From NCBI GenBank assembly GCA_947259175.1, contig CAMYKW010000006.1, positions 1 through 64,000 on the forward strand: DNA of 64,000 bases, in the 5' to 3' direction. A program made the position numbers and the translations under genes. The DNA comes from an uncultured Gammaproteobacteria bacterium. Its GTDB lineage: Bacteria > Pseudomonadota > Gammaproteobacteria > Arenicellales > JAANXG01. Below, in pieces: positions 1-64,000 of the stretch; positions within the stretch are counted from its first letter, which is position 1; every line of letters begins with the position of its first letter. Under the pieces are notes generated by a model that saw nothing but the letters and a program-made list of their open reading frames with translations, was not told the origin of the DNA and did not search any database.

Positions 1-1
1 G

Positions 2-232
2 GTACTTGAAAAGTGGAATCCACTTGGGGACGCTGAGAATACCGTCGGTGAGCTTGATGGATATCGGTACGAGGCCATTGACATTATTTCGACCATTGAA
101 CTGATTTCTGGCCCGAATAAAGTAGAAAAAGCCATCTCCCAGGTGCTAACCGAAGCGTTTAATATAGAACTCGATCAAGCCGAATTGGCCCAGGCAGCAA
201 AGAAAGTGGAACGTGTGCTGGACGCTCACTAG
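2..232 (+). CDS. 3' end of a hypothetical protein (weak DUF1871-like)
   Basis: The window opens inside a reading frame that gives 76 residues before a TAG stop; the 5' end lies outside the window. The peptide begins VLEKWNPLGD and continues with an acidic, helical-looking stretch. The pattern of a W-x-P-hydrophobic motif, then a Y-x-x-E-A-hydrophobic-D-hydrophobic helix, recalls the small DUF1871 (YugE-like) family, but this is from memory and weak. No catalytic motif, membrane segment or signal is visible. The frame is open to the left edge and has sensible amino acid composition, which supports it as a real gene end. Function unknown. Confidence 0.5.
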   Translation, partial: VLEKWNPLGDAENTVGELDGYRYEAIDIISTIELISGPNKVEKAISQVLTEAFNIELDQAELAQAAKKVERVLDAH

Positions 233-403
233 ATTCTGCAGACATGATAGCCATTCCTGTGGAAATCATTACTTTTTCAGCAACCTGCGAAGAGGTTATG
301 GATTGCTAACGGACCCGGTGCCAGCTGGCATATTCGCGAACCTCTTACCTACATCACTGCAGCACGACACAACCCAACGTGGCTGCCTCAAGCTCACCAC
401 AGC

Positions 404-643
404 ATGAGCCGGGATAACGTGGCCGGAGGAAAGAAAAAACTGACTCGCGCCCAAAAGGCGGCAAAGAAAGCCAGGCAAGAGAAGACCATGACCGTGTTTC
501 GCGATGGCAAGCAAGTCCGGGTGAAGCGGCCCGAGTCGATTGACGGTATGGACGTGGACGAATTCATCAGAAGGAATGCGGATCCCGTATGGCTGCATCA
601 AAATGAAATGTGGGAATACCTGGACCACGACGACAAGGAGTAA
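404..643 (+). CDS. small conserved-looking hypothetical protein, 79 aa
   Basis: A 79-residue protein with a strongly basic Lys/Ala-rich N-terminal third (residues 8-27, KKKLTRAQKAAKKARQEK region) followed by a compact part containing the sequence DGKQVRVKRPESIDG and ending in WLHQNEMWEYL. No signal peptide, membrane helix or known domain is recognised. A second in-frame ATG at 488 would give a 51-residue protein that keeps the compact part, and either start is possible because no strong Shine-Dalgarno sequence precedes position 404. The mixed acidic/aromatic C-terminus looks like a selected sequence rather than a chance frame. Function unknown; it stands alone between two non-coding stretches. 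Confidence 0.55.
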   Translation: MSRDNVAGGKKKLTRAQKAAKKARQEKTMTVFRDGKQVRVKRPESIDGMDVDEFIRRNADPVWLHQNEMWEYLDHDDKE

Positions 644-801
644 CGGTGTCAACAGCGCTTCAGATCTCAAACACCATGGAGGTAAAAAACGCGTGGGATC
701 TAGTGAGGCGAAACTGTATACTCCGTTCTGGTTTCCCAGGCCCCATTGCGTGAACCGGTGCGACGCGGACTCAACTTGATATCGATTACGCCCGATTTAC
801 G

Positions 802-822
802 CCTACGCCAAACCTACGCCAA
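802..822 (+). repeat. short tandem direct repeat CCTACGCCAA
   Basis: The 10-mer CCTACGCCAA occurs at 802-811 and again at 813-822, separated by one base, and a related TTACGCC word lies just upstream (about 796). Spacing is 11 bases, close to one helical turn, so the copies face the same side of the DNA. Such repeats next to a tRNA-end-like sequence could be arm-type integrase sites, but that is inference; chance or slippage is also possible. Confidence 0.45.
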
Positions 823-848
823 GGACATATAACTAATTGATAAAACAA

Positions 849-874
849 GGGGTACGAATCCGGCCCCGGCACCA
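849..874 (+). other. tRNA 3'-end-like segment, possible integration scar
   Basis: The segment GGGGTACGAATCCGGCCCCGGCACCA resembles the T-loop (consensus GGTTCGAATCC), acceptor 3' strand and CCA of a tRNA. The rest of a tRNA is absent: the bases upstream do not form D or anticodon arms, the T-stem does not pair, and the count to the CCA is one base short of a perfect tRNA. Displaced tRNA 3' ends are typical of attachment sites left by integrases that target tRNA genes. No integrase gene is visible nearby, so at most this is an old scar. Confidence 0.3.
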
Positions 875-1054
875 TGAAAATCAGCGCATAACATTCGGGT
901 GCGGCAACGCGAAATCGTGCCCGTTTGCTGAACGCCGGCGCCGCTCTCCGGGCGCCGCCACCCCTGCATATTCCCTTGCAATTCAGCAAATAACGGCCAT
1001 AGTTATTTATGTAGACACGCGAATATAAATCATGTGTTTAGGGGGTGTGGTGTC

Positions 1055-1441
1055 ATGGTGGTCAAGTACGATTTGTGCTGTGAACTCGGCCACGAGTTCG
1101 AAGGTTGGTTCCGGAGCGAAGACGAATTCATGCGTCAACAAGACTTCGATCTGGTGAACTGCCCGGTGTGTGAGTGCGCCGGTGTACATAGAATTTCGAC
1201 TTGGATAGCGCAGACCGAATTGGAAGACGATGAGGTCAGATACTCCGAAGAGTATCAACGCACCAAGACCTTATTACAACAGATTAACGACTTCGTTGAC
1301 CAGAACATAGACAATACGAACGATGTCGAAGTTCCAGCGCCCCGACGGGAAATGCGGAGAGTCAAACAATTACACGCGGAGGGTGCGGCCGAGTTGCTGT
1401 TGCCGTTCGACACCGGCATCGACAAAGACAAATTGAATTAG
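1055..1441 (+). CDS. DUF1178 family protein
   Basis: A protein of about 128 residues starting MVVKYDLCCELGHEFEGWF. The pattern 'K/V-Y-D-L-x-C-x-x-G-H-x-F-E-G-W-F' followed by a C-P-V-C knuckle around residue 37-40 is the signature of DUF1178, a small proteobacterial family with a likely zinc-ribbon N-terminus. The middle is acidic and helical, and the C-terminus contains a basic RREMRRVKQ stretch and ends in LLPFDTG, also usual for the family. The ATG at 1055 is chosen because an AGGGGG sequence lies about ten bases upstream and the family starts here; a GTG at 1034 would add seven unrelated residues. Biochemical role unknown. Confidence 0.85.
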   Translation: MVVKYDLCCELGHEFEGWFRSEDEFMRQQDFDLVNCPVCECAGVHRISTWIAQTELEDDEVRYSEEYQRTKTLLQQINDFVDQNIDNTNDVEVPAPRREMRRVKQLHAEGAAELLLPFDTGIDKDKLN

Positions 1442-1456
1442 TCTGCTCGAATAGAT

Positions 1457-3628
1457 TCAAGCGGCTTTGGCCAGGGGCAGTGATACGGTAAACACTGCCC
1501 CTGGTCTGTCGTGGCGGTTCACGGCCTGCACCTTGCCACGGTGGAACTCGGCAATCAGGCGCACGATATACAGGCCCAGGCCGAGGCGCGATTGCTTGGC
1601 GTTTTTTTTGCCGATCGACACCATGGGATCAAACAGACGGTCGCGCATGGTCACCGGTAAATTCGATCCCTCATTCAGTACGCTCAAATTCGCGTAGCCG
1701 TCGACTCGATCCAGCCGCACCATGATCGGCGTACCTTCAGTTCCGAAATCAACCGCATTATCGGCCAGCTTGTCCAGCATCTGCGCAATGTGATCCGGTG
1801 TGCCCGAGACATGCAGAGGCGCGGCCCGGACGTCCAGCTGAAACGCACGGTCGGGATGGCTGAGGCGATAGCCCTCAACGTAGCTGGATACCAGATGGAC
1901 CAGATCAAATTCTTCCCGGGATTCCGCCTGCATCGCTTCTTCCAGGTTCGCCGCCTCGGTGAGGTTGGTGAGTATCGAGCCCAGACGGATGATGCCGTTC
2001 TTGGCACGCTGCATGTATTTGCTCTGCTGCGTTCCCGGGATTTCGTCCTGTAGGTTGTCGAGCGAAGAATTCACGACATTCAATGGATTGCTGAGTTCGT
2101 GGGCGAGCGTGTCCGGCATGCCCTCCAGGTACCGCGTATAGGCTCCCAGACGCCCGAGCATTCCGGTTACGCTGCGTGAAAGGTCGCCGATCTCATCCCC
2201 TGCGTTCGCTTCCGCGGTGATGCGATCCGTCCGTACCCGTCCTTCGGGACCGATGGCATGTTCCGCCGCATTGCGCAGCCGGCGAATTCGCATGGTGATG
2301 CGTGACGCGAATACCAGCAGTGCACCGGTGACGATGATCAACACCAACAGGGTTACGCTGATCACGTTTTCCAGCACCTGTTTTTGCGGGAACAGGACCT
2401 CATTGCTGCTTTGCTCCACCACCACGACGCCGAGAATTTCATCTCCAGACCAAACCGGATGCGCCGCCATCAATATTTGCGTGGTTCCATCTAAAGACGG
2501 CCGGCGTTCAGTTTGCGCGGAACCGGACAGCGCTTTCTTGAATATTTCATCGTTACGATGCGATACATCCGTCGATACGTCCAGGATTTTCCCGGACGGC
2601 GTTTCCAGTATCAGGTTGTAGATGCCGCGCAACGCCCAGTCATACCAAGCGCTCAGCCGGTCGCTCAAGTTCTCGGGTTCATTCTTGTGCTCCGGTTCCC
2701 GCGACAGTTTCCCCACTACCGCACGCACCCGCTGTTTGACGTCCAGCACCCAGATGCGCGCCACCGGGCGGTCCAGACCGCGCAGGATCTTGGCGATCTC
2801 CGGTGAGTGGATTAGCAACCGATTCAGCGGTTCCTTGGCCGCGTCCTGGGACGCGTTGAGGATGAGCCCGGCGTCGGTCTGCGGATCGTCGATATCGGCA
2901 ACTCGAAATCCAAGGCGTGTTTGTGAACTGACCATGAACCGCGGGATACGCAGCTCCACGACGTAGCCGCTCTCGGTAGGCCGAAACTCCGCGGCGATGT
3001 CGTAATTGGGATCGCCGGTGAGTGGCAGGCGCCACTCGGAGTCCACCAGGTAGACGCTCATGCGCCCGGGTTGGCGGACAGTGAGCAGATAGCGTTTGAC
3101 CGGGCCGCCCGGGTCCTGCATGGCGACGCGCAGATGGTCACTGAGGTCCAGGCGCCGACGTTTCAGGTTCCTCGGAATCACCTGGTCGTCGGTGACGTCG
3201 AAAAATGCATACAGATACGGTCCGCGATACCCAATCAAATGTCGAAACGATAACGAGTAGGGATCGTATTCAGGCCCACAAAGCAGTCGGTCGGCGCCGT
3301 CATAGGTGACCGCTTGATCCAGTTGCTCGCCCCAATCCCCCAGGCGTCCGTCCAGGCGCACATAGGTGGGCACGGGATAGGCGAACATATCGTTGGGCTC
3401 GCCGATTAACTTTGATGCGCCGGTGTCCGGGTCAAAAAACTCCGGTCGGTCGTGCAGCACCGTGGAAACCGCGCGCGCTGTCAGATTCAGCGCGTTCTCC
3501 TGCCCCTGGAGCAAGAACGATTTCATCTCACGCACATACTGGTACCCCATCCAGGGAATCAACAGCAACGAGACCGCGACCAGCAGTAGCTTGGTGCGAA
3601 TACTGAATCCGTGTGCCGATTTCGCCAT
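1457..3628 (-). CDS. membrane histidine kinase with CBM9-like sensor (PdsS-like)
   Basis: A 723-residue sensor kinase. A membrane helix at about 13-30 and a second at about 422-442 bracket a large periplasmic part. Residues 88-260 begin with VRLDGRLGDWG and show an alternating beta pattern like carbohydrate-binding family 9 domains; a second sensory part follows to about 410. After a HAMP-like linker (443-495) comes a HisKA domain with the phospho-acceptor H510 in LAHELSNPLN, then a HATPase domain with N624 and the glycine box RLGLGLYIVR (681-690). Overall architecture matches, from memory, the 'proteobacterial dedicated sortase system' kinase PdsS. Its regulator partner lies upstream on the same strand, 236 bases away. 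No sortase or sortase substrate is in the window, so the ligand is unknown. Confidence 0.88.
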   Translation of the reverse strand: MAKSAHGFSIRTKLLLVAVSLLLIPWMGYQYVREMKSFLLQGQENALNLTARAVSTVLHDRPEFFDPDTGASKLIGEPNDMFAYPVPTYVRLDGRLGDWGEQLDQAVTYDGADRLLCGPEYDPYSLSFRHLIGYRGPYLYAFFDVTDDQVIPRNLKRRRLDLSDHLRVAMQDPGGPVKRYLLTVRQPGRMSVYLVDSEWRLPLTGDPNYDIAAEFRPTESGYVVELRIPRFMVSSQTRLGFRVADIDDPQTDAGLILNASQDAAKEPLNRLLIHSPEIAKILRGLDRPVARIWVLDVKQRVRAVVGKLSREPEHKNEPENLSDRLSAWYDWALRGIYNLILETPSGKILDVSTDVSHRNDEIFKKALSGSAQTERRPSLDGTTQILMAAHPVWSGDEILGVVVVEQSSNEVLFPQKQVLENVISVTLLVLIIVTGALLVFASRITMRIRRLRNAAEHAIGPEGRVRTDRITAEANAGDEIGDLSRSVTGMLGRLGAYTRYLEGMPDTLAHELSNPLNVVNSSLDNLQDEIPGTQQSKYMQRAKNGIIRLGSILTNLTEAANLEEAMQAESREEFDLVHLVSSYVEGYRLSHPDRAFQLDVRAAPLHVSGTPDHIAQMLDKLADNAVDFGTEGTPIMVRLDRVDGYANLSVLNEGSNLPVTMRDRLFDPMVSIGKKNAKQSRLGLGLYIVRLIAEFHRGKVQAVNRHDRPGAVFTVSLPLAKAA

Positions 3629-3864
3629 AAGTTAAGCCGGAGTGTGCTCCCAGGCATCCGAGCCAAGGGGCAGGGAAGCGCCTGGACGCCGCGTCGGGGA
3701 GCTATCCAGGGACGATGGTGAAAACTGAATGACGCGCACGATTACATACCTAAACTGCGCATGGGGCCGGAACCGCACATACTTCGGCGCCAAGTGTAAC
3801 ATCGGGCGGAGATTGAAGTCCCCGTTTCCGCCATGTTGGTGCAACCAGCGGGCGAACGGCGCGG
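3629..3864 (-). other. 236-base gap between regulator and kinase genes
   Basis: An unusually wide spacer for a two-component pair. A 70-codon frame (3632-3844, minus strand) fills most of it and begins about 20 bases after the regulator stop, but its Pro/Ser/Arg-rich composition shows no recognisable fold, so it is not called as a gene. No terminator hairpin with a T run was found; whether the kinase has its own promoter here is unknown. Confidence 0.4.
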
Positions 3865-4563
3865 CTACTCCGGCTGCCAGCGATAACCCACGCCAAAAAC
3901 GGTTTGAATCATCGCGAACGCGGGGTCCGCCTCCTTGAATTTCTTACGAATCCGCCGCACGTAACCGTTGATGGTATTGCGCTCTACGTAGCTTTGCCGC
4001 GTTATCTGCATCAGGTTTTCATAGGTTTTCACGTGCCCCGGCCGGCGTGCGAGCGCCTCCACCAGCCAGAACTCGGTCAAGGTCAGGTTGATCTCCTTGT
4101 CATCCCAGCGTACCGACATGCTGTTGGGATCGAGCTGCAACGGACCGAGCCGTAAAACGGCCTCCAATTCGGCGGTCTTGGTGTGCAGGGTATCGACGAT
4201 GCGAAACAGCGAACTGACACGCACCGACAGGAACTGCAGGTTAACCGGTTTAGTGATGTAGTCCCACGCGTCCAGCCGCAGGCCGGACACACGGTCTATG
4301 TCGCTGTCCCGCGCGGTAAGAAAGATTATCGGCAACTTCGGCGCCAGCGCGCGAAGATCGCGGCACAGGTCGAATCCGCCGTCCATCTCGTCCTCAAGCA
4401 TGATGTCGAGGATCGCCAAATCGGGGAGCTTTTGTCGCAAACCGGCCATCGCTTCCGGACGGTTACCGTAGGCGGTAACCTGATAGCCATTGGCAACCAG
4501 TGCATCGACATAATTCTCGCGCTGGTCGGGGTCGTCTTCAACTATCGCAATCGTACGAGACAT
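3865..4563 (-). CDS. OmpR-family response regulator (PdsR-like)
   Basis: A 232-residue two-domain regulator. The receiver domain (1-120) has the acidic pocket E9-D10-D11, the phospho-acceptor D53 in LAILDIM, T83 and K105 in ITKPV. The second domain (about 135-232) is an OmpR/PhoB winged helix with the family pattern LTLTEFWLVEALARRPG and ends VGYRWQPE. Receiver plus kinase downstream on the same strand form one signalling pair; its DNA targets are unknown. It lacks any fusion or truncation. The AT-rich 177-base interval upstream, shared with the divergent small gene at 4741, is the likely promoter region for the pair and might be autoregulated, which is inference. Confidence 0.9.
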   Translation of the reverse strand: MSRTIAIVEDDPDQRENYVDALVANGYQVTAYGNRPEAMAGLRQKLPDLAILDIMLEDEMDGGFDLCRDLRALAPKLPIIFLTARDSDIDRVSGLRLDAWDYITKPVNLQFLSVRVSSLFRIVDTLHTKTAELEAVLRLGPLQLDPNSMSVRWDDKEINLTLTEFWLVEALARRPGHVKTYENLMQITRQSYVERNTINGYVRRIRKKFKEADPAFAMIQTVFGVGYRWQPE

Positions 4564-4740
4564 AAAATGAGTTAATTCACAAAATAGTTAATATTTACAG
4601 CTTATTACAACACATATTGAACCTGAATAGTTAGGCTGTATAGCCATCTAATCGCCATAGTTTCAACCTTTTTTAGACACCCGGATTGTCTTTAATTACA
4701 AGTCAGAAAAGGTTGTTTTCCGACCAGGTCGAGGTATCGC

Positions 4741-4968
4741 ATGAGCCGTTTTGTTTTTGTTCCACTGACAGACGAAATATTGTACGAACATCCCGAATTG
4801 ATCAATGGGCCGATCGTACCTTATCGCGCCGGCAGCGATTGCTATCACTGGCTGTCGGTGGAGCTCAATCCCGACGACACGCCTCGGCGCGCGACCCAAC
4901 GCTACGCCAAAGGCGGCAAATCCATTTTCCCGTCGCTGCCGCCGCGTCTGATCGCCCATACCCACTGA
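4741..4968 (+). CDS. small hypothetical protein, 75 aa
   Basis: A 75-residue protein starting MSRFVFVPLTDEILYEHPEL. The opening 'FVFVPLTDE-hydrophobic-L-Y-E-H-P-E' and the later 'GPIVPYRAG' and 'WLSVELNPDD' segments look like conserved hydrophobic strand and turn motifs of a small soluble domain. No signal peptide, membrane segment or catalytic motif is visible. The ATG is preceded by a GAGGT sequence at about eight bases, a good ribosome binding site, which supports real translation. It is divergent from the regulator gene and stands alone. I do not recognise a named family with certainty; function unknown. Confidence 0.6.
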   Translation: MSRFVFVPLTDEILYEHPELINGPIVPYRAGSDCYHWLSVELNPDDTPRRATQRYAKGGKSIFPSLPPRLIAHTH

Positions 4969-5143
4969 ATTCGGCAGCCGCTAAGTCCGTAGTCCGCCCG
5001 GTTTCAGAGGGCGATCGGCGAGTAGCGCAACGGGTATAAATCCTTTCGATGCGAGCTTGGTTCGGAAACGGTCCGCGGATTAAATTTAACATAATATACA
5101 TTATACGAAGTAGGCCTGGCCGGTGGATGGCCCCTTAGCCGCG

Positions 5144-5890
5144 CTAGCGGCCGCCGCTCACGTCGATGAAACTTGCGGTGGTATACCCGGCGTCGTCCGA
5201 TAACAACCATAAAATCGCCTGCGCCACCTCGGCGGGATGACCGCCGCGTCGCATCGGCACCGTGTCCTTGACGCGCTCCACGCGCCCGGGTTCGCCGCCG
5301 CTGGCGTGAATGTCGGTGTAGATCACACCCGGGCGCACGGCGTTCACGCGGATGCCTTCGGGCGCGACTTCCCGCGCAAGACCCAGGGTCAAGCTGTCTA
5401 CCGCGCCTTTTGAGGCTGCGTAATCGACATACTCGCCAGCGGAACCGAGACGCGACGCCATCGACGACACATTTACGATGGCGCCGCCGGCGCCGCCGTA
5501 ACGCGTGGACATGCGCCGCACCGCCTCGCGCGCACACAAGAAATACCCTGTGATATTTGTGGTAAAGGTGCGGGTCAGGCGCGCCGCATCCATCTCGTCG
5601 ACCCGCATCTGCGTTTCCAGTATCCCGGCGTTGTTGACCAGCGCGGTGAGCGGTCCCAGCCGACGGTCCACCACCGCGAACAGTCGCTTCACCTCGTCTT
5701 CGCAGCCGACGTCCGCGGCCACCGCTATGGCGGTGCCCCCGACCTCCTCGATGGCGGCGACCACCGCATCGGCGGCGTCCTGGTTGCTGCGGTAATTGAC
5801 GCACACGGCGTAACCGCGGCTCGCGGCGAGCTGCGCGGCCGCTGCGCCGATGCCGCGGCCCGCGCCGGTTATTACTATTACCTTATTCAT
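5144..5890 (-). CDS. SDR family NAD(P)-dependent oxidoreductase (YgfF-like)
   Basis: A 248-residue classical short-chain dehydrogenase. It opens MNKVIVITGAGRGIG with the TGxxxGxG cofactor loop at 8-15, NNAG at 86-89, the catalytic serine pair at 142-143 and the YxxxK pair Y157/K161. It ends SFIDVSGGR, the usual SDR C-terminus. An Asn-Tyr-Arg-Ser stretch after strand 2 (about 32-35) suggests NADP preference. Substrate cannot be predicted; the closest named relatives I recall are E. coli YgfF and glucose-1-dehydrogenase-like enzymes. The start is placed at the internal ATG because the preceding 11 residues are not SDR-like and a short upstream frame overlaps the ATG (ATGAATAA). Confidence 0.88.
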   Translation of the reverse strand: MNKVIVITGAGRGIGAAAAQLAASRGYAVCVNYRSNQDAADAVVAAIEEVGGTAIAVAADVGCEDEVKRLFAVVDRRLGPLTALVNNAGILETQMRVDEMDAARLTRTFTTNITGYFLCAREAVRRMSTRYGGAGGAIVNVSSMASRLGSAGEYVDYAASKGAVDSLTLGLAREVAPEGIRVNAVRPGVIYTDIHASGGEPGRVERVKDTVPMRRGGHPAEVAQAILWLLSDDAGYTTASFIDVSGGR

Positions 5891-6059
5891 CGAGCGTGTA
5901 ACCCAACGGCCATGGCCGCGCATGCCGCTTCCGGCTCGGATGTATCAACGGAAATACGCCTTGGTGTTCGCATGCACGTCCGGATCCTGCAGCAGCGCGT
6001 CGGTTCGCCACCAGCGGCGTGAGGTCGACGATACGCAGAAACTCCCGTTGTTCGATCAT
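5883..6059 (-). pseudogene. 58-codon frame upstream of the SDR, possibly a decayed gene
   Basis: The frame starts MIEQREFLRIVDLTPLVAN and its TAA stop lies inside the SDR start (ATGAATAA), as in translationally coupled genes. After residue 19 the sequence turns Arg/Pro-rich and gene-like character is lost, while a neighbouring frame at the same place reads DALLQDPDVHANTKAYFR and stops. Together they look like one small protein broken by a frameshift, with sensible sequence before and after the shift. The alternative is that neither frame is coding. Low certainty. Confidence 0.25.
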
Positions 6060-6261
6060 AGCTCAAATGAATAATGGCTCGGCGGCGAGGACCGCTTAAA
6101 GCCGAGGTATTCTGCCACACCCGGGGCACGGAGAAAGAGCACCAGGCGCGTGGTCACGCGCGAAGTCCGCGGCGCCTTAGGCGGATTGGCTGCGTCGTGT
6201 TATGTTTCCCTCGAGTCGGTTAACGATCAGCCATCCCGCGTTCCAGCTAACGGCAGCGCAC

Positions 6262-7413
6262 ATGAACGAGACACGCACGACGCACGAAATAGGAGACCTG
6301 GCCACCGAATTTCCCTTGAGTCCCGAGGTGATTTATCTCAACCATGCGGGAGTTTGCCCGCTTCCCAAGTGCGCGGCGGACGCAATTCGGCGCTTCGTGC
6401 ACGAGTGCGAGACCCAGGGCGCGCGTTTCTATCCACGTTGGATTGCTATGGAGGCCCGCCTTCGCGAGCAGCTGGCGCAACTCATTCATGCGCCCTCGCC
6501 GGACGATATCGCCCTGTTGAAAAACACCTCCGAAGGCCTGTCGACGGTGGCCTGCGGGTTTCCCTGGCAACGGGGAGACAATGTGATAATCAGCGATGAG
6601 GAATTTCCCTCCAATCGCGTCGTGTGGGAGTCGCTGCGCGATCGCGGCGTCACGGTGCGCGAGGTGGCGCTGAGCGGCGCCGCGGACCCGGAAGGCGCCT
6701 TGATCGCCGCCGCGGACAGGCACACGCGTATGATCGCCGTGAGTGCGGTTCAGTTCGCCAGCGGGCTGCGGCTCGATCTGGCGGCCCTGGGCGCGGCGTG
6801 CCGCGCGCGGGACATTGCGTTTTGCGTAGACGCAATCCAGGCGGTGGGAGCGATTCGGCTGGACGTGCAGGCGGCGCACATCGATTTTCTCGCGGCTGAC
6901 GCACACAAATGGTTGTTGGGTCCGGAAGGAATCGCGGTGTTTTACTGCGCACAGGCGTGGCGGGAGCGCCTAGCGCTGCACCAGTTCGGCTGGCACATGC
7001 GCGAGAACTACAGCGATTACGAGACCCGGGATTGGCGGCCGGCAAGCTCGGCGCGCCGATTCGAATGCGGCAGCCCGAATATGATCGGGATCCACGCGTT
7101 ATCCGCGACCCTGGATCTGCTTGCGAAAGTCGGCATGCCCGCGGTCGAGCGCGAGGTCCTGGCACGCGCCGAGCACGTCTTCGACGTGATCCAGGGGCGC
7201 GAAGATCTGGTTTGTATTACAGATTTAAAAACAGGGCGTTACGCGGGAATCATAACGTTTCGCTCGAAGTCACTCCCGACGCCGGAATTATTCGAACAAC
7301 TGCGCGCCCGGGGTATCATCTGCGCCGCTCGCGGCGGCGGCATTCGTTTTTCTCCCCACTTCTACACCCCCCGCGAACACCTCGACCGGGCGCTGGCGGC
7401 GATTCCTGGCTGA
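6262..7413 (+). CDS. class V aminotransferase family PLP enzyme
   Basis: A 383-residue PLP-dependent enzyme of the class V (NifS/isopenicillin-epimerase-like) fold. Visible signatures are the N-terminal YLNHAGVCPLP, the phosphate-binding NTSEGLS (88-94), the PLP-stacking aspartate in FCVDAIQAVG (D190) and the Schiff-base lysine K216 in DAHKWLLGPEG. The C-terminal small domain ends with GIICAARGGGIRFSPHFYTP, usual for the family. No conserved catalytic cysteine for desulfurase activity is seen in the expected loop, so an aminotransferase, lyase or epimerase role is more likely. The start is placed at the ATG giving MNETRTTHEIG; an upstream ATG at 6202 would add 20 unrelated residues. It has no obvious operon partner. 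Confidence 0.85.
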   Translation: MNETRTTHEIGDLATEFPLSPEVIYLNHAGVCPLPKCAADAIRRFVHECETQGARFYPRWIAMEARLREQLAQLIHAPSPDDIALLKNTSEGLSTVACGFPWQRGDNVIISDEEFPSNRVVWESLRDRGVTVREVALSGAADPEGALIAAADRHTRMIAVSAVQFASGLRLDLAALGAACRARDIAFCVDAIQAVGAIRLDVQAAHIDFLAADAHKWLLGPEGIAVFYCAQAWRERLALHQFGWHMRENYSDYETRDWRPASSARRFECGSPNMIGIHALSATLDLLAKVGMPAVEREVLARAEHVFDVIQGREDLVCITDLKTGRYAGIITFRSKSLPTPELFEQLRARGIICAARGGGIRFSPHFYTPREHLDRALAAIPG

Positions 7414-7574
7414 CCACTCAGTTCCGCGCACCCGCCCGTCGCTTGCGCATATCATTCCCTGGACAGTCTCATAGGTGTACCAGCTCAGGAGTAAGCAGAG
7501 ATTTCCGGGACCGTCGCCCAGCTAAGTCGGGTGCCGCATACTTACGGGAATTCACCTTAGCTTCAGCAAAAGAA

Positions 7575-8348
7575 CTACCGTTTCGCATGGGAGAACAGCG
7601 CGAAGAAATTCTCCGTTGTCGCCGCCGCCAGCTCCGCGGTTTCCATGCCCCGTAATTGCGCGACAAATTCCGCCGTGTGGCGTACGAACGCCGGTTCGTT
7701 GGTCTTGCCGCGATGCGGCGCCGGCGCGAGATATGGGCAATCGGTCTCCACCATGATGCGGTCCAACGGCGCTTTACGCGCCACTTCCTGTAGGATCGTG
7801 GCGCTGTTGAAGGTGACGATGCCGGAAAACGAGATATAAAACCCCAGATCCAGCGCCTGCGTCGCCATTTCCCAATCGCCGGTGAAACAATGCATCACCC
7901 CGCCCGACTCCCGGGCGCGATGATCGCGCAACCACCGCATGGTGTCGGTCGCCGCGTCCCGGCTGTGGACAATCAGGGGTTTACCGGCCAGTCTCGCGGC
8001 TTGGATATGTCGCCGGAACCGTTCGCGCTGCCAATCCAGTTGACCGCGGCTGCGGAAGTAATCCAGTCCGGTTTCGCCAATGGCGACAATGTCGTCGTCC
8101 TCGGCCACGCGCGCGAGTTCCTCTACATCCGGGTCCGCCCCGCCCTGTTCATTGGGATGCACGCCGACGGAGGCAAAGATGTTTTCATGTTGTTGCGCCA
8201 GTTTATGCACTTGCGGAAAGTCTTCCATGTTGACGGATACGCATAGCATGTAGGCGACGCGGTTCCGGCGCGCACGTTCGAGTACGGCGGGCAACGTCGC
8301 CCCCAAGGGCTCGAAGTTGATGTGGCAATGTGAGTCAACAAGCTCCAT
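7575..8348 (-). CDS. TatD family metal-dependent hydrolase
   Basis: A protein of 257 residues starting MELVDSHCHINF, which contains the metal-binding DSHCH motif of TatD enzymes. Further hallmarks are the GETGLDYF segment (metal ligand glutamate), VHSRDA and VMHCFTGDWE (histidine ligands) and VETDCPYLAPAPHRGK, where the aspartate completes the two-metal site. TatD/YcfH proteins are 3'-5' DNA/RNA exonucleases and D-aminoacyl-tRNA deacylase-like hydrolases of uncertain main role. The gene closes the rpmF-to-tatD block exactly as ycfH does in E. coli, 24 bases after pilZ. A GTG three codons upstream is an alternative start. Confidence 0.93.
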   Translation of the reverse strand: MELVDSHCHINFEPLGATLPAVLERARRNRVAYMLCVSVNMEDFPQVHKLAQQHENIFASVGVHPNEQGGADPDVEELARVAEDDDIVAIGETGLDYFRSRGQLDWQRERFRRHIQAARLAGKPLIVHSRDAATDTMRWLRDHRARESGGVMHCFTGDWEMATQALDLGFYISFSGIVTFNSATILQEVARKAPLDRIMVETDCPYLAPAPHRGKTNEPAFVRHTAEFVAQLRGMETAELAAATTENFFALFSHAKR

Positions 8349-8372
8349 GGCACCCACCGGCCGGCCGTATCG

Positions 8373-8762
8373 CTACATCGTGTGTGTGGGCCGGTCCGAC
8401 TTCAGCGCGCCGCCAAGCATCGCCTCGATTCTGGTGCGCGCTACGCCGGAGTCCTTCTGGCTGAATTGAATTCCCACCCCGGCGGCGCGGTTACCCTGTG
8501 CGCCAATCGGAGTCAGCCACACCACGTGGCCCGCGACCGGAATCTTCTCCTTTTCCTCCAGCAAGGTGAGGAGCATGAACACCTCCTCGCCCAGCTTGTA
8601 TTGTTTATTGCTCGGTATGAACAGTCCGCCACCCTTCAGGAACGGCATGTATGCTGCGTACAGGGCGCTTTTGTCCTTTATTGTCAATGACAGCACGGTA
8701 GGCCGCGGACCACCGTCGCCGTTGGTGCTGTCTATGGTTATGTTGGTTTTGTCGTCCGCCAT
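8373..8762 (-). CDS. pilZ: PilZ domain protein
   Basis: A 129-residue single-domain protein. The pattern 'LSLTIKDKSALYAAYMPFLKGGGLFIP' with '...EEVFMLLTLLEEKEKIPVAGHVVWLTP' and 'GVGIQF' is that of the short PilZ protein found between holB and tatD in many gammaproteobacteria, needed for type IV pilus assembly in Pseudomonas. The canonical c-di-GMP motif RxxxR is not present at the N-terminus, consistent with that subgroup, which does not bind c-di-GMP. It starts one base after the holB stop, so it is cotranscribed with tmk-holB. No pilus genes are in the window. Confidence 0.88.
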   Translation of the reverse strand: MADDKTNITIDSTNGDGGPRPTVLSLTIKDKSALYAAYMPFLKGGGLFIPSNKQYKLGEEVFMLLTLLEEKEKIPVAGHVVWLTPIGAQGNRAAGVGIQFSQKDSGVARTRIEAMLGGALKSDRPTHTM

Positions 8763-8763
8763 G

Positions 8764-9804
8764 TTACCGTCGCAGCTTCATACCCAACCCGCCGACGCGA
8801 ATCAGCATATCTTCCATTATCAGATTCTGGTCGACTGGAGACTCGATAAGCTGCTTCGTTCGCCCCAGGCGATCACACAGATCGAACAGGGCGGTCACGT
8901 TAATGCGATTCTTTATCTCTTGCAAGCGTCTCAGCGCGTCCGGGTTGTACAGTGTCACGGGTTCGTCGCAAAAAACAACCCGCACCATGTCCACCAAAAA
9001 CCGATGCAACCAGTCCAGGCTCATGGCTACGTCGGATCGATGCCATTTGGCAGCAACCCCCAGAGGATCTTGCCGATCCTCCATCAACTGTAGCACATCG
9101 TTCATCCATTCACTCCGTTGCGCCAAGAATCCGGCATCGTGGAGCTGTTTGGCGCGCAGGGGCGCGCCGCCGGCCAGCGCAAGCAGCACGTCGGCGTCGG
9201 CGCCCGGCAAGTCCTGATCGAGCAGCCACGCCCGGGACGCCGCGGCATCCGGCACCGGAAAATCCACCGGGCTGCAGCGGCTGATGATCGTGGCCGGAAG
9301 CTGGTGCGGCTTGGCGCTGACAAGCAGAAAAAGGGTTCGCTCCGGCGGTTCCTCCAAGATCTTCAGCAAGGCGTTGGAGGAATTGGCATTCATGCACTCC
9401 GCCGGTGAAATTAGCACGCATTTGTTCTCCCCGGTATGCGCCCGGGTTGCGACCCGCGCGATTAATTCCCGTATCTGGTCGACGCTGATCACGGACTTTG
9501 GTTTGCCCTTCCCCGCGCTTACGTAACGCAACGCATATTGTTCCAGCGGGCCTTCCGCTTCTACGCACTGTTGTTCCGGCATCAGCACGTGAAAATCCGG
9601 ATGCGACCCTGCGGCAAACAAGCGTTGTGCCGTTGCCGCATCGGCGGCGCCCTCCATCAAAAGATACCGCGCGAATTCGATCGCGGTGGTGGTCTTGCCT
9701 ACACCCGGCGGGCCCATCAACAGCCACGCATGGGTGGTGCGCCCAGGATACCGGATCAATGTATCCCAGATCGGACGATTCCACGGATGGATGGATTTAC
9801 TCAC
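8764..9804 (-). CDS. holB: DNA polymerase III subunit delta'
   Basis: A 346-residue clamp-loader subunit. It begins HPWNRPIWDTL, the usual delta' entry, followed by the P-loop-like GPPGVGKTTT (31-40), the AEC/NA segment AECMNANSSNALLKILEEPP typical of sensor regions, and the SRC motif in IISRCSPVDFP. The C-terminal collar domain is present. E. coli delta' (334 residues) does not hydrolyse ATP despite related motifs. The GTG start overlaps the tmk stop by eight bases, giving tight coupling. The Cys-rich zinc module of some delta' proteins is not seen here. Confidence 0.93.
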   Translation of the reverse strand: MSKSIHPWNRPIWDTLIRYPGRTTHAWLLMGPPGVGKTTTAIEFARYLLMEGAADAATAQRLFAAGSHPDFHVLMPEQQCVEAEGPLEQYALRYVSAGKGKPKSVISVDQIRELIARVATRAHTGENKCVLISPAECMNANSSNALLKILEEPPERTLFLLVSAKPHQLPATIISRCSPVDFPVPDAAASRAWLLDQDLPGADADVLLALAGGAPLRAKQLHDAGFLAQRSEWMNDVLQLMEDRQDPLGVAAKWHRSDVAMSLDWLHRFLVDMVRVVFCDEPVTLYNPDALRRLQEIKNRINVTALFDLCDRLGRTKQLIESPVDQNLIMEDMLIRVGGLGMKLRR

Positions 9805-10444
9805 AACCCACGGACCTCAAAAATGCCGCTACGTGCGACTGTACTTGATGCACCACTTGTTCCAGCGGGCGGGAAGCATCGATTACCTTGATGCGTCGTG
9901 GATGTCTTTCCGCGAGTTCAAGGTATTCTCTGCGAACAGCCTGTTTGAATGCATCTTGCTCCGCTTCGAAGCGATCGGCTTGGCCGCGCTGCTGGGCGCG
10001 GACGTTGCCGGTGTCGACATCGACGTCGAATAACAATGTGAGATCCGGTTGCAGGGTTCCCTGGACCATAGCTTCGAGTAATGCGATGGAATCCACAGGA
10101 ATGCCCCGCCCGCCGCCCTGGTAGGCATAGGTGGCGTCGGTGAAGCGATCGCACAATACCCACTTGCCGGAATCCAGTGCCGGCTCGATCACTTCGTAAA
10201 TATGTTGCGCGCGGGCGGCAAAAATCGTCAACAGTTCGGTGATGGGTGCAATGTCCATATCGTCCCGGTTTAATACGATCTCGCGCAACGCCTCGCCACA
10301 TGGCGTGCCACCAGGTTCGCGGGTTTCAATGAACCGGACGCCGGCTTGTTCGAGGATATCGCGGATTACGGGCAAATTTGTTGTTTTCCCGGCGCCATCC
10401 TGCCCTTCCACGGTGATGAATCGTCCGCGGGACGTTTGTGACAT
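9797..10444 (-). CDS. tmk: dTMP kinase (thymidylate kinase)
   Basis: A 215-residue kinase that phosphorylates dTMP to dTDP. The P-loop EGQDGAGKTT lies near residues 13-22, followed by the substrate-binding ETREPGGTP and the DR(F) motif in VLCDRFTDATYAYQGGGRG, where the lid/substrate loop continues. The C-terminus includes RRIKVIDASRPLEQV, usual for the family. Length and all motifs are normal. It begins four bases after the mltG stop and overlaps holB. Neighbours on both sides match the standard pabC-mltG-tmk-holB order. Confidence 0.95.
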   Translation of the reverse strand: MSQTSRGRFITVEGQDGAGKTTNLPVIRDILEQAGVRFIETREPGGTPCGEALREIVLNRDDMDIAPITELLTIFAARAQHIYEVIEPALDSGKWVLCDRFTDATYAYQGGGRGIPVDSIALLEAMVQGTLQPDLTLLFDVDVDTGNVRAQQRGQADRFEAEQDAFKQAVRREYLELAERHPRRIKVIDASRPLEQVVHQVQSHVAAFLRSVGCE

Positions 10445-10447
10445 GAA

Positions 10448-11482
10448 TTAATTCCTCTCGACTTCGGGGGAAGCGGAATTTACCGTCGATTTTCCACCCA
10501 GTTGATATTGAGCCACCGCCCGGTTATGCGCCGCCAATGTCGAGGAGAACTCATGACTGCCGTCGCCGCGGGCTACGAAATATAAAGCCGACGTTTCAGC
10601 GGGATGCAGCGCCGCATGCAACGCATCGCCACCGGGCATGGCGATCGGTGTCGGCGGCAGCCCTTTGCGCACGTAGGTATTATAGGGGGTGTCGGTGCGC
10701 AGGTGTTCGCGGGTCAAATTGCCGTCAAATTCCTCTCCCAGGCCGTATATCACCGTTGGATCCGTTTGCAGGCGCATGCCTTTTGTCAATCGGTTGTGAA
10801 ATACCGCTGAGATCAAATGCCGTTCTTCGGCTACGCCGGTTTCCTTTTCGATGATCGAGGCCAGCACCAGGGCCTCTTGAGGCGATCGTAACGGTGTCTG
10901 CGGCGGGCGATTGTCCCATTCATGGGTCAGACGTTCGTGCATGCGCCGATGGGCCAGGCGCAATATGTCCAGGTCATTGGTGTCCGCCGTGTAGAAATAC
11001 GTGTCCGGATAGAAACGGCCCTCGAAATGCTGCGACGACGCTCCCAGCAATGCCATGATCTGCTGATCGCTGACGTCGGTCAACGTCTGCCGCAGCTTGG
11101 ACGCCGCCCGTAGCGCCGCTCGCAGCTGCGCGAAGGTCCAGCCTTCGATAAACGTCAACCCGTACTGCACCACCCTCCCCTCTACGGTCTGGCGCAGCAG
11201 TTGCTCCAGGGTAATGCCGGATTGGAAACGATATTCCCCGGCTTTGACATCGCGCGTGTATCCCTTGGCGTACGCCCAGGCGATAAGCGAATACGGTTCT
11301 TCGATCACCTCCCTGGCCATCAGTTGTTGCGCAAGCTGCCTGACACCGCTGCCCGGCGGGATCACATAGGGTTCTGCGCCGGGATCCAGTGAGCGGGTGC
11401 CCGCCCAGTAGGCGTAGCCAGCGACCGCGAGTAACGCCGCCAGTAGCGCAAAGACCAGAGTACTAAGCAACGATCGCAACAT
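10448..11482 (-). CDS. mltG: endolytic transglycosylase MltG
   Basis: About 344 residues. An N-terminal membrane anchor (MLRSLLSTLVFALLAALLAV) precedes a LysM-like segment with IPPGSGVRQLAQQL and the YceG/MltG domain. The catalytic glutamate lies in LVLASIIEKETG, and the later YNTYVRKGLPPTPIAMPGGDAL block is a family signature. MltG cuts nascent peptidoglycan strands at the inner membrane and may set glycan chain length. The start is the ATG that begins the anchor; it overlaps the 3' end of pabC by 20 bases, so translation is likely coupled. The 22 residues upstream in the same frame do not match the family. Confidence 0.93.
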   Translation of the reverse strand: MLRSLLSTLVFALLAALLAVAGYAYWAGTRSLDPGAEPYVIPPGSGVRQLAQQLMAREVIEEPYSLIAWAYAKGYTRDVKAGEYRFQSGITLEQLLRQTVEGRVVQYGLTFIEGWTFAQLRAALRAASKLRQTLTDVSDQQIMALLGASSQHFEGRFYPDTYFYTADTNDLDILRLAHRRMHERLTHEWDNRPPQTPLRSPQEALVLASIIEKETGVAEERHLISAVFHNRLTKGMRLQTDPTVIYGLGEEFDGNLTREHLRTDTPYNTYVRKGLPPTPIAMPGGDALHAALHPAETSALYFVARGDGSHEFSSTLAAHNRAVAQYQLGGKSTVNSASPEVERN

Positions 11483-12296
11483 GGCCGTCACGAATTCTAT
11501 CCTGTAGCTGCCGGGTAACCGCCCCGACGAGGAATCGGCGATGGGCAATGCGATTGATCGGCCAAATTCCGATGAGGCTGTTGGTCACAAACGCCTCCTC
11601 GGCCTGTAACAGGTCCTCAAGTCGGATCCGGCATTCATGCGCAGCCAATCCCAGATCGCGAGCCAGCCGCAGGATTTCCGCGCGCACAACGCCTCTTATC
11701 CCGCAACGATCCACTAACGGTGTCACCACCGCGCCCGCCGCAACCATGAAGATATTACTCATGGTACCCGCGACGACCGTGCCTTCCTGATCCAGCATTA
11801 ATCCCTCCGCATGTTCGTCCGCCCATTCGGCACGAGCAACGATCTGCTCCAGCCGGTTGAGGTGTTTGATTCCCGCCAATCGGGGCTGATGGCCCAGGCG
11901 CGAATCGCAAATGCGCACCGACACCCCTTTGCGTGTGTGCGAGTCTGGAAACTCGGGCCAAGGATACAGACCCAAGATGCAAGCGGGTGAACTTCCCGCA
12001 GGCGGTCGGTACCCGCGGTTTCCCGTGCCCCGTGTCACGATGATCTTCATCACTCCCTGCTCGACTTGCTTCGCCGCTTCTTCGGCCTGGCGGCGGACAT
12101 CCTGTAGGTCGGGAACGGATTCAAAGCACAGCCGGTCACAGCCCATTTGTAGCCGCTCGAGATGGGCGTCCAGCAACAGGGGGCGCGCCTGATGCACGGC
12201 CAGAGTTTCGAATACGCCATCTCCGTAGTGTAATCCCCGATCGGTGAGGGTCAGACTCTGCGCCGGTGCGCCGTTTATCCAGTGTGTTATCGTCAT
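11463..12296 (-). CDS. pabC: aminodeoxychorismate lyase
   Basis: A 277-residue fold-type IV PLP enzyme that releases p-aminobenzoate and pyruvate from aminodeoxychorismate for folate synthesis. The N-terminus MTITHWINGAPAQSLTLTDRG and GDGVFETL are classical; K144 in GIKHLNRLEQ is the PLP lysine; the phosphate loop GTMSNIFMV (about 176-184) follows. The ATG chosen sits eight bases after the pabB stop and starts the family-conserved part; the frame remains open for 29 more codons upstream inside pabB. Complete and normal in length. Confidence 0.92.
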   Translation of the reverse strand: MTITHWINGAPAQSLTLTDRGLHYGDGVFETLAVHQARPLLLDAHLERLQMGCDRLCFESVPDLQDVRRQAEEAAKQVEQGVMKIIVTRGTGNRGYRPPAGSSPACILGLYPWPEFPDSHTRKGVSVRICDSRLGHQPRLAGIKHLNRLEQIVARAEWADEHAEGLMLDQEGTVVAGTMSNIFMVAAGAVVTPLVDRCGIRGVVRAEILRLARDLGLAAHECRIRLEDLLQAEEAFVTNSLIGIWPINRIAHRRFLVGAVTRQLQDRIRDGHVAIVA

Positions 12297-12303
12297 ATCG
12301 ATG

Positions 12304-13677
12304 TCAACCGAGAGCGCGTAGCATGCCCTCGGCCTTGCTTCTTGTTTCCGCGAGCTCCCGGTACGGCTGCGAATCAGCGACAATCCCGGCGCCTGCGCGC
12401 AGCTCGATTTTCCCCGGGCGCCAGGTCATGGTGCGAATTAGAATATTCAAGTCCATATCGCCGTTTCGGTTCAAATAACCCATGGCGCCGGTGTACGCGC
12501 CGCGCCTGGCGTGTTCCAGTTCCCGGATGATTTCCATACAGCGCACCTTCGGGCAACCGGTAATCGTGCCCCCGGGGAACACGGCGCGAATCACCGCACC
12601 CGGCGACGTGCCCTTCCGCAGACGTCCACGCACCTCCGAGACAATGTGGTGCACGTGCCGGTAACTTTCGATGGTCATGAACTCGGATACCTCCACGGAT
12701 CCCGTCTCGCACACGCGACCGAGGTCGTTGCGCTCCAAATCTAACAGCATCACATGCTCCGCCCGCTCCTTCGGATGATGCAGGAGTTTGCGCGCTTGAT
12801 TGATATCGTCACTGTGTTTTTTGCTTCGGGGATGGGTGCCGGCGATGGGCCGTGTGCGTATGCGGTGCCTCGTCGTTTGTACCAGCCGTTCCGGCGATGA
12901 CGACAGGACCGCCGCGTCCCCGCGCCAATGCATCAGACCGGCGAACGGAGCGGGGTTGCTCTCACACAAACGACGATACACGTCCACCGGCCGGGCTTCA
13001 CATGCTATCTGGGCACGCCAGGCGCGGGAGATGTTTACCTGAAATACGTCGCCGGCGCGGATGTAATGTTTGATCTTTTCGACGCCATCGATGAACCGTG
13101 CCGCATCGTCTTCCTCGATCGCAACGCCGCCGCGCAGTGCCTGGTTGCGTTTCAGGTCTTTGATTCGCTCGAGGTCGAACTTCAACTGGCTCAGCCGATC
13201 CGCAGCTCCGCGTTCGGTGATCAAAAACGTCTTCAGTGTTTGATGATCATTGACCACGACGGTGGCGATTCTAACCATCGCCGCGGTCGGCAATCCATCC
13301 GCGGCGGGAATGTTCGGCGCAAGACGCAACCGTGGTTCGATCTGATGCGCGAGTTCGTAAGCGAGAAATACGAACCATCCGCCGACAAACGGCGCGTCGA
13401 TATCCGCAACATGGTCATCCCGCTCGGCTGACCACAACCGATCCAGGCAGCTTAGAAAGTCGGCACCATCCTGGGGCGCGCCGTCCAAATAGGTAATCAG
13501 ATCTCGCTCCAGACTCAGTCGCCTGCCGGGGAAGGCGAATAATATGTCGAAGCGGTTGCTGGCGCCGGTAGGATGCACGCTTTGCAGGAGAAACGGGTAT
13601 CGTTCAGGATCAAGTTGACACAATCGATCCAAACCCGGGGTGAAATCGATTTCCTCGACGATGATGGAACGGGTCAT
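12304..13677 (-). CDS. pabB: aminodeoxychorismate synthase component I
   Basis: A 457-residue chorismate-binding enzyme that aminates chorismate using ammonia supplied by PabA. The C-terminal half has all family blocks: IRAGDVFQVNISRAW, SPERLVQ, RPIAGTHPRS, LLDLERNDLGRVC, HHIVSEVRGRL, FPGGTITGCPKVR and YTGAMGYLN. The catalytic lysine type (PIAGT with a preceding TRP) marks PabB rather than anthranilate synthase. pabA is not in the window. The gene lies between fabF and pabC, a common gammaproteobacterial arrangement, and probably forms one unit with pabC-mltG-tmk-holB. Confidence 0.92.
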   Translation of the reverse strand: MTRSIIVEEIDFTPGLDRLCQLDPERYPFLLQSVHPTGASNRFDILFAFPGRRLSLERDLITYLDGAPQDGADFLSCLDRLWSAERDDHVADIDAPFVGGWFVFLAYELAHQIEPRLRLAPNIPAADGLPTAAMVRIATVVVNDHQTLKTFLITERGAADRLSQLKFDLERIKDLKRNQALRGGVAIEEDDAARFIDGVEKIKHYIRAGDVFQVNISRAWRAQIACEARPVDVYRRLCESNPAPFAGLMHWRGDAAVLSSSPERLVQTTRHRIRTRPIAGTHPRSKKHSDDINQARKLLHHPKERAEHVMLLDLERNDLGRVCETGSVEVSEFMTIESYRHVHHIVSEVRGRLRKGTSPGAVIRAVFPGGTITGCPKVRCMEIIRELEHARRGAYTGAMGYLNRNGDMDLNILIRTMTWRPGKIELRAGAGIVADSQPYRELAETRSKAEGMLRALG

Positions 13678-13763
13678 GGATCGCCTGTGACCGGGTGCCG
13701 CGCTAGTCTGACCACGGCTTCAGTTCAACCAGCGCCTGTTTACAGTACGCGAGTGAATCGAGC

Positions 13764-15005
13764 TCACACGAAACGTTTGAAAGCTAGTGTTCCATTGGTT
13801 CCCCCGAACCCGAAGGAATTACTCAGGGCTGTGCGGAGCTCCATTTCCCGAGCCTGATGGGGAATGTAGTCGAGGTCGCATTCGGCATCCTGGGAATCGA
13901 GGTTTATAGTGGGTGGCGCGATCTGGTGATACAGACTCAATGCCGTAAACGCGGCTTCCACACCACCGGCGGCGCCGAGCAGATGGCCGATCATCGATTT
14001 GGTGGAACTAATCGCCAGTTTCGGCGCGTGATCGCCGAACGCTTTTTTTATCGCCAACGTCTCGGCGACATCACCCAAAGGCGTTGACGTTCCGTGAGCG
14101 TTGATATAATCGACATCGCTTGGATTCAGCCCGGCGTTGCGCAGGCAGTTGGCCATACACAAGGCGGCGCCCGCGCCATCGGGTTGCGGACTGGTAATGT
14201 GATAGGCGTCGGCGCTCATGCCGTAACCGGCGACTTCCGCGTAGACGCGCGCACCGCGTGACGTGGCATTTTCCAGCTCTTCCAGCACGACGACGCCGGC
14301 GCCCTCGCCCACCACAAAACCGTCGCGATCACTGTCCCAGGGGCGGCTGGCGGCCTGTGGGTCGTCGTTTCGGAAACTCAAGGCTTTGGCGTTCGAGAAG
14401 CCGGCTACCGCGGTCGGTGTAATCGCGGCTTCGGCGCCACCAGCCAGCATCACATCGGCATCGCCGAATTCGATCAGCCGCGCCGCATCACCGATGGAAT
14501 GTGTCGATGTCGCGCACGCCGTGACCGTGGATAGATTCGGTCCCCGGAGGCCGTAGATAATGGAAAGGTTTCCGGAGATCATGTTGATGATCGCCATCGG
14601 CACATAGAACGGAGACACGCGCCGCGGGCCCTTCTGGTTCATCAGGGATGTTGTTTTCTCGATTGTCTCCACGCCACCAATACCCGAGCCGATATGCGCA
14701 CCCATCCGGTCGGCGTTGTCGTCGGTGACCTCGAGCCCCGAGTCCCGCATCGCTTCCATGCCCGCGGCGACACCGAATTGGATGAATCGATCCATACGGC
14801 GGGCGTCCTTGCTCGTCAGATGCTCGCCGATGTCAAAGTCGGTGACTTCGCCGGCGATCCTGCTGGCGATGCCCTGTGGATCAAAGCGGGTGATCGGCCC
14901 AATTCCACTTCTACCGGCAACAATGTCGCGCCAATTGTTCTCGGTCCCGACGCCCAGTGGCGCGATAATACCAATTCCGGTTATGACAACGCGTCGTTTC
15001 GACAT
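13764..15005 (-). CDS. fabF: beta-ketoacyl-ACP synthase II
   Basis: A 413-residue condensing enzyme that elongates acyl-ACP with malonyl-ACP. The nucleophile is C164 in VTACATSTHS; the two catalytic histidines lie in INAHGTSTPLGD and in SMIGHLLGAAGG, and the C-terminal NSFGFGGTNGTL loop is present. Length matches E. coli FabF. It is separated from acpP by 180 bases including a strong terminator, so it probably has its own promoter or depends on read-through. Nothing unusual is visible in the protein. Confidence 0.96.
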   Translation of the reverse strand: MSKRRVVITGIGIIAPLGVGTENNWRDIVAGRSGIGPITRFDPQGIASRIAGEVTDFDIGEHLTSKDARRMDRFIQFGVAAGMEAMRDSGLEVTDDNADRMGAHIGSGIGGVETIEKTTSLMNQKGPRRVSPFYVPMAIINMISGNLSIIYGLRGPNLSTVTACATSTHSIGDAARLIEFGDADVMLAGGAEAAITPTAVAGFSNAKALSFRNDDPQAASRPWDSDRDGFVVGEGAGVVVLEELENATSRGARVYAEVAGYGMSADAYHITSPQPDGAGAALCMANCLRNAGLNPSDVDYINAHGTSTPLGDVAETLAIKKAFGDHAPKLAISSTKSMIGHLLGAAGGVEAAFTALSLYHQIAPPTINLDSQDAECDLDYIPHQAREMELRTALSNSFGFGGTNGTLAFKRFV

Positions 15006-15130
15006 GGTCTTAGCCTGAACCCGGCGCTAACAGTTCTATTTCTATGATGGAGCGCTGAGGATGTGACCGCTTGGTATCCAAAAAAAGAAAGGCGGGAGAC
15101 CCGGGTGCAATACATTGCTCTGGTTCAAAT

Positions 15131-15164
15131 AAAAAGCCGCCGCCCCGTCGATGAGGCGGCGGCT
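15131..15164 (-). terminator. Rho-independent terminator downstream of acpP
   Basis: Read on the minus strand, a perfect ten-base-pair GC-rich stem (AGCCGCCGCC / GGCGGCGGCT) closes a short loop and is followed by TTTTTATTT. It lies about 20 bases after the acpP stop. The structure would end or attenuate transcription between acpP and fabF, allowing acpP to be made at a much higher level than fabF. Confidence 0.9.
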
Positions 15165-15185
15165 GGCATGCTTACGCTGGATGCA

Positions 15186-15425
15186 TCAGGCGGTCGCGTG
15201 GGCCTGAATGTAATCGATTGCCTGTTGTACCGTGGTGATTTTTTCCGCTTCCTCATCAGGAATTTCGGTATCGAACTCTTCTTCCAGAGCCATTACCAAC
15301 TCCACGGTATCCAAAGAGTCTGCGCCCAAATCATCGACGAACGAGGCTTCGGGCGTCACTTGTTCTTCCCCCACGCCGAGTTGTTCCACTACGATTTTTT
15401 TGACGCGTTCATCGACACTGCTCAT
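15186..15425 (-). CDS. acpP: acyl carrier protein
   Basis: A 79-residue, very acidic helical protein that carries growing acyl chains on 4'-phosphopantetheine. The attachment serine is S37 in the strictly conserved [20 protein letters not shown] region. The gene has an excellent ribosome binding site (GGAGGAAA about nine bases before the ATG), in keeping with very high expression, and is followed by a strong terminator. A 146-base interval separates it from fabG, so a separate acpP promoter is likely. Confidence 0.98.
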
Positions 15426-15571
15426 CGGTATTATTTCCTCCGTATCTTGGCGAGCCTTGAAGGCCGCATAGTTAACAACAAACCAGCTTACAAGTCCAAT
15501 CCAAACATCTTCACTATGGCTCTTGAGAATGCTCTGTTATACCCGACAACTATATGATTTATATGGTATAT

Positions 15572-16327
15572 CTAACTGGCCATGTACATTCCGCCGTTGA
15601 TGTGCAGGGTGGCGCCGGTAACATAGCCGGCCGCCGGAGACGCCAGGAAAACCACCGCGTGAGCGATATCATCGACGCTCCCCAGCCGCCCTAAAGGGAT
15701 CTGCGCCAACATCGCATCGCGCTGTTCGTCATCCAGCCGGCGGGTCATATCGGTGTCAATAAAGCCCGGCGCCACAGTGTTGACGGTGACATTGCGGCCC
15801 GCGATTTCTCGCGCCAGAGATTTGGTGAATCCGATTATTCCCGCCTTCGCCGCGGCATAATTGCACTGACCCGCATTGCCTGAAACACCGACTACCGAGG
15901 CGATGTTGATGATCCGCCCCCGGCGCAGTTTAGTCATCCCACGAAGACACGCCTTTGACATGTGGTAGATTGACTTGAGATTGGTATTCAGCACCTCATC
16001 CCACTCCTGCTCCTTCATACGCAGTAATAGATTGTCGCGGGTAATGCCTGCGTTGTTCACCAGCACCGTCGGGGGGGCCAGTTCAGTGTTGATGCGTTTG
16101 ACCAGATCCGCACCCGCCGCAGCATCGGTGACATCCAGAACCGCCCCAAACCCGTTGATATTGTTCTTCCGCATGTAGCCGTCGATGGTCTGTGAGCCGC
16201 TTTCGGTGGTCGCGGTCCCCACCACGGCGGCACCATGCTCAGCCAGCGCCACGGCGATGGCTCGCCCGATACCTCGCGTTGCACCAGTCACTAAGCAAAT
16301 TTCGTTGTCCAGCGAAAATGCGCCCAT
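15572..16327 (-). CDS. fabG: 3-oxoacyl-ACP reductase
   Basis: A 251-residue SDR that reduces 3-oxoacyl-ACP with NADPH. TGATRGIG at 14-21, NNAG at about 91-94 (after VLVNN), S144 and the Y157/K161 pair in NYAAAKAG are all present. The fatty-acid-specific ITRDNLLLRMKEQEWDEV and GFIDTDMTRRL blocks separate it from other SDRs. It lies 71 bases downstream of fabH; fabD, which normally sits between them, is missing. Confidence 0.96.
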   Translation of the reverse strand: MGAFSLDNEICLVTGATRGIGRAIAVALAEHGAAVVGTATTESGSQTIDGYMRKNNINGFGAVLDVTDAAAGADLVKRINTELAPPTVLVNNAGITRDNLLLRMKEQEWDEVLNTNLKSIYHMSKACLRGMTKLRRGRIINIASVVGVSGNAGQCNYAAAKAGIIGFTKSLAREIAGRNVTVNTVAPGFIDTDMTRRLDDEQRDAMLAQIPLGRLGSVDDIAHAVVFLASPAAGYVTGATLHINGGMYMAS

Positions 16328-16398
16328 ATAATTTTATCCGACTCAATAAACCACTGTTGTATTCATGTCCCGGTACTTGCTCAGCGAAGCGAACCCGC

Positions 16399-17370
16399 CT
16401 ACATGCGCAGCAGGACCGAACCCCAGGTGAAACCGCCGCCGAAACCTTCCATGATAATGGTGTCACCCGGCACGATGCGGCCGGAACGTACCGCTTCGTC
16501 GAATGCCAGGGGAATCGACGCGGCGGATGTATTGCCGTGTCGTTCGACGGTCACACTCACATTATCCTTGATTAGATTGAGCTTTCTCGCCGTGGCGGCG
16601 ATGATGCGGATGTTCGCTTGATGCGGCACCAGCCAGTCAATGTCCGACTTGTCGAGCCGGTTGGCGGCGAGGGTTTCGTCCACCACGTCTCCCATGCACT
16701 TTACCGCGAACTTGAACACCTCGCTGCCTTGCATCTGGGTGTAGGCTTCGCCCCTCAGAACCTGTTTGTAATTTATCGACACCCCCATGGGAACGGCCAA
16801 CAGTTCATGGTAGCGACCATCGGCGTGCAGATGTGTCGACACCACACCGGGCTGTTCCGCGGCCTGCAACACCACCGCCCCGGCGCCGTCGCCAAACAGC
16901 ACACAGGTCTCGCGATCGGTCCAGTCTATAATGCGGGAAAATGTCTCGGCGCCGATCACCAGCGCCTGTCCGGCGCCACCGGATTGAATGAATTTGTTCG
17001 CCAGGTCCATGGCGTAAACGAATCCGGCACAAACTGCTTGCACGTCAAATGCCGGGCCACCGTTATGAATCCCCAAACGGTCCTGCAGCAGACACGCCAC
17101 ACTGGGAAACACCTGATCAGCCGTTGTGGTCGCCACCACCACCAAGTCGATGTCTTCCGGTTGCAGACCGGCGCTCTCCAGGGCGCGACGCGCCGCGTGT
17201 TCCGCCAGATCGCTGGTGCGTTCGTCATCGGCGGCGATGTGCCGTTCGCGAATGCCGGTGCGCGAGAAAATCCACTCGTCAGAGGTATCCACCATGCGCT
17301 CGAGTTCGCCGTTGGTGAGCGTCTTTTCAGGTAGATAACTGCCGGTGCCGATGATTTTGGCGTACGTCAC
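16399..17370 (-). CDS. fabH: beta-ketoacyl-ACP synthase III
   Basis: A 323-residue condensing enzyme that starts fatty acid synthesis from acetyl-CoA and malonyl-ACP. The nucleophile C114 lies in [12 protein letters not shown]; the histidine and asparagine of the triad lie in VPHQANIRI and [12 protein letters not shown]. The C-terminus [10 protein letters not shown] is standard. It starts with GTG overlapping the plsX stop (GTGA), so the two are translationally coupled. Length and residues are complete. Confidence 0.96.
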
Positions 17371-18386
17371 CGGTCCGCCGCCTGCATCATATCGGTCAGT
17401 TCTTCACGGATGTGTACAGGCACTTTGTTCTTCACTTCGGTGAATGCCTCCAGTATCGCATGGCGGAACGCCAAAGTGTCGGCGCTTCCATGGCTTTTTA
17501 TCACCGTACTACGCAGTCCAACCAGGGTGGCGCCGTTATAGCGACGGTGATCCACACGTTTGCGCAAAGATTTCATCACCGGTAAGGAAATCAGTCCAGC
17601 CAACCGCGTCAGTAAGTTGCGCCCGTATTCCTCGCGCGTGAAATGAGAAATCATTTGCGCCAAGCCTTCGCTGGTTTTCAGCGCAACATTGCCATCGAAG
17701 CCGTCACAGACGATGACGTCGACATCCCCGGTGTAAATCGCGTCGCCTTCCACGAAGCCCTGATAGTTCAAACTGCTGTTGCGCATGAGTTCCGCCGCTC
17801 TTTTGACGATATCGTTGCCCTTGATGTCCTCAACGCCGATGTTCAGCAGCCCGATGCGCGGATTGGGTTTGTTCTCCACGTACTTCACCAGAATGGACCC
17901 CATCACCGCGAACTGCAGCAACAGCTCAGGGGGGCTGTCCACGTTTGCTCCCAGGTCCAGCATATGTATGTGCCCGCGCAGTGACGGCATGGCGCTCACG
18001 ATGGCCGGGCGATCAATGCCGGGGAGCGTCTTCAGCACGAAACGGGCGGTGGCCATGAGCGCGCCGGTGTTGCCGGCGCTGACGCAGGCATCCGCGTCAC
18101 CGCTCTTCACCAGGTTGATGGCGATCCGCATGGAGGAGTCCTTCTTGGAGCGCAACGCCTGAGCCGGCAGCTCGTCCATGCCGACGATCTGGGTCGCATT
18201 CACCAGCCTCACTCGATCCTGCGCCGGATTTCCCAGCGTGTTGAGTTGCGCTTGTACCTCCCGATCCCGGCCTACAAGTATGAGATCAAGGTCGGACTCC
18301 CGTTGTAATGCGGTCAACGCAGCAGGTACGGTCACCTCGGGACCGTGGTCCCCGCCCATCGCGTCGACTGCAACGGTTACCGTCAA
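17367..18386 (-). CDS. plsX: phosphate acyltransferase PlsX
   Basis: A 339-residue enzyme that makes acyl-phosphate from acyl-ACP for phospholipid synthesis. It starts [20 protein letters not shown] and contains [22 protein letters not shown] and [16 protein letters not shown], all hallmark blocks. Complete length. It lies 60 bases after rpmF and overlaps fabH by four bases, the standard rpmF-plsX-fabH order. Confidence 0.96.
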
Positions 18387-18446
18387 GACCCTGTCCTCCC
18401 GCTTGTGACGAAGATGCGCTTCGAGCCCACACCGGCTCCTTGAGGC

Positions 18447-18632
18447 CTATTCGTCGTCGGTCTTCGTATCGACGACTTTTTTACCGCGATAATGTCCGGT
18501 GGCGGTGATGTGATGACGGAGATGCAATTCGCCAGACACTGGATCGGTCGATAAGGTGGCCGGTTTTAACCCATCGTGGGACCGCCGCATGCCGCGCTTG
18601 GATGGAGTTTTTCGGTTCTGCTGAACAGCCAT
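18447..18632 (-). CDS. rpmF: 50S ribosomal protein L32
   Basis: A 61-residue basic protein starting [20 protein letters not shown], the classical L32 N-terminus, followed by [20 protein letters not shown]. The zinc-binding cysteines of some L32 proteins are absent, as in enterobacteria. In most gammaproteobacteria a DUF177 gene (yceD) precedes rpmF; here the dnaE2 gene lies 115 bases upstream instead. That 115-base interval should hold the promoter of rpmF-plsX-fabH-fabG. Confidence 0.96.
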
Positions 18633-18747
18633 TGATTAGCCCTGGTTCAAGAAAAATTGTCGGTGCCCAACCGGGACCCCGGAATGGGGTCGGCGCATCA
18701 TATAGATGGGCTTGTGATGTGTCAAAACCAACCGCGGTGCTTGATCA

Positions 18748-21700
18748 CTACTGGAAATCCCGTGATTGTGTTTGCAGTCGCCCCAGCCAGGGGGTGAGAT
18801 CCCGCAGGTGCCCGGCGATTAAATGCAGCACACCGTCTTCCTGCTGGACCGCACCGGTCACGGCCAACAGCCGCGACTTTAGCAGGGGCCGGCGTTGCGC
18901 CTCAATCACACGTGGCCACACCACAACATTCACATGGCCGGTTTCGTCTTCCAGGGTCAGGAAAATGACCCCGGAAGCGGAACCGGGGCGCTGGCGGCAG
19001 ATGACCAAGCCGGCGGCGGTCGCGGTGCTGCCGTTTGCCAGTTGCCGGAATTCGTCGGCCCGGCATATGCCGTGCACGGAGAGTTGTGGACGCAACAGCG
19101 CCACGGGATGGCGCCCCAGGGTCAAGCCCACGCTGGCATAATCGGCAACGATATCCTCGCCCTCCCGGGGTCGGCGCAACAACGGCTCCCCTTCCGCGCA
19201 TTGCAGGTGCGGCAGTAGCGGGGTCGGCGGTGCCACGCCGTTGATCTGCCAAAAGGCGCGATACCGGTGTCCTGCGAGCCCCTCCAGGGCGCCGGCGGCA
19301 GCCAGGCTGTCCAGGTCCCGGCTATCCAAACCGGCGCGAACCTTGAGGTCCTCAAGGCCGCGCGTCGAGCCCCGCTCCCGGGCCGCCAGCAACCGGGCGA
19401 TGCCGGTGCGTGACAATCCCTTGACCATGCGCAGACCCAGCCGCAGCGCCGGTTGTTCAGGGCCGGTCGGCGGCTCCAGAGTGCAGTCTTCGCTGCTGTA
19501 GCGTATATCCACCGGCCGTACCTGCACTCCATGGCGGCGCGCATCCTGAACCAGCTGTGCCGGGGCGTAAAACCCCATGGGCTGGCTATTGAGCAAGGCA
19601 CAAGTGAACGCCGCCGGGTGATAATGTTTCAGCCACGAGGAGACATAGGCCAGCAATGCAAAACTGGCGGAGTGAGACTCGGGAAAACCGTATTCGCCAA
19701 ATCCCTCGATTTGCCGGCAGATTTGCCTGGCAAACTGCGCCGTGTAGCCGCGCTCGCGCATGCCCCGCATGAGCTTGTGTTGAAATTTTTCCAATCCGCC
19801 CCGGCGGCGCCAGGCGGCCATGCTGCGGCGCAGCTGGTCGGCCTCGCCGGGCGTAAACCCGGCCGCAATCATGGACAGTTGCATCACCTGTTCCTGGAAG
19901 ATGGGCACACCGAGGGTGCGCTCGAGCACCTTTTTGACCTCCTCGCTGGGATAGACCACCGGTTCCCGGCCGCTGCGCCGCCGCAGATAGGGGTGGACCA
20001 TCTGCCCCTGAATGGGGCCGGGCCGGACAATGGCGATCTCGATGACCAGATCGTAATAGCACCGCGGTTTCAAGCGCGGCAACATCGACATCTGGGCCCG
20101 CGATTCGATTTGGAACACCCCCACGGTGTCGGCGCGTTGCAGCATCCGGTAGACCGCCGGGTCTTCGGCGGGGACGTCCGCCATCGTCCACCGCCGCCCG
20201 CTGCGGTCGGAGATATAACCCAGGGCCTTGCGGATGGCGGTGAGCATGCCCAGGCCGAGGATATCCACCTTCAGCAGCCCCAATGCCTCCAGGTCGTCCT
20301 TCTCCCATTGGATCACCGTGCGTTCCGGCATGGCGGCATTTTCGATCGGCACCAGGTGTGACAATGGCCCGGCAGTGATCACGAAGCCGCCCACGTGCTG
20401 AGACAGGTGCCGCGGGAATCCGATCAGCGCCTCCACCAGGTATCGCAGGCGCCTGATGACGGGGTTGTCGGCCGCCAGGCCCATGGACTCCAGGTGACCG
20501 AAGTCAATGCCACCGCCGTCCCACCATTGAATGGATTTCGCCAATCCATCCACCTGGTGCAGACTCATTCCCAGGGCCTTGCCCGCGTCGCGCACCGCGC
20601 TGCGGGGGCGGTAAGTCACCACCGTGGCGGCCAGGGCGGCCCGATGGCGTCCGTACTTTCCATAAATATACTGGATGACCTGTTCGCGGCGTTCATGCTC
20701 GAAATCGACGTCTATGTCCGGCGGTTCGTTGCGCTCCCGGGAGATAAACCTTTCAAACAGCAGGTTCATTCGTGCGGGATCCACTTCGGTAATGCCCAGG
20801 CAGTAACAAATCGCTGAATTGGCCGCGGACCCGCGGCCTTGGCACAGGATGCCTTGGCTGCGGGCAAACGCCACAATGTCATGCACGGTGAGAAAATAAG
20901 GCTCATAGCGCAGCTCGCGCACCAGTTGCAATTCATGTTCCACCAGCCGGCGAACCTTCGCCGGCGCGCCCTGCGGCCAACGGCGGCGCATGCCCGCCAC
21001 GGTGAGCCGGCGCAGCCAAGAATGGGGGCTACGACCTTGGGGCACCAACTCCTGAGGGTATTCATAGCGCAATTCGTCCAGGGAGAAACGGCACTTTTGG
21101 GCGATCGCCACGGTCTCTGCCAGCAACCCCGGCGGATACAGCTGCGCCAACCGCTGCCGCGGCCGCAGATGGCGCTCGCCGTTGGGATACAAGGCGCCGC
21201 ACAGCTCACGCAGTGGCTTGCGCAGGCGAATCGCGGTCAGGGTGTCCTGCAGCACCCGCCGGCTGCGAATATGCATGTGCACATCGCCGCTGGCGCACAG
21301 CGGGAGACCCAGCCGCCGCCCCAGTGTCTGCAAACGCAGCAATTGTTGCCGGTCATCTCCGGCCAACAACAGTTCCACCGCGATCCAGGTGTGCCCGGGG
21401 AAACAGCGAACGAGCCATTCGCCATCGCGCGGATCCGGCGCCTCAGCGGGAATCCACAGGGCGATACAGCCCTCGGGCAGGTCGCGCTCCAGTTGTTGCC
21501 GCGTCAGGCGATACCCGCCCTTCTCCGCCGTCTGACGCGCCGCGGTGATCAGATGCGCCAACCTCCCATAGCTGGCGCGGTCGGTGGCCAGCAGCACAAA
21601 TTTGAGTCCACCCTCGAGACGAAACTCACTGCCGATAATCAGTTTGAGGCCGGATTCCCGTCCCGCCGGCGTGGCCGCATCCAGCAGGCCCCTGGCCGCC

Positions 21701-21861
21701 AGGTGCGCCTGCACCACACCGGCCAGCGAGCATTCGTCGGTCACCGCCAGTGCGCAATAGCCCAACTCCGCGGCGCGGGCCACCAGTTCCCGGGGTTGCG
21801 AGGCGCCGCGCAAGAAGGTGAAGCTACTCACACAGTGGAGTTCGGCATAGGCAGGCGTCAT
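18748..21861 (-). CDS. dnaE2: error-prone DNA polymerase DnaE2
   Basis: A 1037-residue C-family polymerase used in SOS mutagenesis with ImuA and ImuB. The PHP domain opens the protein (YAELHCVSSFTFLRGAS), the palm carries the catalytic PDIDVDFEHERR, and the thumb, finger and tandem helix-hairpin-helix regions follow (EGFGEYGFPESHSASFALL). A C-terminal OB-fold domain (about 950-1020, GVIFLTLEDETGHVNVVVW) is present. Length is normal for DnaE2 and shorter than replicative DnaE. The ATG matches the family start, and its first base is also the last base of a perfect LexA operator. It is separated from imuB by a prenyltransferase gene. Confidence 0.95.
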   Translation of the reverse strand: MTPAYAELHCVSSFTFLRGASQPRELVARAAELGYCALAVTDECSLAGVVQAHLAARGLLDAATPAGRESGLKLIIGSEFRLEGGLKFVLLATDRASYGRLAHLITAARQTAEKGGYRLTRQQLERDLPEGCIALWIPAEAPDPRDGEWLVRCFPGHTWIAVELLLAGDDRQQLLRLQTLGRRLGLPLCASGDVHMHIRSRRVLQDTLTAIRLRKPLRELCGALYPNGERHLRPRQRLAQLYPPGLLAETVAIAQKCRFSLDELRYEYPQELVPQGRSPHSWLRRLTVAGMRRRWPQGAPAKVRRLVEHELQLVRELRYEPYFLTVHDIVAFARSQGILCQGRGSAANSAICYCLGITEVDPARMNLLFERFISRERNEPPDIDVDFEHERREQVIQYIYGKYGRHRAALAATVVTYRPRSAVRDAGKALGMSLHQVDGLAKSIQWWDGGGIDFGHLESMGLAADNPVIRRLRYLVEALIGFPRHLSQHVGGFVITAGPLSHLVPIENAAMPERTVIQWEKDDLEALGLLKVDILGLGMLTAIRKALGYISDRSGRRWTMADVPAEDPAVYRMLQRADTVGVFQIESRAQMSMLPRLKPRCYYDLVIEIAIVRPGPIQGQMVHPYLRRRSGREPVVYPSEEVKKVLERTLGVPIFQEQVMQLSMIAAGFTPGEADQLRRSMAAWRRRGGLEKFQHKLMRGMRERGYTAQFARQICRQIEGFGEYGFPESHSASFALLAYVSSWLKHYHPAAFTCALLNSQPMGFYAPAQLVQDARRHGVQVRPVDIRYSSEDCTLEPPTGPEQPALRLGLRMVKGLSRTGIARLLAARERGSTRGLEDLKVRAGLDSRDLDSLAAAGALEGLAGHRYRAFWQINGVAPPTPLLPHLQCAEGEPLLRRPREGEDIVADYASVGLTLGRHPVALLRPQLSVHGICRADEFRQLANGSTATAAGLVICRQRPGSASGVIFLTLEDETGHVNVVVWPRVIEAQRRPLLKSRLLAVTGAVQQEDGVLHLIAGHLRDLTPWLGRLQTQSRDFQ

Positions 21862-21880
21862 ACTGTATATATATACAGTA
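21861..21880 (-). promoter_or_regulatory. LexA operator (SOS box) at dnaE2
   Basis: The 20-mer TACTGTATATATATACAGTA is a perfect palindrome matching the gammaproteobacterial LexA consensus (CTG-N10-CAG with an alternating AT core). Its final A is the first base of the dnaE2 ATG, so a bound repressor would cover the start codon. If a -10-like TATATA lies within the operator, transcription would begin at or near the ATG and give a leaderless or nearly leaderless message; that part is inference. Confidence 0.93.
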
Positions 21881-21912
21881 TTTTGTTTGCCGCCGACAGC
21901 CCGGTGTTCAGA

Positions 21913-22848
21913 TCACCGGGTACGTATGGTGGGCTGGAATACCTCGCCGATCAGTGGAATATCAACATACAACAAACTGAGCATGACCACGACGCACAGC
22001 GCCGAATACGCCATGAATCCGGTCTGCCGGTACAACTTTTCGGGATATTGTGTCGGGCTGTCGTCAAGAAAACCGAGGTGGATATACCAGCCGATGAACC
22101 CGGCAATGAACGGTATCGATAACAACAACTCGACCCGGTAGCGTAGCAGGAAGATCCCGAAAAACAGGCCAAACGCCACCGCGTAATAGGTCACACTGAC
22201 CAACAAGCGCTCCTGGTTATAGTGACCGAAGCTGCTGCGGTAACGCACCGCGAGCTGCGGATCATCGAGCCGGCGGTATTCTGCAAAGCGTTTTACCGCC
22301 ATGAAGAACGCCCCGATCATCCAGTAAGCGGCCACCAGGGACACCGGTGGAATCACATTCATGCCCGCTGCATACCAACCCAGCAACAGGCGTAAAGGGT
22401 TATTCACCGATTCCGTCAACACATCCAGGTAAGGTTTGTCTTTGCAACGCACCGGTGGAATGTTGTACACGCACCCCATGATCCACAGTGCGGCGGCCGA
22501 CAGGAAGAACGCGCGGCCGATCGACCAAGACAGCGCCAATCCCAGAATCGCCAGCGCGATCCACAGCCCATAAGCCAGCTTGATGTTGACTTGGCCGGAC
22601 GGCACCGGACGATTTTTTTTCACCGGATGCAAGGCATCCCGGGGGGCATCGAGAACTTCATTGAGGACATAATTGCTGGAAGCGACAAAGCCGCCGGCGA
22701 GTAATGCCAACAGCACGCGCCACAGCAGTGTCCATTCCCATAATTCGGGCTGTTCGTAAACCGCGATGATGATCCCCGGCAACATGAAGATGTTTTTAAA
22801 CCAGTGATCAAACCTGGCGATTTTTAGATAAGGAATGAGTCCACGCAC
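21913..22848 (-). CDS. UbiA family prenyltransferase (decaprenyl-phosphate phosphoribosyltransferase-like)
   Basis: A 311-residue integral membrane protein with about eight or nine hydrophobic helices. The first acidic motif is N63-E-V-L-D67-A-P-R-D71, followed by HPVKKNRPVPSG; the second is in the KDKPYLDVLTESVNNPLR loop (about 136-152). The HPVKxxRP-type loop is what I recall from decaprenyl-phosphate 5-phosphoribose synthases rather than from UbiA or heme O synthases. Such enzymes transfer a sugar phosphate to a polyprenyl phosphate in envelope assembly. It starts with GTG, has no LexA box, and stands between imuB and dnaE2 on the same strand (70 and 51 bases away). No partner DprE1/E2-like genes are in the window. 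Confidence 0.82.
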   Translation of the reverse strand: MRGLIPYLKIARFDHWFKNIFMLPGIIIAVYEQPELWEWTLLWRVLLALLAGGFVASSNYVLNEVLDAPRDALHPVKKNRPVPSGQVNIKLAYGLWIALAILGLALSWSIGRAFFLSAAALWIMGCVYNIPPVRCKDKPYLDVLTESVNNPLRLLLGWYAAGMNVIPPVSLVAAYWMIGAFFMAVKRFAEYRRLDDPQLAVRYRSSFGHYNQERLLVSVTYYAVAFGLFFGIFLLRYRVELLLSIPFIAGFIGWYIHLGFLDDSPTQYPEKLYRQTGFMAYSALCVVVMLSLLYVDIPLIGEVFQPTIRTR

Positions 22849-22919
22849 GATTTATCAGTGATTCTTGGGCGTTTGCGGCGCGCTATTGTAAACGACTCCT
22901 TGAGACCGTGCAGAAGCGG

Positions 22920-24425
22920 TCAGCCGAATAAGCCGTGTACATACCAGGTGTCGGATTGTTGTTTGAGATCCTGGAAGACCCACAAGCGAACCCCCGCAGG
23001 GTTACTGGCAATGTAGTAATCGCGGCGGCACTCCCGCCCGTCCCACCAACCTGACTCGATGCGCTCCGGACCGCTGTGCAAGGTCAGATATCCGCGGTAC
23101 CACGGGCGCTGGTCACGGCGCGCGAGCCGCTGCGGCGGTGCTAACAGCCACAAGGGCCGTTGTCGTCGTGGTGTGGCGCCGCGGCCCGCCGGCGCCCCGG
23201 ACATCCAGGCATTTTCCGGGCGATGATCGTCCACCGGGGCGATATGTCGAATTGCCTCTGTTCCCAGACGCGCCTCGAGTTCCTCCAGGGCATATTGCCA
23301 GTCCTGCGCCTCGGTCGCGGCATTGCGAAACAAGTCCCGGCAACCGGGGGTGAAGGGGCGAACATCTGTGCAGCGTATCTCCACGCCGGTGACCGGTTCG
23401 GGGAGTGCCGCGCACTGCAGCGCGTGGTCGAATAAGTGTAAAAGATGGCTTGCGTCGCGGACCGGGTGGCGGGTGCCGACATGGATGGGGGTGAACGACG
23501 ATTGCCGATGCAACAAGCGCACGCACACGGTTGCCGTACCGGCGTCGTGGGCGCGCAAAAACCGCCCCAGTTGTTGAAACAGCCCGCTTCCGGCAACCAT
23601 CAGCGTTGCATGTTCTGCGGTGCTTTCCGCTAGCTCTGATTGCGCCCGGAACCTCAGCGGAGGGTGATACTGGGGCCGCGGGTCCGGTCGTTCACCGCGG
23701 ATACGGTCCAGGTATGCAACCAGCTCGGGGCCAAACCGGCGCGCCAAGCCGGCACGAGGCAAGCGCCACAAATCCCGCAAGTTGCGTATTCCGGTTTGCT
23801 GCAGACGCCGCAGCAAATTGACCTCGATGCCCAGGCTGGAGAGCGGCAGCTCTCCCAGCGCCGAGGGCAATTGTTCGCGGTCTTCGACTTTGATTTCCCG
23901 CCGGCAACGGGCCAATAGTAGACCCGCCTCCGGCGTCGGTGCGGCTGCCCAGTGGTAAGCATGACCCAGGGGCGCCAGGGTCGCGCGCAGGGCGTCCTGG
24001 ATACCCGCAAACCCGCCGAATAATTTCAGGCTGCCGCGCACCTCGAGTACGATGGCGTCCGGCGGCGCCAGGCTCACGGTAGGGGTAAGCCGGCAGCATC
24101 TTTCCGCCGCTCGCTGCAGGGCTCTCAGCTCCCGGCGCGTATCCCGCGGTAACCTCTGCAGGGTGCTGCTCAACGCTGCGGCGGCAGTGGCGGACATGCC
24201 GGTCGCGATACCGGCGGCACGGGCGGCTGCGGAAGCGCGGTGTACGGAATTGTCGGCATCGACCACCACCCGCGCCGAGGCGTTCCCGGGCGTATGGATG
24301 TCCAGGGCCAGCTGAGGGAATCGGATGCACAACCACAGCAGTTGCGGTTCCTGCCGCACGCCTATGAGCGGTGAATCCGTCGGCGCGCCGAGCGCCGCCG
24401 GCGGCCTGCCGGGGTGGGCAGTCAT
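22920..24425 (-). CDS. imuB: Y-family polymerase-like protein ImuB
   Basis: A 501-residue relative of Y-family polymerases that acts as the hub of the ImuA-ImuB-DnaE2 mutasome. The N-terminus (LLWLCIRFPQLALDIH) replaces the catalytic aspartates of active Y polymerases, as expected for ImuB, and the palm/finger region (about 30-260) is followed by a long C-terminal part with the ImuB-specific RRDYYIASNPAGVRLWVFQDL end. A beta-clamp binding motif is expected between domains but was not located with confidence. The ATG overlaps the imuA stop (ATGA). Codon use is GC-rich like its neighbours. Confidence 0.92.
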   Translation of the reverse strand: MTAHPGRPPAALGAPTDSPLIGVRQEPQLLWLCIRFPQLALDIHTPGNASARVVVDADNSVHRASAAARAAGIATGMSATAAAALSSTLQRLPRDTRRELRALQRAAERCCRLTPTVSLAPPDAIVLEVRGSLKLFGGFAGIQDALRATLAPLGHAYHWAAAPTPEAGLLLARCRREIKVEDREQLPSALGELPLSSLGIEVNLLRRLQQTGIRNLRDLWRLPRAGLARRFGPELVAYLDRIRGERPDPRPQYHPPLRFRAQSELAESTAEHATLMVAGSGLFQQLGRFLRAHDAGTATVCVRLLHRQSSFTPIHVGTRHPVRDASHLLHLFDHALQCAALPEPVTGVEIRCTDVRPFTPGCRDLFRNAATEAQDWQYALEELEARLGTEAIRHIAPVDDHRPENAWMSGAPAGRGATPRRQRPLWLLAPPQRLARRDQRPWYRGYLTLHSGPERIESGWWDGRECRRDYYIASNPAGVRLWVFQDLKQQSDTWYVHGLFG

Positions 24426-25039
24426 GGCCACACCAGCGTCACCGCCGGCAGTTGGCCGCCACCGCGGGCCTTGAGGACTTCGATGGCCAAGCCGTTTTCA
24501 GCGGCATCGAGGCGCAAACTCAGGGCCACCGGCAACGTGTGCCGGCATGGACCGGCATGTTGCCGACGAAACAAGACCCCCAGGCTGTGGCCGCTTTGTG
24601 CCGCCAGCTGCAGGCGGCGCGTGGTACGGGGGGTGGGTTGCCGCGGCCAGGCCATGGCCAGCCCGCATGCGCCGGTACGCAGCAGTCTTTCCATGCTCCA
24701 TAAAGTTTGCTGCGGTTGCGGTGGTTGGACGATCACCACCCCGGCCACGGAGACGCCGGCTTGTGTCAGTGCCGGAGCATAGGGCGTGTAAGGGGGGGCA
24801 ATCCAGACTGCATACTGGTCCTGCTGGGATAAGCGCTGCATGAGTGGCAGGAACAGGCGCAGCTCTCCAATCCCCCAGGCCGGGGTGATGACTTCGATCA
24901 CAGATCCCGCCGGCCAACCCGCTGACGGCAATAGCGCATCGAGGGCGGCGAATCCCGTCGGCAGGCCCGACGGCAAAGGGTCCAGACCGCGCCACAGGCG
25001 GTAGCGGAACCCTCCGGCGGCAGTTGCGATATCGGACAT
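24422..25039 (-). CDS. imuA: ImuA (SulA/RecA-like mutasome protein)
   Basis: A 205-residue protein of the ImuA family, which is related to RecA/SulA and acts in damage-induced mutagenesis. The opening LPSGLPTGFAALDALLPSAGWPAGSVIEVI is the family hallmark; a true Walker A is replaced by TPAWGIGEL, as in many gammaproteobacterial ImuA. Later blocks QYAVWIAPPYTPYAPAL and GLAMAWPRQPTP are also typical. It is the first gene of the imuA-imuB pair and has a LexA box 16 bases upstream of its ATG. Confidence 0.92.
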   Translation of the reverse strand: MSDIATAAGGFRYRLWRGLDPLPSGLPTGFAALDALLPSAGWPAGSVIEVITPAWGIGELRLFLPLMQRLSQQDQYAVWIAPPYTPYAPALTQAGVSVAGVVIVQPPQPQQTLWSMERLLRTGACGLAMAWPRQPTPRTTRRLQLAAQSGHSLGVLFRRQHAGPCRHTLPVALSLRLDAAENGLAIEVLKARGGGQLPAVTLVWP

Positions 25040-25055
25040 GGGCTGATTATTTATA

Positions 25056-25075
25056 CACTGTTTTTATATCCAGTA
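25056..25075 (-). promoter_or_regulatory. LexA operator (SOS box) at imuA
   Basis: The 16-base core CTGTTTTTATATCCAG (25058-25073) fits CTG-N10-CAG, with the A/T-rich centre of LexA sites and flanking bases ca/ta. It lies 16 bases upstream of the imuA ATG, a normal place for an operator over a promoter. It is less symmetrical than the dnaE2 box, so LexA would probably bind more weakly and imuAB would be derepressed earlier. Confidence 0.88.
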
Positions 25076-25178
25076 TAATGGGTCACGATACAGCCCGCAA
25101 CAAAACTTAAGAAACTACTTTAATTAAATCTATTCTTTTTGATTTTCATAAAGTTAATTTAGTTATTGCAAGCATTTT

Positions 25179-25604
25179 CTAGTTATCGATCGGCCGCTCG
25201 GCCAATAGACGCCGCGCCTGGCCGATCCAGTCCTCCCGTTCGATACGCCCTTTGAACGATAACACCGCGTCGACACGCTCGATGTCACCGGCGTCCAGCG
25301 CCGCCAATTGCGCAAAGCTGACGATCCCCAACGCATCGAGCTTGGCTGCGATGACCGCGCCGACACCCTTGATACGCGTCAGGTCGTCTCGCCGCGCATC
25401 GTGCGGCGGGGCCAGGGGGCGATCGCTGATCGTGCCGCAACCGGCTGTCATTCCGCGATGTGGAGATTGACCGGGCGCCGACGTCGCGTTTTTGACGGCA
25501 GCGGCGTGACTCCCGGCGTCGTTTACCGATCGCATGCGGCACAATAACCAGGCGATGAAGACGCAAACCGCCGCAGTATAGAGAATCGCTCCCAGCCAAT
25601 TCAC
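25179..25604 (-). CDS. membrane-anchored helix-hairpin-helix protein
   Basis: A 141-residue protein with one N-terminal membrane helix (about 4-22, LGAILYTAAVCVFIAWLL), a disordered Ser/Ala/Pro middle and a C-terminal helix-hairpin-helix domain (about 72-137: DDLTRIKGVGAVIAAKLDALGI, then FKGRIEREDWIGQARRLL). The same domain is often found at the end of NuoE-like or predicted flap-endonuclease-like proteins; here it is on its own. It starts 41 bases after fadJ and may share its transcript. Function unknown. Confidence 0.75.
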   Translation of the reverse strand: MNWLGAILYTAAVCVFIAWLLCRMRSVNDAGSHAAAVKNATSAPGQSPHRGMTAGCGTISDRPLAPPHDARRDDLTRIKGVGAVIAAKLDALGIVSFAQLAALDAGDIERVDAVLSFKGRIEREDWIGQARRLLAERPIDN

Positions 25605-25645
25605 GGTGCGTTGTCTCCCCCTGGATACGCTCGCCGGATTAGTGC

Positions 25646-27811
25646 TCAGGCGTTATAAAACCCTTTCGCGTCGCTGGCCTTTTCCGCCAGCAACGGTGCC
25701 GGGCTGTAGCGCTCGCCATGCCGGTCGAGCAGTTGTTCCAGCCGTGATGCGATCCGCCCTACCCCGTTGGCATCGAGGTATCTGAACGGCCCGCCCCGGA
25801 ATGGCGGGAAACCCAGGCCGAATACCGCACCGATGTCGCCGTCTCGCGGGCTTCTAAGGATGCCCTCCTCCAGGCAGCGCACTGCCTCATTGATCATCGG
25901 CAACGCACAGCGCTCGGCGATTTCGTGATTCGATAGCGGATTGTCGGGCGCCACCCCCAGCAGCCGATACACAGATTGATCCACCTGTCTGGCGCCGCGT
26001 CGCTGCCGGTCGTAGCGGTACATCCCGCGCTGATTCTTGCGCCCCAGACGCTTGTCGTGAAGCAATCGTTCAATGCCCGGCGGCGGGCGCATGCGTTCGC
26101 CGAATGCCGCGCTCAGCCGTGCTGCGACTTTGTTGCCGACGTCGATTCCCACCTCATCCAGCAGCGCCATCGGCCCGACCGGGAATCCAAAATCGCGCAA
26201 TGCGGCGTCGATGCGTTCCACGGCAACGCCCTCCGTCAACAGGTGTATCGCCTCGTTCATATACGGGCCGAGGATACGCGAGGTGTAGAAACCGGGACCG
26301 TCGTTGACCACGATGACCGTCTTGCCTTGACGTTTCCCGAATTCTACACACGTAGCAACCACCCTCGCGGCGCAGACGTCGGTGGTCACGATCTCCAGCA
26401 ACGGCATTTTCTCCACCGGCGAAAAGTAATGCATGCCGATGACATTTTGCGGCCTCTGAGCGGCAGCGGCGATATCCCGGATCGGAATCGCCGATGTATT
26501 GGAGGCAAAGATGGTGTCACCGTCGGTTATCGCTTCTATGTCACGCAACATGCGCTGTTTCAACGTCAGGTCCTCGAATACCGCCTCGATGATTAAACCG
26601 GCATTGGCGAATCCTTCGTAGGTCACGCCGCCGCTGAGCAGAGCCAATGATTGCGCCCGTTGCAGTGGAGTAATAGACCGCTTGCGTACCCGGCTGTCCA
26701 ACAAGTGTTGCACGTAAGCCAATCCATGGCTCAGGCCCGGGTCGTCCTTGTCTTTCAGGCGCACCGCGGTGTTTGCCCTGGTGAGGGTGACATAACTGAT
26801 GCCGGCGCCCATCAGGCCGGCGCCCAATACGCCGACCTTACGGATCGCTCCCGGCGCGATATCGGGGTCGTCGATGCCCCGATCTTTCTTGAGCTCGTTA
26901 CTCGCGAAAAACAGCCTGACCAGTTGTTTGGCTTCGGGAGTGACGGCCAACGCTCCGAATGCCTCGGCCTCCGCGGCCAAGCCGGTTTCGATACCCTGCT
27001 CCAGCCCGATTTTAGTTACCGCCAGAATCTTCTCCGGCGCCGGATAGTTGTCGCGAGTCCTGCGCAGCACGCGCTTGCGCGCCTGGTCAAACAACAGCCG
27101 CCGGCCGATCGCGTTGCCGGACAGCATCCACGCCCGCAGCTTTTTGATGGACCCGGCGCCCAGCACCCGGTTGCTGGCCCGTGCGCCTTGGCGTGGGTGG
27201 GAACGCGCCAATTTGATCGCCGCCTCGATGAGGATCTGCTGGGGTACCAGCTCGTCGACCACGCCCATGTCGCGCGCCCGTTTTGCACCGAGCTGGCGGC
27301 CGGTCAATAGCAGGTCCAACGCCCGCTCGGCACCGATCACGGCCGGCAATCGCTGTGTGCCGCCACCCCCCGGCAACAATCCAAGCTGGACCTCAGGCAA
27401 GCCCAGACGGGTCTGCGGCGCGTCGCTGGCGATACGGTAATCCAAGGCCAGGGCCAACTCCAGGCCGCCCCCCAGGCACGCGCCGTGGATTGCGGCCACG
27501 GTCCGCGTGCGCAGGCGCGCCAGCCGATTGTTCAGCGCTTGCGCCATTTGCGACAGCGCCTGCCCCTGATCCGGCGTTTCGACGTCCTGGAGCATGCGCA
27601 GATCGGCACCGGCGATGAAGCCTTCCTCCTTGCCGGAGGCAAATACCAGGACCTCGAGCTCGGCGATGCTCTCCACCTCAGCGAGCACAGACTCAAACTC
27701 CGCAATCAATTCCTGCTTGAGTGTATTGACGGTCTCCTGCGGGTCGTCCATCCACAGAACGGCGATGCGATCGTCGCGCCGTTGCAAGCGAAATACGGCC
27801 TGTTGCGACAT
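25646..27811 (-). CDS. fadJ: fatty acid oxidation complex alpha subunit (FadJ/FadB type)
   Basis: A 721-residue bifunctional enzyme: N-terminal enoyl-CoA hydratase and C-terminal 3-hydroxyacyl-CoA dehydrogenase. The hydratase has the oxyanion and catalytic region GACLGGGLELALALDYR and GLPEVQLGLLPGGGGTQRLP with both glutamates. The NAD-binding loop VGVLGAGLMGAGIS starts the second half, and the dehydrogenase histidine lies in GMHYFSPVEKMPLLE. Length (E. coli FadJ 714) and the fadI-fadJ order favour FadJ over FadB. The ATG abuts the thiolase stop. Confidence 0.9.
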   Translation of the reverse strand: MSQQAVFRLQRRDDRIAVLWMDDPQETVNTLKQELIAEFESVLAEVESIAELEVLVFASGKEEGFIAGADLRMLQDVETPDQGQALSQMAQALNNRLARLRTRTVAAIHGACLGGGLELALALDYRIASDAPQTRLGLPEVQLGLLPGGGGTQRLPAVIGAERALDLLLTGRQLGAKRARDMGVVDELVPQQILIEAAIKLARSHPRQGARASNRVLGAGSIKKLRAWMLSGNAIGRRLLFDQARKRVLRRTRDNYPAPEKILAVTKIGLEQGIETGLAAEAEAFGALAVTPEAKQLVRLFFASNELKKDRGIDDPDIAPGAIRKVGVLGAGLMGAGISYVTLTRANTAVRLKDKDDPGLSHGLAYVQHLLDSRVRKRSITPLQRAQSLALLSGGVTYEGFANAGLIIEAVFEDLTLKQRMLRDIEAITDGDTIFASNTSAIPIRDIAAAAQRPQNVIGMHYFSPVEKMPLLEIVTTDVCAARVVATCVEFGKRQGKTVIVVNDGPGFYTSRILGPYMNEAIHLLTEGVAVERIDAALRDFGFPVGPMALLDEVGIDVGNKVAARLSAAFGERMRPPPGIERLLHDKRLGRKNQRGMYRYDRQRRGARQVDQSVYRLLGVAPDNPLSNHEIAERCALPMINEAVRCLEEGILRSPRDGDIGAVFGLGFPPFRGGPFRYLDANGVGRIASRLEQLLDRHGERYSPAPLLAEKASDAKGFYNA

Positions 27812-29107
27812 TCAATCGGCCTCCAGCACCATCGCCGCTCCCAAGCCACCGGCGGCGCACGCAGTGCACAATGCGAACTCCCCTCCCCGACGCTTCAATT
27901 CGTACAGCGACTGCATGATTTGACGGGCGCCGGTGGCGGCGAAGGGGTGCCCAAGAGAAATCGAGCCACCACTCAAGTTAAATTTATCCCAATCGATCGC
28001 ACCGATAGCACGCTCGCGCCCGAGCCATTTTTGCGCGAACGTATCGGACTCGAAGGCCTGGATATTCGACAATATCTGTGCGGCGAACGCCTCGTGCATA
28101 TCAATAACTGCGATGTCTTGAAGCGACAGTCGCGCCCGTTCGAGAGCGATCGGCGTTGCGAAGCTGGGACCCATCAGCATCTGCCAATTGGGATCTAGCG
28201 CCGCGAAAGCGTAACTGCGAACATAGCCCAAGGGCTCGAAACCCTCCGCTTTGGCGCGGTCCCCGCGCATCAGCACCAAGGCGCTGGCGCCATCAGTCAA
28301 TGGCGAGCTGTTGCCGGCGGTCACGGTTCCATGACGGCGGTCGAACGCCGGGGACAATTTTGCGTAATCGTCCAGATTCGAGTCATCGCGCACCAGGTTG
28401 TCTTTTAACACCGGGTGGAACTCCGGCGGCACATAGGCACGCATCACGTGGTGATCGAAAAAGCCGTGTTGCCATGACCTGGACGCGTTGACGTGGCTGC
28501 GATGTGCATATTCATCCTGGGCAGCCCGGCTGATGGCGTTTTCCTTGGCCATTTTTTCGGCGCTTTCTCCCATACTGTAGTCCGAGGACGGCTCCTTGAG
28601 CGCCGGCGGCACCGGCACGATGTCTTTCAGCCCGACCTGCTTGAACGCCCGCAAGCGGCTGCCCAAATTCTTGGCTTTGGCGGCTTTCACTAACGCCTGC
28701 GCCAGGGGTTTGGACACCGTTATGGGTACGTCACTGGCACTCTCCGCGCCACCGGAGATGCCGCATTCGATTGCGCCCGCGTGGATTGATTCGGCGATAT
28801 TTACCGTCGATTGATAGCTGGTGGCGCACGCGCGTGACACACTGTAGGCGTCGACGCTGACCGGCATCGCCGCCCCGAGGACGACTTCGCGGGCGATATT
28901 GGGCGCTGTCGGTGAAGGGATAACCTGCCCATAGACCACCCGGTCCACCCCTCCCGCGTCGAGACCGGTGCGCTGCAGCAGCTCTGACACAACCATCTTG
29001 CCCAGGTCCCGGGCGGTCATGGAGCGATACACCGTGTCTTGTTTGACAAACGGAGTGCGCAACCCCGCTACGATCGCGACGCGGCGGTCATTGGATTCGA
29101 TGGGCAT
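27812..29107 (-). CDS. fadI: acetyl-CoA C-acyltransferase (thiolase)
   Basis: A 431-residue thiolase that performs the last step of beta-oxidation. The acylated cysteine is C94 in SVSRACATSYQS; the histidines and second cysteine lie in IDMHEAFAAQ, LGHPFAATGARQ and CTACAAGGLGAAMVLE. The ATG is chosen because GAGGTG lies about seven bases upstream, although an ATG eight codons earlier is open. FadI and FadJ form the alpha2beta2 complex; together these two genes are enough for chain shortening, while the acyl-CoA dehydrogenase must be elsewhere. Confidence 0.92.
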   Translation of the reverse strand: MPIESNDRRVAIVAGLRTPFVKQDTVYRSMTARDLGKMVVSELLQRTGLDAGGVDRVVYGQVIPSPTAPNIAREVVLGAAMPVSVDAYSVSRACATSYQSTVNIAESIHAGAIECGISGGAESASDVPITVSKPLAQALVKAAKAKNLGSRLRAFKQVGLKDIVPVPPALKEPSSDYSMGESAEKMAKENAISRAAQDEYAHRSHVNASRSWQHGFFDHHVMRAYVPPEFHPVLKDNLVRDDSNLDDYAKLSPAFDRRHGTVTAGNSSPLTDGASALVLMRGDRAKAEGFEPLGYVRSYAFAALDPNWQMLMGPSFATPIALERARLSLQDIAVIDMHEAFAAQILSNIQAFESDTFAQKWLGRERAIGAIDWDKFNLSGGSISLGHPFAATGARQIMQSLYELKRRGGEFALCTACAAGGLGAAMVLEAD

Positions 29108-29616
29108 TGGCGGCACCTCGTGGTGTTTCATTTGCGACGCTATGACGGAGCATCGTTACTGTCAAGCGATCATCCGGCCCGCGAGCGCGGCCTAGGCAAA
29201 CCACGAGCGCTTGTCTACGGCGGAAATCCGCGGGGCAATCGCATTCGGCGGACGCGCCGGTGAATAATGCTCCTGACAAGCCCGCTTTGCGCTAAAATCC
29301 TCGACATTGGGGTGCGTGGGTGGGCATCCCGAATCGCGCCGGCGGCGGTGATCACGAAGATTTTCCGTGCTTCACCGAGTCTGGCGGACGACTGGGACCC
29401 GGCCGGTAACCCCGGACGCTACCGAAGCCGCCGTGTGTCGCGCTCGCGACCTTTAGGATGGTATTGCAGACGGCTGAGGCCATGATTGAAACTGAACGCT
29501 TGTTATCGGGAGTATTCGCGCACGGTGCAAATCGAGAGCGCCGTACCGCCATGACCCTGCGTCAAATCGGCGGCGGGTTTCGGCCCTCGCATCACACACT
29601 TGATTGAACTGCCGCC
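29108..29616. other. 509-base divergent intergenic region, fadI / maf
   Basis: No supported gene: frames here are short and rich in Arg/Ser/Pro. It should contain outward promoters for fadIJ (minus) and maf (plus), and possibly a fatty-acid-responsive operator, but no clear -35/-10 pair, FadR/PsrA-like palindrome or RNA hairpin series was recognised by eye. An unrecognised small RNA cannot be excluded. Confidence 0.4.
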
Positions 29617-30201
29617 GTGTCCCAGCGTCGTTTAATCCTTGCCAGCTCATCTCGTTTTCGTAAGGCGTTGTTGGAACGTCTGATGATTCCTTTCGAGGTC
29701 GTTTCACCGGACATCGATGAGACTCCGAAAAACGGCGAAACGCCGCGGGAACTCGTCACCCGGTTATCGGTAGAGAAGGCGCGAGCGGTGGCTGCGAGTC
29801 AGCCCCACGCGCTGGTGATTGGTTCGGACCAAATTGCAATCCATCAGGGTCAAATCGTGGGTAAGCCGGTTGACCACGCACACGCGGTCGCGCAACTGCG
29901 CACTGCATCCGGTCAATCGATTACGCTGCTCACCGGCCTGGCGCTCATCGACAGCGACAGCGGTCGGGTTCAGGCCGACGTCGTGCCCTACACTGTTAAA
30001 TTCAAAAAACTATCGCAGGCCCAAATTGACAACTACCTGCGTAAGGAGCAACCCTATCAGTGCAGCGGCAGCCTGCGCGCCGACGGACTGGGTGTCGCAT
30101 TGCTGGAGCGTTTTGACGGTACCGATCCGAACGCGTTGATAGGACTGCCTTTAATCCGATTAATTGATATGCTAAACGCCGAGGGACTGGAGTTATTGTG
30201 A
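29617..30201 (+). CDS. Maf family nucleoside-triphosphate pyrophosphatase (YceF type)
   Basis: A 194-residue Maf protein. The N-terminus RLILASSSRFRKALLERL contains the substrate loop, VIGSDQIA the catalytic aspartate, and the combination of YQCSGSLRADGLGVALLERFDGTDPN with GLPLIRL is characteristic of YceF, which hydrolyses m7GTP, rather than YhdE. It starts with GTG. In E. coli yceF lies next to yceD-rpmF; here it is 11 kb away, with the SOS and fad genes in between. The next gene overlaps its stop (GTGA). Confidence 0.9.
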   Translation: MSQRRLILASSSRFRKALLERLMIPFEVVSPDIDETPKNGETPRELVTRLSVEKARAVAASQPHALVIGSDQIAIHQGQIVGKPVDHAHAVAQLRTASGQSITLLTGLALIDSDSGRVQADVVPYTVKFKKLSQAQIDNYLRKEQPYQCSGSLRADGLGVALLERFDGTDPNALIGLPLIRLIDMLNAEGLELL

Positions 30202-31178
30202 TAACAAATTTCGACACCAAGAGCGTATCCACTTTGAAAGTTCTATCCACCATCGCACTCGTTGTTACCCTGGCCGTATCCGCGGCGGCGTCCGCTCAGT
30301 CCGGGCAGTCGCAAATCGACACGGTTCAAGCTTTGGTCGAATCCGGAAAACTGGACGAAGCCCTTGAAATCGCAGATCTTTTCATTGCAGAAAACCCCGG
30401 CGAGCCGCGCATGCGATTTCTCAAGGGATTGATATTGACCTCCAAGTCGCGGTGGCAGGACGCGATTGATGTATTTCGCAGCCTGGCGAACGATTTTCCG
30501 GAGTTACCCGCACCGTTGAATAATCTAGCGGTCGCGTACGCCGAGATCGGGGAGTATGACCGGGCGCTCGAAACACTCAAAGAAGCGTTACAGATCAATC
30601 CGGGGTATGCGTCCGCGCATGAAAACCTGGGAGACATCTATGTAACCTTGGCAACGCTGTCATACCAGCAGGCGGCGTCGCACAAACAGGATCAAAAGAC
30701 CGCCCGCGCCAAGTTGAAGGTGCTGGAGCAATTGATTCCCTCGCCGCCTGATCCCGCTGTGTCGGAGCGAGCGACGTCCGAGGCTTCAACCCAGACTGCG
30801 TCCGCTTCCTCACTTCCGCCGGTGGATCCCGTTCAGTACGAGGAAATCGCAACTCTGGTCAACGCCTGGGCCGCCGCATGGTCGTCGCAAGATGTGGACA
30901 AGTACTTGGGCTATTACAGCGATAACTTTCTACCCAACGGCGGTCAAACGCTGGATCAATGGCGTTCCGACCGTCGCTACCGGGTGATGGCCCCCGCCTA
31001 TATTCGAGTCAAGATTCTCAATGTAGAAGCGCGAATCGTGAACCCGCAGCGCGCGCAGGCGACCATCACCCAGCGGTACGAGTCGAACACCTACCAGGGG
31101 ACCGCGCTGAAGGATTTGCACCTCGAACGGCAAGGCGATCAGTGGAAAATCGTCCAGGAAATCGTGCGGCGCGAATGA
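30198..31178 (+). CDS. exported TPR protein with NTF2-like C-terminal domain
   Basis: A 326-residue protein. An N-terminal signal peptide (about 13-34, LSTIALVVTLAVSAAASAQS) is followed by three or so TPR units (about 40-160, for example PAPLNNLAVAYAEIGEYDRALETLKEALQINPGYASAHENLG). A Ser/Thr-rich linker leads to a C-terminal domain (about 212-326: LVNAWAAAWSSQDVDKYLGYYSDNF) of the NTF2/SnoaL-like type that also occurs with L,D-transpeptidases. A periplasmic scaffolding role for wall enzymes is a guess. It starts with GTG, coupled to maf. Confidence 0.85.
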   Translation: MITNFDTKSVSTLKVLSTIALVVTLAVSAAASAQSGQSQIDTVQALVESGKLDEALEIADLFIAENPGEPRMRFLKGLILTSKSRWQDAIDVFRSLANDFPELPAPLNNLAVAYAEIGEYDRALETLKEALQINPGYASAHENLGDIYVTLATLSYQQAASHKQDQKTARAKLKVLEQLIPSPPDPAVSERATSEASTQTASASSLPPVDPVQYEEIATLVNAWAAAWSSQDVDKYLGYYSDNFLPNGGQTLDQWRSDRRYRVMAPAYIRVKILNVEARIVNPQRAQATITQRYESNTYQGTALKDLHLERQGDQWKIVQEIVRRE

Positions 31179-31227
31179 TCGCAGGGTATTGCGTCCGTGA
31201 ACGTATCGGCCCACGGCGGATTACGTA

Positions 31228-33717
31228 TTAGGTTTCGCGCAAACTGTGCCAGGGCGAGGTATGCCACAAGCGGTAGGTGCCAAGTAACCCCGCCATGGTG
31301 ACCAAGATCACGGCGGCGGCGACCCCCCCCAGCCAGGTGCCGACCTGGAAGCGATACGGAACGCCCAGCAGGTATTCGGAAACACCGTAACCAACCATCA
31401 TCGCCGCCAACGCGCCAACGCCACCGGCCAGTAGCCCCATGACCACGAACTCGGAAATCATACCGAGGGACAGCTGGCTTTGAGTCGCGCCCAGAGTCCT
31501 CAGTATCGCCACTTCCTGCCGGCGTTCAGCCCGTGTGGTCTGCATAGCCGCGTAGAGCACGACGATTCCCGCGAGCACCGTGAATAGAAATACATATTCG
31601 AGCACCAGATTGACGCGGTCGACCAAGCCCCTGACCTGCCGCAGCAGCGCATCGACGTCGATGTCGGTAATATTTGGAAATTGCTTGATTAGCTCGTTGA
31701 TCTGATGAGTCTGCGAGCGCGGGACATGGAGACTGGTGATGTAACTGGCCGGATATTCCCGCAGCAGCTCCGGCGGCACCAGCAGAAAAAAATTGGGGCG
31801 AAACGAGTCCCATGCCACGCTGCGCAGGTTGCTCACGGTCACGGTGATTTCTTGATCCGCGATGCGGTACCTCAACGTATCCCCGAGCGACAGCCGCAGA
31901 GCTTCGGCATACTGCTTCTCCACCGATACCAGGGGCAGAGCGCGTTCTTGATCACGCCACCAATTACCCGCTACCAGCTTGTTGTCCGATTGCAACGACT
32001 CCGCCCACGACAGATTGGCAGCCCGCTGCACGACGCGTTGGGCGAACGCGTCTTTAAAGTCTTGTGCTTCCACCGGCGTGTCGTTAACGGCAATGAGCCG
32101 CGCGCGGACAATCGGCCGAAGCTGTGGATCGGGCCAGCCATACTTGCGAAAGAACACCGTGATATCCTCGAGCTGGCGCGCTTGAATATTAATAAGAAAA
32201 TGATTAGGCGTATCCGCCGGTAAACTGCTGCGCCAAGCCTGTAATATGTCGCCACGCACCAATGTCAGCAACAAGATCGCCATCACGCCCACGCCGATCG
32301 CGACAATCTGTCCGGTAGCGGAACCGGCCCGTCTGGCCAAAGCCGCTACTCCGAAACGCCAGCTGACGTTCATTCGTCTGCGTAGACCACTGACTGCCCG
32401 CAGCGTCAACAGGCTAAGTGCCCACAGCAACAGGATCGTTGCCGCGCTGCCTCCCAGGACGTAACCGGCCAACACGAGATCGCGGCCCACCCACAGCACC
32501 AGGGCAGCCAGGGTGAGCATCGCCGTAATGTAAACGGCGGCGATGTGGTTAGGCAGCGTACCCAACTCACGCCGAAGTACCCGCAGCGGAGGTACGCCGC
32601 GCAGACGCAGAATGATCGGCGCCGCAAAGCCGATCAAAGTAATGACGCCGGCCGCCATGCCGACGCCTGCCGGCGTCAGAGACGGCCAAGGCAGCTCACC
32701 CGCCACCAGCCCGGGAAGCAAATACACGAACGCCTGCTGGGCGACATAGCCGATGACACTGCCGATCGCACCACCCACGGTACCCAGCACCAGCAGCTGG
32801 GTAACAAACACGGTCACGATGGTGCCCTGGGTTGCGCCCACGCATCGCATCAGGGCGACCGTGTCCAAGTGGCGCTGCGCGTAATTGCGCGCGGCGCGCG
32901 CGATGGCGACACCGGCCAGGAGTACGCTGATCAACGTGGCGAGACCCAGAAACTGCTCCCCTTTGTCCAAAGCGGTGCGGAATCGTGGTTGCGCATTGCT
33001 CGCGTCATGAAGGCCCACCCCCGCCTCCCGCCGCTTTCGCATCCAGCTGCGAAACGCGTCAATCAACACCACGTCACCCGCAATTAACAGACGGTAACTC
33101 GCCAGGCTGCCCGGTTGTATCAGTTGCGTAGACGGCAGATCTGCAATATTAAGCATTAATCGCGGGGCGATGGCGAACACCTCGCCGCCGCGGTCCGGTT
33201 CGAGCGTAATCACCTTGTCGATCGTGAATCGCCGGGCGCCGAGGGTCACCTGCCCGCCGACTGTTGTGTTCAATAGAGCAAGCAACTGCCCATCGACCCA
33301 CACGGTGCCGGCGGTGGGGATGCCGCCGGCCGGCGCATCCACGCCGCTGATATCGGCGGCGACGCGCACGCGCCCGCGCAGCGGGTAGCCCTCCCCCACC
33401 GCTTTTACCTCCGCCAGATGGCTGTGTTCGTCGCGCAAAACCACGCTGCGAAAACTGACGGTCGGCGCGCTTTGCAGTCCCAAACGGGAGATTTCCGCGG
33501 TCCATTCCGCCTTGGCGGGATAGGGGGAGCGCACCACCAGGTCCGCCGCCAGCAGTTCGCTGCCTTGAAACTTCAGCGCGCGTTGCAGGCGATCGGCGAA
33601 TGACATGACTGAAACCAGGGCCGCGATCGCCACCGCCAGTGCGGCTATGACTACCTTCAGATCGCCGGCCCGCCGTTGCCGCATCAACAGTCGCCAGGCC
33701 AGCGAGATCGACTTCAA
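31228..33717 (-). CDS. ABC transporter permease, FtsX-like (YbbP family)
   Basis: An 829-residue permease with two FtsX/MacB-type modules. Membrane helices lie near the N-terminus (VVIAALAVAIAALVSVMSF), at about 255-400, in the central AVYITAMLTLAALVLW and GQIVAIGVGVMAILLLTLV segments, and in three near the C-terminus, with large extracytoplasmic domains between. COG3127-type proteins pair with the YbbA ATPase and sit beside tesA, as here and in E. coli. Substrate unknown; a role with lipids or lipoproteins is suspected. The start is the TTG overlapping the ATPase stop (TTGA); the frame stays open 17 codons further upstream. Confidence 0.87.
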   Translation of the reverse strand: MKSISLAWRLLMRQRRAGDLKVVIAALAVAIAALVSVMSFADRLQRALKFQGSELLAADLVVRSPYPAKAEWTAEISRLGLQSAPTVSFRSVVLRDEHSHLAEVKAVGEGYPLRGRVRVAADISGVDAPAGGIPTAGTVWVDGQLLALLNTTVGGQVTLGARRFTIDKVITLEPDRGGEVFAIAPRLMLNIADLPSTQLIQPGSLASYRLLIAGDVVLIDAFRSWMRKRREAGVGLHDASNAQPRFRTALDKGEQFLGLATLISVLLAGVAIARAARNYAQRHLDTVALMRCVGATQGTIVTVFVTQLLVLGTVGGAIGSVIGYVAQQAFVYLLPGLVAGELPWPSLTPAGVGMAAGVITLIGFAAPIILRLRGVPPLRVLRRELGTLPNHIAAVYITAMLTLAALVLWVGRDLVLAGYVLGGSAATILLLWALSLLTLRAVSGLRRRMNVSWRFGVAALARRAGSATGQIVAIGVGVMAILLLTLVRGDILQAWRSSLPADTPNHFLINIQARQLEDITVFFRKYGWPDPQLRPIVRARLIAVNDTPVEAQDFKDAFAQRVVQRAANLSWAESLQSDNKLVAGNWWRDQERALPLVSVEKQYAEALRLSLGDTLRYRIADQEITVTVSNLRSVAWDSFRPNFFLLVPPELLREYPASYITSLHVPRSQTHQINELIKQFPNITDIDVDALLRQVRGLVDRVNLVLEYVFLFTVLAGIVVLYAAMQTTRAERRQEVAILRTLGATQSQLSLGMISEFVVMGLLAGGVGALAAMMVGYGVSEYLLGVPYRFQVGTWLGGVAAAVILVTMAGLLGTYRLWHTSPWHSLRET

Positions 33718-34397
33718 TGCAATGCCCCAACCAAACGGCCCGCGGACAACTCCAGACGACGTTCGCATCGCGTTCCGATCTCACGGTCGTGGGTGACCAA
33801 TACCAAGGTCGTTCCCCGTTCGCGGTTAAGGTCGAACAGTAACTGGATGATCCGCCCTCCGGTGTTCTCGTCGAGATTACCGGTAGGCTCATCGGCGAAC
33901 AGAATCTGGGGACGACATGCGAACGCGCGCGCAATGGCGACACGTTGCTGCTCGCCACCGGACAATTGCGATGGGTAATGCGCCATACGATCCTCCAGGC
34001 CCACCCGTGTCAACCCCAGGCGGGCTTCCTGCTCCGCAACTCCACGCCCCGCCAATTCCAACGGCAACATCACATTCTCCATTGCCGTGAAACTCGGTAG
34101 CAGTTGAAAATTCTGAAACACGAATCCCACCCGTCCGGCGCGTACCCGTGCCCGCTGGTCTTCATCGACCCGGCTCAGATCGGTACCGTTCAATATCACC
34201 CGACCCGTGGTCGGCAAGTCGAGCCCGGCCAGCAGCCCGAGCAGGGTCGATTTACCCGATCCCGACACCCCGACCACCGCCACGGTCTCGCCTTTACGCA
34301 CCGACATCGATACATCGCTCAGAATGGTCAACACGCCCTCGGGGCTGGATACTTGCTTCGTCAGCGCTTCGGCCTGCACAATTATCTCGGGAGTCAT
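33714..34397 (-). CDS. ABC transporter ATP-binding protein (YbbA/LolD family)
   Basis: A 227-residue ATPase. Walker A VGVSGSGKST (about 43-52), the Q-loop FQNFQLLPSFTAMENV, the signature LSGGEQQRVAIARAFACRPQILFADEPTGNLD (ABC signature plus Walker B) and the H-loop VTHDREIG are all intact. It belongs to the MacB/LolD/YbbA group and drives the permease encoded by the next gene. Its start codon lies within a 17-base tandem duplication, and only 24 bases separate it from the divergent tesA start. Confidence 0.92.
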   Translation of the reverse strand: MTPEIIVQAEALTKQVSSPEGVLTILSDVSMSVRKGETVAVVGVSGSGKSTLLGLLAGLDLPTTGRVILNGTDLSRVDEDQRARVRAGRVGFVFQNFQLLPSFTAMENVMLPLELAGRGVAEQEARLGLTRVGLEDRMAHYPSQLSGGEQQRVAIARAFACRPQILFADEPTGNLDENTGGRIIQLLFDLNRERGTTLVLVTHDREIGTRCERRLELSAGRLVGALH

Positions 34398-34420
34398 TGT
34401 CTTTCGGGAGTCATTGTCTT
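34387..34420. repeat. perfect 17-base tandem duplication at divergent starts
   Basis: The unit TCGGGAGTCATTGTCTT occurs at 34387-34403 and again directly at 34404-34420. The left copy contains the ybbA start codon (34395-34397, minus strand); the right copy duplicates that ATG at 34412-34414. Read on the minus strand, the extra ATG opens a six-codon frame whose TGA overlaps the true ATG (ATGA). The tesA ATG starts one base after the second copy. Confidence 0.97.
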
Positions 34421-34421
34421 T

Positions 34422-35081
34422 ATGTTACAGCGCCTAATCGGTCTACTGTGTTTGATTGCCGTTTTCAACCCGTGGTTGCCCGCGTCCACCTGGGCCCAGG
34501 ATACGGCGGCGAAGAGCTCCGCACCCGGGCCGCAACCACCGGTGATTCTGGTGTTCGGTGACAGCTTGAGTTCCGGCCATGGTGTGCCCACTACCCAAAC
34601 CTGGGCGGCATTGTTTCAGCGTCGTCTGACCCAACTAGGCTATCCTCACCGCGTGGTAAACGCCAGCATCAGCGGCGACACCACCGCGAGCGGACTGGCC
34701 CGGTTGCCGTCGGCGTTGCGGCGGCACAACCCGGAAATTGTGATCCTGGAGCTTGGCGGGAATGACGGCCTGCGTGGACTGTCATTACCCGCGTTACGCG
34801 CCAACTTGGCGTCCATTATTCAGACCGCGCGTCAAGGACGCGCGAAGATCGTTCTCGCGGGCATGCGCATGCCTCCCAATTATGGAATCAGCTACGCCAA
34901 GGAGTTCGAGCGCGTATTCGCCGAGCTTGCGAACGAATATCAAGTGACGTTGATCCCTTTTTTCCTGGACGGTGTCGCGGCGGTGCCGGACATGATGCAA
35001 GGCGACGGAATTCACCCCACCGCCGAAGCCCAGCCGGTGCTTCTGGAAAACGTCTGGCAACACGTGGCGCCCCTGCTATGA
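34422..35081 (+). CDS. tesA: arylesterase / lysophospholipase L1-type GDSL hydrolase
   Basis: A 219-residue SGNH hydrolase. A signal peptide (1-25, ending ASTWAQ) is followed by the nucleophile S48 in VFGDSLSSGHG, the block II glycine in ASISGDTTASG, block III LELGGNDGLRG and the catalytic pair in GDGIHPTAEAQ. TesA enzymes cleave thioesters and lysophospholipids in the periplasm. The ATG at 34422 begins the signal peptide; the frame is open for 106 codons upstream, inside ybbA, but that part is not family-like. It ends four bases from the convergent sppA stop. Confidence 0.9.
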   Translation: MLQRLIGLLCLIAVFNPWLPASTWAQDTAAKSSAPGPQPPVILVFGDSLSSGHGVPTTQTWAALFQRRLTQLGYPHRVVNASISGDTTASGLARLPSALRRHNPEIVILELGGNDGLRGLSLPALRANLASIIQTARQGRAKIVLAGMRMPPNYGISYAKEFERVFAELANEYQVTLIPFFLDGVAAVPDMMQGDGIHPTAEAQPVLLENVWQHVAPLL

Positions 35082-35085
35082 GCGT

Positions 35086-36054
35086 TCAGCGTATTGTCAA
35101 GCGCTGAATAATCGTCTCGGCGCCCAGCGTTTTCACGATCGCCATGCCGATACGCTCGGCAATTCGCTCGATGATGCTTGCTTTTGCTGTGTAATCGACA
35201 ATCTTTTCTTTGCCGATGACTTCGCGGGCGACGTAGCTGGCGCTACCGAACTCGTCCACCAGACCATATTTCTTTGCCTGTTCCCCGGTCCAGAACAACC
35301 CACTGAAAATTTCTTCGTTATCGACCAACCGATCGCCGCGACCATCTTTGACAGCGTCGATAAACTGGTCGTGAATTTGGTCCAATATTTCCTGGTGATG
35401 GCCCTCCGCCACAGGATCGCGGGGGGAAAACGGATCCAGCATGCCCTTGTACCTGCCGGCAGTCATCAGCCGGCGCTCGACGCCGAGCTTTTTCATCGCG
35501 TCGACGAAACCAAATCCATTCATCAGCACGCCAATCGATCCAACAATGCTGGCTTCGTTGACGAATATCCGATCCGTCGCCACCGCCACGTAGTAACCGC
35601 CGGAGGCGCACACATCCGACACCACGGCGTACACGGGTTTTTCGGCATACTTTGCCTTGAGCCGCGTAATCTCGGCATTGATATAACGCGACTGGACCGG
35701 ACTTCCACCCGGACTGTTGATGCGTACGATAACCCCCTTGGCACCATCATTTTCAAACGCCGCGCGCAATCCTCCGACCACACGATCCGCATCCACATCA
35801 CCCCCATCGGCGATGACACCTTCTAATTCGACAAGCGCGGTATGATCCTCGGTGGTTGGCGCAATGCCACGATCAAGAAACAAAAACAACACGACCACCA
35901 TATAAATCGCGAAAAACGCCTTGAAAAAGACACTCCATCGTCGCGCCCGCCGTTGCTCCTTGAGACTTTCAAACGCCAGCCGCTCCAGGATGTCGCGATC
36001 GGAGCGCGGACCAATCCCGCCGCTGTCTCGGGTGGATTTGAACCAAGCTTTCAT
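35086..36054 (-). CDS. sppA: signal peptide peptidase SppA (short form)
   Basis: A 322-residue inner-membrane serine protease that degrades leftover signal peptides. One membrane helix (about 41-60) precedes the S49 peptidase domain. The catalytic serine is S151 in SDVCASGGYYVAVATD, and the catalytic lysine is K203 in TAGRYKGMLDPF. The protein corresponds to the short, single-domain SppA/SohB-like type rather than the 618-residue E. coli enzyme. It follows the Rieske gene by three bases in the rluC-HAD-Rieske-sppA unit. Confidence 0.92.
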   Translation of the reverse strand: MKAWFKSTRDSGGIGPRSDRDILERLAFESLKEQRRARRWSVFFKAFFAIYMVVVLFLFLDRGIAPTTEDHTALVELEGVIADGGDVDADRVVGGLRAAFENDGAKGVIVRINSPGGSPVQSRYINAEITRLKAKYAEKPVYAVVSDVCASGGYYVAVATDRIFVNEASIVGSIGVLMNGFGFVDAMKKLGVERRLMTAGRYKGMLDPFSPRDPVAEGHHQEILDQIHDQFIDAVKDGRGDRLVDNEEIFSGLFWTGEQAKKYGLVDEFGSASYVAREVIGKEKIVDYTAKASIIERIAERIGMAIVKTLGAETIIQRLTIR

Positions 36055-36057
36055 GAA

Positions 36058-36471
36058 TTACTCCTCGAATTCCTCTGTCGATACCAACTGATAGCGGTCA
36101 CTGGTCAACAACACATATCCGTCAGTTTCAGTGACCGCCAGAGCCAATAATCCCGTGCTATGGCACGGGCCGACACGGCATGCGCCGTCTACCGGGTCAT
36201 ACCGTGCGCCATGGGTTGCGCAAATAATATACTGTTTGTCGTTGTCAAAGAACGACGCGGGCTTGATGTCCAATTGCAGGCCCATGTGGCTGCAACGATT
36301 AATGTACGCGCGGGCGCACCCCGCAAAGCGGACCGCGAATGCGGGCAGCGTCTGGTCGCCTTGGCGAATCGTGAAACGCACGCCCAGGCCACCCTCCACC
36401 AGCGTCGCGCTGCTGCAGATGATCGCGCTGCTCAATGAGTCGACCTCGATCCGACTACCCGACACGAACAC
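36058..36471 (-). CDS. Rieske [2Fe-2S] ferredoxin-like protein
   Basis: A 137-residue soluble Rieske protein. The cluster ligands are C60-x-H62 (INRCSHMG) and C84-x2-H87 (ICATHGARYD), spaced as in Rieske ferredoxins. It then has GACRVGPCHSTGL, the usual third loop. There is no membrane anchor. The gene is regularly found between a HAD phosphatase and sppA in gammaproteobacteria, yet its electron-transfer partner is not known. It starts with GTG. Confidence 0.88.
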   Translation of the reverse strand: MFVSGSRIEVDSLSSAIICSSATLVEGGLGVRFTIRQGDQTLPAFAVRFAGCARAYINRCSHMGLQLDIKPASFFDNDKQYIICATHGARYDPVDGACRVGPCHSTGLLALAVTETDGYVLLTSDRYQLVSTEEFEE

Positions 36472-36507
36472 ACCCGTGACCTGGAGGCCATGTCTGACAA
36501 CGGATAG

Positions 36508-37164
36508 TTACAGGTTTTGGTTGAGAATCCACGCGTAAACCTCTGCAAACGAGTGCACACACGCCAAAGGTTCATGGGCATGCAGCTGAGCGACGTCGTG
36601 CATGCCGTAGCTGACCGCCAACGCCGGTATCCCGGCATCATTGGCCATTCGCAGGTCGAATTCTGTGTCGCCCACCATCACCGACTCGCGGGCTTCGACG
36701 CCGGTTGCATCCAGAATATCGAATAACATCTGCGGATCAGGCTTGGACGGCGCCTCGTCGGCGCAGCGCGTCGCGCTGAAAAAATGCGCAGTGGCGGTGT
36801 CGCTAAGGGCCCGATCCAAACCCCGTCGCGCCTTACCGGTGGCGACAGCGAGCACATATCCCCGCGCATGCAGCTCGCCGAGGTGCTGCGCTACGCCGGG
36901 GAACAGTTCCATGGAAGTCTGGTCCTGTGACGAAAAATGTAACCGATAGCGCTCGATCAGCTGGCGACGCTGATCCGAATTGGCGTTCGGGCACAGAATG
37001 GTAAAGGCGTTTTGCAGGCTCAAACCGATAATCTGCCGCACGGCATCGCGGGACAACGACGGCAGCCCGACATCCCGCACCGCCGCCTGCACGCAATTCG
37101 TGATTTTGGCGGCAGAATCCATCAGCGTACCGTCCCAGTCGAAAATGATGAGTTTAATCTGCAT
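36508..37164 (-). CDS. HAD-IA family hydrolase (phosphoglycolate phosphatase-like)
   Basis: A 218-residue phosphatase. Motif I is FDWDGTLMDS with nucleophile D9 and general acid D11; motif II is the serine/threonine in LAVATGKARRGLD; motif III and IV are the lysine in SKPDPQMLFD and the acidic pair in MVGDTEFDLRMA. The cap domain between 20 and 90 is the small helical C1 type. The gene overlaps the 3' end of rluC by 11 bases. Exact substrate unknown; Gph-like activity is the best guess. Confidence 0.9.
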   Translation of the reverse strand: MQIKLIIFDWDGTLMDSAAKITNCVQAAVRDVGLPSLSRDAVRQIIGLSLQNAFTILCPNANSDQRRQLIERYRLHFSSQDQTSMELFPGVAQHLGELHARGYVLAVATGKARRGLDRALSDTATAHFFSATRCADEAPSKPDPQMLFDILDATGVEARESVMVGDTEFDLRMANDAGIPALAVSYGMHDVAQLHAHEPLACVHSFAEVYAWILNQNL

Positions 37165-38119
37165 CGGACTTCAGCGTGGTCAGGATTGACTCCAGTTCGT
37201 CGGGCAAGGGGCAGTGCACCTGGATGTTTCGCCCCGTCGCAGGGTGTTCAAATTCCAGAGTAGAAGCATGGAGAAACAAACGTTTCAAGCCGCGATCACG
37301 CAATAACGCGTTAAAAGCCTTGTCGCCGTATTTGGTGTCGCCGGCGATCGGATATCCCAGGTGCGCGGCGTGAACCCGCGCTTGATGCGTACGTCCGGTA
37401 ATCAATTCAATATCCACCAGGGTCGATGCGGCAAAAGTTTCCCGGGGCCGAAAACGACTCAGGGCGCGTCGTCCGTCGTCCGCGACCCGCACCACACGCT
37501 CTCCGGAACGCACCGTATTTTTTCGCAGTGGCGCATTGACGTGGCGCAGCCCCCCTTGCCACCGCCCTTTCACCAGTGCCAGGTACGACTTGCTGATTCG
37601 CGTCTGCGGATCGCTGTGCAGCCGGAACATAGCCTGTAGTGCGAGCAATGTGTTACGGTTTTTTGCGATCAACAGGCAACCTGAAGTATCGCGATCCAGG
37701 CGGTGGACCAGTTCCACGTACGGCTGCTCCGGGCGCGCCGCCCGCAACCAGTCAATCAGACCGGTCTCGATTGCGGTGCCCGCGTGAACCGCGGCCCCCG
37801 ACGGTTTGTCCACCACCAACAAATCGTCGTCCTCGAACAAAACCCGTTGCGCCAGCTTCCGTTGGCCGGCAGTAGCGACTGGAGACTGCCGAGCCGCAGT
37901 GCGGATCGGCGGAATGCGAACCTGGTCACCGGGCTGCAGCCGGCTTTGGGGTTTCGCCCGGGAACGATTCACCCGCACCTGCCCGGTGCGCACGATCCGA
38001 TAGATGTGGCTGCGCGGAACACCCTTCAACTGGGCGATAAGGAAATTGTCCAGCCGCTGGCCGCCGTGGCTCTCGGATACCTGGACGATACGGCTGTGGT
38101 GTTCGTGTGGATCGACCAT
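37154..38119 (-). CDS. rluC: 23S rRNA pseudouridine synthase RluC
   Basis: A 321-residue pseudouridine synthase. An S4-like RNA-binding domain (about 18-70, GQRLDNFLIAQLKGVPRSHIYR) precedes the catalytic domain, whose aspartate is D142 in ELVHRLDRDTSGCLL. Later blocks SKSYLALVKG, TGRTHQARVHAAHLGYPIAGD are standard for the RluA/RluC/RluD group. Position back-to-back with rne identifies it as RluC, which modifies U955, U2504 and U2580 in E. coli. It is the first gene of the rluC-HAD-Rieske-sppA unit. Confidence 0.92.
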   Translation of the reverse strand: MVDPHEHHSRIVQVSESHGGQRLDNFLIAQLKGVPRSHIYRIVRTGQVRVNRSRAKPQSRLQPGDQVRIPPIRTAARQSPVATAGQRKLAQRVLFEDDDLLVVDKPSGAAVHAGTAIETGLIDWLRAARPEQPYVELVHRLDRDTSGCLLIAKNRNTLLALQAMFRLHSDPQTRISKSYLALVKGRWQGGLRHVNAPLRKNTVRSGERVVRVADDGRRALSRFRPRETFAASTLVDIELITGRTHQARVHAAHLGYPIAGDTKYGDKAFNALLRDRGLKRLFLHASTLEFEHPATGRNIQVHCPLPDELESILTTLKSDAD

Positions 38120-38249
38120 CGGCGCGCGGATGATATCAGATTGAAGGGGTAGAAAGACGCTGCTATAGTTTGGAGCGATCGCCAGCGTAGACGATCAACG
38201 GCTAAAGCGCCCTGAACCGGTCGCCCGTTAAATCGCGACTTTACACCCC

Positions 38250-38278
38250 TTGACTAAATACTGTAGGTTCGGTTAAAA
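38250..38278 (+). promoter_or_regulatory. candidate sigma70 promoter for rne
   Basis: TTGACT (38250-38255) and TTAAAA (38273-38278) are separated by 17 bases. The -35 element is good, the -10 weak. The site faces rne and would give a leader of about 310 bases. Identified by eye only. Confidence 0.4.
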
Positions 38279-38306
38279 AGAAACAGGTGTAATTTTCTAC
38301 TTCAAT

Positions 38307-38324
38307 AGGTAGGTATAACTACCT
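38307..38324. repeat. inverted repeat AGGTAG-N6-CTACCT in the rne leader
   Basis: Perfect six-base arms (38307-38312 and 38319-38324) flank GTATAA. It lies about 30 bases after the candidate -10 element, so it would be either a small leader hairpin at the RNA 5' end or a protein-binding site. A 5' hairpin could protect the message from RNase E 5'-end sensing; this is inference. Confidence 0.55.
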
Positions 38325-38598
38325 GATAGTAAAGAATTTATCAAGCTGAGCAGTGCCTCAGCTATGCACCGGCGCCCCCCGAGGCAGACTTGGGCGGAAT
38401 TGCGCCGAACAGGGTTCCGCGCCCCTCCCTAGCCAACACGTTTGCAGGGGCGCCACAAAATCACGGGTCCCGCGCCAGCGCGGCGGACCACGACGAGACA
38501 GCGTATTTGAACATGCCTCGGGCTTTGGGGTGGCCCGACGCAGCGATGTCCTCGTGCATGACGCGCGTAGGTTGCGGGACGGAAGGAACGTTACAATC

Positions 38599-40731
38599 AT
38601 GAAGAGAATGTTGTTTAACGCGACTCATCCCGAAGAGTTGCGCGTGGCCATCGTCGATGGCCAAAAGCTCCTGGACCTGGACATCGAATCGGCAACCCGG
38701 CACGAGAAAAAGGGAAACATCTACAAGGGACGCGTAACCCGCGTTGAGCCCAGCCTGGAAGCGGCGTTTGTCGATTACGGCTCTGAACGTCAGGGATTTC
38801 TGCCATTAAAGGAGATTTCCCGCGCTTATTTCACGGATTATTCGCCCAAGACACCGATGGCGCAGGTGCGCATTCAAGATGTCATCAAGGAAGGCCAGGA
38901 GCTGCTGGTACAAGTGGAAAAAGACGAGCGCGGCAACAAGGGCGCCGCGCTGACAACCTTCATCAGCCTGGCCGGCCGCTACCTGGTATTGATGCCCAAT
39001 AATCCCAAGGGTGGCGGGATATCACGTCGCGTTGAAGGCGATCAGCGCTCCGAGTTGCGGGGCATTATGTCGGAGCTGGCCGTACCCAGCGAACACGCGC
39101 TGATTGCGCGCACCGCCGGGATCGGTAAATCACAGGACGAACTGCAGTGGGATCTGGATTATCTTCTCCAGCTCTGGGAGGCGATCAGCCAGGCCGCAGA
39201 AACGCGAGCGTCGCCTTTTCTGGTATTCCAGGAAACCAATCTGGTGGTACGCGCGATTCGCGACTACCTGCGCAGCGATATTGCGGAGATCATCATCGAT
39301 GACCAGGATATACATGAGCGCGCCTCGAAGTTCATGCAACAGGTCATGCCGCAAAACCTGGTAAAGCTGAAGTATTACGGCGACAACGTGCCGCTATTCT
39401 CACGATTTCAGATTGAACACCAGATAGAATCCGCGTTCGCCCGGGAAGTCGGCCTGTCGTCGGGAGGGGCCTTGGTCATAGATCACACCGAAGCCCTGGT
39501 GACCATTGACATCAACTCGGCGCGTGCCACCAAAGGCGCCGACATCGAGGAAACCGCACTCCAGACCAACCTCGAAGCTGCCGATGAGATTGCCCGCCAA
39601 CTGCGAATCCGGGACCTTGGGGGATTGATCGTCATCGATTTCATCGACATGACTTCAAATCGCAATCAACGAACCGTGGAAAACCGGCTCCACGAGGCGC
39701 TCAAGGCCGATCGTGCCCGGGTTCAATTAGGCCGCATTTCCCGCTTCGGGCTGCTGGAAATGTCGCGGCAGCGGTTGCGTGCGTCCCTGGGGGAATCGAA
39801 TTATCAGCCATGCCCGCGGTGCGTCGGAACCGGGTATGTGCGCAGTATCTCGTCCTCCGCCTTGAGTATCCTGCGCATCCTCGAGGAGGAAGCGCTGAAA
39901 GAAAACACCGAGGCGATTCATGCGCATTTACCCCGCGAGACGGCCACGTTTCTATTGAATGAGAAGCGGCATGAGCTCAATATGATCGAGAACCGTCTGG
40001 GGACGCAGATCTTCGTCATCCCCACGGACGACATGGAAACGCCGAATTTCCGCATCAAGCGCCTGCGAAGTGAAGAGATGGCGGTTATGCCGATTCGCCC
40101 CAGCTATGAAATTGAACCCGAGCTCGACGAGGCGGATATCACCTCACCCCAAACCCGCCAGCAGACCAAACAAGTCGCCGCGGTCGGCATGGACCACCCA
40201 CAGGTGACGGCACGCCCGCCGATTCCGGCGAAACCCGAACTGCAGGGATTTTTCCGCCGGTGGTGGGACAAGTTGTTCGCCACCGAGCAGACCGCGAGCA
40301 TCGCCACCAGCGAAGAAACGCAGCCGCAAAAGCGGCGGCCGCCGGCGCGCGGCGCACAGGCGCAACGAGGGCGCCCCGGACGCGGCGGTCGCGGGCCACA
40401 GCGCGGCAACGGCCGGTCCCGGGGGCGTCCCGGGCAGGCGAAGAGCGGGGAGCAAAAAGCCGCGGGGGATGGACGCGGTCGCCGGTCCCGTGGCGGTCGT
40501 TCCCGGCGATCCGGTCAGAGGCGCGACCCTGCCGAAGGCGAGAACGTGGCCAAGGAGCGTCAAGGCGGGACACAACAGAGGCGATCCAGACCCAAGGGGG
40601 CGACGGCGACAGCCGAAGATGCGACTACCCAGGCTGGGTCAGGCAACGTCAGCGAACTGAAGCCCAAATCACCGGCGGCGTCGGAGGCCCCGGTGGACGT
40701 CAAACAGGCGGGAGACGGCAGCGGGGAGTAG
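38599..40731 (+). CDS. rne: ribonuclease E (short form)
   Basis: A 710-residue endoribonuclease. The catalytic half is complete: MKRMLFNATHPEELRVAIVD, S1 domain (about 38-125), 5' sensor, and the DNase-I-like domain with magnesium aspartates in LVTIDINSARAT and LIVIDFIDM, then the zinc-link CPRC near 404-407. The C-terminal half is only about 200 residues against over 500 in E. coli: after a PolyA-like linker come Arg/Gly-rich stretches (RGRPGRGGRGPQRGNGRSRG and others) that bind RNA, and a low-complexity end. The ATG is the family start, although the frame is open 82 codons further upstream. Confidence 0.94.
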   Translation: MKRMLFNATHPEELRVAIVDGQKLLDLDIESATRHEKKGNIYKGRVTRVEPSLEAAFVDYGSERQGFLPLKEISRAYFTDYSPKTPMAQVRIQDVIKEGQELLVQVEKDERGNKGAALTTFISLAGRYLVLMPNNPKGGGISRRVEGDQRSELRGIMSELAVPSEHALIARTAGIGKSQDELQWDLDYLLQLWEAISQAAETRASPFLVFQETNLVVRAIRDYLRSDIAEIIIDDQDIHERASKFMQQVMPQNLVKLKYYGDNVPLFSRFQIEHQIESAFAREVGLSSGGALVIDHTEALVTIDINSARATKGADIEETALQTNLEAADEIARQLRIRDLGGLIVIDFIDMTSNRNQRTVENRLHEALKADRARVQLGRISRFGLLEMSRQRLRASLGESNYQPCPRCVGTGYVRSISSSALSILRILEEEALKENTEAIHAHLPRETATFLLNEKRHELNMIENRLGTQIFVIPTDDMETPNFRIKRLRSEEMAVMPIRPSYEIEPELDEADITSPQTRQQTKQVAAVGMDHPQVTARPPIPAKPELQGFFRRWWDKLFATEQTASIATSEETQPQKRRPPARGAQAQRGRPGRGGRGPQRGNGRSRGRPGQAKSGEQKAAGDGRGRRSRGGRSRRSGQRRDPAEGENVAKERQGGTQQRRSRPKGATATAEDATTQAGSGNVSELKPKSPAASEAPVDVKQAGDGSGE

Positions 40732-40755
40732 TGGTCCGCCGGCTTGCGTAATCCT

Positions 40756-40787
40756 CACCCGGCGGCATAGGGTATCGGCGCCGGGTG
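40756..40787. terminator. hairpin between convergent rne and rlmD
   Basis: A perfect nine-base-pair GC-rich stem, CACCCGGCG (40756-40764) with CGCCGGGTG (40779-40787), and a 14-base loop lie between the rne stop and the rlmD stop. There is no T run on either side, so it is at best a weak bidirectional terminator or an RNA 3'-end stabiliser. Confidence 0.55.
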
Positions 40788-40793
40788 GCGGGG

Positions 40794-42128
40794 TTAATCC
40801 CGTTCGAACACGGCGATCGATTCCACGTGTTGGGTGTGGGGAAACATGTCCACGACACCCGCCGCCGTCAACCGGTAACGGTGCACATGCACGAGGACTT
40901 CGGTGTCCCTCGCCAGGGTGGCGGGATTGCAGGACACATAAACGATCCGCCGCGGTTGGCCCTGGGAAAGCTGCTTAACGACGTGCATCGCGCCGGTTCG
41001 TGGCGGATCCAGCAGCAGTTTGTCGTACTTGCGATCGGCGAACACTTCGCCTGATGCCTCGGCATCCAGGTCGGCGCAGATAAACCGTGTGTTTGCGCAG
41101 CCGTTACGTTGAGCGTTTCGCTTGGCCTTGTCGATGAGCACCGGATTTGCCTCGTAACCGGTCACCTCGGCCGCGCGCCGCGCGATCGGCAGGGTGAAAT
41201 TTCCAAGCCCGCAGAACAGATCCAATACGCGATCGTTCGCATCAGGATCGAGAAGCCTTGCGACTTCGGCTATCAAGGCGCAGTTTATTTCCGCATTGAC
41301 CTGGATGAAATCGGTAGCTGCGAATTGGATATCGACATCGAATTCGTCAATGTGGTAGTGAAGCGGTTCGGGGTTGCGCGGTGATAACGGGTGCACCGAG
41401 TTCAAGTCTCCCGGCTGTAGAAAAACCTGCACGTGATGCTCCATTCCCCAGCGACCGAGGATACCCCTGTCATCATCTGTCAGCGGCTGGAGATGGCGAA
41501 ATACCAACGCCGTCGCGTTGTCCCCCACCGCAACCTCGACCTGAGGTATGCGGTCATGACAGGATAATTCGCTGATCACATCGGTCAACGAAGGCAATAA
41601 GGTCGCGCAGCGGGGATCCAGCACGTCGCAAGTTTGCAAGGGCGTGACGAAACTCTTGCGGCGTTCGCGGAATCCCACCAGAACCCCGCCTTTCTTGGGA
41701 ACGAAACGCACCCCGAGGCGCGCTTTACGGCGATATCCCCAGCACGGCCCGCGAAGCGGCGCCAGCAGCGTGTCCGGCTCGGCCTTACCGATCTTGTTCA
41801 GGTTCTCGAAAAGCTGATCTTGTTTGATGTTCAACTGCGCCCGGGGATCGAGATGCTGCAAAGAGCAACCGCCGCAAACTCCGAAGTAACGGCACTTCGC
41901 GGCAACCCGCTGGGGCGAAGGCGCCAATATTTCGACCAATGTTCCGGTGTCGAAGCCACGCCTTCGTTTTCCCGGCCGATATCTTACCCGTTCACCCGGC
42001 AGCGCATCTTCAATAAACACAATCTTGCCGTCAACGCGGGCGACCCCGCGTCCGTCATGGCTCAAGGAGGTGACTTCGGCGCTGGGCAGGCTTTCCCGTT
42101 CCATGGGTGCGCGCTGACCTAACGCCAT
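40794..42128 (-). CDS. rlmD: 23S rRNA (uracil-1939-C5)-methyltransferase RlmD
   Basis: About 444 residues. A TRAM domain (VTSLSHDGRGVARVDGKIVFIEDALPGERV) is followed by the iron-sulfur cysteines CRYFGVCGGCSLQHL, the SAM motif VLDLFCGLGNFTLPIA, LLDPPRTGAMHVVKQL and the nucleophile motif VYVSCNPATLARD. All match RlmD (RumA). The start is placed at the ATG that overlaps the upstream exonuclease stop; ATGs at 42149 and 42104 are alternatives. Confidence 0.92.
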   Translation of the reverse strand: MALGQRAPMERESLPSAEVTSLSHDGRGVARVDGKIVFIEDALPGERVRYRPGKRRRGFDTGTLVEILAPSPQRVAAKCRYFGVCGGCSLQHLDPRAQLNIKQDQLFENLNKIGKAEPDTLLAPLRGPCWGYRRKARLGVRFVPKKGGVLVGFRERRKSFVTPLQTCDVLDPRCATLLPSLTDVISELSCHDRIPQVEVAVGDNATALVFRHLQPLTDDDRGILGRWGMEHHVQVFLQPGDLNSVHPLSPRNPEPLHYHIDEFDVDIQFAATDFIQVNAEINCALIAEVARLLDPDANDRVLDLFCGLGNFTLPIARRAAEVTGYEANPVLIDKAKRNAQRNGCANTRFICADLDAEASGEVFADRKYDKLLLDPPRTGAMHVVKQLSQGQPRRIVYVSCNPATLARDTEVLVHVHRYRLTAAGVVDMFPHTQHVESIAVFERD

Positions 42129-42886
42129 GCCTGCAGGAACTCGTTCCAATGCGTCTTGTTTTGCCGGCGTAACGCGTCACGAACCCTCTCACATTCTTGT
42201 TCCCAGTCCTGCAATGCCAAATTGCCGCGAATGCGCTCCCACTGCAGGTAGATCAGGTAGGTATTCAACGCATCGGTTTCGCAATAATTCCGAATTTGTT
42301 CGATTTGCCCGGCCTGATACTGCTCCCAGACGCCGGCTCCACTTTGTCCCATCTTTCCCGGTAATCCTAGCAGCAATGCAACTTGATCCAGAGATGCATA
42401 TTGTCGCGCCTGATAGCCGGACAGCACGTCCATTAGATCCGTATGCCGGTAATGAAAACGATTCAGATAGTTGTTCCAACGAAAGTCCCGATCGTCATCG
42501 CCCACGTCCCAATAACGGGGAGCCGCGATCCCGTGGACCAGTGCTCTGTAGTGCAATACCGGCAAATCAAATCCGCCCCCGTTCCAAGTCACCAGAGTGG
42601 GCGTGTAGCGCGCGACACCGTCGAAAAATCGCGATACCAGTTCCGGTTCATCGGAATCGGGCGTACCCAAGGACCATACCTTGAAGGTGTCGCCCTTGCG
42701 CAGAACCGCGGAGATAGTCACGATCTGGTGAAAATGGGCCGGTAGAAATTCCGAATCCGTTTGCTCCCGGCGTTTGGTGAACATGATGCGGGCGACGTCG
42801 GCATCACTCAGTTCGTCCAGCCCGTATACGCGGCGTCCGCCATCAGTATCGGGAACAGTTTCAATGTCAAATGCCAGTACGTTCAC
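42119..42886 (-). CDS. 3'-5' exonuclease, PolB-proofreading-like
   Basis: About 255 residues. The exonuclease motifs are Exo I in VLAFDIETVPD, Exo II in TLVTWNGGGFDLPVL and Exo III in YCETDALNTYLIYLQW, the arrangement of the 'predicted 3'-5' exonuclease related to the PolB exonuclease domain' family. DNA or RNA as substrate is unknown. The GTG at 42886 starts directly before Exo I, but it lacks a good ribosome binding site; the frame stays open to 43000, just after the cysM stop, so the start is uncertain. Its 3' end overlaps rlmD. Confidence 0.85.
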   Translation of the reverse strand: MNVLAFDIETVPDTDGGRRVYGLDELSDADVARIMFTKRREQTDSEFLPAHFHQIVTISAVLRKGDTFKVWSLGTPDSDEPELVSRFFDGVARYTPTLVTWNGGGFDLPVLHYRALVHGIAAPRYWDVGDDDRDFRWNNYLNRFHYRHTDLMDVLSGYQARQYASLDQVALLLGLPGKMGQSGAGVWEQYQAGQIEQIRNYCETDALNTYLIYLQWERIRGNLALQDWEQECERVRDALRRQNKTHWNEFLQAWR

Positions 42887-43012
42887 AAAACCAATCCGAA
42901 TAGGATGCGCCGGTGCGCCGTCGCGAGCTCCAACAGGGAATCGGAGCAGCCCGATGTTATCATTTCCGCGACCCAATGCCGCCGACCGGGCCGCGCCCAC
43001 TGCGGTACCGGC

Positions 43013-43897
43013 TCACGGCGGAAAAACGCCGGTGGAAATGTAGCGGTCCCCGCGATCGCAAACAATGCTGACGATGACGGCATCTTGCAGCTGCTGCGAG
43101 ATACTCAACGCCGCGGCCATCGCCCCGCCGGAGGAAACCCCGCAAAAAATCCCCTCTAGGCGCGCAAGCTCTCGCATGGTGTGTTCGGCCTGGGCCTGGG
43201 TCACGTCGATGATCCTGTCCACCCGGCTGGGTTCGAATATTTTCGGAAGATATTCCTTCGGCCAGCGGCGAATGCCCGGAATGGACGCGCCTTCCATTGG
43301 TTGAACGCCGATGATTTCAATCTTGGGGTTATTTTCTTTGAGAAATTTTGAGACGCCCATGATTGTGCCGGTGGTGCCCATCGAACTCACGAAATGGGTG
43401 ATCGTCCCATCGGTATCCCGCCATATCTCCGGTCCGGTGCCCAGATAATGCGAGGCGGGATTGTCGGGATTGGCAAATTGATCCAGCACCCTTCCTTTTC
43501 CCTGTCGTTGCATTTCCAGCGCCAGGTCGCGCGCCTCCTCCATACCGCCTTCTTTTGACACCAGGATGATATTCGCGCCAAACGCCTTCATTGCGGCACG
43601 GCGTTCCTCGCTCATATGGGCGGGCATAATCAAGGTCAAGGGATAGCCCTTGATCGCAGCCGCCATCGCCAAGGCAATGCCGGTGTTACCGCTAGTGGCT
43701 TCGATCAGCGCGTCTCCCGGGTGAACTTCTCCCCGTGCCTCGGCGCTGTTGATCATATTCAACGCCGGCCGGTCTTTTACCGAACCGGCCGGATTATTGC
43801 CCTCCAGCTTCGCGTACACGGCGTTCGTGGTCTCACCAGGCAAACGACGCAGCCGAATGAGCGGCGTATTTCCGACAAAATCTTCCAGATGGCTCAT
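43013..43897 (-). CDS. cysM: cysteine synthase B
   Basis: A 294-residue PLP enzyme that makes cysteine from O-acetylserine and sulfide or thiosulfate. PLP lysine K41 lies in NPAGSVKDRPALNMI; the asparagine loop TSGNTGIALAMAAA and the GTTGTIMGVSKFL phosphate loop are standard. The 'NPAGSVKDRPA' wording and short length mark the CysM type. The stop lies 13 bases before the furthest possible start of the exonuclease. Its start is ten bases after recJ's stop. Confidence 0.93.
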   Translation of the reverse strand: MSHLEDFVGNTPLIRLRRLPGETTNAVYAKLEGNNPAGSVKDRPALNMINSAEARGEVHPGDALIEATSGNTGIALAMAAAIKGYPLTLIMPAHMSEERRAAMKAFGANIILVSKEGGMEEARDLALEMQRQGKGRVLDQFANPDNPASHYLGTGPEIWRDTDGTITHFVSSMGTTGTIMGVSKFLKENNPKIEIIGVQPMEGASIPGIRRWPKEYLPKIFEPSRVDRIIDVTQAQAEHTMRELARLEGIFCGVSSGGAMAAALSISQQLQDAVIVSIVCDRGDRYISTGVFPP

Positions 43898-43907
43898 CAG
43901 GACAATG

Positions 43908-45584
43908 TTAACATGGCTCGATGTACTCGATGATCAGTTGCGGTGAGCGCACGCCTTGGTACTCATTGACGTCGAGTCGATATGCCAAATGCAGCGTGGT
44001 CGCCGATGGTGGCGCTTTATTGTTGTCGAAATATCCGAACGCGATGGCATCGAGTATGCTTTTCCCCTGGGACCGCCGCACGCGAAGTTTTAAGTGACGA
44101 CGACCGACGGTGCGTTGTTCAATAAGTTCGAAATAATCATCGAATATCGGTTCGGGGAACTGTTGCCCCCAGGGTCCTGAGGTGCGCAGCAATTCCGCGA
44201 ACTCGATACCCAGATCGTCATCGTTCAAGGCGCCATCGCTGAGCAGCGCCTCGGGGGTATGCTTTTCCCCCAGAACGTCGGTGACCGCGTGCTCGAACGC
44301 GCGGCCAAATTTTTCCACCGAGTCGTTCTCCAGACTCAACCCCGCGGCCATGGCATGACCCCCGAACTTGTTAATCAGCCCCGGATGCCGCGTGGAGATG
44401 TGTTCCAGCAGGTCCCGGATATGCAACCCGTTGATAGAACGCGCCGATCCCTTGAGCACACCGCTGTCATCCGGCGCGAATACTACCGCCGGTCTGCCGG
44501 TTCGTTCCCTCACCCGCGAGGCCACCAGGCCGACCACTCCCTGATGCCAGCTTTCATCGTAGAGGCATATCGCCGGCGGAAGCACGCCGTTCAAGTGAAG
44601 TCGACTGACGATATCACTCGCCTGTTGCTGCATCGCGGCTTCGATCTCACGACGTTCATAGTTCAGATTGTTCAGTTTTTCCGCGAGTTCCCGCGCTTTA
44701 TCGACGTCCTCCGTCAATAGACATGCAATTCCGCGCGTCATGTCCTCGAGGCGGCCCGCCGCATTGAGTCTCGGCCCGACCACGAATCCGAGATCCCGTG
44801 CAGTAAGGCCGGGCGGTGTCCGGCTTGCGGTTTCGAGAATCGATTGGATACCCGGCCGACAGCGTCCGGCATTGATGCGCGCTAATCCTTGCGACACCAG
44901 AACCCGGTTGTTGTAATCGAGCGGCACCAGATCGGCGACGGTGCCAACGGCGACCAGATCCAGCAGTTCGGCAAGCTTGGGTTCCTTGACGCCACGACGA
45001 CTGAACCAGTCCATGGCGCGCAGCCGGGCGCGTAACGCCATCAACACATAGAAAATGACCCCCACGCCCGCCAGCGACTTGCTCGGAAATTCATCTCCTG
45101 GAAGGTTGGGGTTCACGATCACATCAGCCGATGGTAATTGCGTTCCGGGTAAGTGATGATCGGTAATAATCACCGACATCCCAAGCTCCTGGGCCACACT
45201 TACGCCGTCGATACTCGCAATGCCGTTATCGACGGTGATCAAGACGTCGGGCTGCCGGGAGGCGGCGACACCGACTATTTCCGGCGACAGTCCATAACCG
45301 TATTCAAAACGGTTTGGTACCAGATAACCGACGTTGTCCGCCCCCATGCTGTTCAGTCCGAGCACGCCCACCGCGCATGCGGTGGCGCCATCGGCATCGA
45401 AATCCCCCACAAACAAGATATGCGCCTGCGCGTCCAGGGCCTGCTCCAACAATTCGCAGGCCGCATCAACGCCGGTGAGGCTCGCTGGCGGGAGCAGATT
45501 ATTGAGCGAATAATCCAATTCGCGGGTACTGGCGATATGGCGTCCCTGGTAAATGCGTGCGAGCGTAGGATGCAGTCCCGCCAA
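43908..45584 (-). CDS. recJ: single-stranded-DNA-specific exonuclease RecJ
   Basis: About 558 residues from a TTG start. Motif I HILFVGDFDADGATAC and DHH motif VIITDHHLPG carry the metal ligands, followed by LDLVAVGTVADLVPL and the DHHA1 domain with KFGGHAMAAGLSLE. RecJ degrades 5' ends in recombination and mismatch repair. The frame continues 17 codons upstream to an ATC that has AGGGG at the ideal distance, and these upstream residues look like the family N-terminus, but no ATG, GTG or TTG is there. The TTG at 45584 (GGGAA five bases before) is used here with that reservation. Confidence 0.9.
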   Translation of the reverse strand: MAGLHPTLARIYQGRHIASTRELDYSLNNLLPPASLTGVDAACELLEQALDAQAHILFVGDFDADGATACAVGVLGLNSMGADNVGYLVPNRFEYGYGLSPEIVGVAASRQPDVLITVDNGIASIDGVSVAQELGMSVIITDHHLPGTQLPSADVIVNPNLPGDEFPSKSLAGVGVIFYVLMALRARLRAMDWFSRRGVKEPKLAELLDLVAVGTVADLVPLDYNNRVLVSQGLARINAGRCRPGIQSILETASRTPPGLTARDLGFVVGPRLNAAGRLEDMTRGIACLLTEDVDKARELAEKLNNLNYERREIEAAMQQQASDIVSRLHLNGVLPPAICLYDESWHQGVVGLVASRVRERTGRPAVVFAPDDSGVLKGSARSINGLHIRDLLEHISTRHPGLINKFGGHAMAAGLSLENDSVEKFGRAFEHAVTDVLGEKHTPEALLSDGALNDDDLGIEFAELLRTSGPWGQQFPEPIFDDYFELIEQRTVGRRHLKLRVRRSQGKSILDAIAFGYFDNNKAPPSATTLHLAYRLDVNEYQGVRSPQLIIEYIEPC

Positions 45585-45644
45585 GGGTTTTTCCCGCGCG
45601 GTCCTTCTGACGATCGTTCTATGCTGAGTCTTGATATCGTACCC

Positions 45645-46670
45645 CTATTTCGAAGTTAATAATCGCAGCCATTGCCGCCAGCCGCGAGTGTCCGGTCGGC
45701 TCACTGAGACCGCGCCGAGGCCAAAATCGGTGACGGTCAATGCGGAAAACGAACCCGCTTTAAGGGCGGAGAATAAAGGACGCCACCATTTTTGTTCGAG
45801 GTTCTGCAATCTGGAACACGCGAAGTCCATATCGCTGCTGTCGATCTCAGACCACGAATCCCCCAATACCAGGAGGTTTGATTCCGGTGACAAGTCTTTA
45901 ACTACATCGGCCGCGTCTGTGGGCACGGGGCTCAACCGAGCTTTGCTCAGTTTGGCCAAGCCGCGCGTCAAGGGCTCATCCGACCATACCCGCCGCCATA
46001 CCGTTTTCTTCAAATTCGGCAGCCGACCTGAACCCCATGGCCACACCGTATTGATGGTATAAAGCCCTTGGGTGTCCCTTTCGGTGTTGACGGGGTCGGC
46101 ATGAAATGCCATTTGAATCTCATTCATGCATGCGTGCCACCATGAAGCGTTTGCGCCGGCGGGTAACAGCGCGTCAACGTCCCTGCCGATCGCCCCGGTG
46201 ATGGGAGTGGTTGTCACACCCGGGTCGTCGGGCACGAGCAAGTACCATTGGTCGGATTCAGTGGTTTCAACCCGCCAACCCTGTTCCCGGTACAGTTCAT
46301 GAATGACCCGAATCAACGCCCCGGCTTCGTCGCTGCTGACCGCCAGCGGCTTGCCCGCAATCAGATACAACTTCGTCAGCCGTGTCTGCAAATGCGCGGG
46401 GTCAATGCGTAAACACCAGCCGTCCGGCCGTTGATCGGTTGCCCCAAAGTAGCTGACTGCGGCGACCGGTAATTCTCGACTGTCCGATGGTGGTTTAAGT
46501 TCGAACATGGAAAACGCGAGCGACTCGAATGAATTATGCTGCGACTCGGTCGATCGACCGCGTTCAAGTATTCTGTTCAGCACGCTGGACGTCACCGATG
46601 CCCCACATGCTTGAATCGCTCGGGACAAGCCCGGAACCAATACGTTGAGACGGCTAGCCCCGGCGTCCAT
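45645..46670 (-). CDS. RpfE-like, phosphoglycerate-mutase-fold protein
   Basis: A 341-residue protein of the family usually found directly beside recJ in gammaproteobacteria and called RpfE in Xanthomonas. The characteristic block is WCLRIDPAHLQTRLTKLYLI, then VTTTPITGAIGRDVDALLPAG and WWHACMNEIQMAFHADPVNTERDTQGLYTINTVWPWGSG. The family has an alkaline-phosphatase/independent phosphoglycerate mutase-like architecture but lacks its metal ligands, so enzyme activity is doubtful. The stop overlaps the likely recJ ribosome binding site. Confidence 0.82.
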   Translation of the reverse strand: MDAGASRLNVLVPGLSRAIQACGASVTSSVLNRILERGRSTESQHNSFESLAFSMFELKPPSDSRELPVAAVSYFGATDQRPDGWCLRIDPAHLQTRLTKLYLIAGKPLAVSSDEAGALIRVIHELYREQGWRVETTESDQWYLLVPDDPGVTTTPITGAIGRDVDALLPAGANASWWHACMNEIQMAFHADPVNTERDTQGLYTINTVWPWGSGRLPNLKKTVWRRVWSDEPLTRGLAKLSKARLSPVPTDAADVVKDLSPESNLLVLGDSWSEIDSSDMDFACSRLQNLEQKWWRPLFSALKAGSFSALTVTDFGLGAVSVSRPDTRGWRQWLRLLTSK

Positions 46671-46753
46671 GGGTCTCGGTTTGATGCACGCTGCCGCCGG
46701 AAATAGGGTTCGAAAAACGCAATGTACGTCGTAACACGGGGGTGGGATTTAAC

Positions 46754-46769
46754 GGCGGCACGCGCCGCC
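46754..46769 (-). terminator. hairpin after the gsp operon
   Basis: A six-base-pair GGCGGC/GCCGCC stem with a four-base ACGC loop lies 32 bases before the gspM stop in window coordinates, that is, downstream of the gsp run on the minus strand. It is flanked by TTAA sequences but has no T run. It may slow or end transcription between gspM and rpfE. Confidence 0.4.
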
Positions 46770-46800
46770 TGGCGGTTAAGCAATAATGCCGCACGGATGC

Positions 46801-47289
46801 CTAAACACTGCGTTGCAGGGTCATGCGAATTGTGACTTTCCCTCCTTCATTCCGGGAAATCGTGGTGGATACCACTTCCACCGCCTCCTTTCGCAGCTGC
46901 TCCAGCCACAACAGCCAGTCGTCGAAGCTGGCGTCAGTGAGCCACACCTTGACTTGCCCTTCTTCCTCCCCCGGTGACATGCGGCGAATCATGTTGCGCA
47001 TTTTTACGTTTGTCGCCGTGGACTCGACGATAGTCAGCAGCGGAACATCGTTCTGAGCACCCCGGTTTTGCAGGCTCAACAGGGGCGTTGCCAGCTCGGC
47101 CTGCTCCTGCATCCACAGAAGCGTCGCTTGTTTAGCCGGCACCTGTACGCGTAGACGTCTTAATTCATCGTGCCATGGTACCCAGATCAGCGCCCAGACA
47201 AGAATGACCACCAACACCACACCACCCAGCGCCAATACCTGACGCTCACGTGTGTTTAGATTGCCGAAAAGTTGTTGCAAGTATGTCAT
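46801..47289 (-). CDS. gspM: type II secretion system protein GspM
   Basis: A 162-residue bitopic inner-membrane protein: a short cytoplasmic start, one membrane helix (about 20-40, VLALGGVVLVVILVWALIW) and a periplasmic ferredoxin-like domain ending in the beta-rich GGKVTIRMTLQR. GspM binds GspL in the assembly platform. Its ATG overlaps the gspL stop (ATGA). It is the last gene of the gsp run; no gspN follows. Confidence 0.88.
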   Translation of the reverse strand: MTYLQQLFGNLNTRERQVLALGGVVLVVILVWALIWVPWHDELRRLRVQVPAKQATLLWMQEQAELATPLLSLQNRGAQNDVPLLTIVESTATNVKMRNMIRRMSPGEEEGQVKVWLTDASFDDWLLWLEQLRKEAVEVVSTTISRNEGGKVTIRMTLQRSV

Positions 47290-48473
47290 CCCTGCGCCCT
47301 GGCGATCTTGAATCTACCACTGACCTTATTCTCACGCGACCCGGACGACAACAGTTCTACCGCCACCAACGGGTCCTCCGCGAATCTCTTCTTGAGCGCA
47401 TCCAGGCCGGCGAAATCCCTGGTAATGCAGCTCACGGTCAACGCATTGTCACGAAAACTTATTTCCTCGATTTTTCCTTGCACCGCGGGGATAGCGCGAG
47501 CAACCGCGGAGAGCAATACTTGGAACTCCCCTTCCCCGATATAGCCGGATTTTAACTGTTTGAGCCGCTGTTCCATTTGCAGTTTCGGGTTCACTATTCG
47601 TCGCGCATCGGGAAAAGTATCCCGAAACACCGTCTCGATTTGCCCGTTTAGCCGCTTTTCCTGCGATGCGAGTTGAAAATATTCGAAACCATTGGCAATG
47701 AAATAGATACCCAAAGCTGTGATAAGCACGACAGCGGCGATTTTGTATCGACCGGTTCCCCGGTCTTGATAATGCGGTGTGTAGGCGCCTTGCAGAAGGT
47801 TGGCGGTGACGTCGATGTGAGTATGATGCCTGAGCCATTCGGTAAAATCGGAGCCGATATCCCATTCCCGGATCATGGTTCCGCCGAGACTCACAAGATG
47901 CCGGGCTATCTCCGCGTCCTGACAGGCAACGGCGATGTCTTTGCGCTCGAGATCGTGCCACCACCAGTCCAGCGACTGAACGTCCAGGACCATTCCCTGG
48001 TCCGGTCCGGTACGGATGTACAACAGCTCCGGCTCAATCCGCACTATCGTCACGCCGGTCTGGGGATGGATCGGAATTAATAGATATTCCGGTATTAATG
48101 CGTCCACTTGAAACGGCAGTTCACTGACTATTTTGTGCCAATCAGCGATCTTCGACTTGTCGACGATCGCCACATGGGCCTGGGCTCCGGGCTTCCATTC
48201 CAGAAGTACAAAATGCAGCTGCTCAACATCGCTGGCGAGTGTGTCCTCCAAAGCGTAAGGGATCGCGGCCAGCGTCTTGCTGCGACTGCGTGATGGAACG
48301 TCGACCTTGCGTATCGTCACGTCATTCGCCGGCGCGACGGCGACAACCTTGTTGACGTTCTTGGAAATCTCCAATGCATCCAGCGAGTCGGCGATGCCGC
48401 GGCTCTCTGTAGTGCCGTTGTCTTTGCACACAGACCACCGATATGGTGGCTCGATTGAGAAAAAGAAGATCAA
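47286..48473 (-). CDS. gspL: type II secretion system protein GspL
   Basis: A 395-residue protein with an actin-like cytoplasmic domain (about 1-225), a membrane helix (about 245-265, KIAAVVLITALGIYFIANGF) and a periplasmic ferredoxin-like domain. The block MIREWDIGSDFTEWLR and the PSRSRSKTLAAIPYALED motif that contacts GspE are typical. It starts with TTG overlapping the gspK stop (TTGA). Links the GspE ATPase to the inner-membrane platform. Confidence 0.88.
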   Translation of the reverse strand: MIFFFSIEPPYRWSVCKDNGTTESRGIADSLDALEISKNVNKVVAVAPANDVTIRKVDVPSRSRSKTLAAIPYALEDTLASDVEQLHFVLLEWKPGAQAHVAIVDKSKIADWHKIVSELPFQVDALIPEYLLIPIHPQTGVTIVRIEPELLYIRTGPDQGMVLDVQSLDWWWHDLERKDIAVACQDAEIARHLVSLGGTMIREWDIGSDFTEWLRHHTHIDVTANLLQGAYTPHYQDRGTGRYKIAAVVLITALGIYFIANGFEYFQLASQEKRLNGQIETVFRDTFPDARRIVNPKLQMEQRLKQLKSGYIGEGEFQVLLSAVARAIPAVQGKIEEISFRDNALTVSCITRDFAGLDALKKRFAEDPLVAVELLSSGSRENKVSGRFKIARAQG

Positions 48474-49450
48474 GACAGCCCCCGGTGCCGCCTCACAACG
48501 ACGACTTTATCGCCGTTCGCCGCTCGCTGCACAGTGCTCAGCAGAACCGTGGTCAGTCGTCCGAACTTCGCCTCGCTTCTAACCTGAAAATACTTGCTGG
48601 ATACCGTTACTAACGGCTCTACGTTATCGGATTCGGCTGCCAGTTCGCTCTGGGTTAAAAACGATTCAATATCCTGGTAGCCCTCGTCGCCCCTGTCCAC
48701 CATCAACGATTCAGCAGCTGAATCCGGCATGGTCTCTTTTGTCAGCACCTGCAACAGCAGCCCAGAGCATGTGTTTATATTGATCTTCACGTTTTTCGCC
48801 GGCAGCGCGGTTATGAAGGGCGACAGTGCGGCCAGTATCTTATCGTCGAATCCCTTTACCCAGATTAACTCACCAATGTCGGAAATCAACCGGTCGGCCG
48901 TTCGATGCGGAACTTCCAGCCCCAGGTAATCAGCGTCTTCGGCGCCGTTCGAACCGGTTATATCTTGATCCTCGTCGATCCAATCGATGAGCGAGTCGGC
49001 GACGCTCTCATCAATTTCCAGAGCGCTCAAAAGTCGGGTAAACAGCGGAAACCACACCTCATCGCGGCCCGATGCAAGATTGTTGATGTTGAATAAACCC
49101 TGCAAATCGTAAACCGCCGACTGCAAGGTCCCCTCCTCGACATTTACCTCGGGCAACAACACACTCCACGACTCTTGCAAGTGATCGACGTCTGTTTCTT
49201 TTCCGTCCCGCTCCAAGATCTTCAACGCCCATTGTTCCGCACCGGCCGCCATTTGAAATCCCTGTTCCGCGTCCCTGAGATTGCTGATCCGCCGTATTGC
49301 GAGGTGTTCCTGTTCCACCAGGTAAACGCTCAAAGTTGAAATCAATACGAGTATGAACAATACGGTCAACAGCGCCACGCCTCCAACTCGCTCGAACGCA
49401 GTGCGGTGACTTCGTCTTGGATTTCGCACCCTATCAGCTTCCCGCGGCAA
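48470..49450 (-). CDS. gspK: type II secretion system minor pseudopilin GspK
   Basis: A 326-residue minor pseudopilin that caps the pseudopilus tip. The prepilin cleavage region is VGG-VALLTVLFILVLIS; the usual glutamate at +5 is missing, which is normal for GspK. The large helical insertion (about 115-240) contains QGLFNINNLAS and DWIDEDQDITGSNGAED, with acidic residues that bind calcium in homologues. The start (TTG at 49450) overlaps gspJ by 17 bases and is uncertain; a GTG seven codons later is possible. Confidence 0.9.
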   Translation of the reverse strand: MPREADRVRNPRRSHRTAFERVGGVALLTVLFILVLISTLSVYLVEQEHLAIRRISNLRDAEQGFQMAAGAEQWALKILERDGKETDVDHLQESWSVLLPEVNVEEGTLQSAVYDLQGLFNINNLASGRDEVWFPLFTRLLSALEIDESVADSLIDWIDEDQDITGSNGAEDADYLGLEVPHRTADRLISDIGELIWVKGFDDKILAALSPFITALPAKNVKININTCSGLLLQVLTKETMPDSAAESLMVDRGDEGYQDIESFLTQSELAAESDNVEPLVTVSSKYFQVRSEAKFGRLTTVLLSTVQRAANGDKVVVVRRHRGLS

Positions 49451-50048
49451 TCTCTAACAGGCGGCGATACTGCCGTCCGGAATCCAACGTAAAAAGAAAC
49501 TCAATGCCTTCGGGCATTCCGTCGGTCTCCAGCCATTCCGATTGGACTTCAAGAACATTTTCTTCATTGTAGCTCCAAAAAGCGATAACGACGTCTGACA
49601 AATCCTCCATTAATACTCTTTCGTATTCGGCGCTGTCTTGATCTCTATCGAGCACCCGCCATGTGATTCGCGACAACTGACCATTGTTGAACCGCCACGC
49701 CACCCGCTGCAGACGTTGGATGTTGTTCACCGCCGCATTCGGTTGCGACGATGTGAGTCGAAGCATTTCACCGGGCCCGAGTTCCAAGCTGGTTCCGGAC
49801 ACCAACGCCGCTTCCAAATCACCGAATCCATCCCGGACCGGCCGCAACAACGCAAACCTCAGATCCCGCTCCAGCAGCAGCATTACATTCTGCAGATTTC
49901 GCAGTTCGTCGTGTTTCTGTTCGACTATCGCTCGATTGTCAATGAACCGATTCAAAGTTCCGTAGCTGATTGCGGCGATGACCGCAAAGATGCCGATCGC
50001 AACCACCATCTCCAGGAGCGTGAAACCGCGATGATCGTGTGTGATCAA
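49434..50048 (-). CDS. gspJ: type II secretion system minor pseudopilin GspJ
   Basis: A 204-residue minor pseudopilin. A short leader ends in HDHRG, with cleavage before FTLLEMVVAIGIFAVIAA, including the glutamate at +5. The following DNRAIVEQKHDELRNLQNVMLLLERDLR helix and the later WRFNNGQLSRITWRVLDRD block are typical. It starts with TTG overlapping the gspI stop (TTGA), so the two genes are coupled. Confidence 0.9.
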   Translation of the reverse strand: MITHDHRGFTLLEMVVAIGIFAVIAAISYGTLNRFIDNRAIVEQKHDELRNLQNVMLLLERDLRFALLRPVRDGFGDLEAALVSGTSLELGPGEMLRLTSSQPNAAVNNIQRLQRVAWRFNNGQLSRITWRVLDRDQDSAEYERVLMEDLSDVVIAFWSYNEENVLEVQSEWLETDGMPEGIEFLFTLDSGRQYRRLLEIAAGS

Positions 50049-50524
50049 TTTGCTTGCGCCCCACCCTGGACAGGCGGCAGTGGCGCTACGTAGCGGGCCA
50101 GATATCCGAACAAACGTGCTGCGGCGCGTTCGTGATCTTTATCACTGAACACTCCGATATCGATACGTAACAGATCGGGGTCGGTGGTAGAGCTGACTTT
50201 CTGACGCAGATACCAGGTGCGTCCGCCCATGGATGATTGCTGATCGGTTTCCGTGGCCGCCGGCCATACCCGGGATAACCTGAGTTCCGCCAGGTGATTA
50301 CTGGCCACCCAGGACCCTGTGAGTCGTTCTTCGCTGATCTGCAACACCGTCGCCGTGCTGCCTATCACCTTGCTTACTGCGCCAAGTCCCACCGCGGCGA
50401 TTAGCAACGCGGCAAGAATTTCCAACAATGTGAAGCCGGCGTTAGCCCGCGATCGGAACGAAGTTGCAGAACGATGTCGAAGGTGCCGGGCGGCGGAACC
50501 CAAGGTCGGTTTACCCTTCCTCAT
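50045..50524 (-). CDS. gspI: type II secretion system minor pseudopilin GspI
   Basis: About 159 residues. The prepilin site is NAG-FTLLEILAALLIAAVGLGAV with the +5 glutamate, and the C-terminal fold is the small GspI type. The leader before the cleavage glycine is about 30 residues and rich in Arg/His, longer than the usual 5-15; an upstream ATG at 50548 would make it 38. The 3' end of gspH overlaps the start. GspI starts pseudopilus tip assembly with J and K. Confidence 0.88.
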   Translation of the reverse strand: MRKGKPTLGSAARHLRHRSATSFRSRANAGFTLLEILAALLIAAVGLGAVSKVIGSTATVLQISEERLTGSWVASNHLAELRLSRVWPAATETDQQSSMGGRTWYLRQKVSSTTDPDLLRIDIGVFSDKDHERAAARLFGYLARYVAPLPPVQGGAQAN

Positions 50525-51143
50525 GGGGTTTGCGCTCCACTGCGACATTTTGATTGGCGTTGAGATTTACAAGATATTCGAAATTTTTTCCTATAATGGT
50601 CAAAACAAAAGGTTGAATTTCGCCGAGGGAGTCGACGACAACCAAAGTACTGTTGTTCTGTTCCTGGCCCGGATTAAATTGCATGTTAAGGTATTCGGGT
50701 ATGACGCGCGGACGGAACGAGTCGTCCTGGACCACAGGCAGCCATTTTTTGTCAAACATGAAGAAGGTGTAACGGCGTTCAGGCTCGTCAACCTCGATTC
50801 CATGGGACCGACCCGTAATTATGCTTTCATCACGCAGATGTTCCAGCAGCGCCGCAAAACGGCGCGCTTCCTGTTCCGCCACCTGGTCAATATCGCGTTC
50901 GAGATTCAACGCGATAACCGCGACACTGATGCCAATCAACAACATGACCACCATGATCTCAAGTAACGTGAAACCACGTTGCTCGACCACCCGAAACCGG
51001 CGCTGCTTGATTGGGACCGTATCCGCGGGCACAGTATCAATTGATCTTTTGTTTGTGGGCCTGACCACAAGAATCGTCACAACGACCGGCGCAAACGCAC
51101 CGTCCTGAATCGGATCGCCGCGCCCATGTGACGATTTCAGCAT
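50511..51143 (-). CDS. gspH: type II secretion system pseudopilin GspH
   Basis: Up to 210 residues. The prepilin site is QRG-FTLLEIMVVMLLIGISVAVIALN. From the ATG used here the leader is 57 residues, far too long for a prepilin peptidase substrate, so the true start is probably an internal GTG; the one at residue 38 (51032) would give a 20-residue leader but lacks a good ribosome binding site. The remaining domain (RFAALLEHLRDESIITGRSHGIEV) is typical GspH. Confidence 0.85.
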   Translation of the reverse strand: MLKSSHGRGDPIQDGAFAPVVVTILVVRPTNKRSIDTVPADTVPIKQRRFRVVEQRGFTLLEIMVVMLLIGISVAVIALNLERDIDQVAEQEARRFAALLEHLRDESIITGRSHGIEVDEPERRYTFFMFDKKWLPVVQDDSFRPRVIPEYLNMQFNPGQEQNNSTLVVVDSLGEIQPFVLTIIGKNFEYLVNLNANQNVAVERKPHEEG

Positions 51144-51172
51144 TGCATGGTGGCGACCCGCCGGCGGAGCAT

Positions 51173-51604
51173 CTACTGGCGCTCATCCAGATTCCAGTTG
51201 CCGACGTCGGCCGCCGCTTTTGCGCCCCCCGGCTGCCCATCCGAACCTTGTGACCACAAGTCGAAGTCCATCTTCTCACCGGGGCTCAAGTACTGATACA
51301 CATTTCCCCATGGATCGGTCGGCAGGCGTTCTATATAGCCGCCGTCCTTCCAATTCTTCGCAGGCGGGTCTCCGGAAGGCTTGCCCACCAGAGCCTCCAA
51401 TCCCTGTTCGGTGCTCGGGTAGTTGAAGTTGTCCAGTTTGTACAACTTCAGGGCGCTGGATAATGCCCGGATATCACTTTTCGCCTTCACAACGAAGGCC
51501 TCCTCCTGGCGCCCCAGCACACGCGGCAGAACCAGTGTCGCCAACAGGCCGATAATCACCACAACCACCATGATTTCAATCAGCGTAAAGCCTTTGTTAC
51601 GCAT
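51173..51604 (-). CDS. gspG: type II secretion system major pseudopilin GspG
   Basis: A 143-residue major pseudopilin with a four-residue leader, MRNKG-FTLIEIMVVVVIIGLLATLVLP. The calcium-binding C-terminal part WNLDERQ region and DPWGNVYQYLSPG are classical. The ATG at 51604 gives the normal short leader; six codons upstream remain open. It lies ten bases after gspF. Confidence 0.95.
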   Translation of the reverse strand: MRNKGFTLIEIMVVVVIIGLLATLVLPRVLGRQEEAFVVKAKSDIRALSSALKLYKLDNFNYPSTEQGLEALVGKPSGDPPAKNWKDGGYIERLPTDPWGNVYQYLSPGEKMDFDLWSQGSDGQPGGAKAAADVGNWNLDERQ

Positions 51605-51614
51605 CCTGATCACC

Positions 51615-52832
51615 TCATCCAATCAACTGATTTAAATCAAAGATCGGCAGTAGGATCGCAAGCACGATCACCAGCACAATCCCGCCCATTACCACGATCA
51701 TCGCCGGCTCAAAGAATCCGACGAGTACCGCAACACGGCTTTCGAGCTCCCGTTCCAGGGCCGATGCCGCCTTATCCAACATATGGTCCAACTGCCCGCT
51801 GGACTCACCGCTAGCCACCATCTGCGTCAACAGCGGCGGAAAATTCTGGCTTTTGCCGAGGGCGCGGCTGATGCTGACGCCCTCAGACACTTCTTCCGCA
51901 GCATCCGCCAGATTACCACGTAATACCAAATTGCTGACAACACCTTCCGTGGCACGCATGGCGGAGAGCAACGGCACACCGCTGCCGGTCATAATCGCCA
52001 ACGTGCGCGCCATGCGAGCGGTGTTCAATGTCCTGCTTAGCCGGCGAACACCGGGTATATTGAGCAGCAGATTGTGAAATACGTATCGTTTCTTTGGATC
52101 GCGAAACATAAACATTAGTGCGGACGCGAGTACGAATAAGATGCCGACAATCCACAGTCCATAGTCTTGTAGAAATTCGCTCAATCCAATTAGCGCGCGG
52201 GTCAACCAGGGAAGTTGCTGACCGGTGTCCTCAAATACCTTCACCACTTGCGGGACTACGTACGTCAACAACCCGGCGACGATCAATATCGCCACCACCG
52301 TGAGGATGAGGGGGTAAATCATCGCTATGCTGATGCGCTGCTGCAGACCCTGCCGCGCCTCCATATAATCCGCCAAACCTTCCAATACCACGTCCAGATT
52401 GCCCGATTGCTCTCCCGCAGCGACCGATGCCTGATAGATTCCGGGGAACGAGCGGGGGTAGTCGGCGATCGCATCGGCCAAAGATCTCCCTTCCACAACC
52501 ATGGAACGGATGCCGCTCAATACACTTTTAATCTGATAGCCTTCCGACTGCTGTGTCAACGCCGACAATGATTCCTCGACGGTAAGTCCGGAGCTGATCA
52601 ACGTTGCGAACTGGCGGGTAATCACGCATAAATCATTGACCTTGATTCGCACGCGCCGCGTCGGACTGCCGGATCGCGGTTTGGGCGCGTCTTCAGCGAC
52701 GATCACCACCGACAGTGGGGTAAGACCCTTGTCCCGAAGTTGCTGGCGAACCTGGCGCGCGGTATCGCCGGTCGAGACGCCCTTGCGCGTGCGCCCCTTT
52801 GCATCCAGGGCTTGGTATTCGAAGGCACCCAT
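51615..52832 (-). CDS. gspF: type II secretion system inner-membrane protein GspF
   Basis: A 405-residue platform protein with two homologous cytoplasmic four-helix domains and three membrane helices (about 170-195, 220-245, 375-400). It starts MGAFEYQALDAKGRTRKGV and has AGEQSGNLDVVLEGLADY and its second-half counterpart ASGESSGQLDHMLDKAA. Contacts GspE and GspL. Complete. Confidence 0.95.
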   Translation of the reverse strand: MGAFEYQALDAKGRTRKGVSTGDTARQVRQQLRDKGLTPLSVVIVAEDAPKPRSGSPTRRVRIKVNDLCVITRQFATLISSGLTVEESLSALTQQSEGYQIKSVLSGIRSMVVEGRSLADAIADYPRSFPGIYQASVAAGEQSGNLDVVLEGLADYMEARQGLQQRISIAMIYPLILTVVAILIVAGLLTYVVPQVVKVFEDTGQQLPWLTRALIGLSEFLQDYGLWIVGILFVLASALMFMFRDPKKRYVFHNLLLNIPGVRRLSRTLNTARMARTLAIMTGSGVPLLSAMRATEGVVSNLVLRGNLADAAEEVSEGVSISRALGKSQNFPPLLTQMVASGESSGQLDHMLDKAASALERELESRVAVLVGFFEPAMIVVMGGIVLVIVLAILLPIFDLNQLIG

Positions 52833-52857
52833 GTCCAGCTATCGTACGGCCACGCGC

Positions 52858-54399
52858 TTAATCGGCAATGGTGACGCGCAATACCTCATCCAGACTCGTC
52901 TTACCGCTGAATACCTTGGCGAATCCGTTTTCCGCGAGGCCGGGTGACGACCGGCGCACATAACGCAATAGCTCCTCCTCGCTGGCGCGATCGTGAATCA
53001 TCTGCCGCGCCGCGTCATCCATCACGATGAGCTCGTAAATGCCGGTGCGGCCACGATAGCCGGTGTAATCGCATCGATCGCAACCCTTCGACTTGAAGAT
53101 TTCCGTGTCGGAATCCTCGTAGTTGCCCAGCAATGCCATTTCTTGCGGGGTGGGCGCATAAGTTTGTTTGCAATCGTCACACAGGCAACGCACCAGCCGT
53201 TGCGATAATACCCCAAGCAGGCTGGACGACATCAAGAACGGTTCGATCCCCATATCGACGAGCCGGGTTATCGCTCCAACGGCGGTATTGGTGTGCAGCG
53301 TGGACAACACCAGATGTCCCGTCAGGCTGGCTTGAACGGCGATTTCAGCGGTTTCGAGATCTCGTATCTCCCCGACCAACACCACGTCCGGATCTTGCCG
53401 CAAAATGGAGCGCAAGCCGTTGGCGAATGTGAGTCCGATTTTCGGATTGATCTGGGTTTGACCCACACCGTCTAGATCGTACTCGATGGGATCCTCGACG
53501 GTGAGGATATTGAGTTGTGTTCTGTTCAGCCGCATCAATCCGGCGTAAAGGGTGGTGGTCTTTCCCGAACCGGTGGGACCGGTGACCAGCACGATACCGT
53601 GGGGCGCGTGGATAAGTTGGTTGAACCGCGATTGCAGCGGAGACTCCATTCCAAGCTTACCGACGTCGAGCCGTGCCGTCTGTTTGTCGAGCAGACGGAG
53701 CACCACCCGCTCGGCGTGCTGGGTCGGCAGAATCGACACACGCACGTCCACAGGGTGGTCACCGACGCGCAGTGAAATTCTCCCATCTTGCGGCAGTCGT
53801 TTCTCGGCGATGTCCAGCCGCGACATGACCTTCAGGCGCGAAACCAGCGCGCCGTGTAATCCACGCTGAGGTTCGACAACATCTCGCAATATCCCGTCCA
53901 CCCTGAAGCGCACCACCGACTTGCCTTCGAAGGCCTCCAGATGGATATCGGACGCACCCTCGCGTATCGCCTGGGTAAGCAATGCGTTGATGAGGCGGAT
54001 AATCGGTGCTTCATCGGCCTGTTCCAGCAAGTCGGTCGCCTCGGGCAGCTCATGCGTGAGACGTTCCAGATCCAGCTCCTCACCGAGATCAACCACCATC
54101 TGTGTCGCCTCGGATTGACTCTTGTCATAGGCTTGACGCAGCAAGCTGTCGAATTTGTTTTGCTCCAATTGATGAAACACCACGGAACGACCGAACTTTC
54201 GACGCAGTTCGGTGACGATGTCGAGGGACGGAGGCGACGAGCACAAGACGTGATAATGTTGTTGATCGCGTTTCGCAACGAGCAGGTTGTGGCGTTTGGC
54301 AAATGGATAGGGGACGGCGGCGACGACTTCGGCGTCTATTTCATCCGTCCAATCACGCAGCTCAGCGGTGGCAAAGAGATTTTGCGGGTTGGTAGCCAT
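52858..54399 (-). CDS. gspE: type II secretion system ATPase GspE
   Basis: A 513-residue hexameric ATPase that powers pseudopilus growth. After the N1E domain comes the Walker A GPTGSGKTTTLY (274-285), the Asp box ILTVEDPIEYDLDG, Walker B VVLVGEIRDLETAEIA and His box HLVLSTLHTNTA. The zinc-binding tetracysteine is C-L-C-D-D-C and C-D-R-C-D-Y-T-G-Y-RGRTGIYEL. Six bases after gspD. Full length. Confidence 0.96.
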   Translation of the reverse strand: MATNPQNLFATAELRDWTDEIDAEVVAAVPYPFAKRHNLLVAKRDQQHYHVLCSSPPSLDIVTELRRKFGRSVVFHQLEQNKFDSLLRQAYDKSQSEATQMVVDLGEELDLERLTHELPEATDLLEQADEAPIIRLINALLTQAIREGASDIHLEAFEGKSVVRFRVDGILRDVVEPQRGLHGALVSRLKVMSRLDIAEKRLPQDGRISLRVGDHPVDVRVSILPTQHAERVVLRLLDKQTARLDVGKLGMESPLQSRFNQLIHAPHGIVLVTGPTGSGKTTTLYAGLMRLNRTQLNILTVEDPIEYDLDGVGQTQINPKIGLTFANGLRSILRQDPDVVLVGEIRDLETAEIAVQASLTGHLVLSTLHTNTAVGAITRLVDMGIEPFLMSSSLLGVLSQRLVRCLCDDCKQTYAPTPQEMALLGNYEDSDTEIFKSKGCDRCDYTGYRGRTGIYELIVMDDAARQMIHDRASEEELLRYVRRSSPGLAENGFAKVFSGKTSLDEVLRVTIAD

Positions 54400-54405
54400 G
54401 CTCGC

Positions 54406-56478
54406 CTACTGGGTCTGGCTCTGCGGCTCCCACTGGAAGTCGGGCAGAATCGGCGACTCCACCTCCGGGATCAAACGCTCCGTTGCCGGCTGACCCCAGC
54501 GTTGACGCTCCTGTATGTACTCATATTTCTCTTTGGTGAATCCGTCGAGGTCGCCGCCACTGCGAATAATCTTGGGGCGCAAAAAGATCATTAGGTTTCT
54601 CTTGATCGCGGATTTGGATTTGCGCCGGAACAGCGCCCCGACAAGCGGTATCTTGCCCAACAACGGCACCCATTCCACGGTATCAATAAAGTCATCGCGT
54701 ATCAGACCCCCGAGAACGATGATCTGTCCATCTTCGACCTGTACCGTCGCCTTGATCGACCGTTGGTCGGTAATGAGATCCGAAGCTCCTTGAACAGTGG
54801 TCGGACTCACACTGGAAATCTCCTGGGAAATCTCAAGGCGAATGGAATTGCCCTCGTTCACCTGGGGCGTCACCTGCAATGTCAGGCCGACATCCTTGCG
54901 TTCGATCGTTTGAAACGGATTCACAATGCCCTGGGTTACCGCGGCACCGCCGTCGATGGCATCGTCGGTGGTGGTCACTGAGGTGCCGGTGTTGACATTG
55001 GTTGTGAACTGGCCGGTGATGAACGGTACCTCCTGGCCGACTATGATTTCGGCCGGTTCGTTGTCCAACGTCAACAGCGTCGGTGTCGCCAGAATGTTTG
55101 TGCTCGTATCCGATCTCAAGGCGCGCAGTACGACCTGCAAGTCCGGCACGACCTCGCCAAAAATGTTCTGCACCAGGTCATTGATAAAGCCTAAGGTCAT
55201 GCCGCCGGTGATATCGCTGAATTCGGTATTGAATGAGGTTTGCCCCGTGGGGGTATTGGCATAAGTCGCTTGCCATTCGACGCCCAGATCCGCTGCCTTA
55301 TCCGCCGAAACTTCGGCAATGATGGTCTCGACAACAACCTGCTCGCGCCGCACGTCGAGTTTTTCGATGACGTTTTTAATGGTTCGAAAATCGTCATCCG
55401 AAGCGCGCACCACCAGGGCGTTGGTGGCCTCGTCCGCCTGCACCGTCACCTGGGCGCCGGCGGCCTGCTTTTTATCACCAGCCCGCTCGGCGAGAATCAC
55501 CTGATTCAACAGTTCCACGAGTTCACTTGCGGTGGCAAAGCGCAGGAAAACGACGTGCACGTCCCCTTCCGCCGGCCGCTCGATGTCCAGCTGATCGATC
55601 ACCGCCTGAAGCAGGCGGAACTCGTTGTCCGGCGCACTGATCACCAGCGCATTAATCGCCTTGTCCGCCTGCACCGAAATCTGTCCCGCCGGCGATTTGG
55701 GATCCCTGGGTCTTCCCAGCGAGGTCACCAGCTGGGACAAAACGGTGCTCAGCTCGGTGGCTTCCGCATATTTCAGGTACACCACGTGGATGTTGGAGCG
55801 ACGGTCGGGGATGTCGACGCGTTCGATGATGTTGCGCAATCGCTGGACGTTGGCCGCGGTGTCGGTGAACACCAGGGTGTTGGTCGGTGAATGGGCGGCA
55901 AAGTGGCTGGTTGGCGGCAACAGCGGCCGCAATATGGGAATCAACTCCTGCACTGACGCATGTTTCAATTGATACACCTGGGTAATCTGGGCGTCGCCGC
56001 GAATCGTCAATTCCCCCAGCGGTGTAGGCCTTTGTTTCACAACATTGCTGGGAACGACCTTGATCACGTCTCCCGAGGGAATAGCCGAGAAATTATGCAC
56101 TTCCAGCACCGACAGAAACACGTCATACAGCTGCGCCGCACCCAATGGTCCACCGGACACCAGGGTCACTTTGCCCTTGACCCGTGGATCAATAATGAAG
56201 TTGCGACCCGTCACCTCGGATACGGTATTGATCAGTGCGCGGATGTCTACGTCCTGGAAGTTCAACGTGATCTGTTCCGCGGTGCCTTGGGTCGTTATCC
56301 CCGGCGGCGCCTGCGCCACCATTTGCGGAGCGGCTACCGCATCGATGGCGGAGGCCAGCGCGACCTCGTCAGGCTGGCTGCGCAGCCAGTGTCCCGCCGT
56401 AACGCCGCCGGCAAGTAATATCCCGGAGACCGTGACCGCGAGCCTTATTCGTCGTTTTTTGTATCGGCTGATGTTCAT
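54406..56478 (-). CDS. gspD: type II secretion system secretin GspD
   Basis: A 690-residue outer-membrane secretin. A signal-like N-terminus (VTVSGILLAGGVTAG) is followed by about 40 low-complexity residues, then the N0 domain (ITLNFQDVDIRALINTVSEVTGRNFIIDPRVKG), N1-N3 domains and the secretin channel with the VPLLGKIPLVGALFRRK signature. The C-terminal S domain is short. The ATG at 56478 overlaps the stop of the upstream GDP-fucose synthase gene (ATGA). In most systems gspC stands there; none is present. Confidence 0.95.
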   Translation of the reverse strand: MNISRYKKRRIRLAVTVSGILLAGGVTAGHWLRSQPDEVALASAIDAVAAPQMVAQAPPGITTQGTAEQITLNFQDVDIRALINTVSEVTGRNFIIDPRVKGKVTLVSGGPLGAAQLYDVFLSVLEVHNFSAIPSGDVIKVVPSNVVKQRPTPLGELTIRGDAQITQVYQLKHASVQELIPILRPLLPPTSHFAAHSPTNTLVFTDTAANVQRLRNIIERVDIPDRRSNIHVVYLKYAEATELSTVLSQLVTSLGRPRDPKSPAGQISVQADKAINALVISAPDNEFRLLQAVIDQLDIERPAEGDVHVVFLRFATASELVELLNQVILAERAGDKKQAAGAQVTVQADEATNALVVRASDDDFRTIKNVIEKLDVRREQVVVETIIAEVSADKAADLGVEWQATYANTPTGQTSFNTEFSDITGGMTLGFINDLVQNIFGEVVPDLQVVLRALRSDTSTNILATPTLLTLDNEPAEIIVGQEVPFITGQFTTNVNTGTSVTTTDDAIDGGAAVTQGIVNPFQTIERKDVGLTLQVTPQVNEGNSIRLEISQEISSVSPTTVQGASDLITDQRSIKATVQVEDGQIIVLGGLIRDDFIDTVEWVPLLGKIPLVGALFRRKSKSAIKRNLMIFLRPKIIRSGGDLDGFTKEKYEYIQERQRWGQPATERLIPEVESPILPDFQWEPQSQTQ

Positions 56479-57416
56479 GCCGCCTCGTTGCTGTGGTCTA
56501 GATACCAATTGTACGTTTGTTTTACACCCTCGCGCAGGGAAATTTTCGGACGCCAGCCCATTTCAAACAGTCGCCCCGAATCCAGCAGTTTCCGCGGCGT
56601 TCCATCAGGCATCGACGGGTCGAAAATCACTGATCCCTGATAGTTTAGAGTATCGGCGACGAGGTTGCCGAGATCCTGAATGCTGATTTCCTCCCCGGAA
56701 CCGACATTGAGGATATTCCGGGCGGGTTCACGTTCGATTATGTACAGGCACGCGTCCGCGAGATCATCGACGTGCAGAAACTCACGCAATGGACGCCCGG
56801 TGCCCCACAGGGATACGGACTTCTGGCCACTCACTTTGGCATCATGGATCTTGCGTATCACCGCCGGCAGCACATGGGAGGTCTGCAAATCGAAATTATC
56901 GTTAGCGCCGTAAAGATTGGTAGGCATCAATGACAAGTAGCGCGTACCGTATTGATCGTTATATGCCTCACACATCTTCAAACCCGCTATTTTCGCTACG
57001 GCATAGGGTTCGTTGGTGGTTTCCAATGCGCCGGTCAATAGATATTCCTCGCGCATCGGCTGCCGGCAATCACGCGGGTAAATACAGGAACTTCCGAGGA
57101 AAATGAGATGCTTTACGCCGTGCGTATAGGCATTGTGAATGACGTTCGCTTGAATCATCAGGTTCTGATAGATGAACTCGGCGCGATACGTATTGTTGGC
57201 GTGGATGCCCCCGACCCTGGCCGCCGCGAGAATGACAAGATCCACACGGCTGCGGTCGAACCAGGATTCAACGTCTTGCTGCCGGGTGAGATCCAACTCC
57301 CGTCGCGATTGCGTCAAGATGTTGCGATATCCCGCAGCGCGCAATCGTCGCTCGATAGCGGACCCGACCATGCCTCGATGGCCGGCAATAAAGATCGATG
57401 CAGTTTTCTGTATCAT
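56475..57416 (-). CDS. fcl: GDP-L-fucose synthase
   Basis: A 313-residue extended SDR that makes GDP-L-fucose (or GDP-6-deoxy sugars) from GDP-4-keto-6-deoxy-mannose. The NADP loop is IAGHRGMVGSAI, the substrate block HANNTYRAEFIYQNLMIQANVIH, the catalytic serine in LGSSCIYPRDC and Y-x3-K in NEPYAVAKIAGLKMCE. All signatures of Fcl/WcaG are present. It sits 33 bases after thrC and is coupled to gspD, an unexpected neighbour; no gmd or glycosyltransferase gene is in the window. Confidence 0.92.
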   Translation of the reverse strand: MIQKTASIFIAGHRGMVGSAIERRLRAAGYRNILTQSRRELDLTRQQDVESWFDRSRVDLVILAAARVGGIHANNTYRAEFIYQNLMIQANVIHNAYTHGVKHLIFLGSSCIYPRDCRQPMREEYLLTGALETTNEPYAVAKIAGLKMCEAYNDQYGTRYLSLMPTNLYGANDNFDLQTSHVLPAVIRKIHDAKVSGQKSVSLWGTGRPLREFLHVDDLADACLYIIEREPARNILNVGSGEEISIQDLGNLVADTLNYQGSVIFDPSMPDGTPRKLLDSGRLFEMGWRPKISLREGVKQTYNWYLDHSNEAA

Positions 57417-57449
57417 TGTTTGATCAATCTGGGTGTCGCCGGTAATCGA

Positions 57450-58601
57450 TTATTTCATGTTTTGCAATATCACTTCGTTAACCGCATCCATTTCCGCCTC
57501 CACCGTTATCGGCGCCGTGCTCTGTTGAATCGCGGTATCAGGGTCTTTCAGCCCGTGCCCGGTAAGTGTACACACCACCCGGCTGCCCGGTTCAATCTTG
57601 CCGCGTTCAATGTCCCGCATCGCACCGGCGACGGAGATCGCGGATGCCGGTTCGCAAAAGATACCCTCACCCTCCGCAAGGAGTTTTTGCGCGACGAGAA
57701 TTTCGTCATCGGTCAATTCGTCAAACCACCCCTGAGATTCGCGGCTCGCGCTCCACGCCTGATCCCACGACTGGGGTCGGCCGATGCGAATTGCGGTAGC
57801 AATGGTTTCCGGATGATCCAACATTTCGCCGCGCAGAAACGGCGCGGCGCCGGTCGCCTGGTAGCCCAGCATCTTCGGCCGGTCGGCAACCACCTTGTCC
57901 GCCAGTAGCGCGCAATTTCCCTGGCAATAAGCACATGCGTCGGTGGTTTCGTCACCCGGGGCGCACGAGTACTCGCAGTACCCTATCCAATGGGCGGTAA
58001 TATTTCCCGCGTTTCCGACCGGCAGGCAGTGATAATCGGGCACATCGCCGAGTTGCTCGATGATTTCGAATGCCGCGGTTTTTTGTCCCTGCAGGCGGTA
58101 TGGATTGACCGAATTGACCAGGGTGACCGGCGCCTCGTCGGCGATTTTCTTGACCAGCGCCATGCCGGCGTCGAAATTACCCTTGATCTGTATCACCAGG
58201 GCGCCATGCATCATCGCCTGGGCCAGTTTTCCGAGAGCGATTTTGCCTTCGGGAATCAGAACAAACGCGGTCATGCCCGCTCGCGCCGCATAGGCGGCGG
58301 CGGATGCGGAGGTGTTTCCAGTGGAAGCGCAGATCACGGCGCGGCTGCCGTCTTCAACCGCCTTGGTCACGGCCACGGTCATCCCCCGGTCTTTGAACGA
58401 CGCGGTCGGATTGAGTCCTTCGTATTTCACGTACAGCAGTACCTCGCGGTCCCGCAACAACGGGATGTCAGTCAATTGTATCAACGGCGTGTCGCCCTCA
58501 CCGAGGCTGACCGCGCGCGTCCCGGGTTGCAGCGGCAAGCGGTCGCGGTAACGGTCGATTAACCCGGTGTAGCGGGGGACCCCCGACGATGGGTTAGTCA
58601 T
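57450..58601 (-). CDS. thrC: threonine synthase
   Basis: A 383-residue PLP enzyme that converts O-phosphohomoserine to threonine. K70 in NPTASFKDRGMTVA is the PLP lysine; ASTGNTSASAAAYAARAGM and PVGNAGNITAHW are the phosphate and cofactor loops. After GNAGNITAHWIGY an unusual loop holds five cysteines, C209, C213, C223, C226 and C230, in a C-x3-C-x9-C-x2-C-x3-C pattern, before RPKMLGYQATGAAP resumes the standard fold. The ATG overlaps the hom stop by eight bases. Confidence 0.93.
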   Translation of the reverse strand: MTNPSSGVPRYTGLIDRYRDRLPLQPGTRAVSLGEGDTPLIQLTDIPLLRDREVLLYVKYEGLNPTASFKDRGMTVAVTKAVEDGSRAVICASTGNTSASAAAYAARAGMTAFVLIPEGKIALGKLAQAMMHGALVIQIKGNFDAGMALVKKIADEAPVTLVNSVNPYRLQGQKTAAFEIIEQLGDVPDYHCLPVGNAGNITAHWIGYCEYSCAPGDETTDACAYCQGNCALLADKVVADRPKMLGYQATGAAPFLRGEMLDHPETIATAIRIGRPQSWDQAWSASRESQGWFDELTDDEILVAQKLLAEGEGIFCEPASAISVAGAMRDIERGKIEPGSRVVCTLTGHGLKDPDTAIQQSTAPITVEAEMDAVNEVILQNMK

Positions 58602-59922
58602 TGAAGTGCTCCACGCGAATTCGTTTTACCGGCCGGGTGATGGCGTCCAACGCTTCGATTTTCGACACCGCTTGATTCATATGCCGTTCTCTGGTTCGCT
58701 GAGTGAGTATGATGACGGGTACGGTATTTTCGTTGCCCGGGGGCTCTTTTTGCAAAATCGCCTCGATACTGATTTCAAGATCGCCGAGAATGCGCGTCAC
58801 GTCGGCCAATACGCCTGGTTTATCCACAGCGGTCAGACTGAGAAAGTAAGCGGTCTCGAACATATCCGGCGCAACGATGTCGACGCTCGCCAGGGCTCCG
58901 GGCTGAAACGCTAGATGGGGTACGCGGTTTTCCGGGTCGGTGGTCAAAGCGCGGACCACATCGACGATGTCCGCAACCACCGCCGAGGCGGTGGGATCGG
59001 CGCCGGCGCCGGCGCCGTAATGCAACGTGGGTCCGACCGCATCGCCGGCGACCAATATCGCATTCATCACGCCGTCAACATTGGCGATCAGCCGCCGCTT
59101 GGGAATCAGTGTCGGGTGAACCCGCATTTCGATGCCGTTTCCGTTGCGCCGGGCGATGCCGAGATGTTTGATCTGGTATCCGAGTTCGCAGCCATATTTG
59201 ATATCGCCGCGTGTCAACTGTCCGATACCCTCCGTATACACCTTGTCAAATTGTAGGGGAATCCCAAACGCAATCGCTGCGAGAATCGTCAACTTGTGCG
59301 CCGCATCGACACCATTGACGTCGAGACTGGGGTTGGCCTCGGCATAGCCCAAGCGTTGCGCATCGGCGAGCACTTCGGCAAACTCGCGGCCCTGATCCCG
59401 CATGCCGGTCAATACATAGTTCGCGGTACCATTGATAATACCGGCGATCTGCTCGATCCTGTTGCCGGCCAAACCCTCCCGTATCGTCTTGATGATCGAT
59501 ATGCCTCCGCCGACGGCGGCTTCAAAGGCGACCATGACATTTTTGGTCTGAGCGGCCGCGAAGATTTCGTTGCCGTGCACGGCGATTAACGCCTTATTGG
59601 CGGTCACCACGTGCTTATGGTTGTTGATCGCCCGCAGCATCAGGGCCTTGGCACGCTGTTCGCCGCCGATCAATTCCACGACGACATCCACGCGCGGATT
59701 TTCGACCACCTCCATGGGATCCTGCACCAGTTGGAACTCGGTGGTGTCGCAGCCGCGACTGCGCGAAAGGTCTCGTGTAGCGGCCATTTCTATCTCGATG
59801 GCGCGTCCCGCCCGGCGCGTGATCTCCCCAGCATTGCGCGCCAGCACGTTCACCGTGCCGCAGCCCACGGTGCCCAGTCCCAGCAACCCCACACGCACCG
59901 GCTTCATGGGTGCGTCAGCCAC
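58594..59922 (-). CDS. hom: homoserine dehydrogenase
   Basis: A 442-residue enzyme that reduces aspartate semialdehyde to homoserine. The NAD(P) loop [13 protein letters not shown] starts the protein; [34 protein letters not shown] are the catalytic block, and a C-terminal ACT domain (about 355-430, [33 protein letters not shown]) gives allosteric control, probably by threonine. No aspartokinase domain is fused. Overlaps alaC and thrC, making an alaC-hom-thrC unit. Confidence 0.95.
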
Positions 59923-61147
59923 TGACCGTCACCTGCTGGCTGCGTCGTAGCACCTGCCGGATCGACCGCACCGCCTGCCGGATGCGATGTTCATTTTCAA
60001 TCAGGCTGAACCGGACGTGGCCGTCGCCGTACTCGCCAAAACCGATCCCCGGGGAAACGGCCACTTTTGCGTGCTCCAACAGGTATTTACTGAATTCCAA
60101 CGATCCCATGGTTGCGAACGCCGGCGGAATCCGCGCCCACACGAACATCGTCGCCTTCGGCTTGGAAATTGGCCAACCCGCCTGGTTGAGGCCGTCCACC
60201 AATACGTCGCGACGGTGCTGATAGGTGTTCCGCACTTCCTCAACCCATTCTTCGGGACCGTCGAGAGCGAAAATGGAGGCGACTTGAATCGGCGTGAACA
60301 GCCCGTAATCCAGATAGGACTTGATCCGCGCCAATGCGCCGATGAGCACCTCGTTGCCCACCATGAATCCCACCCGCCAGCCGGGCATGCTGTAGCTCTT
60401 CGACAGGCTGAATGATTCCACCGCGATCTCTTTGGCGCCGGGCACCTGCAGTATGGACGGCGCCTCGTATCCGTCGTAGACGATGTCGGCATAGGCCAGA
60501 TCGTGGACCACCCAGATGTTGTGCTCACGCGCGATCGCCACCACTTTTTCGAAAAAGTCGAGCTCAACGCACTGACCCGTGGGATTGCTCGGAAAACTCA
60601 GCACCAGCATCTTCGGCGTGGGCCACGAGTTGCGAATGGCGGCCTCCAGTTCGGCGAAGAAATCCACCTCCTCCGTCAGCGGTACGTGGCGTATGTCGGC
60701 GCCGGCGATAATGAATCCCCACGGGTGGATGGGATAGGAAGGGTTCGGCACCAGAACGGCGTCACCCGGTTCCACCGTCGCCAGGGCCAAGTGCGCCAGG
60801 CCCTCCTTGGAGCCGATGGTGACAATCGCCTCCGTGTCGGTGTCGAGATCGACGTCGAAACGCCTCCGATACCAGTCGCAAATCGCCATGCGCAGGCGGG
60901 GTATGCCCTTGGAAAGCGAGTAGCGATGGGTGTTCCCGCGCTGGGCGGCTTCGCACAACTTGTCGATGATGGGTTGCGGCGGCCGTTGGTCCGGATTTCC
61001 CATGCCAAAATCGATGATGTCTTCGCCGCGTTGGCGCGCGGCGGCTTTCAATTCGTTAACGATATTGAACACGTACGGCGGCAGTCGCTTGATGCGTGGA
61101 AACTGGTTCAGCGCATCGGCCAGATTGCGTTTCCTATTGTCTGTCAA
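59915..61147 (-). CDS. alaC: alanine transaminase-type PLP aminotransferase
   Basis: A 410-residue class I aminotransferase. PLP-binding [23 protein letters not shown] and the aspartate in [14 protein letters not shown] are all present, and the start [39 protein letters not shown] is that of the AlaC/YfdZ group. It is regularly found before hom in gammaproteobacteria and probably makes alanine or a related amino acid. It begins with TTG. Confidence 0.9.
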
Positions 61148-61273
61148 TTTTCTTTTGCAACCTTTTGATATTTAATAGATTTGATCCTGAGAACCTGCCC
61201 CATCTCCGACCGGCGGTGCCGCCGGCCGCCCCCCCGGGTTAGAATGGGGCCCGGCAAACCATCGTATCCCTGA

Positions 61274-61675
61274 ATGAAGTTACACCGCATCCATAGCGGC
61301 GACTTATACCTGGTGCAGTCGATTACCGCGCAACGCATCGTCATCAACGATCAAGTCTACACCTCGAGCATGATCATTACGCCGCAGTCCATAATCAGTG
61401 ACTGGCAACCCAGGCGGTTCGAGGACTTGTCGGCGGACAGCTTACTACCGTTGGTGGATCTGGAGCCGGAAGTGGTATTGCTGGGAACCGGCAAACATTT
61501 ACGGTTTCCCGCGCCGCACATCACCACGCCGTGCACACAGTACGCGATGGGACTCGAAATCATGGATACCCCCGCCGCATGCCGCACGTTCAATATTCTA
61601 GCGAGCGAAGGAAGAAAAGTCGCGGCCGCGTTGGTGTTTGAGGCTAGCGGCGACGGCGAGCGGCCTGAGGGGTAA
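61274..61675 (+). CDS. Mth938-like (NDUFAF3/DUF498) domain protein
   Basis: A 133-residue single-domain protein. Blocks SMIITPQSIISDWQP, PEVVLLGTGKHLRFP and MGLEIMDTPAACRTFNILASEGRKVAAALVF are those of the Mth938 fold, shared with mitochondrial complex I assembly factor NDUFAF3. The bacterial role is not known. It is divergent from alaC and convergent with rpoS. Confidence 0.9.
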   Translation: MKLHRIHSGDLYLVQSITAQRIVINDQVYTSSMIITPQSIISDWQPRRFEDLSADSLLPLVDLEPEVVLLGTGKHLRFPAPHITTPCTQYAMGLEIMDTPAACRTFNILASEGRKVAAALVFEASGDGERPEG

Positions 61676-61681
61676 AACCCA

Positions 61682-61709
61682 CCGGGGCACCGGAATTCGG
61701 TCGCCCCGG
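61682..61709. terminator. hairpin between the Mth938 gene and rpoS
   Basis: CCGGGGCACCG pairs with CGGTCGCCCCGG across a GAATT loop, with one bulged base. It lies between two convergent stops and probably serves both as a terminator, although neither side has a clear T run. Confidence 0.5.
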
Positions 61710-61764
61710 GACACTGCCGCCCGCGGCGGGTGGATTCGAGACGTTTGTCGGCGCTATCGGGCAG

Positions 61765-62718
61765 TCAGCACAAGCTGTCCAGGGTGAAGCCCCGATTTTC
61801 CAGCAATGTACGCAGTTTAGCCAATGCCTCGACCTGAATCTGGCGCACACGTTCGCGGGTGACGCCGACATCCAATCCCACCTTTTCCAGAGTGGCGACA
61901 TCTCGACCACGCAATCCAAAGCGGCGTTCTACGACTTCCCGCTGTTTGTCATTCAGTGATCCGAGCCATTCATCAATGTGCCGCAACACCTTCTCGTTTT
62001 GCAGCACGTCGGCGGGGTCCGAAGATTTTTGGTCGGGTATTGCGTCCAGCAGGGTGCGATCGGGATCCGCTTCCAAAGGCGCGTCCATAGAGGCGATCCT
62101 ATCGTCCAGATTGAGCATCCGCTTGACGTTCTCCACCGGCACATCGAGCATCCCCGCGATTTCCTCGGCGTTGGGCTCGTGATCCAGTTTCTGCGCCAAT
62201 TGCTTGGCCGCCCGCTGATAGACATTAATCTCTTTCAGGATATGCACCGGCAAGCGGATGGTGCGTGTCTGATTCATGATCGCGCGTTCTATCGTCTGGC
62301 GAATCCACCACGTCGCGTACGTGGAGAAGCGAAAGCCGCGTTCCGGATCAAACTTTTCCACCGCCCTGATTAATCCGAGATTGCCTTCCTCGATGAGATC
62401 GAGAAATGTCAGTCCCCGGTTGATGTACCGGCGGGCGATCTTGACCACTAGGCGCAAGTTACTCTCGATCATGCGTTTGCGCGCGGCCTCGTCGCCTTTC
62501 TGGCACAAACGGCCGAAATAGACTTCCTCTTCCGCGGTCAGCAACGCGGAATAACCGATTTCACGCAGGTAGATCTGGGTGGCATCTGCGTAGGACGCAG
62601 ACGTGCGCCGTGCGCCCGCCGTTGACTTCTTTTTACCGGGTTTCGTCTGTTTCGCGGTGACGCCCGAGGGCGCCTTTTCAGCCTTCGTGCGCTCGGCTGA
62701 TTGTCGAGATCTGGACAT
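61765..62718 (-). CDS. rpoS: RNA polymerase sigma factor RpoS
   Basis: A 317-residue stationary-phase sigma factor. Region 1.2 [23 protein letters not shown], region 2 [55 protein letters not shown] (core binding and -10 recognition) and region 4.2 [24 protein letters not shown] are complete. The ATG has a perfect AGGGGG eight bases before it. It lies 32 bases after nlpD; in relatives the main rpoS promoter is inside nlpD. Confidence 0.96.
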
Positions 62719-62750
62719 GGAAGTCACCCCCTGAATCGTGGTTCGCCGAG

Positions 62751-63491
62751 TTATCGCCGCGGCAGATAACGCTTCGGATCCACCGGCGTGCCGCGCCGGC
62801 GAATCTGAAAATGCAGTTTCACCCGGTTGCTACCGGAGCGACCCATTTCGGCGATCTGTTCACCCCTGATTACCTCGTTGCCTTCTTTCACGAGGAGTTT
62901 TCTGTTGTGTGCGTAAGCACTTAGAAACGTTTCATCATGTTTTACTATAATAAGCTGACCATAGCCCCTAAGTCCAGTGCCCGCATACACCACCCGGCCC
63001 GCCGCCGCCGAACGAATCGCTTGTCCGTATTTTCCAGAAATATCAATACCTTTTCGACCGGCGCGTGGGGAAAAGCCGGCAATCACCCGGCCGTTGGTGG
63101 GCCACACCCAGCCCCGGGTCTTGCGCGGCAAAGCGCGCGCCGGCGTTGGTTTCCTGGATGGCGCCGCCGCTATCGGCGGTTTTGGCGTCGGGCTCGGCGG
63201 CGGACGATAACGCCGCGTCGCGGCTTTCGGGTTCGCAGGATCCGGCGGTGTCGTCCGCAAACGCTGCCCAGGTCTTATGACATACGGTGACTCAATTTGG
63301 TTCCAGCGCGCCAGGGTTTTGAAATCCAACCCCACGTCCCAGGCGATGCTGTACAGCGTGTCACCGGTGCGTACGGTGCGGTGGGTTGGTTGTGTGACTC
63401 CCTGGGAGTGGTCCTTCACCGGTGCCGGAGACCCTCCTGCGCACCCGGCCAGCAGCGCGATGCACGCCAACGCGACGCAGGGAAACGTCAA
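62751..63491 (-). CDS. nlpD: lipoprotein NlpD (LysM and M23 domains)
   Basis: A 246-residue lipoprotein. A lipobox LLAGC (about 14-18) is followed by a LysM domain ([29 protein letters not shown]), a Pro/Ala/Lys-rich linker and a LytM/M23 domain ([25 protein letters not shown]). The zinc histidine expected before GIDI is replaced, as in E. coli NlpD, so it activates AmiC rather than cutting the wall. Its TTG start overlaps the stop of the membrane protein gene (TTGA). It probably contains the rpoS promoter. Confidence 0.92.
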
Positions 63492-64000
63492 CTTAGATAG
63501 CGGGTAAGCACCACAGCCGTCACGGTGACACCAAGGACCGCCCATCCAATCTGATCCACTCGTTGATGTAAAAACTGGGAAAACCTCTCTCCACCCCAAT
63601 AAAGCAGGGCCGCAACCAGAAAAAACCGCGCGCCCCGCCCTACCAGGGACGCCAACACGAAGGGTAACACCGCAAGCGCCAGCACACCGGAAGCCACGGT
63701 AAACAATTTATATGGAATCGGAGTAAATCCAGCCAGGAATACCACCCAAATGCCGTAATCGTTGAACCAGTTCTGCGCTCTGTGAAAACTGTCCTGTGCG
63801 CTGTACATGGTAATCAGCGGTTGTCCTAACTCATCAAACAGATACAATCCGATCGCATATCCCAACAGCCCGCCCAACACCGAGGTCACGGTGGTCAAAG
63901 CGGCGAAATACCACGCTCTTTGGCGTTGCGCCAACACCATCGGCGCCAACATAACGTCGGGAGGCACGGGAAAAAACGACGATTCCGAGAAACTTAATAA
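63488..64000 (-). CDS. DedA/YqaA-type membrane protein, N-terminus cut by window end
   Basis: At least 170 residues up to the right edge of the window, reading FSESSFFPVPPDVMLAPMVLA then several membrane helices. The motif 'ESSFFPVPPDV' and 'FLAGFTPIPYKLFTVASGV' are those of the YqaA branch of SNARE-associated/DedA proteins, which may move phospholipids or polyprenyl phosphates across the membrane. The gene sits just before nlpD, where yqaA usually lies after surE-pcm. Its start is outside the window. Confidence 0.87.
   Translation of the reverse strand, partial: LLSFSESSFFPVPPDVMLAPMVLAQRQRAWYFAALTTVTSVLGGLLGYAIGLYLFDELGQPLITMYSAQDSFHRAQNWFNDYGIWVVFLAGFTPIPYKLFTVASGVLALAVLPFVLASLVGRGARFFLVAALLYWGGERFSQFLHQRVDQIGWAVLGVTVTAVVLTRYLS

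Follow-up and report, generated by a model that had tools for sequence, protein, structure and literature searches.

The SOS mutagenesis genes in the 64-kb stretch of DNA analysed here (the window) probably form a split cassette, a reading to which we give a probability of about 0.75: imuA-imuB would be one unit and dnaE2 another, each downstream of its own LexA-type operator, and the gene that separates them would be unrelated. The split layout with a gene in the gap is ordinary and common. The only locally unusual feature is that the dnaE2 operator runs into the dnaE2 start codon.

Organization of the cassette

Open reading frames and profile searches place imuA, imuB, a UbiA-family gene and dnaE2 on the minus strand, in that order of transcription (Table 1); the initial annotation had all four genes in the right place, with the UbiA-type gene separating imuB from dnaE2. 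As in imuABC cassettes, the locus combines genes for ImuA, a Y-family protein of the ImuB type and a polymerase of the DnaE2 type, and LexA-type operators predicted by sequence lie ahead of both transcription units. An uninterrupted imuA-imuB-dnaE2 operon is absent, since the UbiA gene stands between imuB and dnaE2. The putative identity of ImuB rests on its position and its relatives; imuB homologues were found in 35 of 60 genomes at E ≤1e-20, our own counted. The downstream flank is conserved, plsX also following dnaE2 in G001, G003, G004, G006, G008, G010 and G011. The G+C content of ubiA is 0.545, against 0.647–0.663 in imuA, imuB and dnaE2.

Table 1. Features of the imuA-imuB-ubiA-dnaE2 region, in window coordinates
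Feature	Position	Strand	Evidence or remark
plsX	17367–18386	minus	conserved flank downstream of dnaE2
dnaE2 (imuC), error-prone C-family polymerase	18748–21861	minus	NCBIfam NF004225 error-prone DNA polymerase, 1465.7 bits (cut-off 939)
dnaE2 LexA operator (predicted)	core CTGTATATATATACAG 21863–21878; 20-base consensus match 21861–21880	minus	
UbiA-family membrane transferase gene	21913–22848	minus	Pfam PF01040 (UbiA), 7.6e-28
conserved element AGTCGTTTACAATA (TACAAT, -10-like) before ubiA	22884–22897	minus	
imuB	22920–24431	minus	Pfam IMS, 4.6e-6; 10-nt overlap with imuA
imuA	24422–25039	minus	NCBIfam NF033429 ImuA, 9.8e-57, 191.8 bits (cut-off 150)
imuA-imuB LexA-like operator (predicted)	CTGGATATAAAAACAG 25058–25073	minus	16/20 matches to TACTGTATATATATACAGTA; 18 nt upstream of imuA

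The gaps measure 71 nt (imuB-ubiA) and 51 nt (ubiA-dnaE2), and a scan of the window found no terminator-like site in either, so that one long transcript is possible. A single imuA-imuB-ubiA-dnaE2 operon, mainly co-transcribed, in which the dnaE2 box is only an internal booster, would draw on this absence; we nevertheless consider it very unlikely. In G005, where repeats are inserted, ubiA and dnaE2 are as much as 334 nt apart; no Shine-Dalgarno-like sequence was found before dnaE2 to serve a long mRNA (ubiA and fadI lack one too); and LexA on a consensus operator would hinder read-through.

Predicted LexA operators

The initial annotation's claim that dnaE2 has a perfect LexA box of its own was borne out: the site, within the ubiA-dnaE2 gap, matches the 20-base consensus TACTGTATATATATACAGTA at 20/20 positions. 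The last position of this 20-mer doubles as the A of the start codon, and the core lies one base from the ATG. CTGTATATATATACAG is the sole perfect CTGT-N8-ACAG in the window. With up to one mismatch this motif occurs at 15 sites against 13.06 expected, and near-matches by themselves therefore mean little. The longer form TACTGT-N8-ACAGTA turned up once when the window was shuffled 300 times (first-order), and the 4.18 Mb genome contains it twice, the dnaE2 operator being one of these occurrences; with one mismatch there are 5 places genome-wide, compared with 4 for the reversed control.

The candidate imuA operator is weaker (Table 1). Among the relatives it is perfect, CTGTATATAAAAACAG, in G003 and G005, and a near-match in G007 (CTGAATATAAAATCAG) and G004 (CTGTATATAAATACAC); that of G001 is lost to a contig end. 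This box is thus degenerate in the present genome, G004 and G007, which counts against the two-operator model. The proposal that dnaE2 is induced with separate timing and strength holds to the extent that its operator, stronger at 20/20 than the 16/20 site at imuA, would allow separate timing. Upon LexA cleavage after DNA damage, release would begin with the weaker imuA operator and end with the consensus one at dnaE2, and the accessory proteins would thereby precede the polymerase. LexA bound at the dnaE2 operator would also stop transcripts entering from ubiA.

The genome encodes LexA (LexA DNA-binding domain; PF01726, PF00717), behind its own box. The recA stretch examined contains no site that matches the core at seven or more of its eight bases, and the SOS circuit of this genome may for this reason not be canonical. 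We also considered a LexA motif of the GAAC...GTTC type and rejected it: the cassette has no perfect site and the window holds chance numbers. A one-mismatch scan did give two scattered sites within dnaE2.

Comparison with known systems

Arrangements in which imuAB and dnaE2 each have an SOS box have been published, and the split form is a described configuration. In Mycobacterium tuberculosis, imuA'-imuB lie at one locus and imuC/dnaE2 at another, both under LexA. The present cassette shares with it the same three functions, a dnaE2 apart from imuAB and a LexA box before each unit; it differs in that the halves are still neighbours, with the UbiA-family gene between them. PMC3901139 (section 6) states that almost all imuABC configurations exist, including that in which each gene has its own SOS box. 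PMC8072749 describes an extra 80-residue gene between the Y-family gene and dnaE2, a standalone ImuB-C that is likely part of the system and lies in one operon with lexA. An extra gene at that position is the likeness; here, in contrast, the inserted gene encodes an unrelated membrane enzyme, and dnaE2 is preceded by a separate operator. Among the literature matches listed, we found no description of a UbiA-family insert between imuAB and dnaE2.

The split layout across the class

One SOS operon had been assumed as the norm, an idea of the Gammaproteobacteria that the class-wide comparison corrects: in 369 genomes, dnaE2 adjoins imuB in only 44 of 107 dnaE2 places. Nor is an insertion at this place supported as something special. 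Other genes fill the imuB-dnaE2 gap, with a box ahead of dnaE2, in a sister genus of the same family (g4: G008, G010 and G011); G012, whose imuB and dnaE2 are on separate contigs, appears to be arranged likewise, and G023 also has other genes in the gap and a box ahead of dnaE2. Among 26 class-wide places counted as split, the 20 examined as gap sequences gave a perfect core box in 12 and a UbiA homologue in 0/20; the six left out are the partial matches in G071, G300, G337 and the second G423 place, G342 (233-nt gap) and the window itself.

Adjacency to imuB largely predicts whether dnaE2 has its own LexA operator. In a set of 59 dnaE2 loci, a box was present at 0/19 of those adjoining imuB versus 33/40 of those not adjoining it (31 strict boxes plus two degenerate ones added by hand), which leaves 7/40 non-adjoining loci box-less. 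Mapped on the tree, the label needs 10 changes, at least five of them forced by well-supported branches. In L131, an adjoining locus outside this set, a box-like site does occur where imuB ends. An imuB match lies upstream of dnaE2 in 40 of at least 120 pattern-found loci; the gap annotation covered 23 of the 24 such loci among 80 of these (L131, whose imuB extends into the box, was omitted), and the further 16 of the 40 were left out. An earlier box reading covered 80 of the at least 120 loci and 18 relatives, with some genomes represented twice. In this lineage, dnaE2 would have acquired or retained a box of its own upon ceasing to adjoin imuB, and genes in the gap would from then on have done no harm; the gap then tolerates unrelated genes.

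The UbiA-family gene

The survey of relatives that the initial annotation called for recovered the same insertion in 5/6 same-genus genomes, our own included, and in one sister-genus genome; in the sixth same-genus genome the locus is interrupted by a contig end. The imuB-ubiA-dnaE2 junctions are the same in G000, G001, G003, G004, G005 and G007, and an assembly chimera is ruled out by their presence in six genomes. Homologues of ubiA occur in 12/60 genomes (own included) and lie at the cassette in 6 of those 12. Together with the 0/20 class-wide gaps, this led us to reject UbiA as a general cassette partner. Among the matches listed for the at least 120 pattern-found loci, only L234, a contig of G005, has UbiA at the cassette.

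The UbiA protein scores 97.9 bits against Pfam UbiA (cut-off 34.2), the only cut-off passed and a broad one. It falls under the curated equivalog cut-offs: NF008977 (93.7/234 bits), NF008978 (72.4/207) and NF008976 (67.8/474). Its best solved relative is PDB 8j8j (2.5e-9, residues 8–234). The nearest named relatives are decaprenyl-phosphate phosphoribosyltransferases; the PDB 8j8j match is the likeness to these enzymes and the scores under the NCBIfam cut-offs are the difference.

Is ubiA a true SOS gene, third in an imuA-imuB-ubiA unit expressed from the imuA operator, with a product that alters the envelope during the SOS response? The shared strand, the 71-nt imuB-ubiA gap free of terminator-like sites in the window and the persistence of ubiA between the two halves of the cassette across two genera favour this reading, which we find unlikely. 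AGTCGTTTACAATA is kept in 5/5 readable genus members and its TACAAT also in G007, so that TACAAT precedes ubiA in 6/6 genomes, while the imuB-ubiA gap, widened by inserts, measures between 59 and 232 nt with the stop codon included. A constant element beside a variable gap fits an independent ubiA promoter, although no convincing -35 was found upstream of it. Furthermore, ubiA homologues lie on contigs other than those of imuB and dnaE2 in G010, G019 and G023, G015 and G025 have a homologue and no imuB match, and metabolic genes occupy the gap in other family members. Most likely, ubiA is a passenger with a putative promoter of its own and would have no role in mutagenesis. The suggested SOS read-through into ubiA keeps the absence of a terminator-like site in its favour, with the conserved TACAAT against it; at most, some read-through from imuAB would reach the gene. 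A pure passenger need not have stayed in place over two genera, as ubiA has, though the surrounding locus is also conserved.

The operator and the dnaE2 start codon

An ATG lies inside the dnaE2 operator or 1–4 nt past it in 10/10 box-bearing genomes of this family. The variants comprise an operator whose last A is the A of the ATG, an ATG 4 nt past the core and an ATG inside the operator (G007). Because of this spacing, we tentatively propose, at somewhat less than even odds, that operator and start codon are fused in this family: the freed dnaE2 promoter would yield a leaderless or nearly leaderless SOS mRNA, and dnaE2 would scarcely be translated from read-through transcripts, a double lock. 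If true, this would be a compact, testable leaderless SOS gene in a lineage other than those in which leaderless mRNAs are common. The data did not bear out a general rule that the dnaE2 start abuts its operator: when 29 class-wide loci were sampled irrespective of spacing, a perfect core box lay near dnaE2 in 10, with the nearest start 1–48 nt past it, and only 1/10 abuts. Among the matches listed for the at least 120 pattern-found loci, whose pattern itself restricts box-to-start spacing, the ATG lies 1–4 nt past the box in 17 and starts inside it in 3.

A split SOS mutagenesis cassette conserved in the genus

The initial annotation had placed a UbiA-type gene between imuB and dnaE2 on the same strand, and this was borne out. 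On the minus strand, the transcription order is imuA, imuB, the UbiA-family gene (ubiA) and dnaE2, then plsX and fabH. A UbiA gene separates imuB from dnaE2 in five genomes of the genus (the window's own, G000, with G001, G003, G004 and G005) and in G007, from a sister genus. The split cassette is real and conserved. As a type it is ordinary; its one neat local feature lies where dnaE2 starts. imuA is preceded by a short ORF and by fadJ-like and fadI-like genes of beta-oxidation. A Pfam search with the short ORF gave no match; we read it as a helix-hairpin-helix type protein with a membrane anchor. Similar ORFs lie near imuA in G003, G004, G005 and G008 and, by eye, in G006. The stretch upstream of imuA (25040-25180) is very AT-rich, with a G+C of 0.284 versus 0.588 for the window.

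Genes of the cassette and the short ORF upstream of it
Feature	Position	Strand	Evidence
imuA	24422-25039	minus	NF033429, 191.8 bits
imuB	22920-24431	minus	overlaps imuA by 10 nt; Pfam IMS, 4.6e-6
UbiA-family gene	21913-22848	minus	Pfam UbiA, 7.6e-28
dnaE2	18748-21861	minus	NF004225, 1465.7 bits
Short ORF before imuA	25179-25604	minus	partial NCBIfam matches, to terminal parts of some NuoE, L21 and phasin proteins

In a near set of 60 genomes (own included), dnaE2 queries matched 49 (E <=1e-100, ordinary dnaE included in the count), imuB 35 (E <=1e-20) and ubiA 12 (E <=1e-15). In the same-genus genome G002, dnaE2 and ubiA gave no match and a contig end truncates imuB. In another sister genus of the family, the gap of G010 holds FAD oxidoreductase, DHDPS-family and proline-racemase-family genes (Pfam) and an ORF without Pfam match; that of G011 additionally holds an iron alcohol dehydrogenase gene and a phage-type integrase gene (L042:8278-9447), so the gap is able to receive mobile DNA. 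The gaps of G008 and G012 (the latter on two contigs) look alike, judged from the start of their ORFs. G006 has neither insert nor LexA-type operator (CTGT-N8-ACAG, hereafter box); its imuB and dnaE2 are about 105 nt apart. In G023, downstream of lexA-imuA-imuB, dnaE2 is preceded by a box and by the gene of a 296-aa protein that has no Pfam match.

The ubiA gene is probably a passenger in the cassette. Its G+C is 0.545, versus 0.647 for dnaE2, 0.659 for imuB and 0.663 for imuA. Homologues with 59-66% identity are carried by G010, G019 and G023, on contigs lacking both imuB and dnaE2, and by G015 and G025, neither of which gave an imuB match. Among solved structures, the closest relative is 8j8j (2.5e-9), a decaprenyl-phosphate phosphoribosyltransferase, and all NCBIfam models matched score below cut-off. 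A TACAAT before the ubiA GTG is kept in six genomes (ending 36-39 nt from the GTG in the four measured), and AGTCGTTTACAATA in five genus members. We read the conserved element as a putative ubiA promoter; no good -35 was seen upstream of it. Across the six genomes, the imuB-ubiA gap varies between 59 and 232 nt, counting the stop codon. In G005 (L037:3026-4300), a 27-nt repeat of the TAGCCCGGATATTGCACCAAGGATCCC type, present three times and with inverted partners, flanks ubiA and enlarges the gaps around it; the repeat looks like a small mobile one.

A perfect LexA-type operator at the start of dnaE2

The proposal that dnaE2 has its own perfect LexA box also held at the level of sequence: CTGTATATATATACAG (21863-21878) is the sole perfect CTGT-N8-ACAG of the window. 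With its flanks, it agrees at 20/20 positions with TACTGTATATATATACAGTA, which we take to be the ideal E. coli LexA site, versus 16/20 for the imuA site and 15/20 for the lexA site. In 300 first-order shuffles of the window, TACTGT-N8-ACAGTA came up a single time; the genome has it at two places, the dnaE2 box and a site about 85 nt from the end of contig C42 (G000:C42:34297-34316) with no clear gene behind it. Allowing one mismatch gives five places versus four for the reversed control, so only perfect sites stand out. A box also precedes a gene on contig C7 whose product combines a LexA DNA-binding domain with an S24 peptidase domain. In the stretch examined around recA (G000:C4, around 170899, L290), no site reaches 7/8 or 8/8 core bases, and the 250 nt before its start hold just two LexA-like sites with 6/8; this counts against a canonical SOS circuit in G000.

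We compared the in-frame dnaE2 ATG in the ten box-bearing genomes of the family. It lies 1 nt past the box core in G000, G008, G010, G011 and G012, 4 nt past it in G001, G003, G004 and G005, and inside the box in G007; in G001 it is not the sole candidate, since further in-frame starts lie upstream. Similar closeness is seen in G017, where the box is degenerate, in G032 and G037 (GTG overlapping the box) and in G074, while box and start are 17-19 nt apart in another family (f2) and 1-48 nt apart in ten class-wide box-bearing loci. Anti-Shine-Dalgarno pairing before dnaE2 and imuA is +0.9 kcal/mol, against -10.3 for plsX and -9.3 for fadJ; the median over 47 window ORFs, taken at their first start, is -3.0. 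Both fadI (+0.7) and ubiA (-0.7) are also without a Shine-Dalgarno, so its absence is not special to SOS genes. In G003, G004 and G005, 17 nt separate a TTG-type -35 from a downstream TATACA in the box, a pair that would start the dnaE2 mRNA at about the A of the ATG. The hexamer at that position is poor in G000, G001 and G007. A leaderless dnaE2 mRNA is thus a prediction. We found no paper on leaderless dnaE2 in Gammaproteobacteria in the open-licence literature, seen mostly as titles and abstract openings.

Box presence and separation from imuB

We built a quick tree (15 open forks) of 59 dnaE2 proteins, of which 29 are class-wide and 30, including the window's own, come from the near set, and scored boxes within 110 nt of dnaE2 codon 5. 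None of the 19 loci where dnaE2 adjoins imuB has a box, versus 33 of the 40 others, two of these boxes being degenerate (G017 and G027) and added by hand. The label changes 10 times on the tree, at least 5 of them forced by well-supported branches, versus 19.6 in shuffles. As judged from these sequences, presence of a dnaE2 box follows separation from imuB. Within the family, the tree leaves the place of G006 open and so does not distinguish a single gain combined with loss in G006 from two separate gains. In the L131 locus, outside the tree set, imuB adjoins dnaE2 and carries a box-like site at its end.

Split cassettes across the class

According to PMC3901139 (section 6), the cassette may form one operon or be spread over separate loci, nearly every configuration occurs, and control is almost exclusively by LexA. 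PMC8072749 describes an additional gene of 80 residues between the Y-family gene and dnaE2; it encodes a standalone ImuB-C, likely a component of the system, and shares an operon with lexA. Among 369 genomes of the class, dnaE2 was found in 105 (107 places, E <=1e-200) and imuB in 110 (E <=1e-15). Of these places, 44 adjoin imuB on the same strand (<=200 nt), 26 are 0.2-10 kb away from it (window included; four on partial matches), 5 lie farther on the same contig, 27 are on other contigs, some possibly near as the genomes are drafts, and 5 have no ImuB match. We examined 20 of the 26 split gaps, calling ORFs mechanically: UbiA homologues (E <=1e-3) are absent from all of them, and a perfect core box is present in 12. 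Of two ORFs scanned with Pfam, one matched GIY-YIG and one matched nothing. The same open-licence literature, seen mostly as titles and abstract openings, gave no description of a cassette that includes a UbiA gene.

A pattern search found at least 120 dnaE2 loci; 40 of the 120 matches listed have an imuB match upstream on the same strand, and gap contents were inspected in 23 such loci. Several Halieaceae or Luminiphilus records have a lipocalin gene on the opposite strand (Pfam for two). An ABC transporter set and a hydrolase occur in one Ectothiorhodospiraceae record, and a hemerythrin-like gene, scoring below its Pfam cut-off, in one further record. In HTCC2080 and a Luminiphilus record (L144, L162), a 145-aa gene, presumably OsmC-like, also lies between imuA and imuB.
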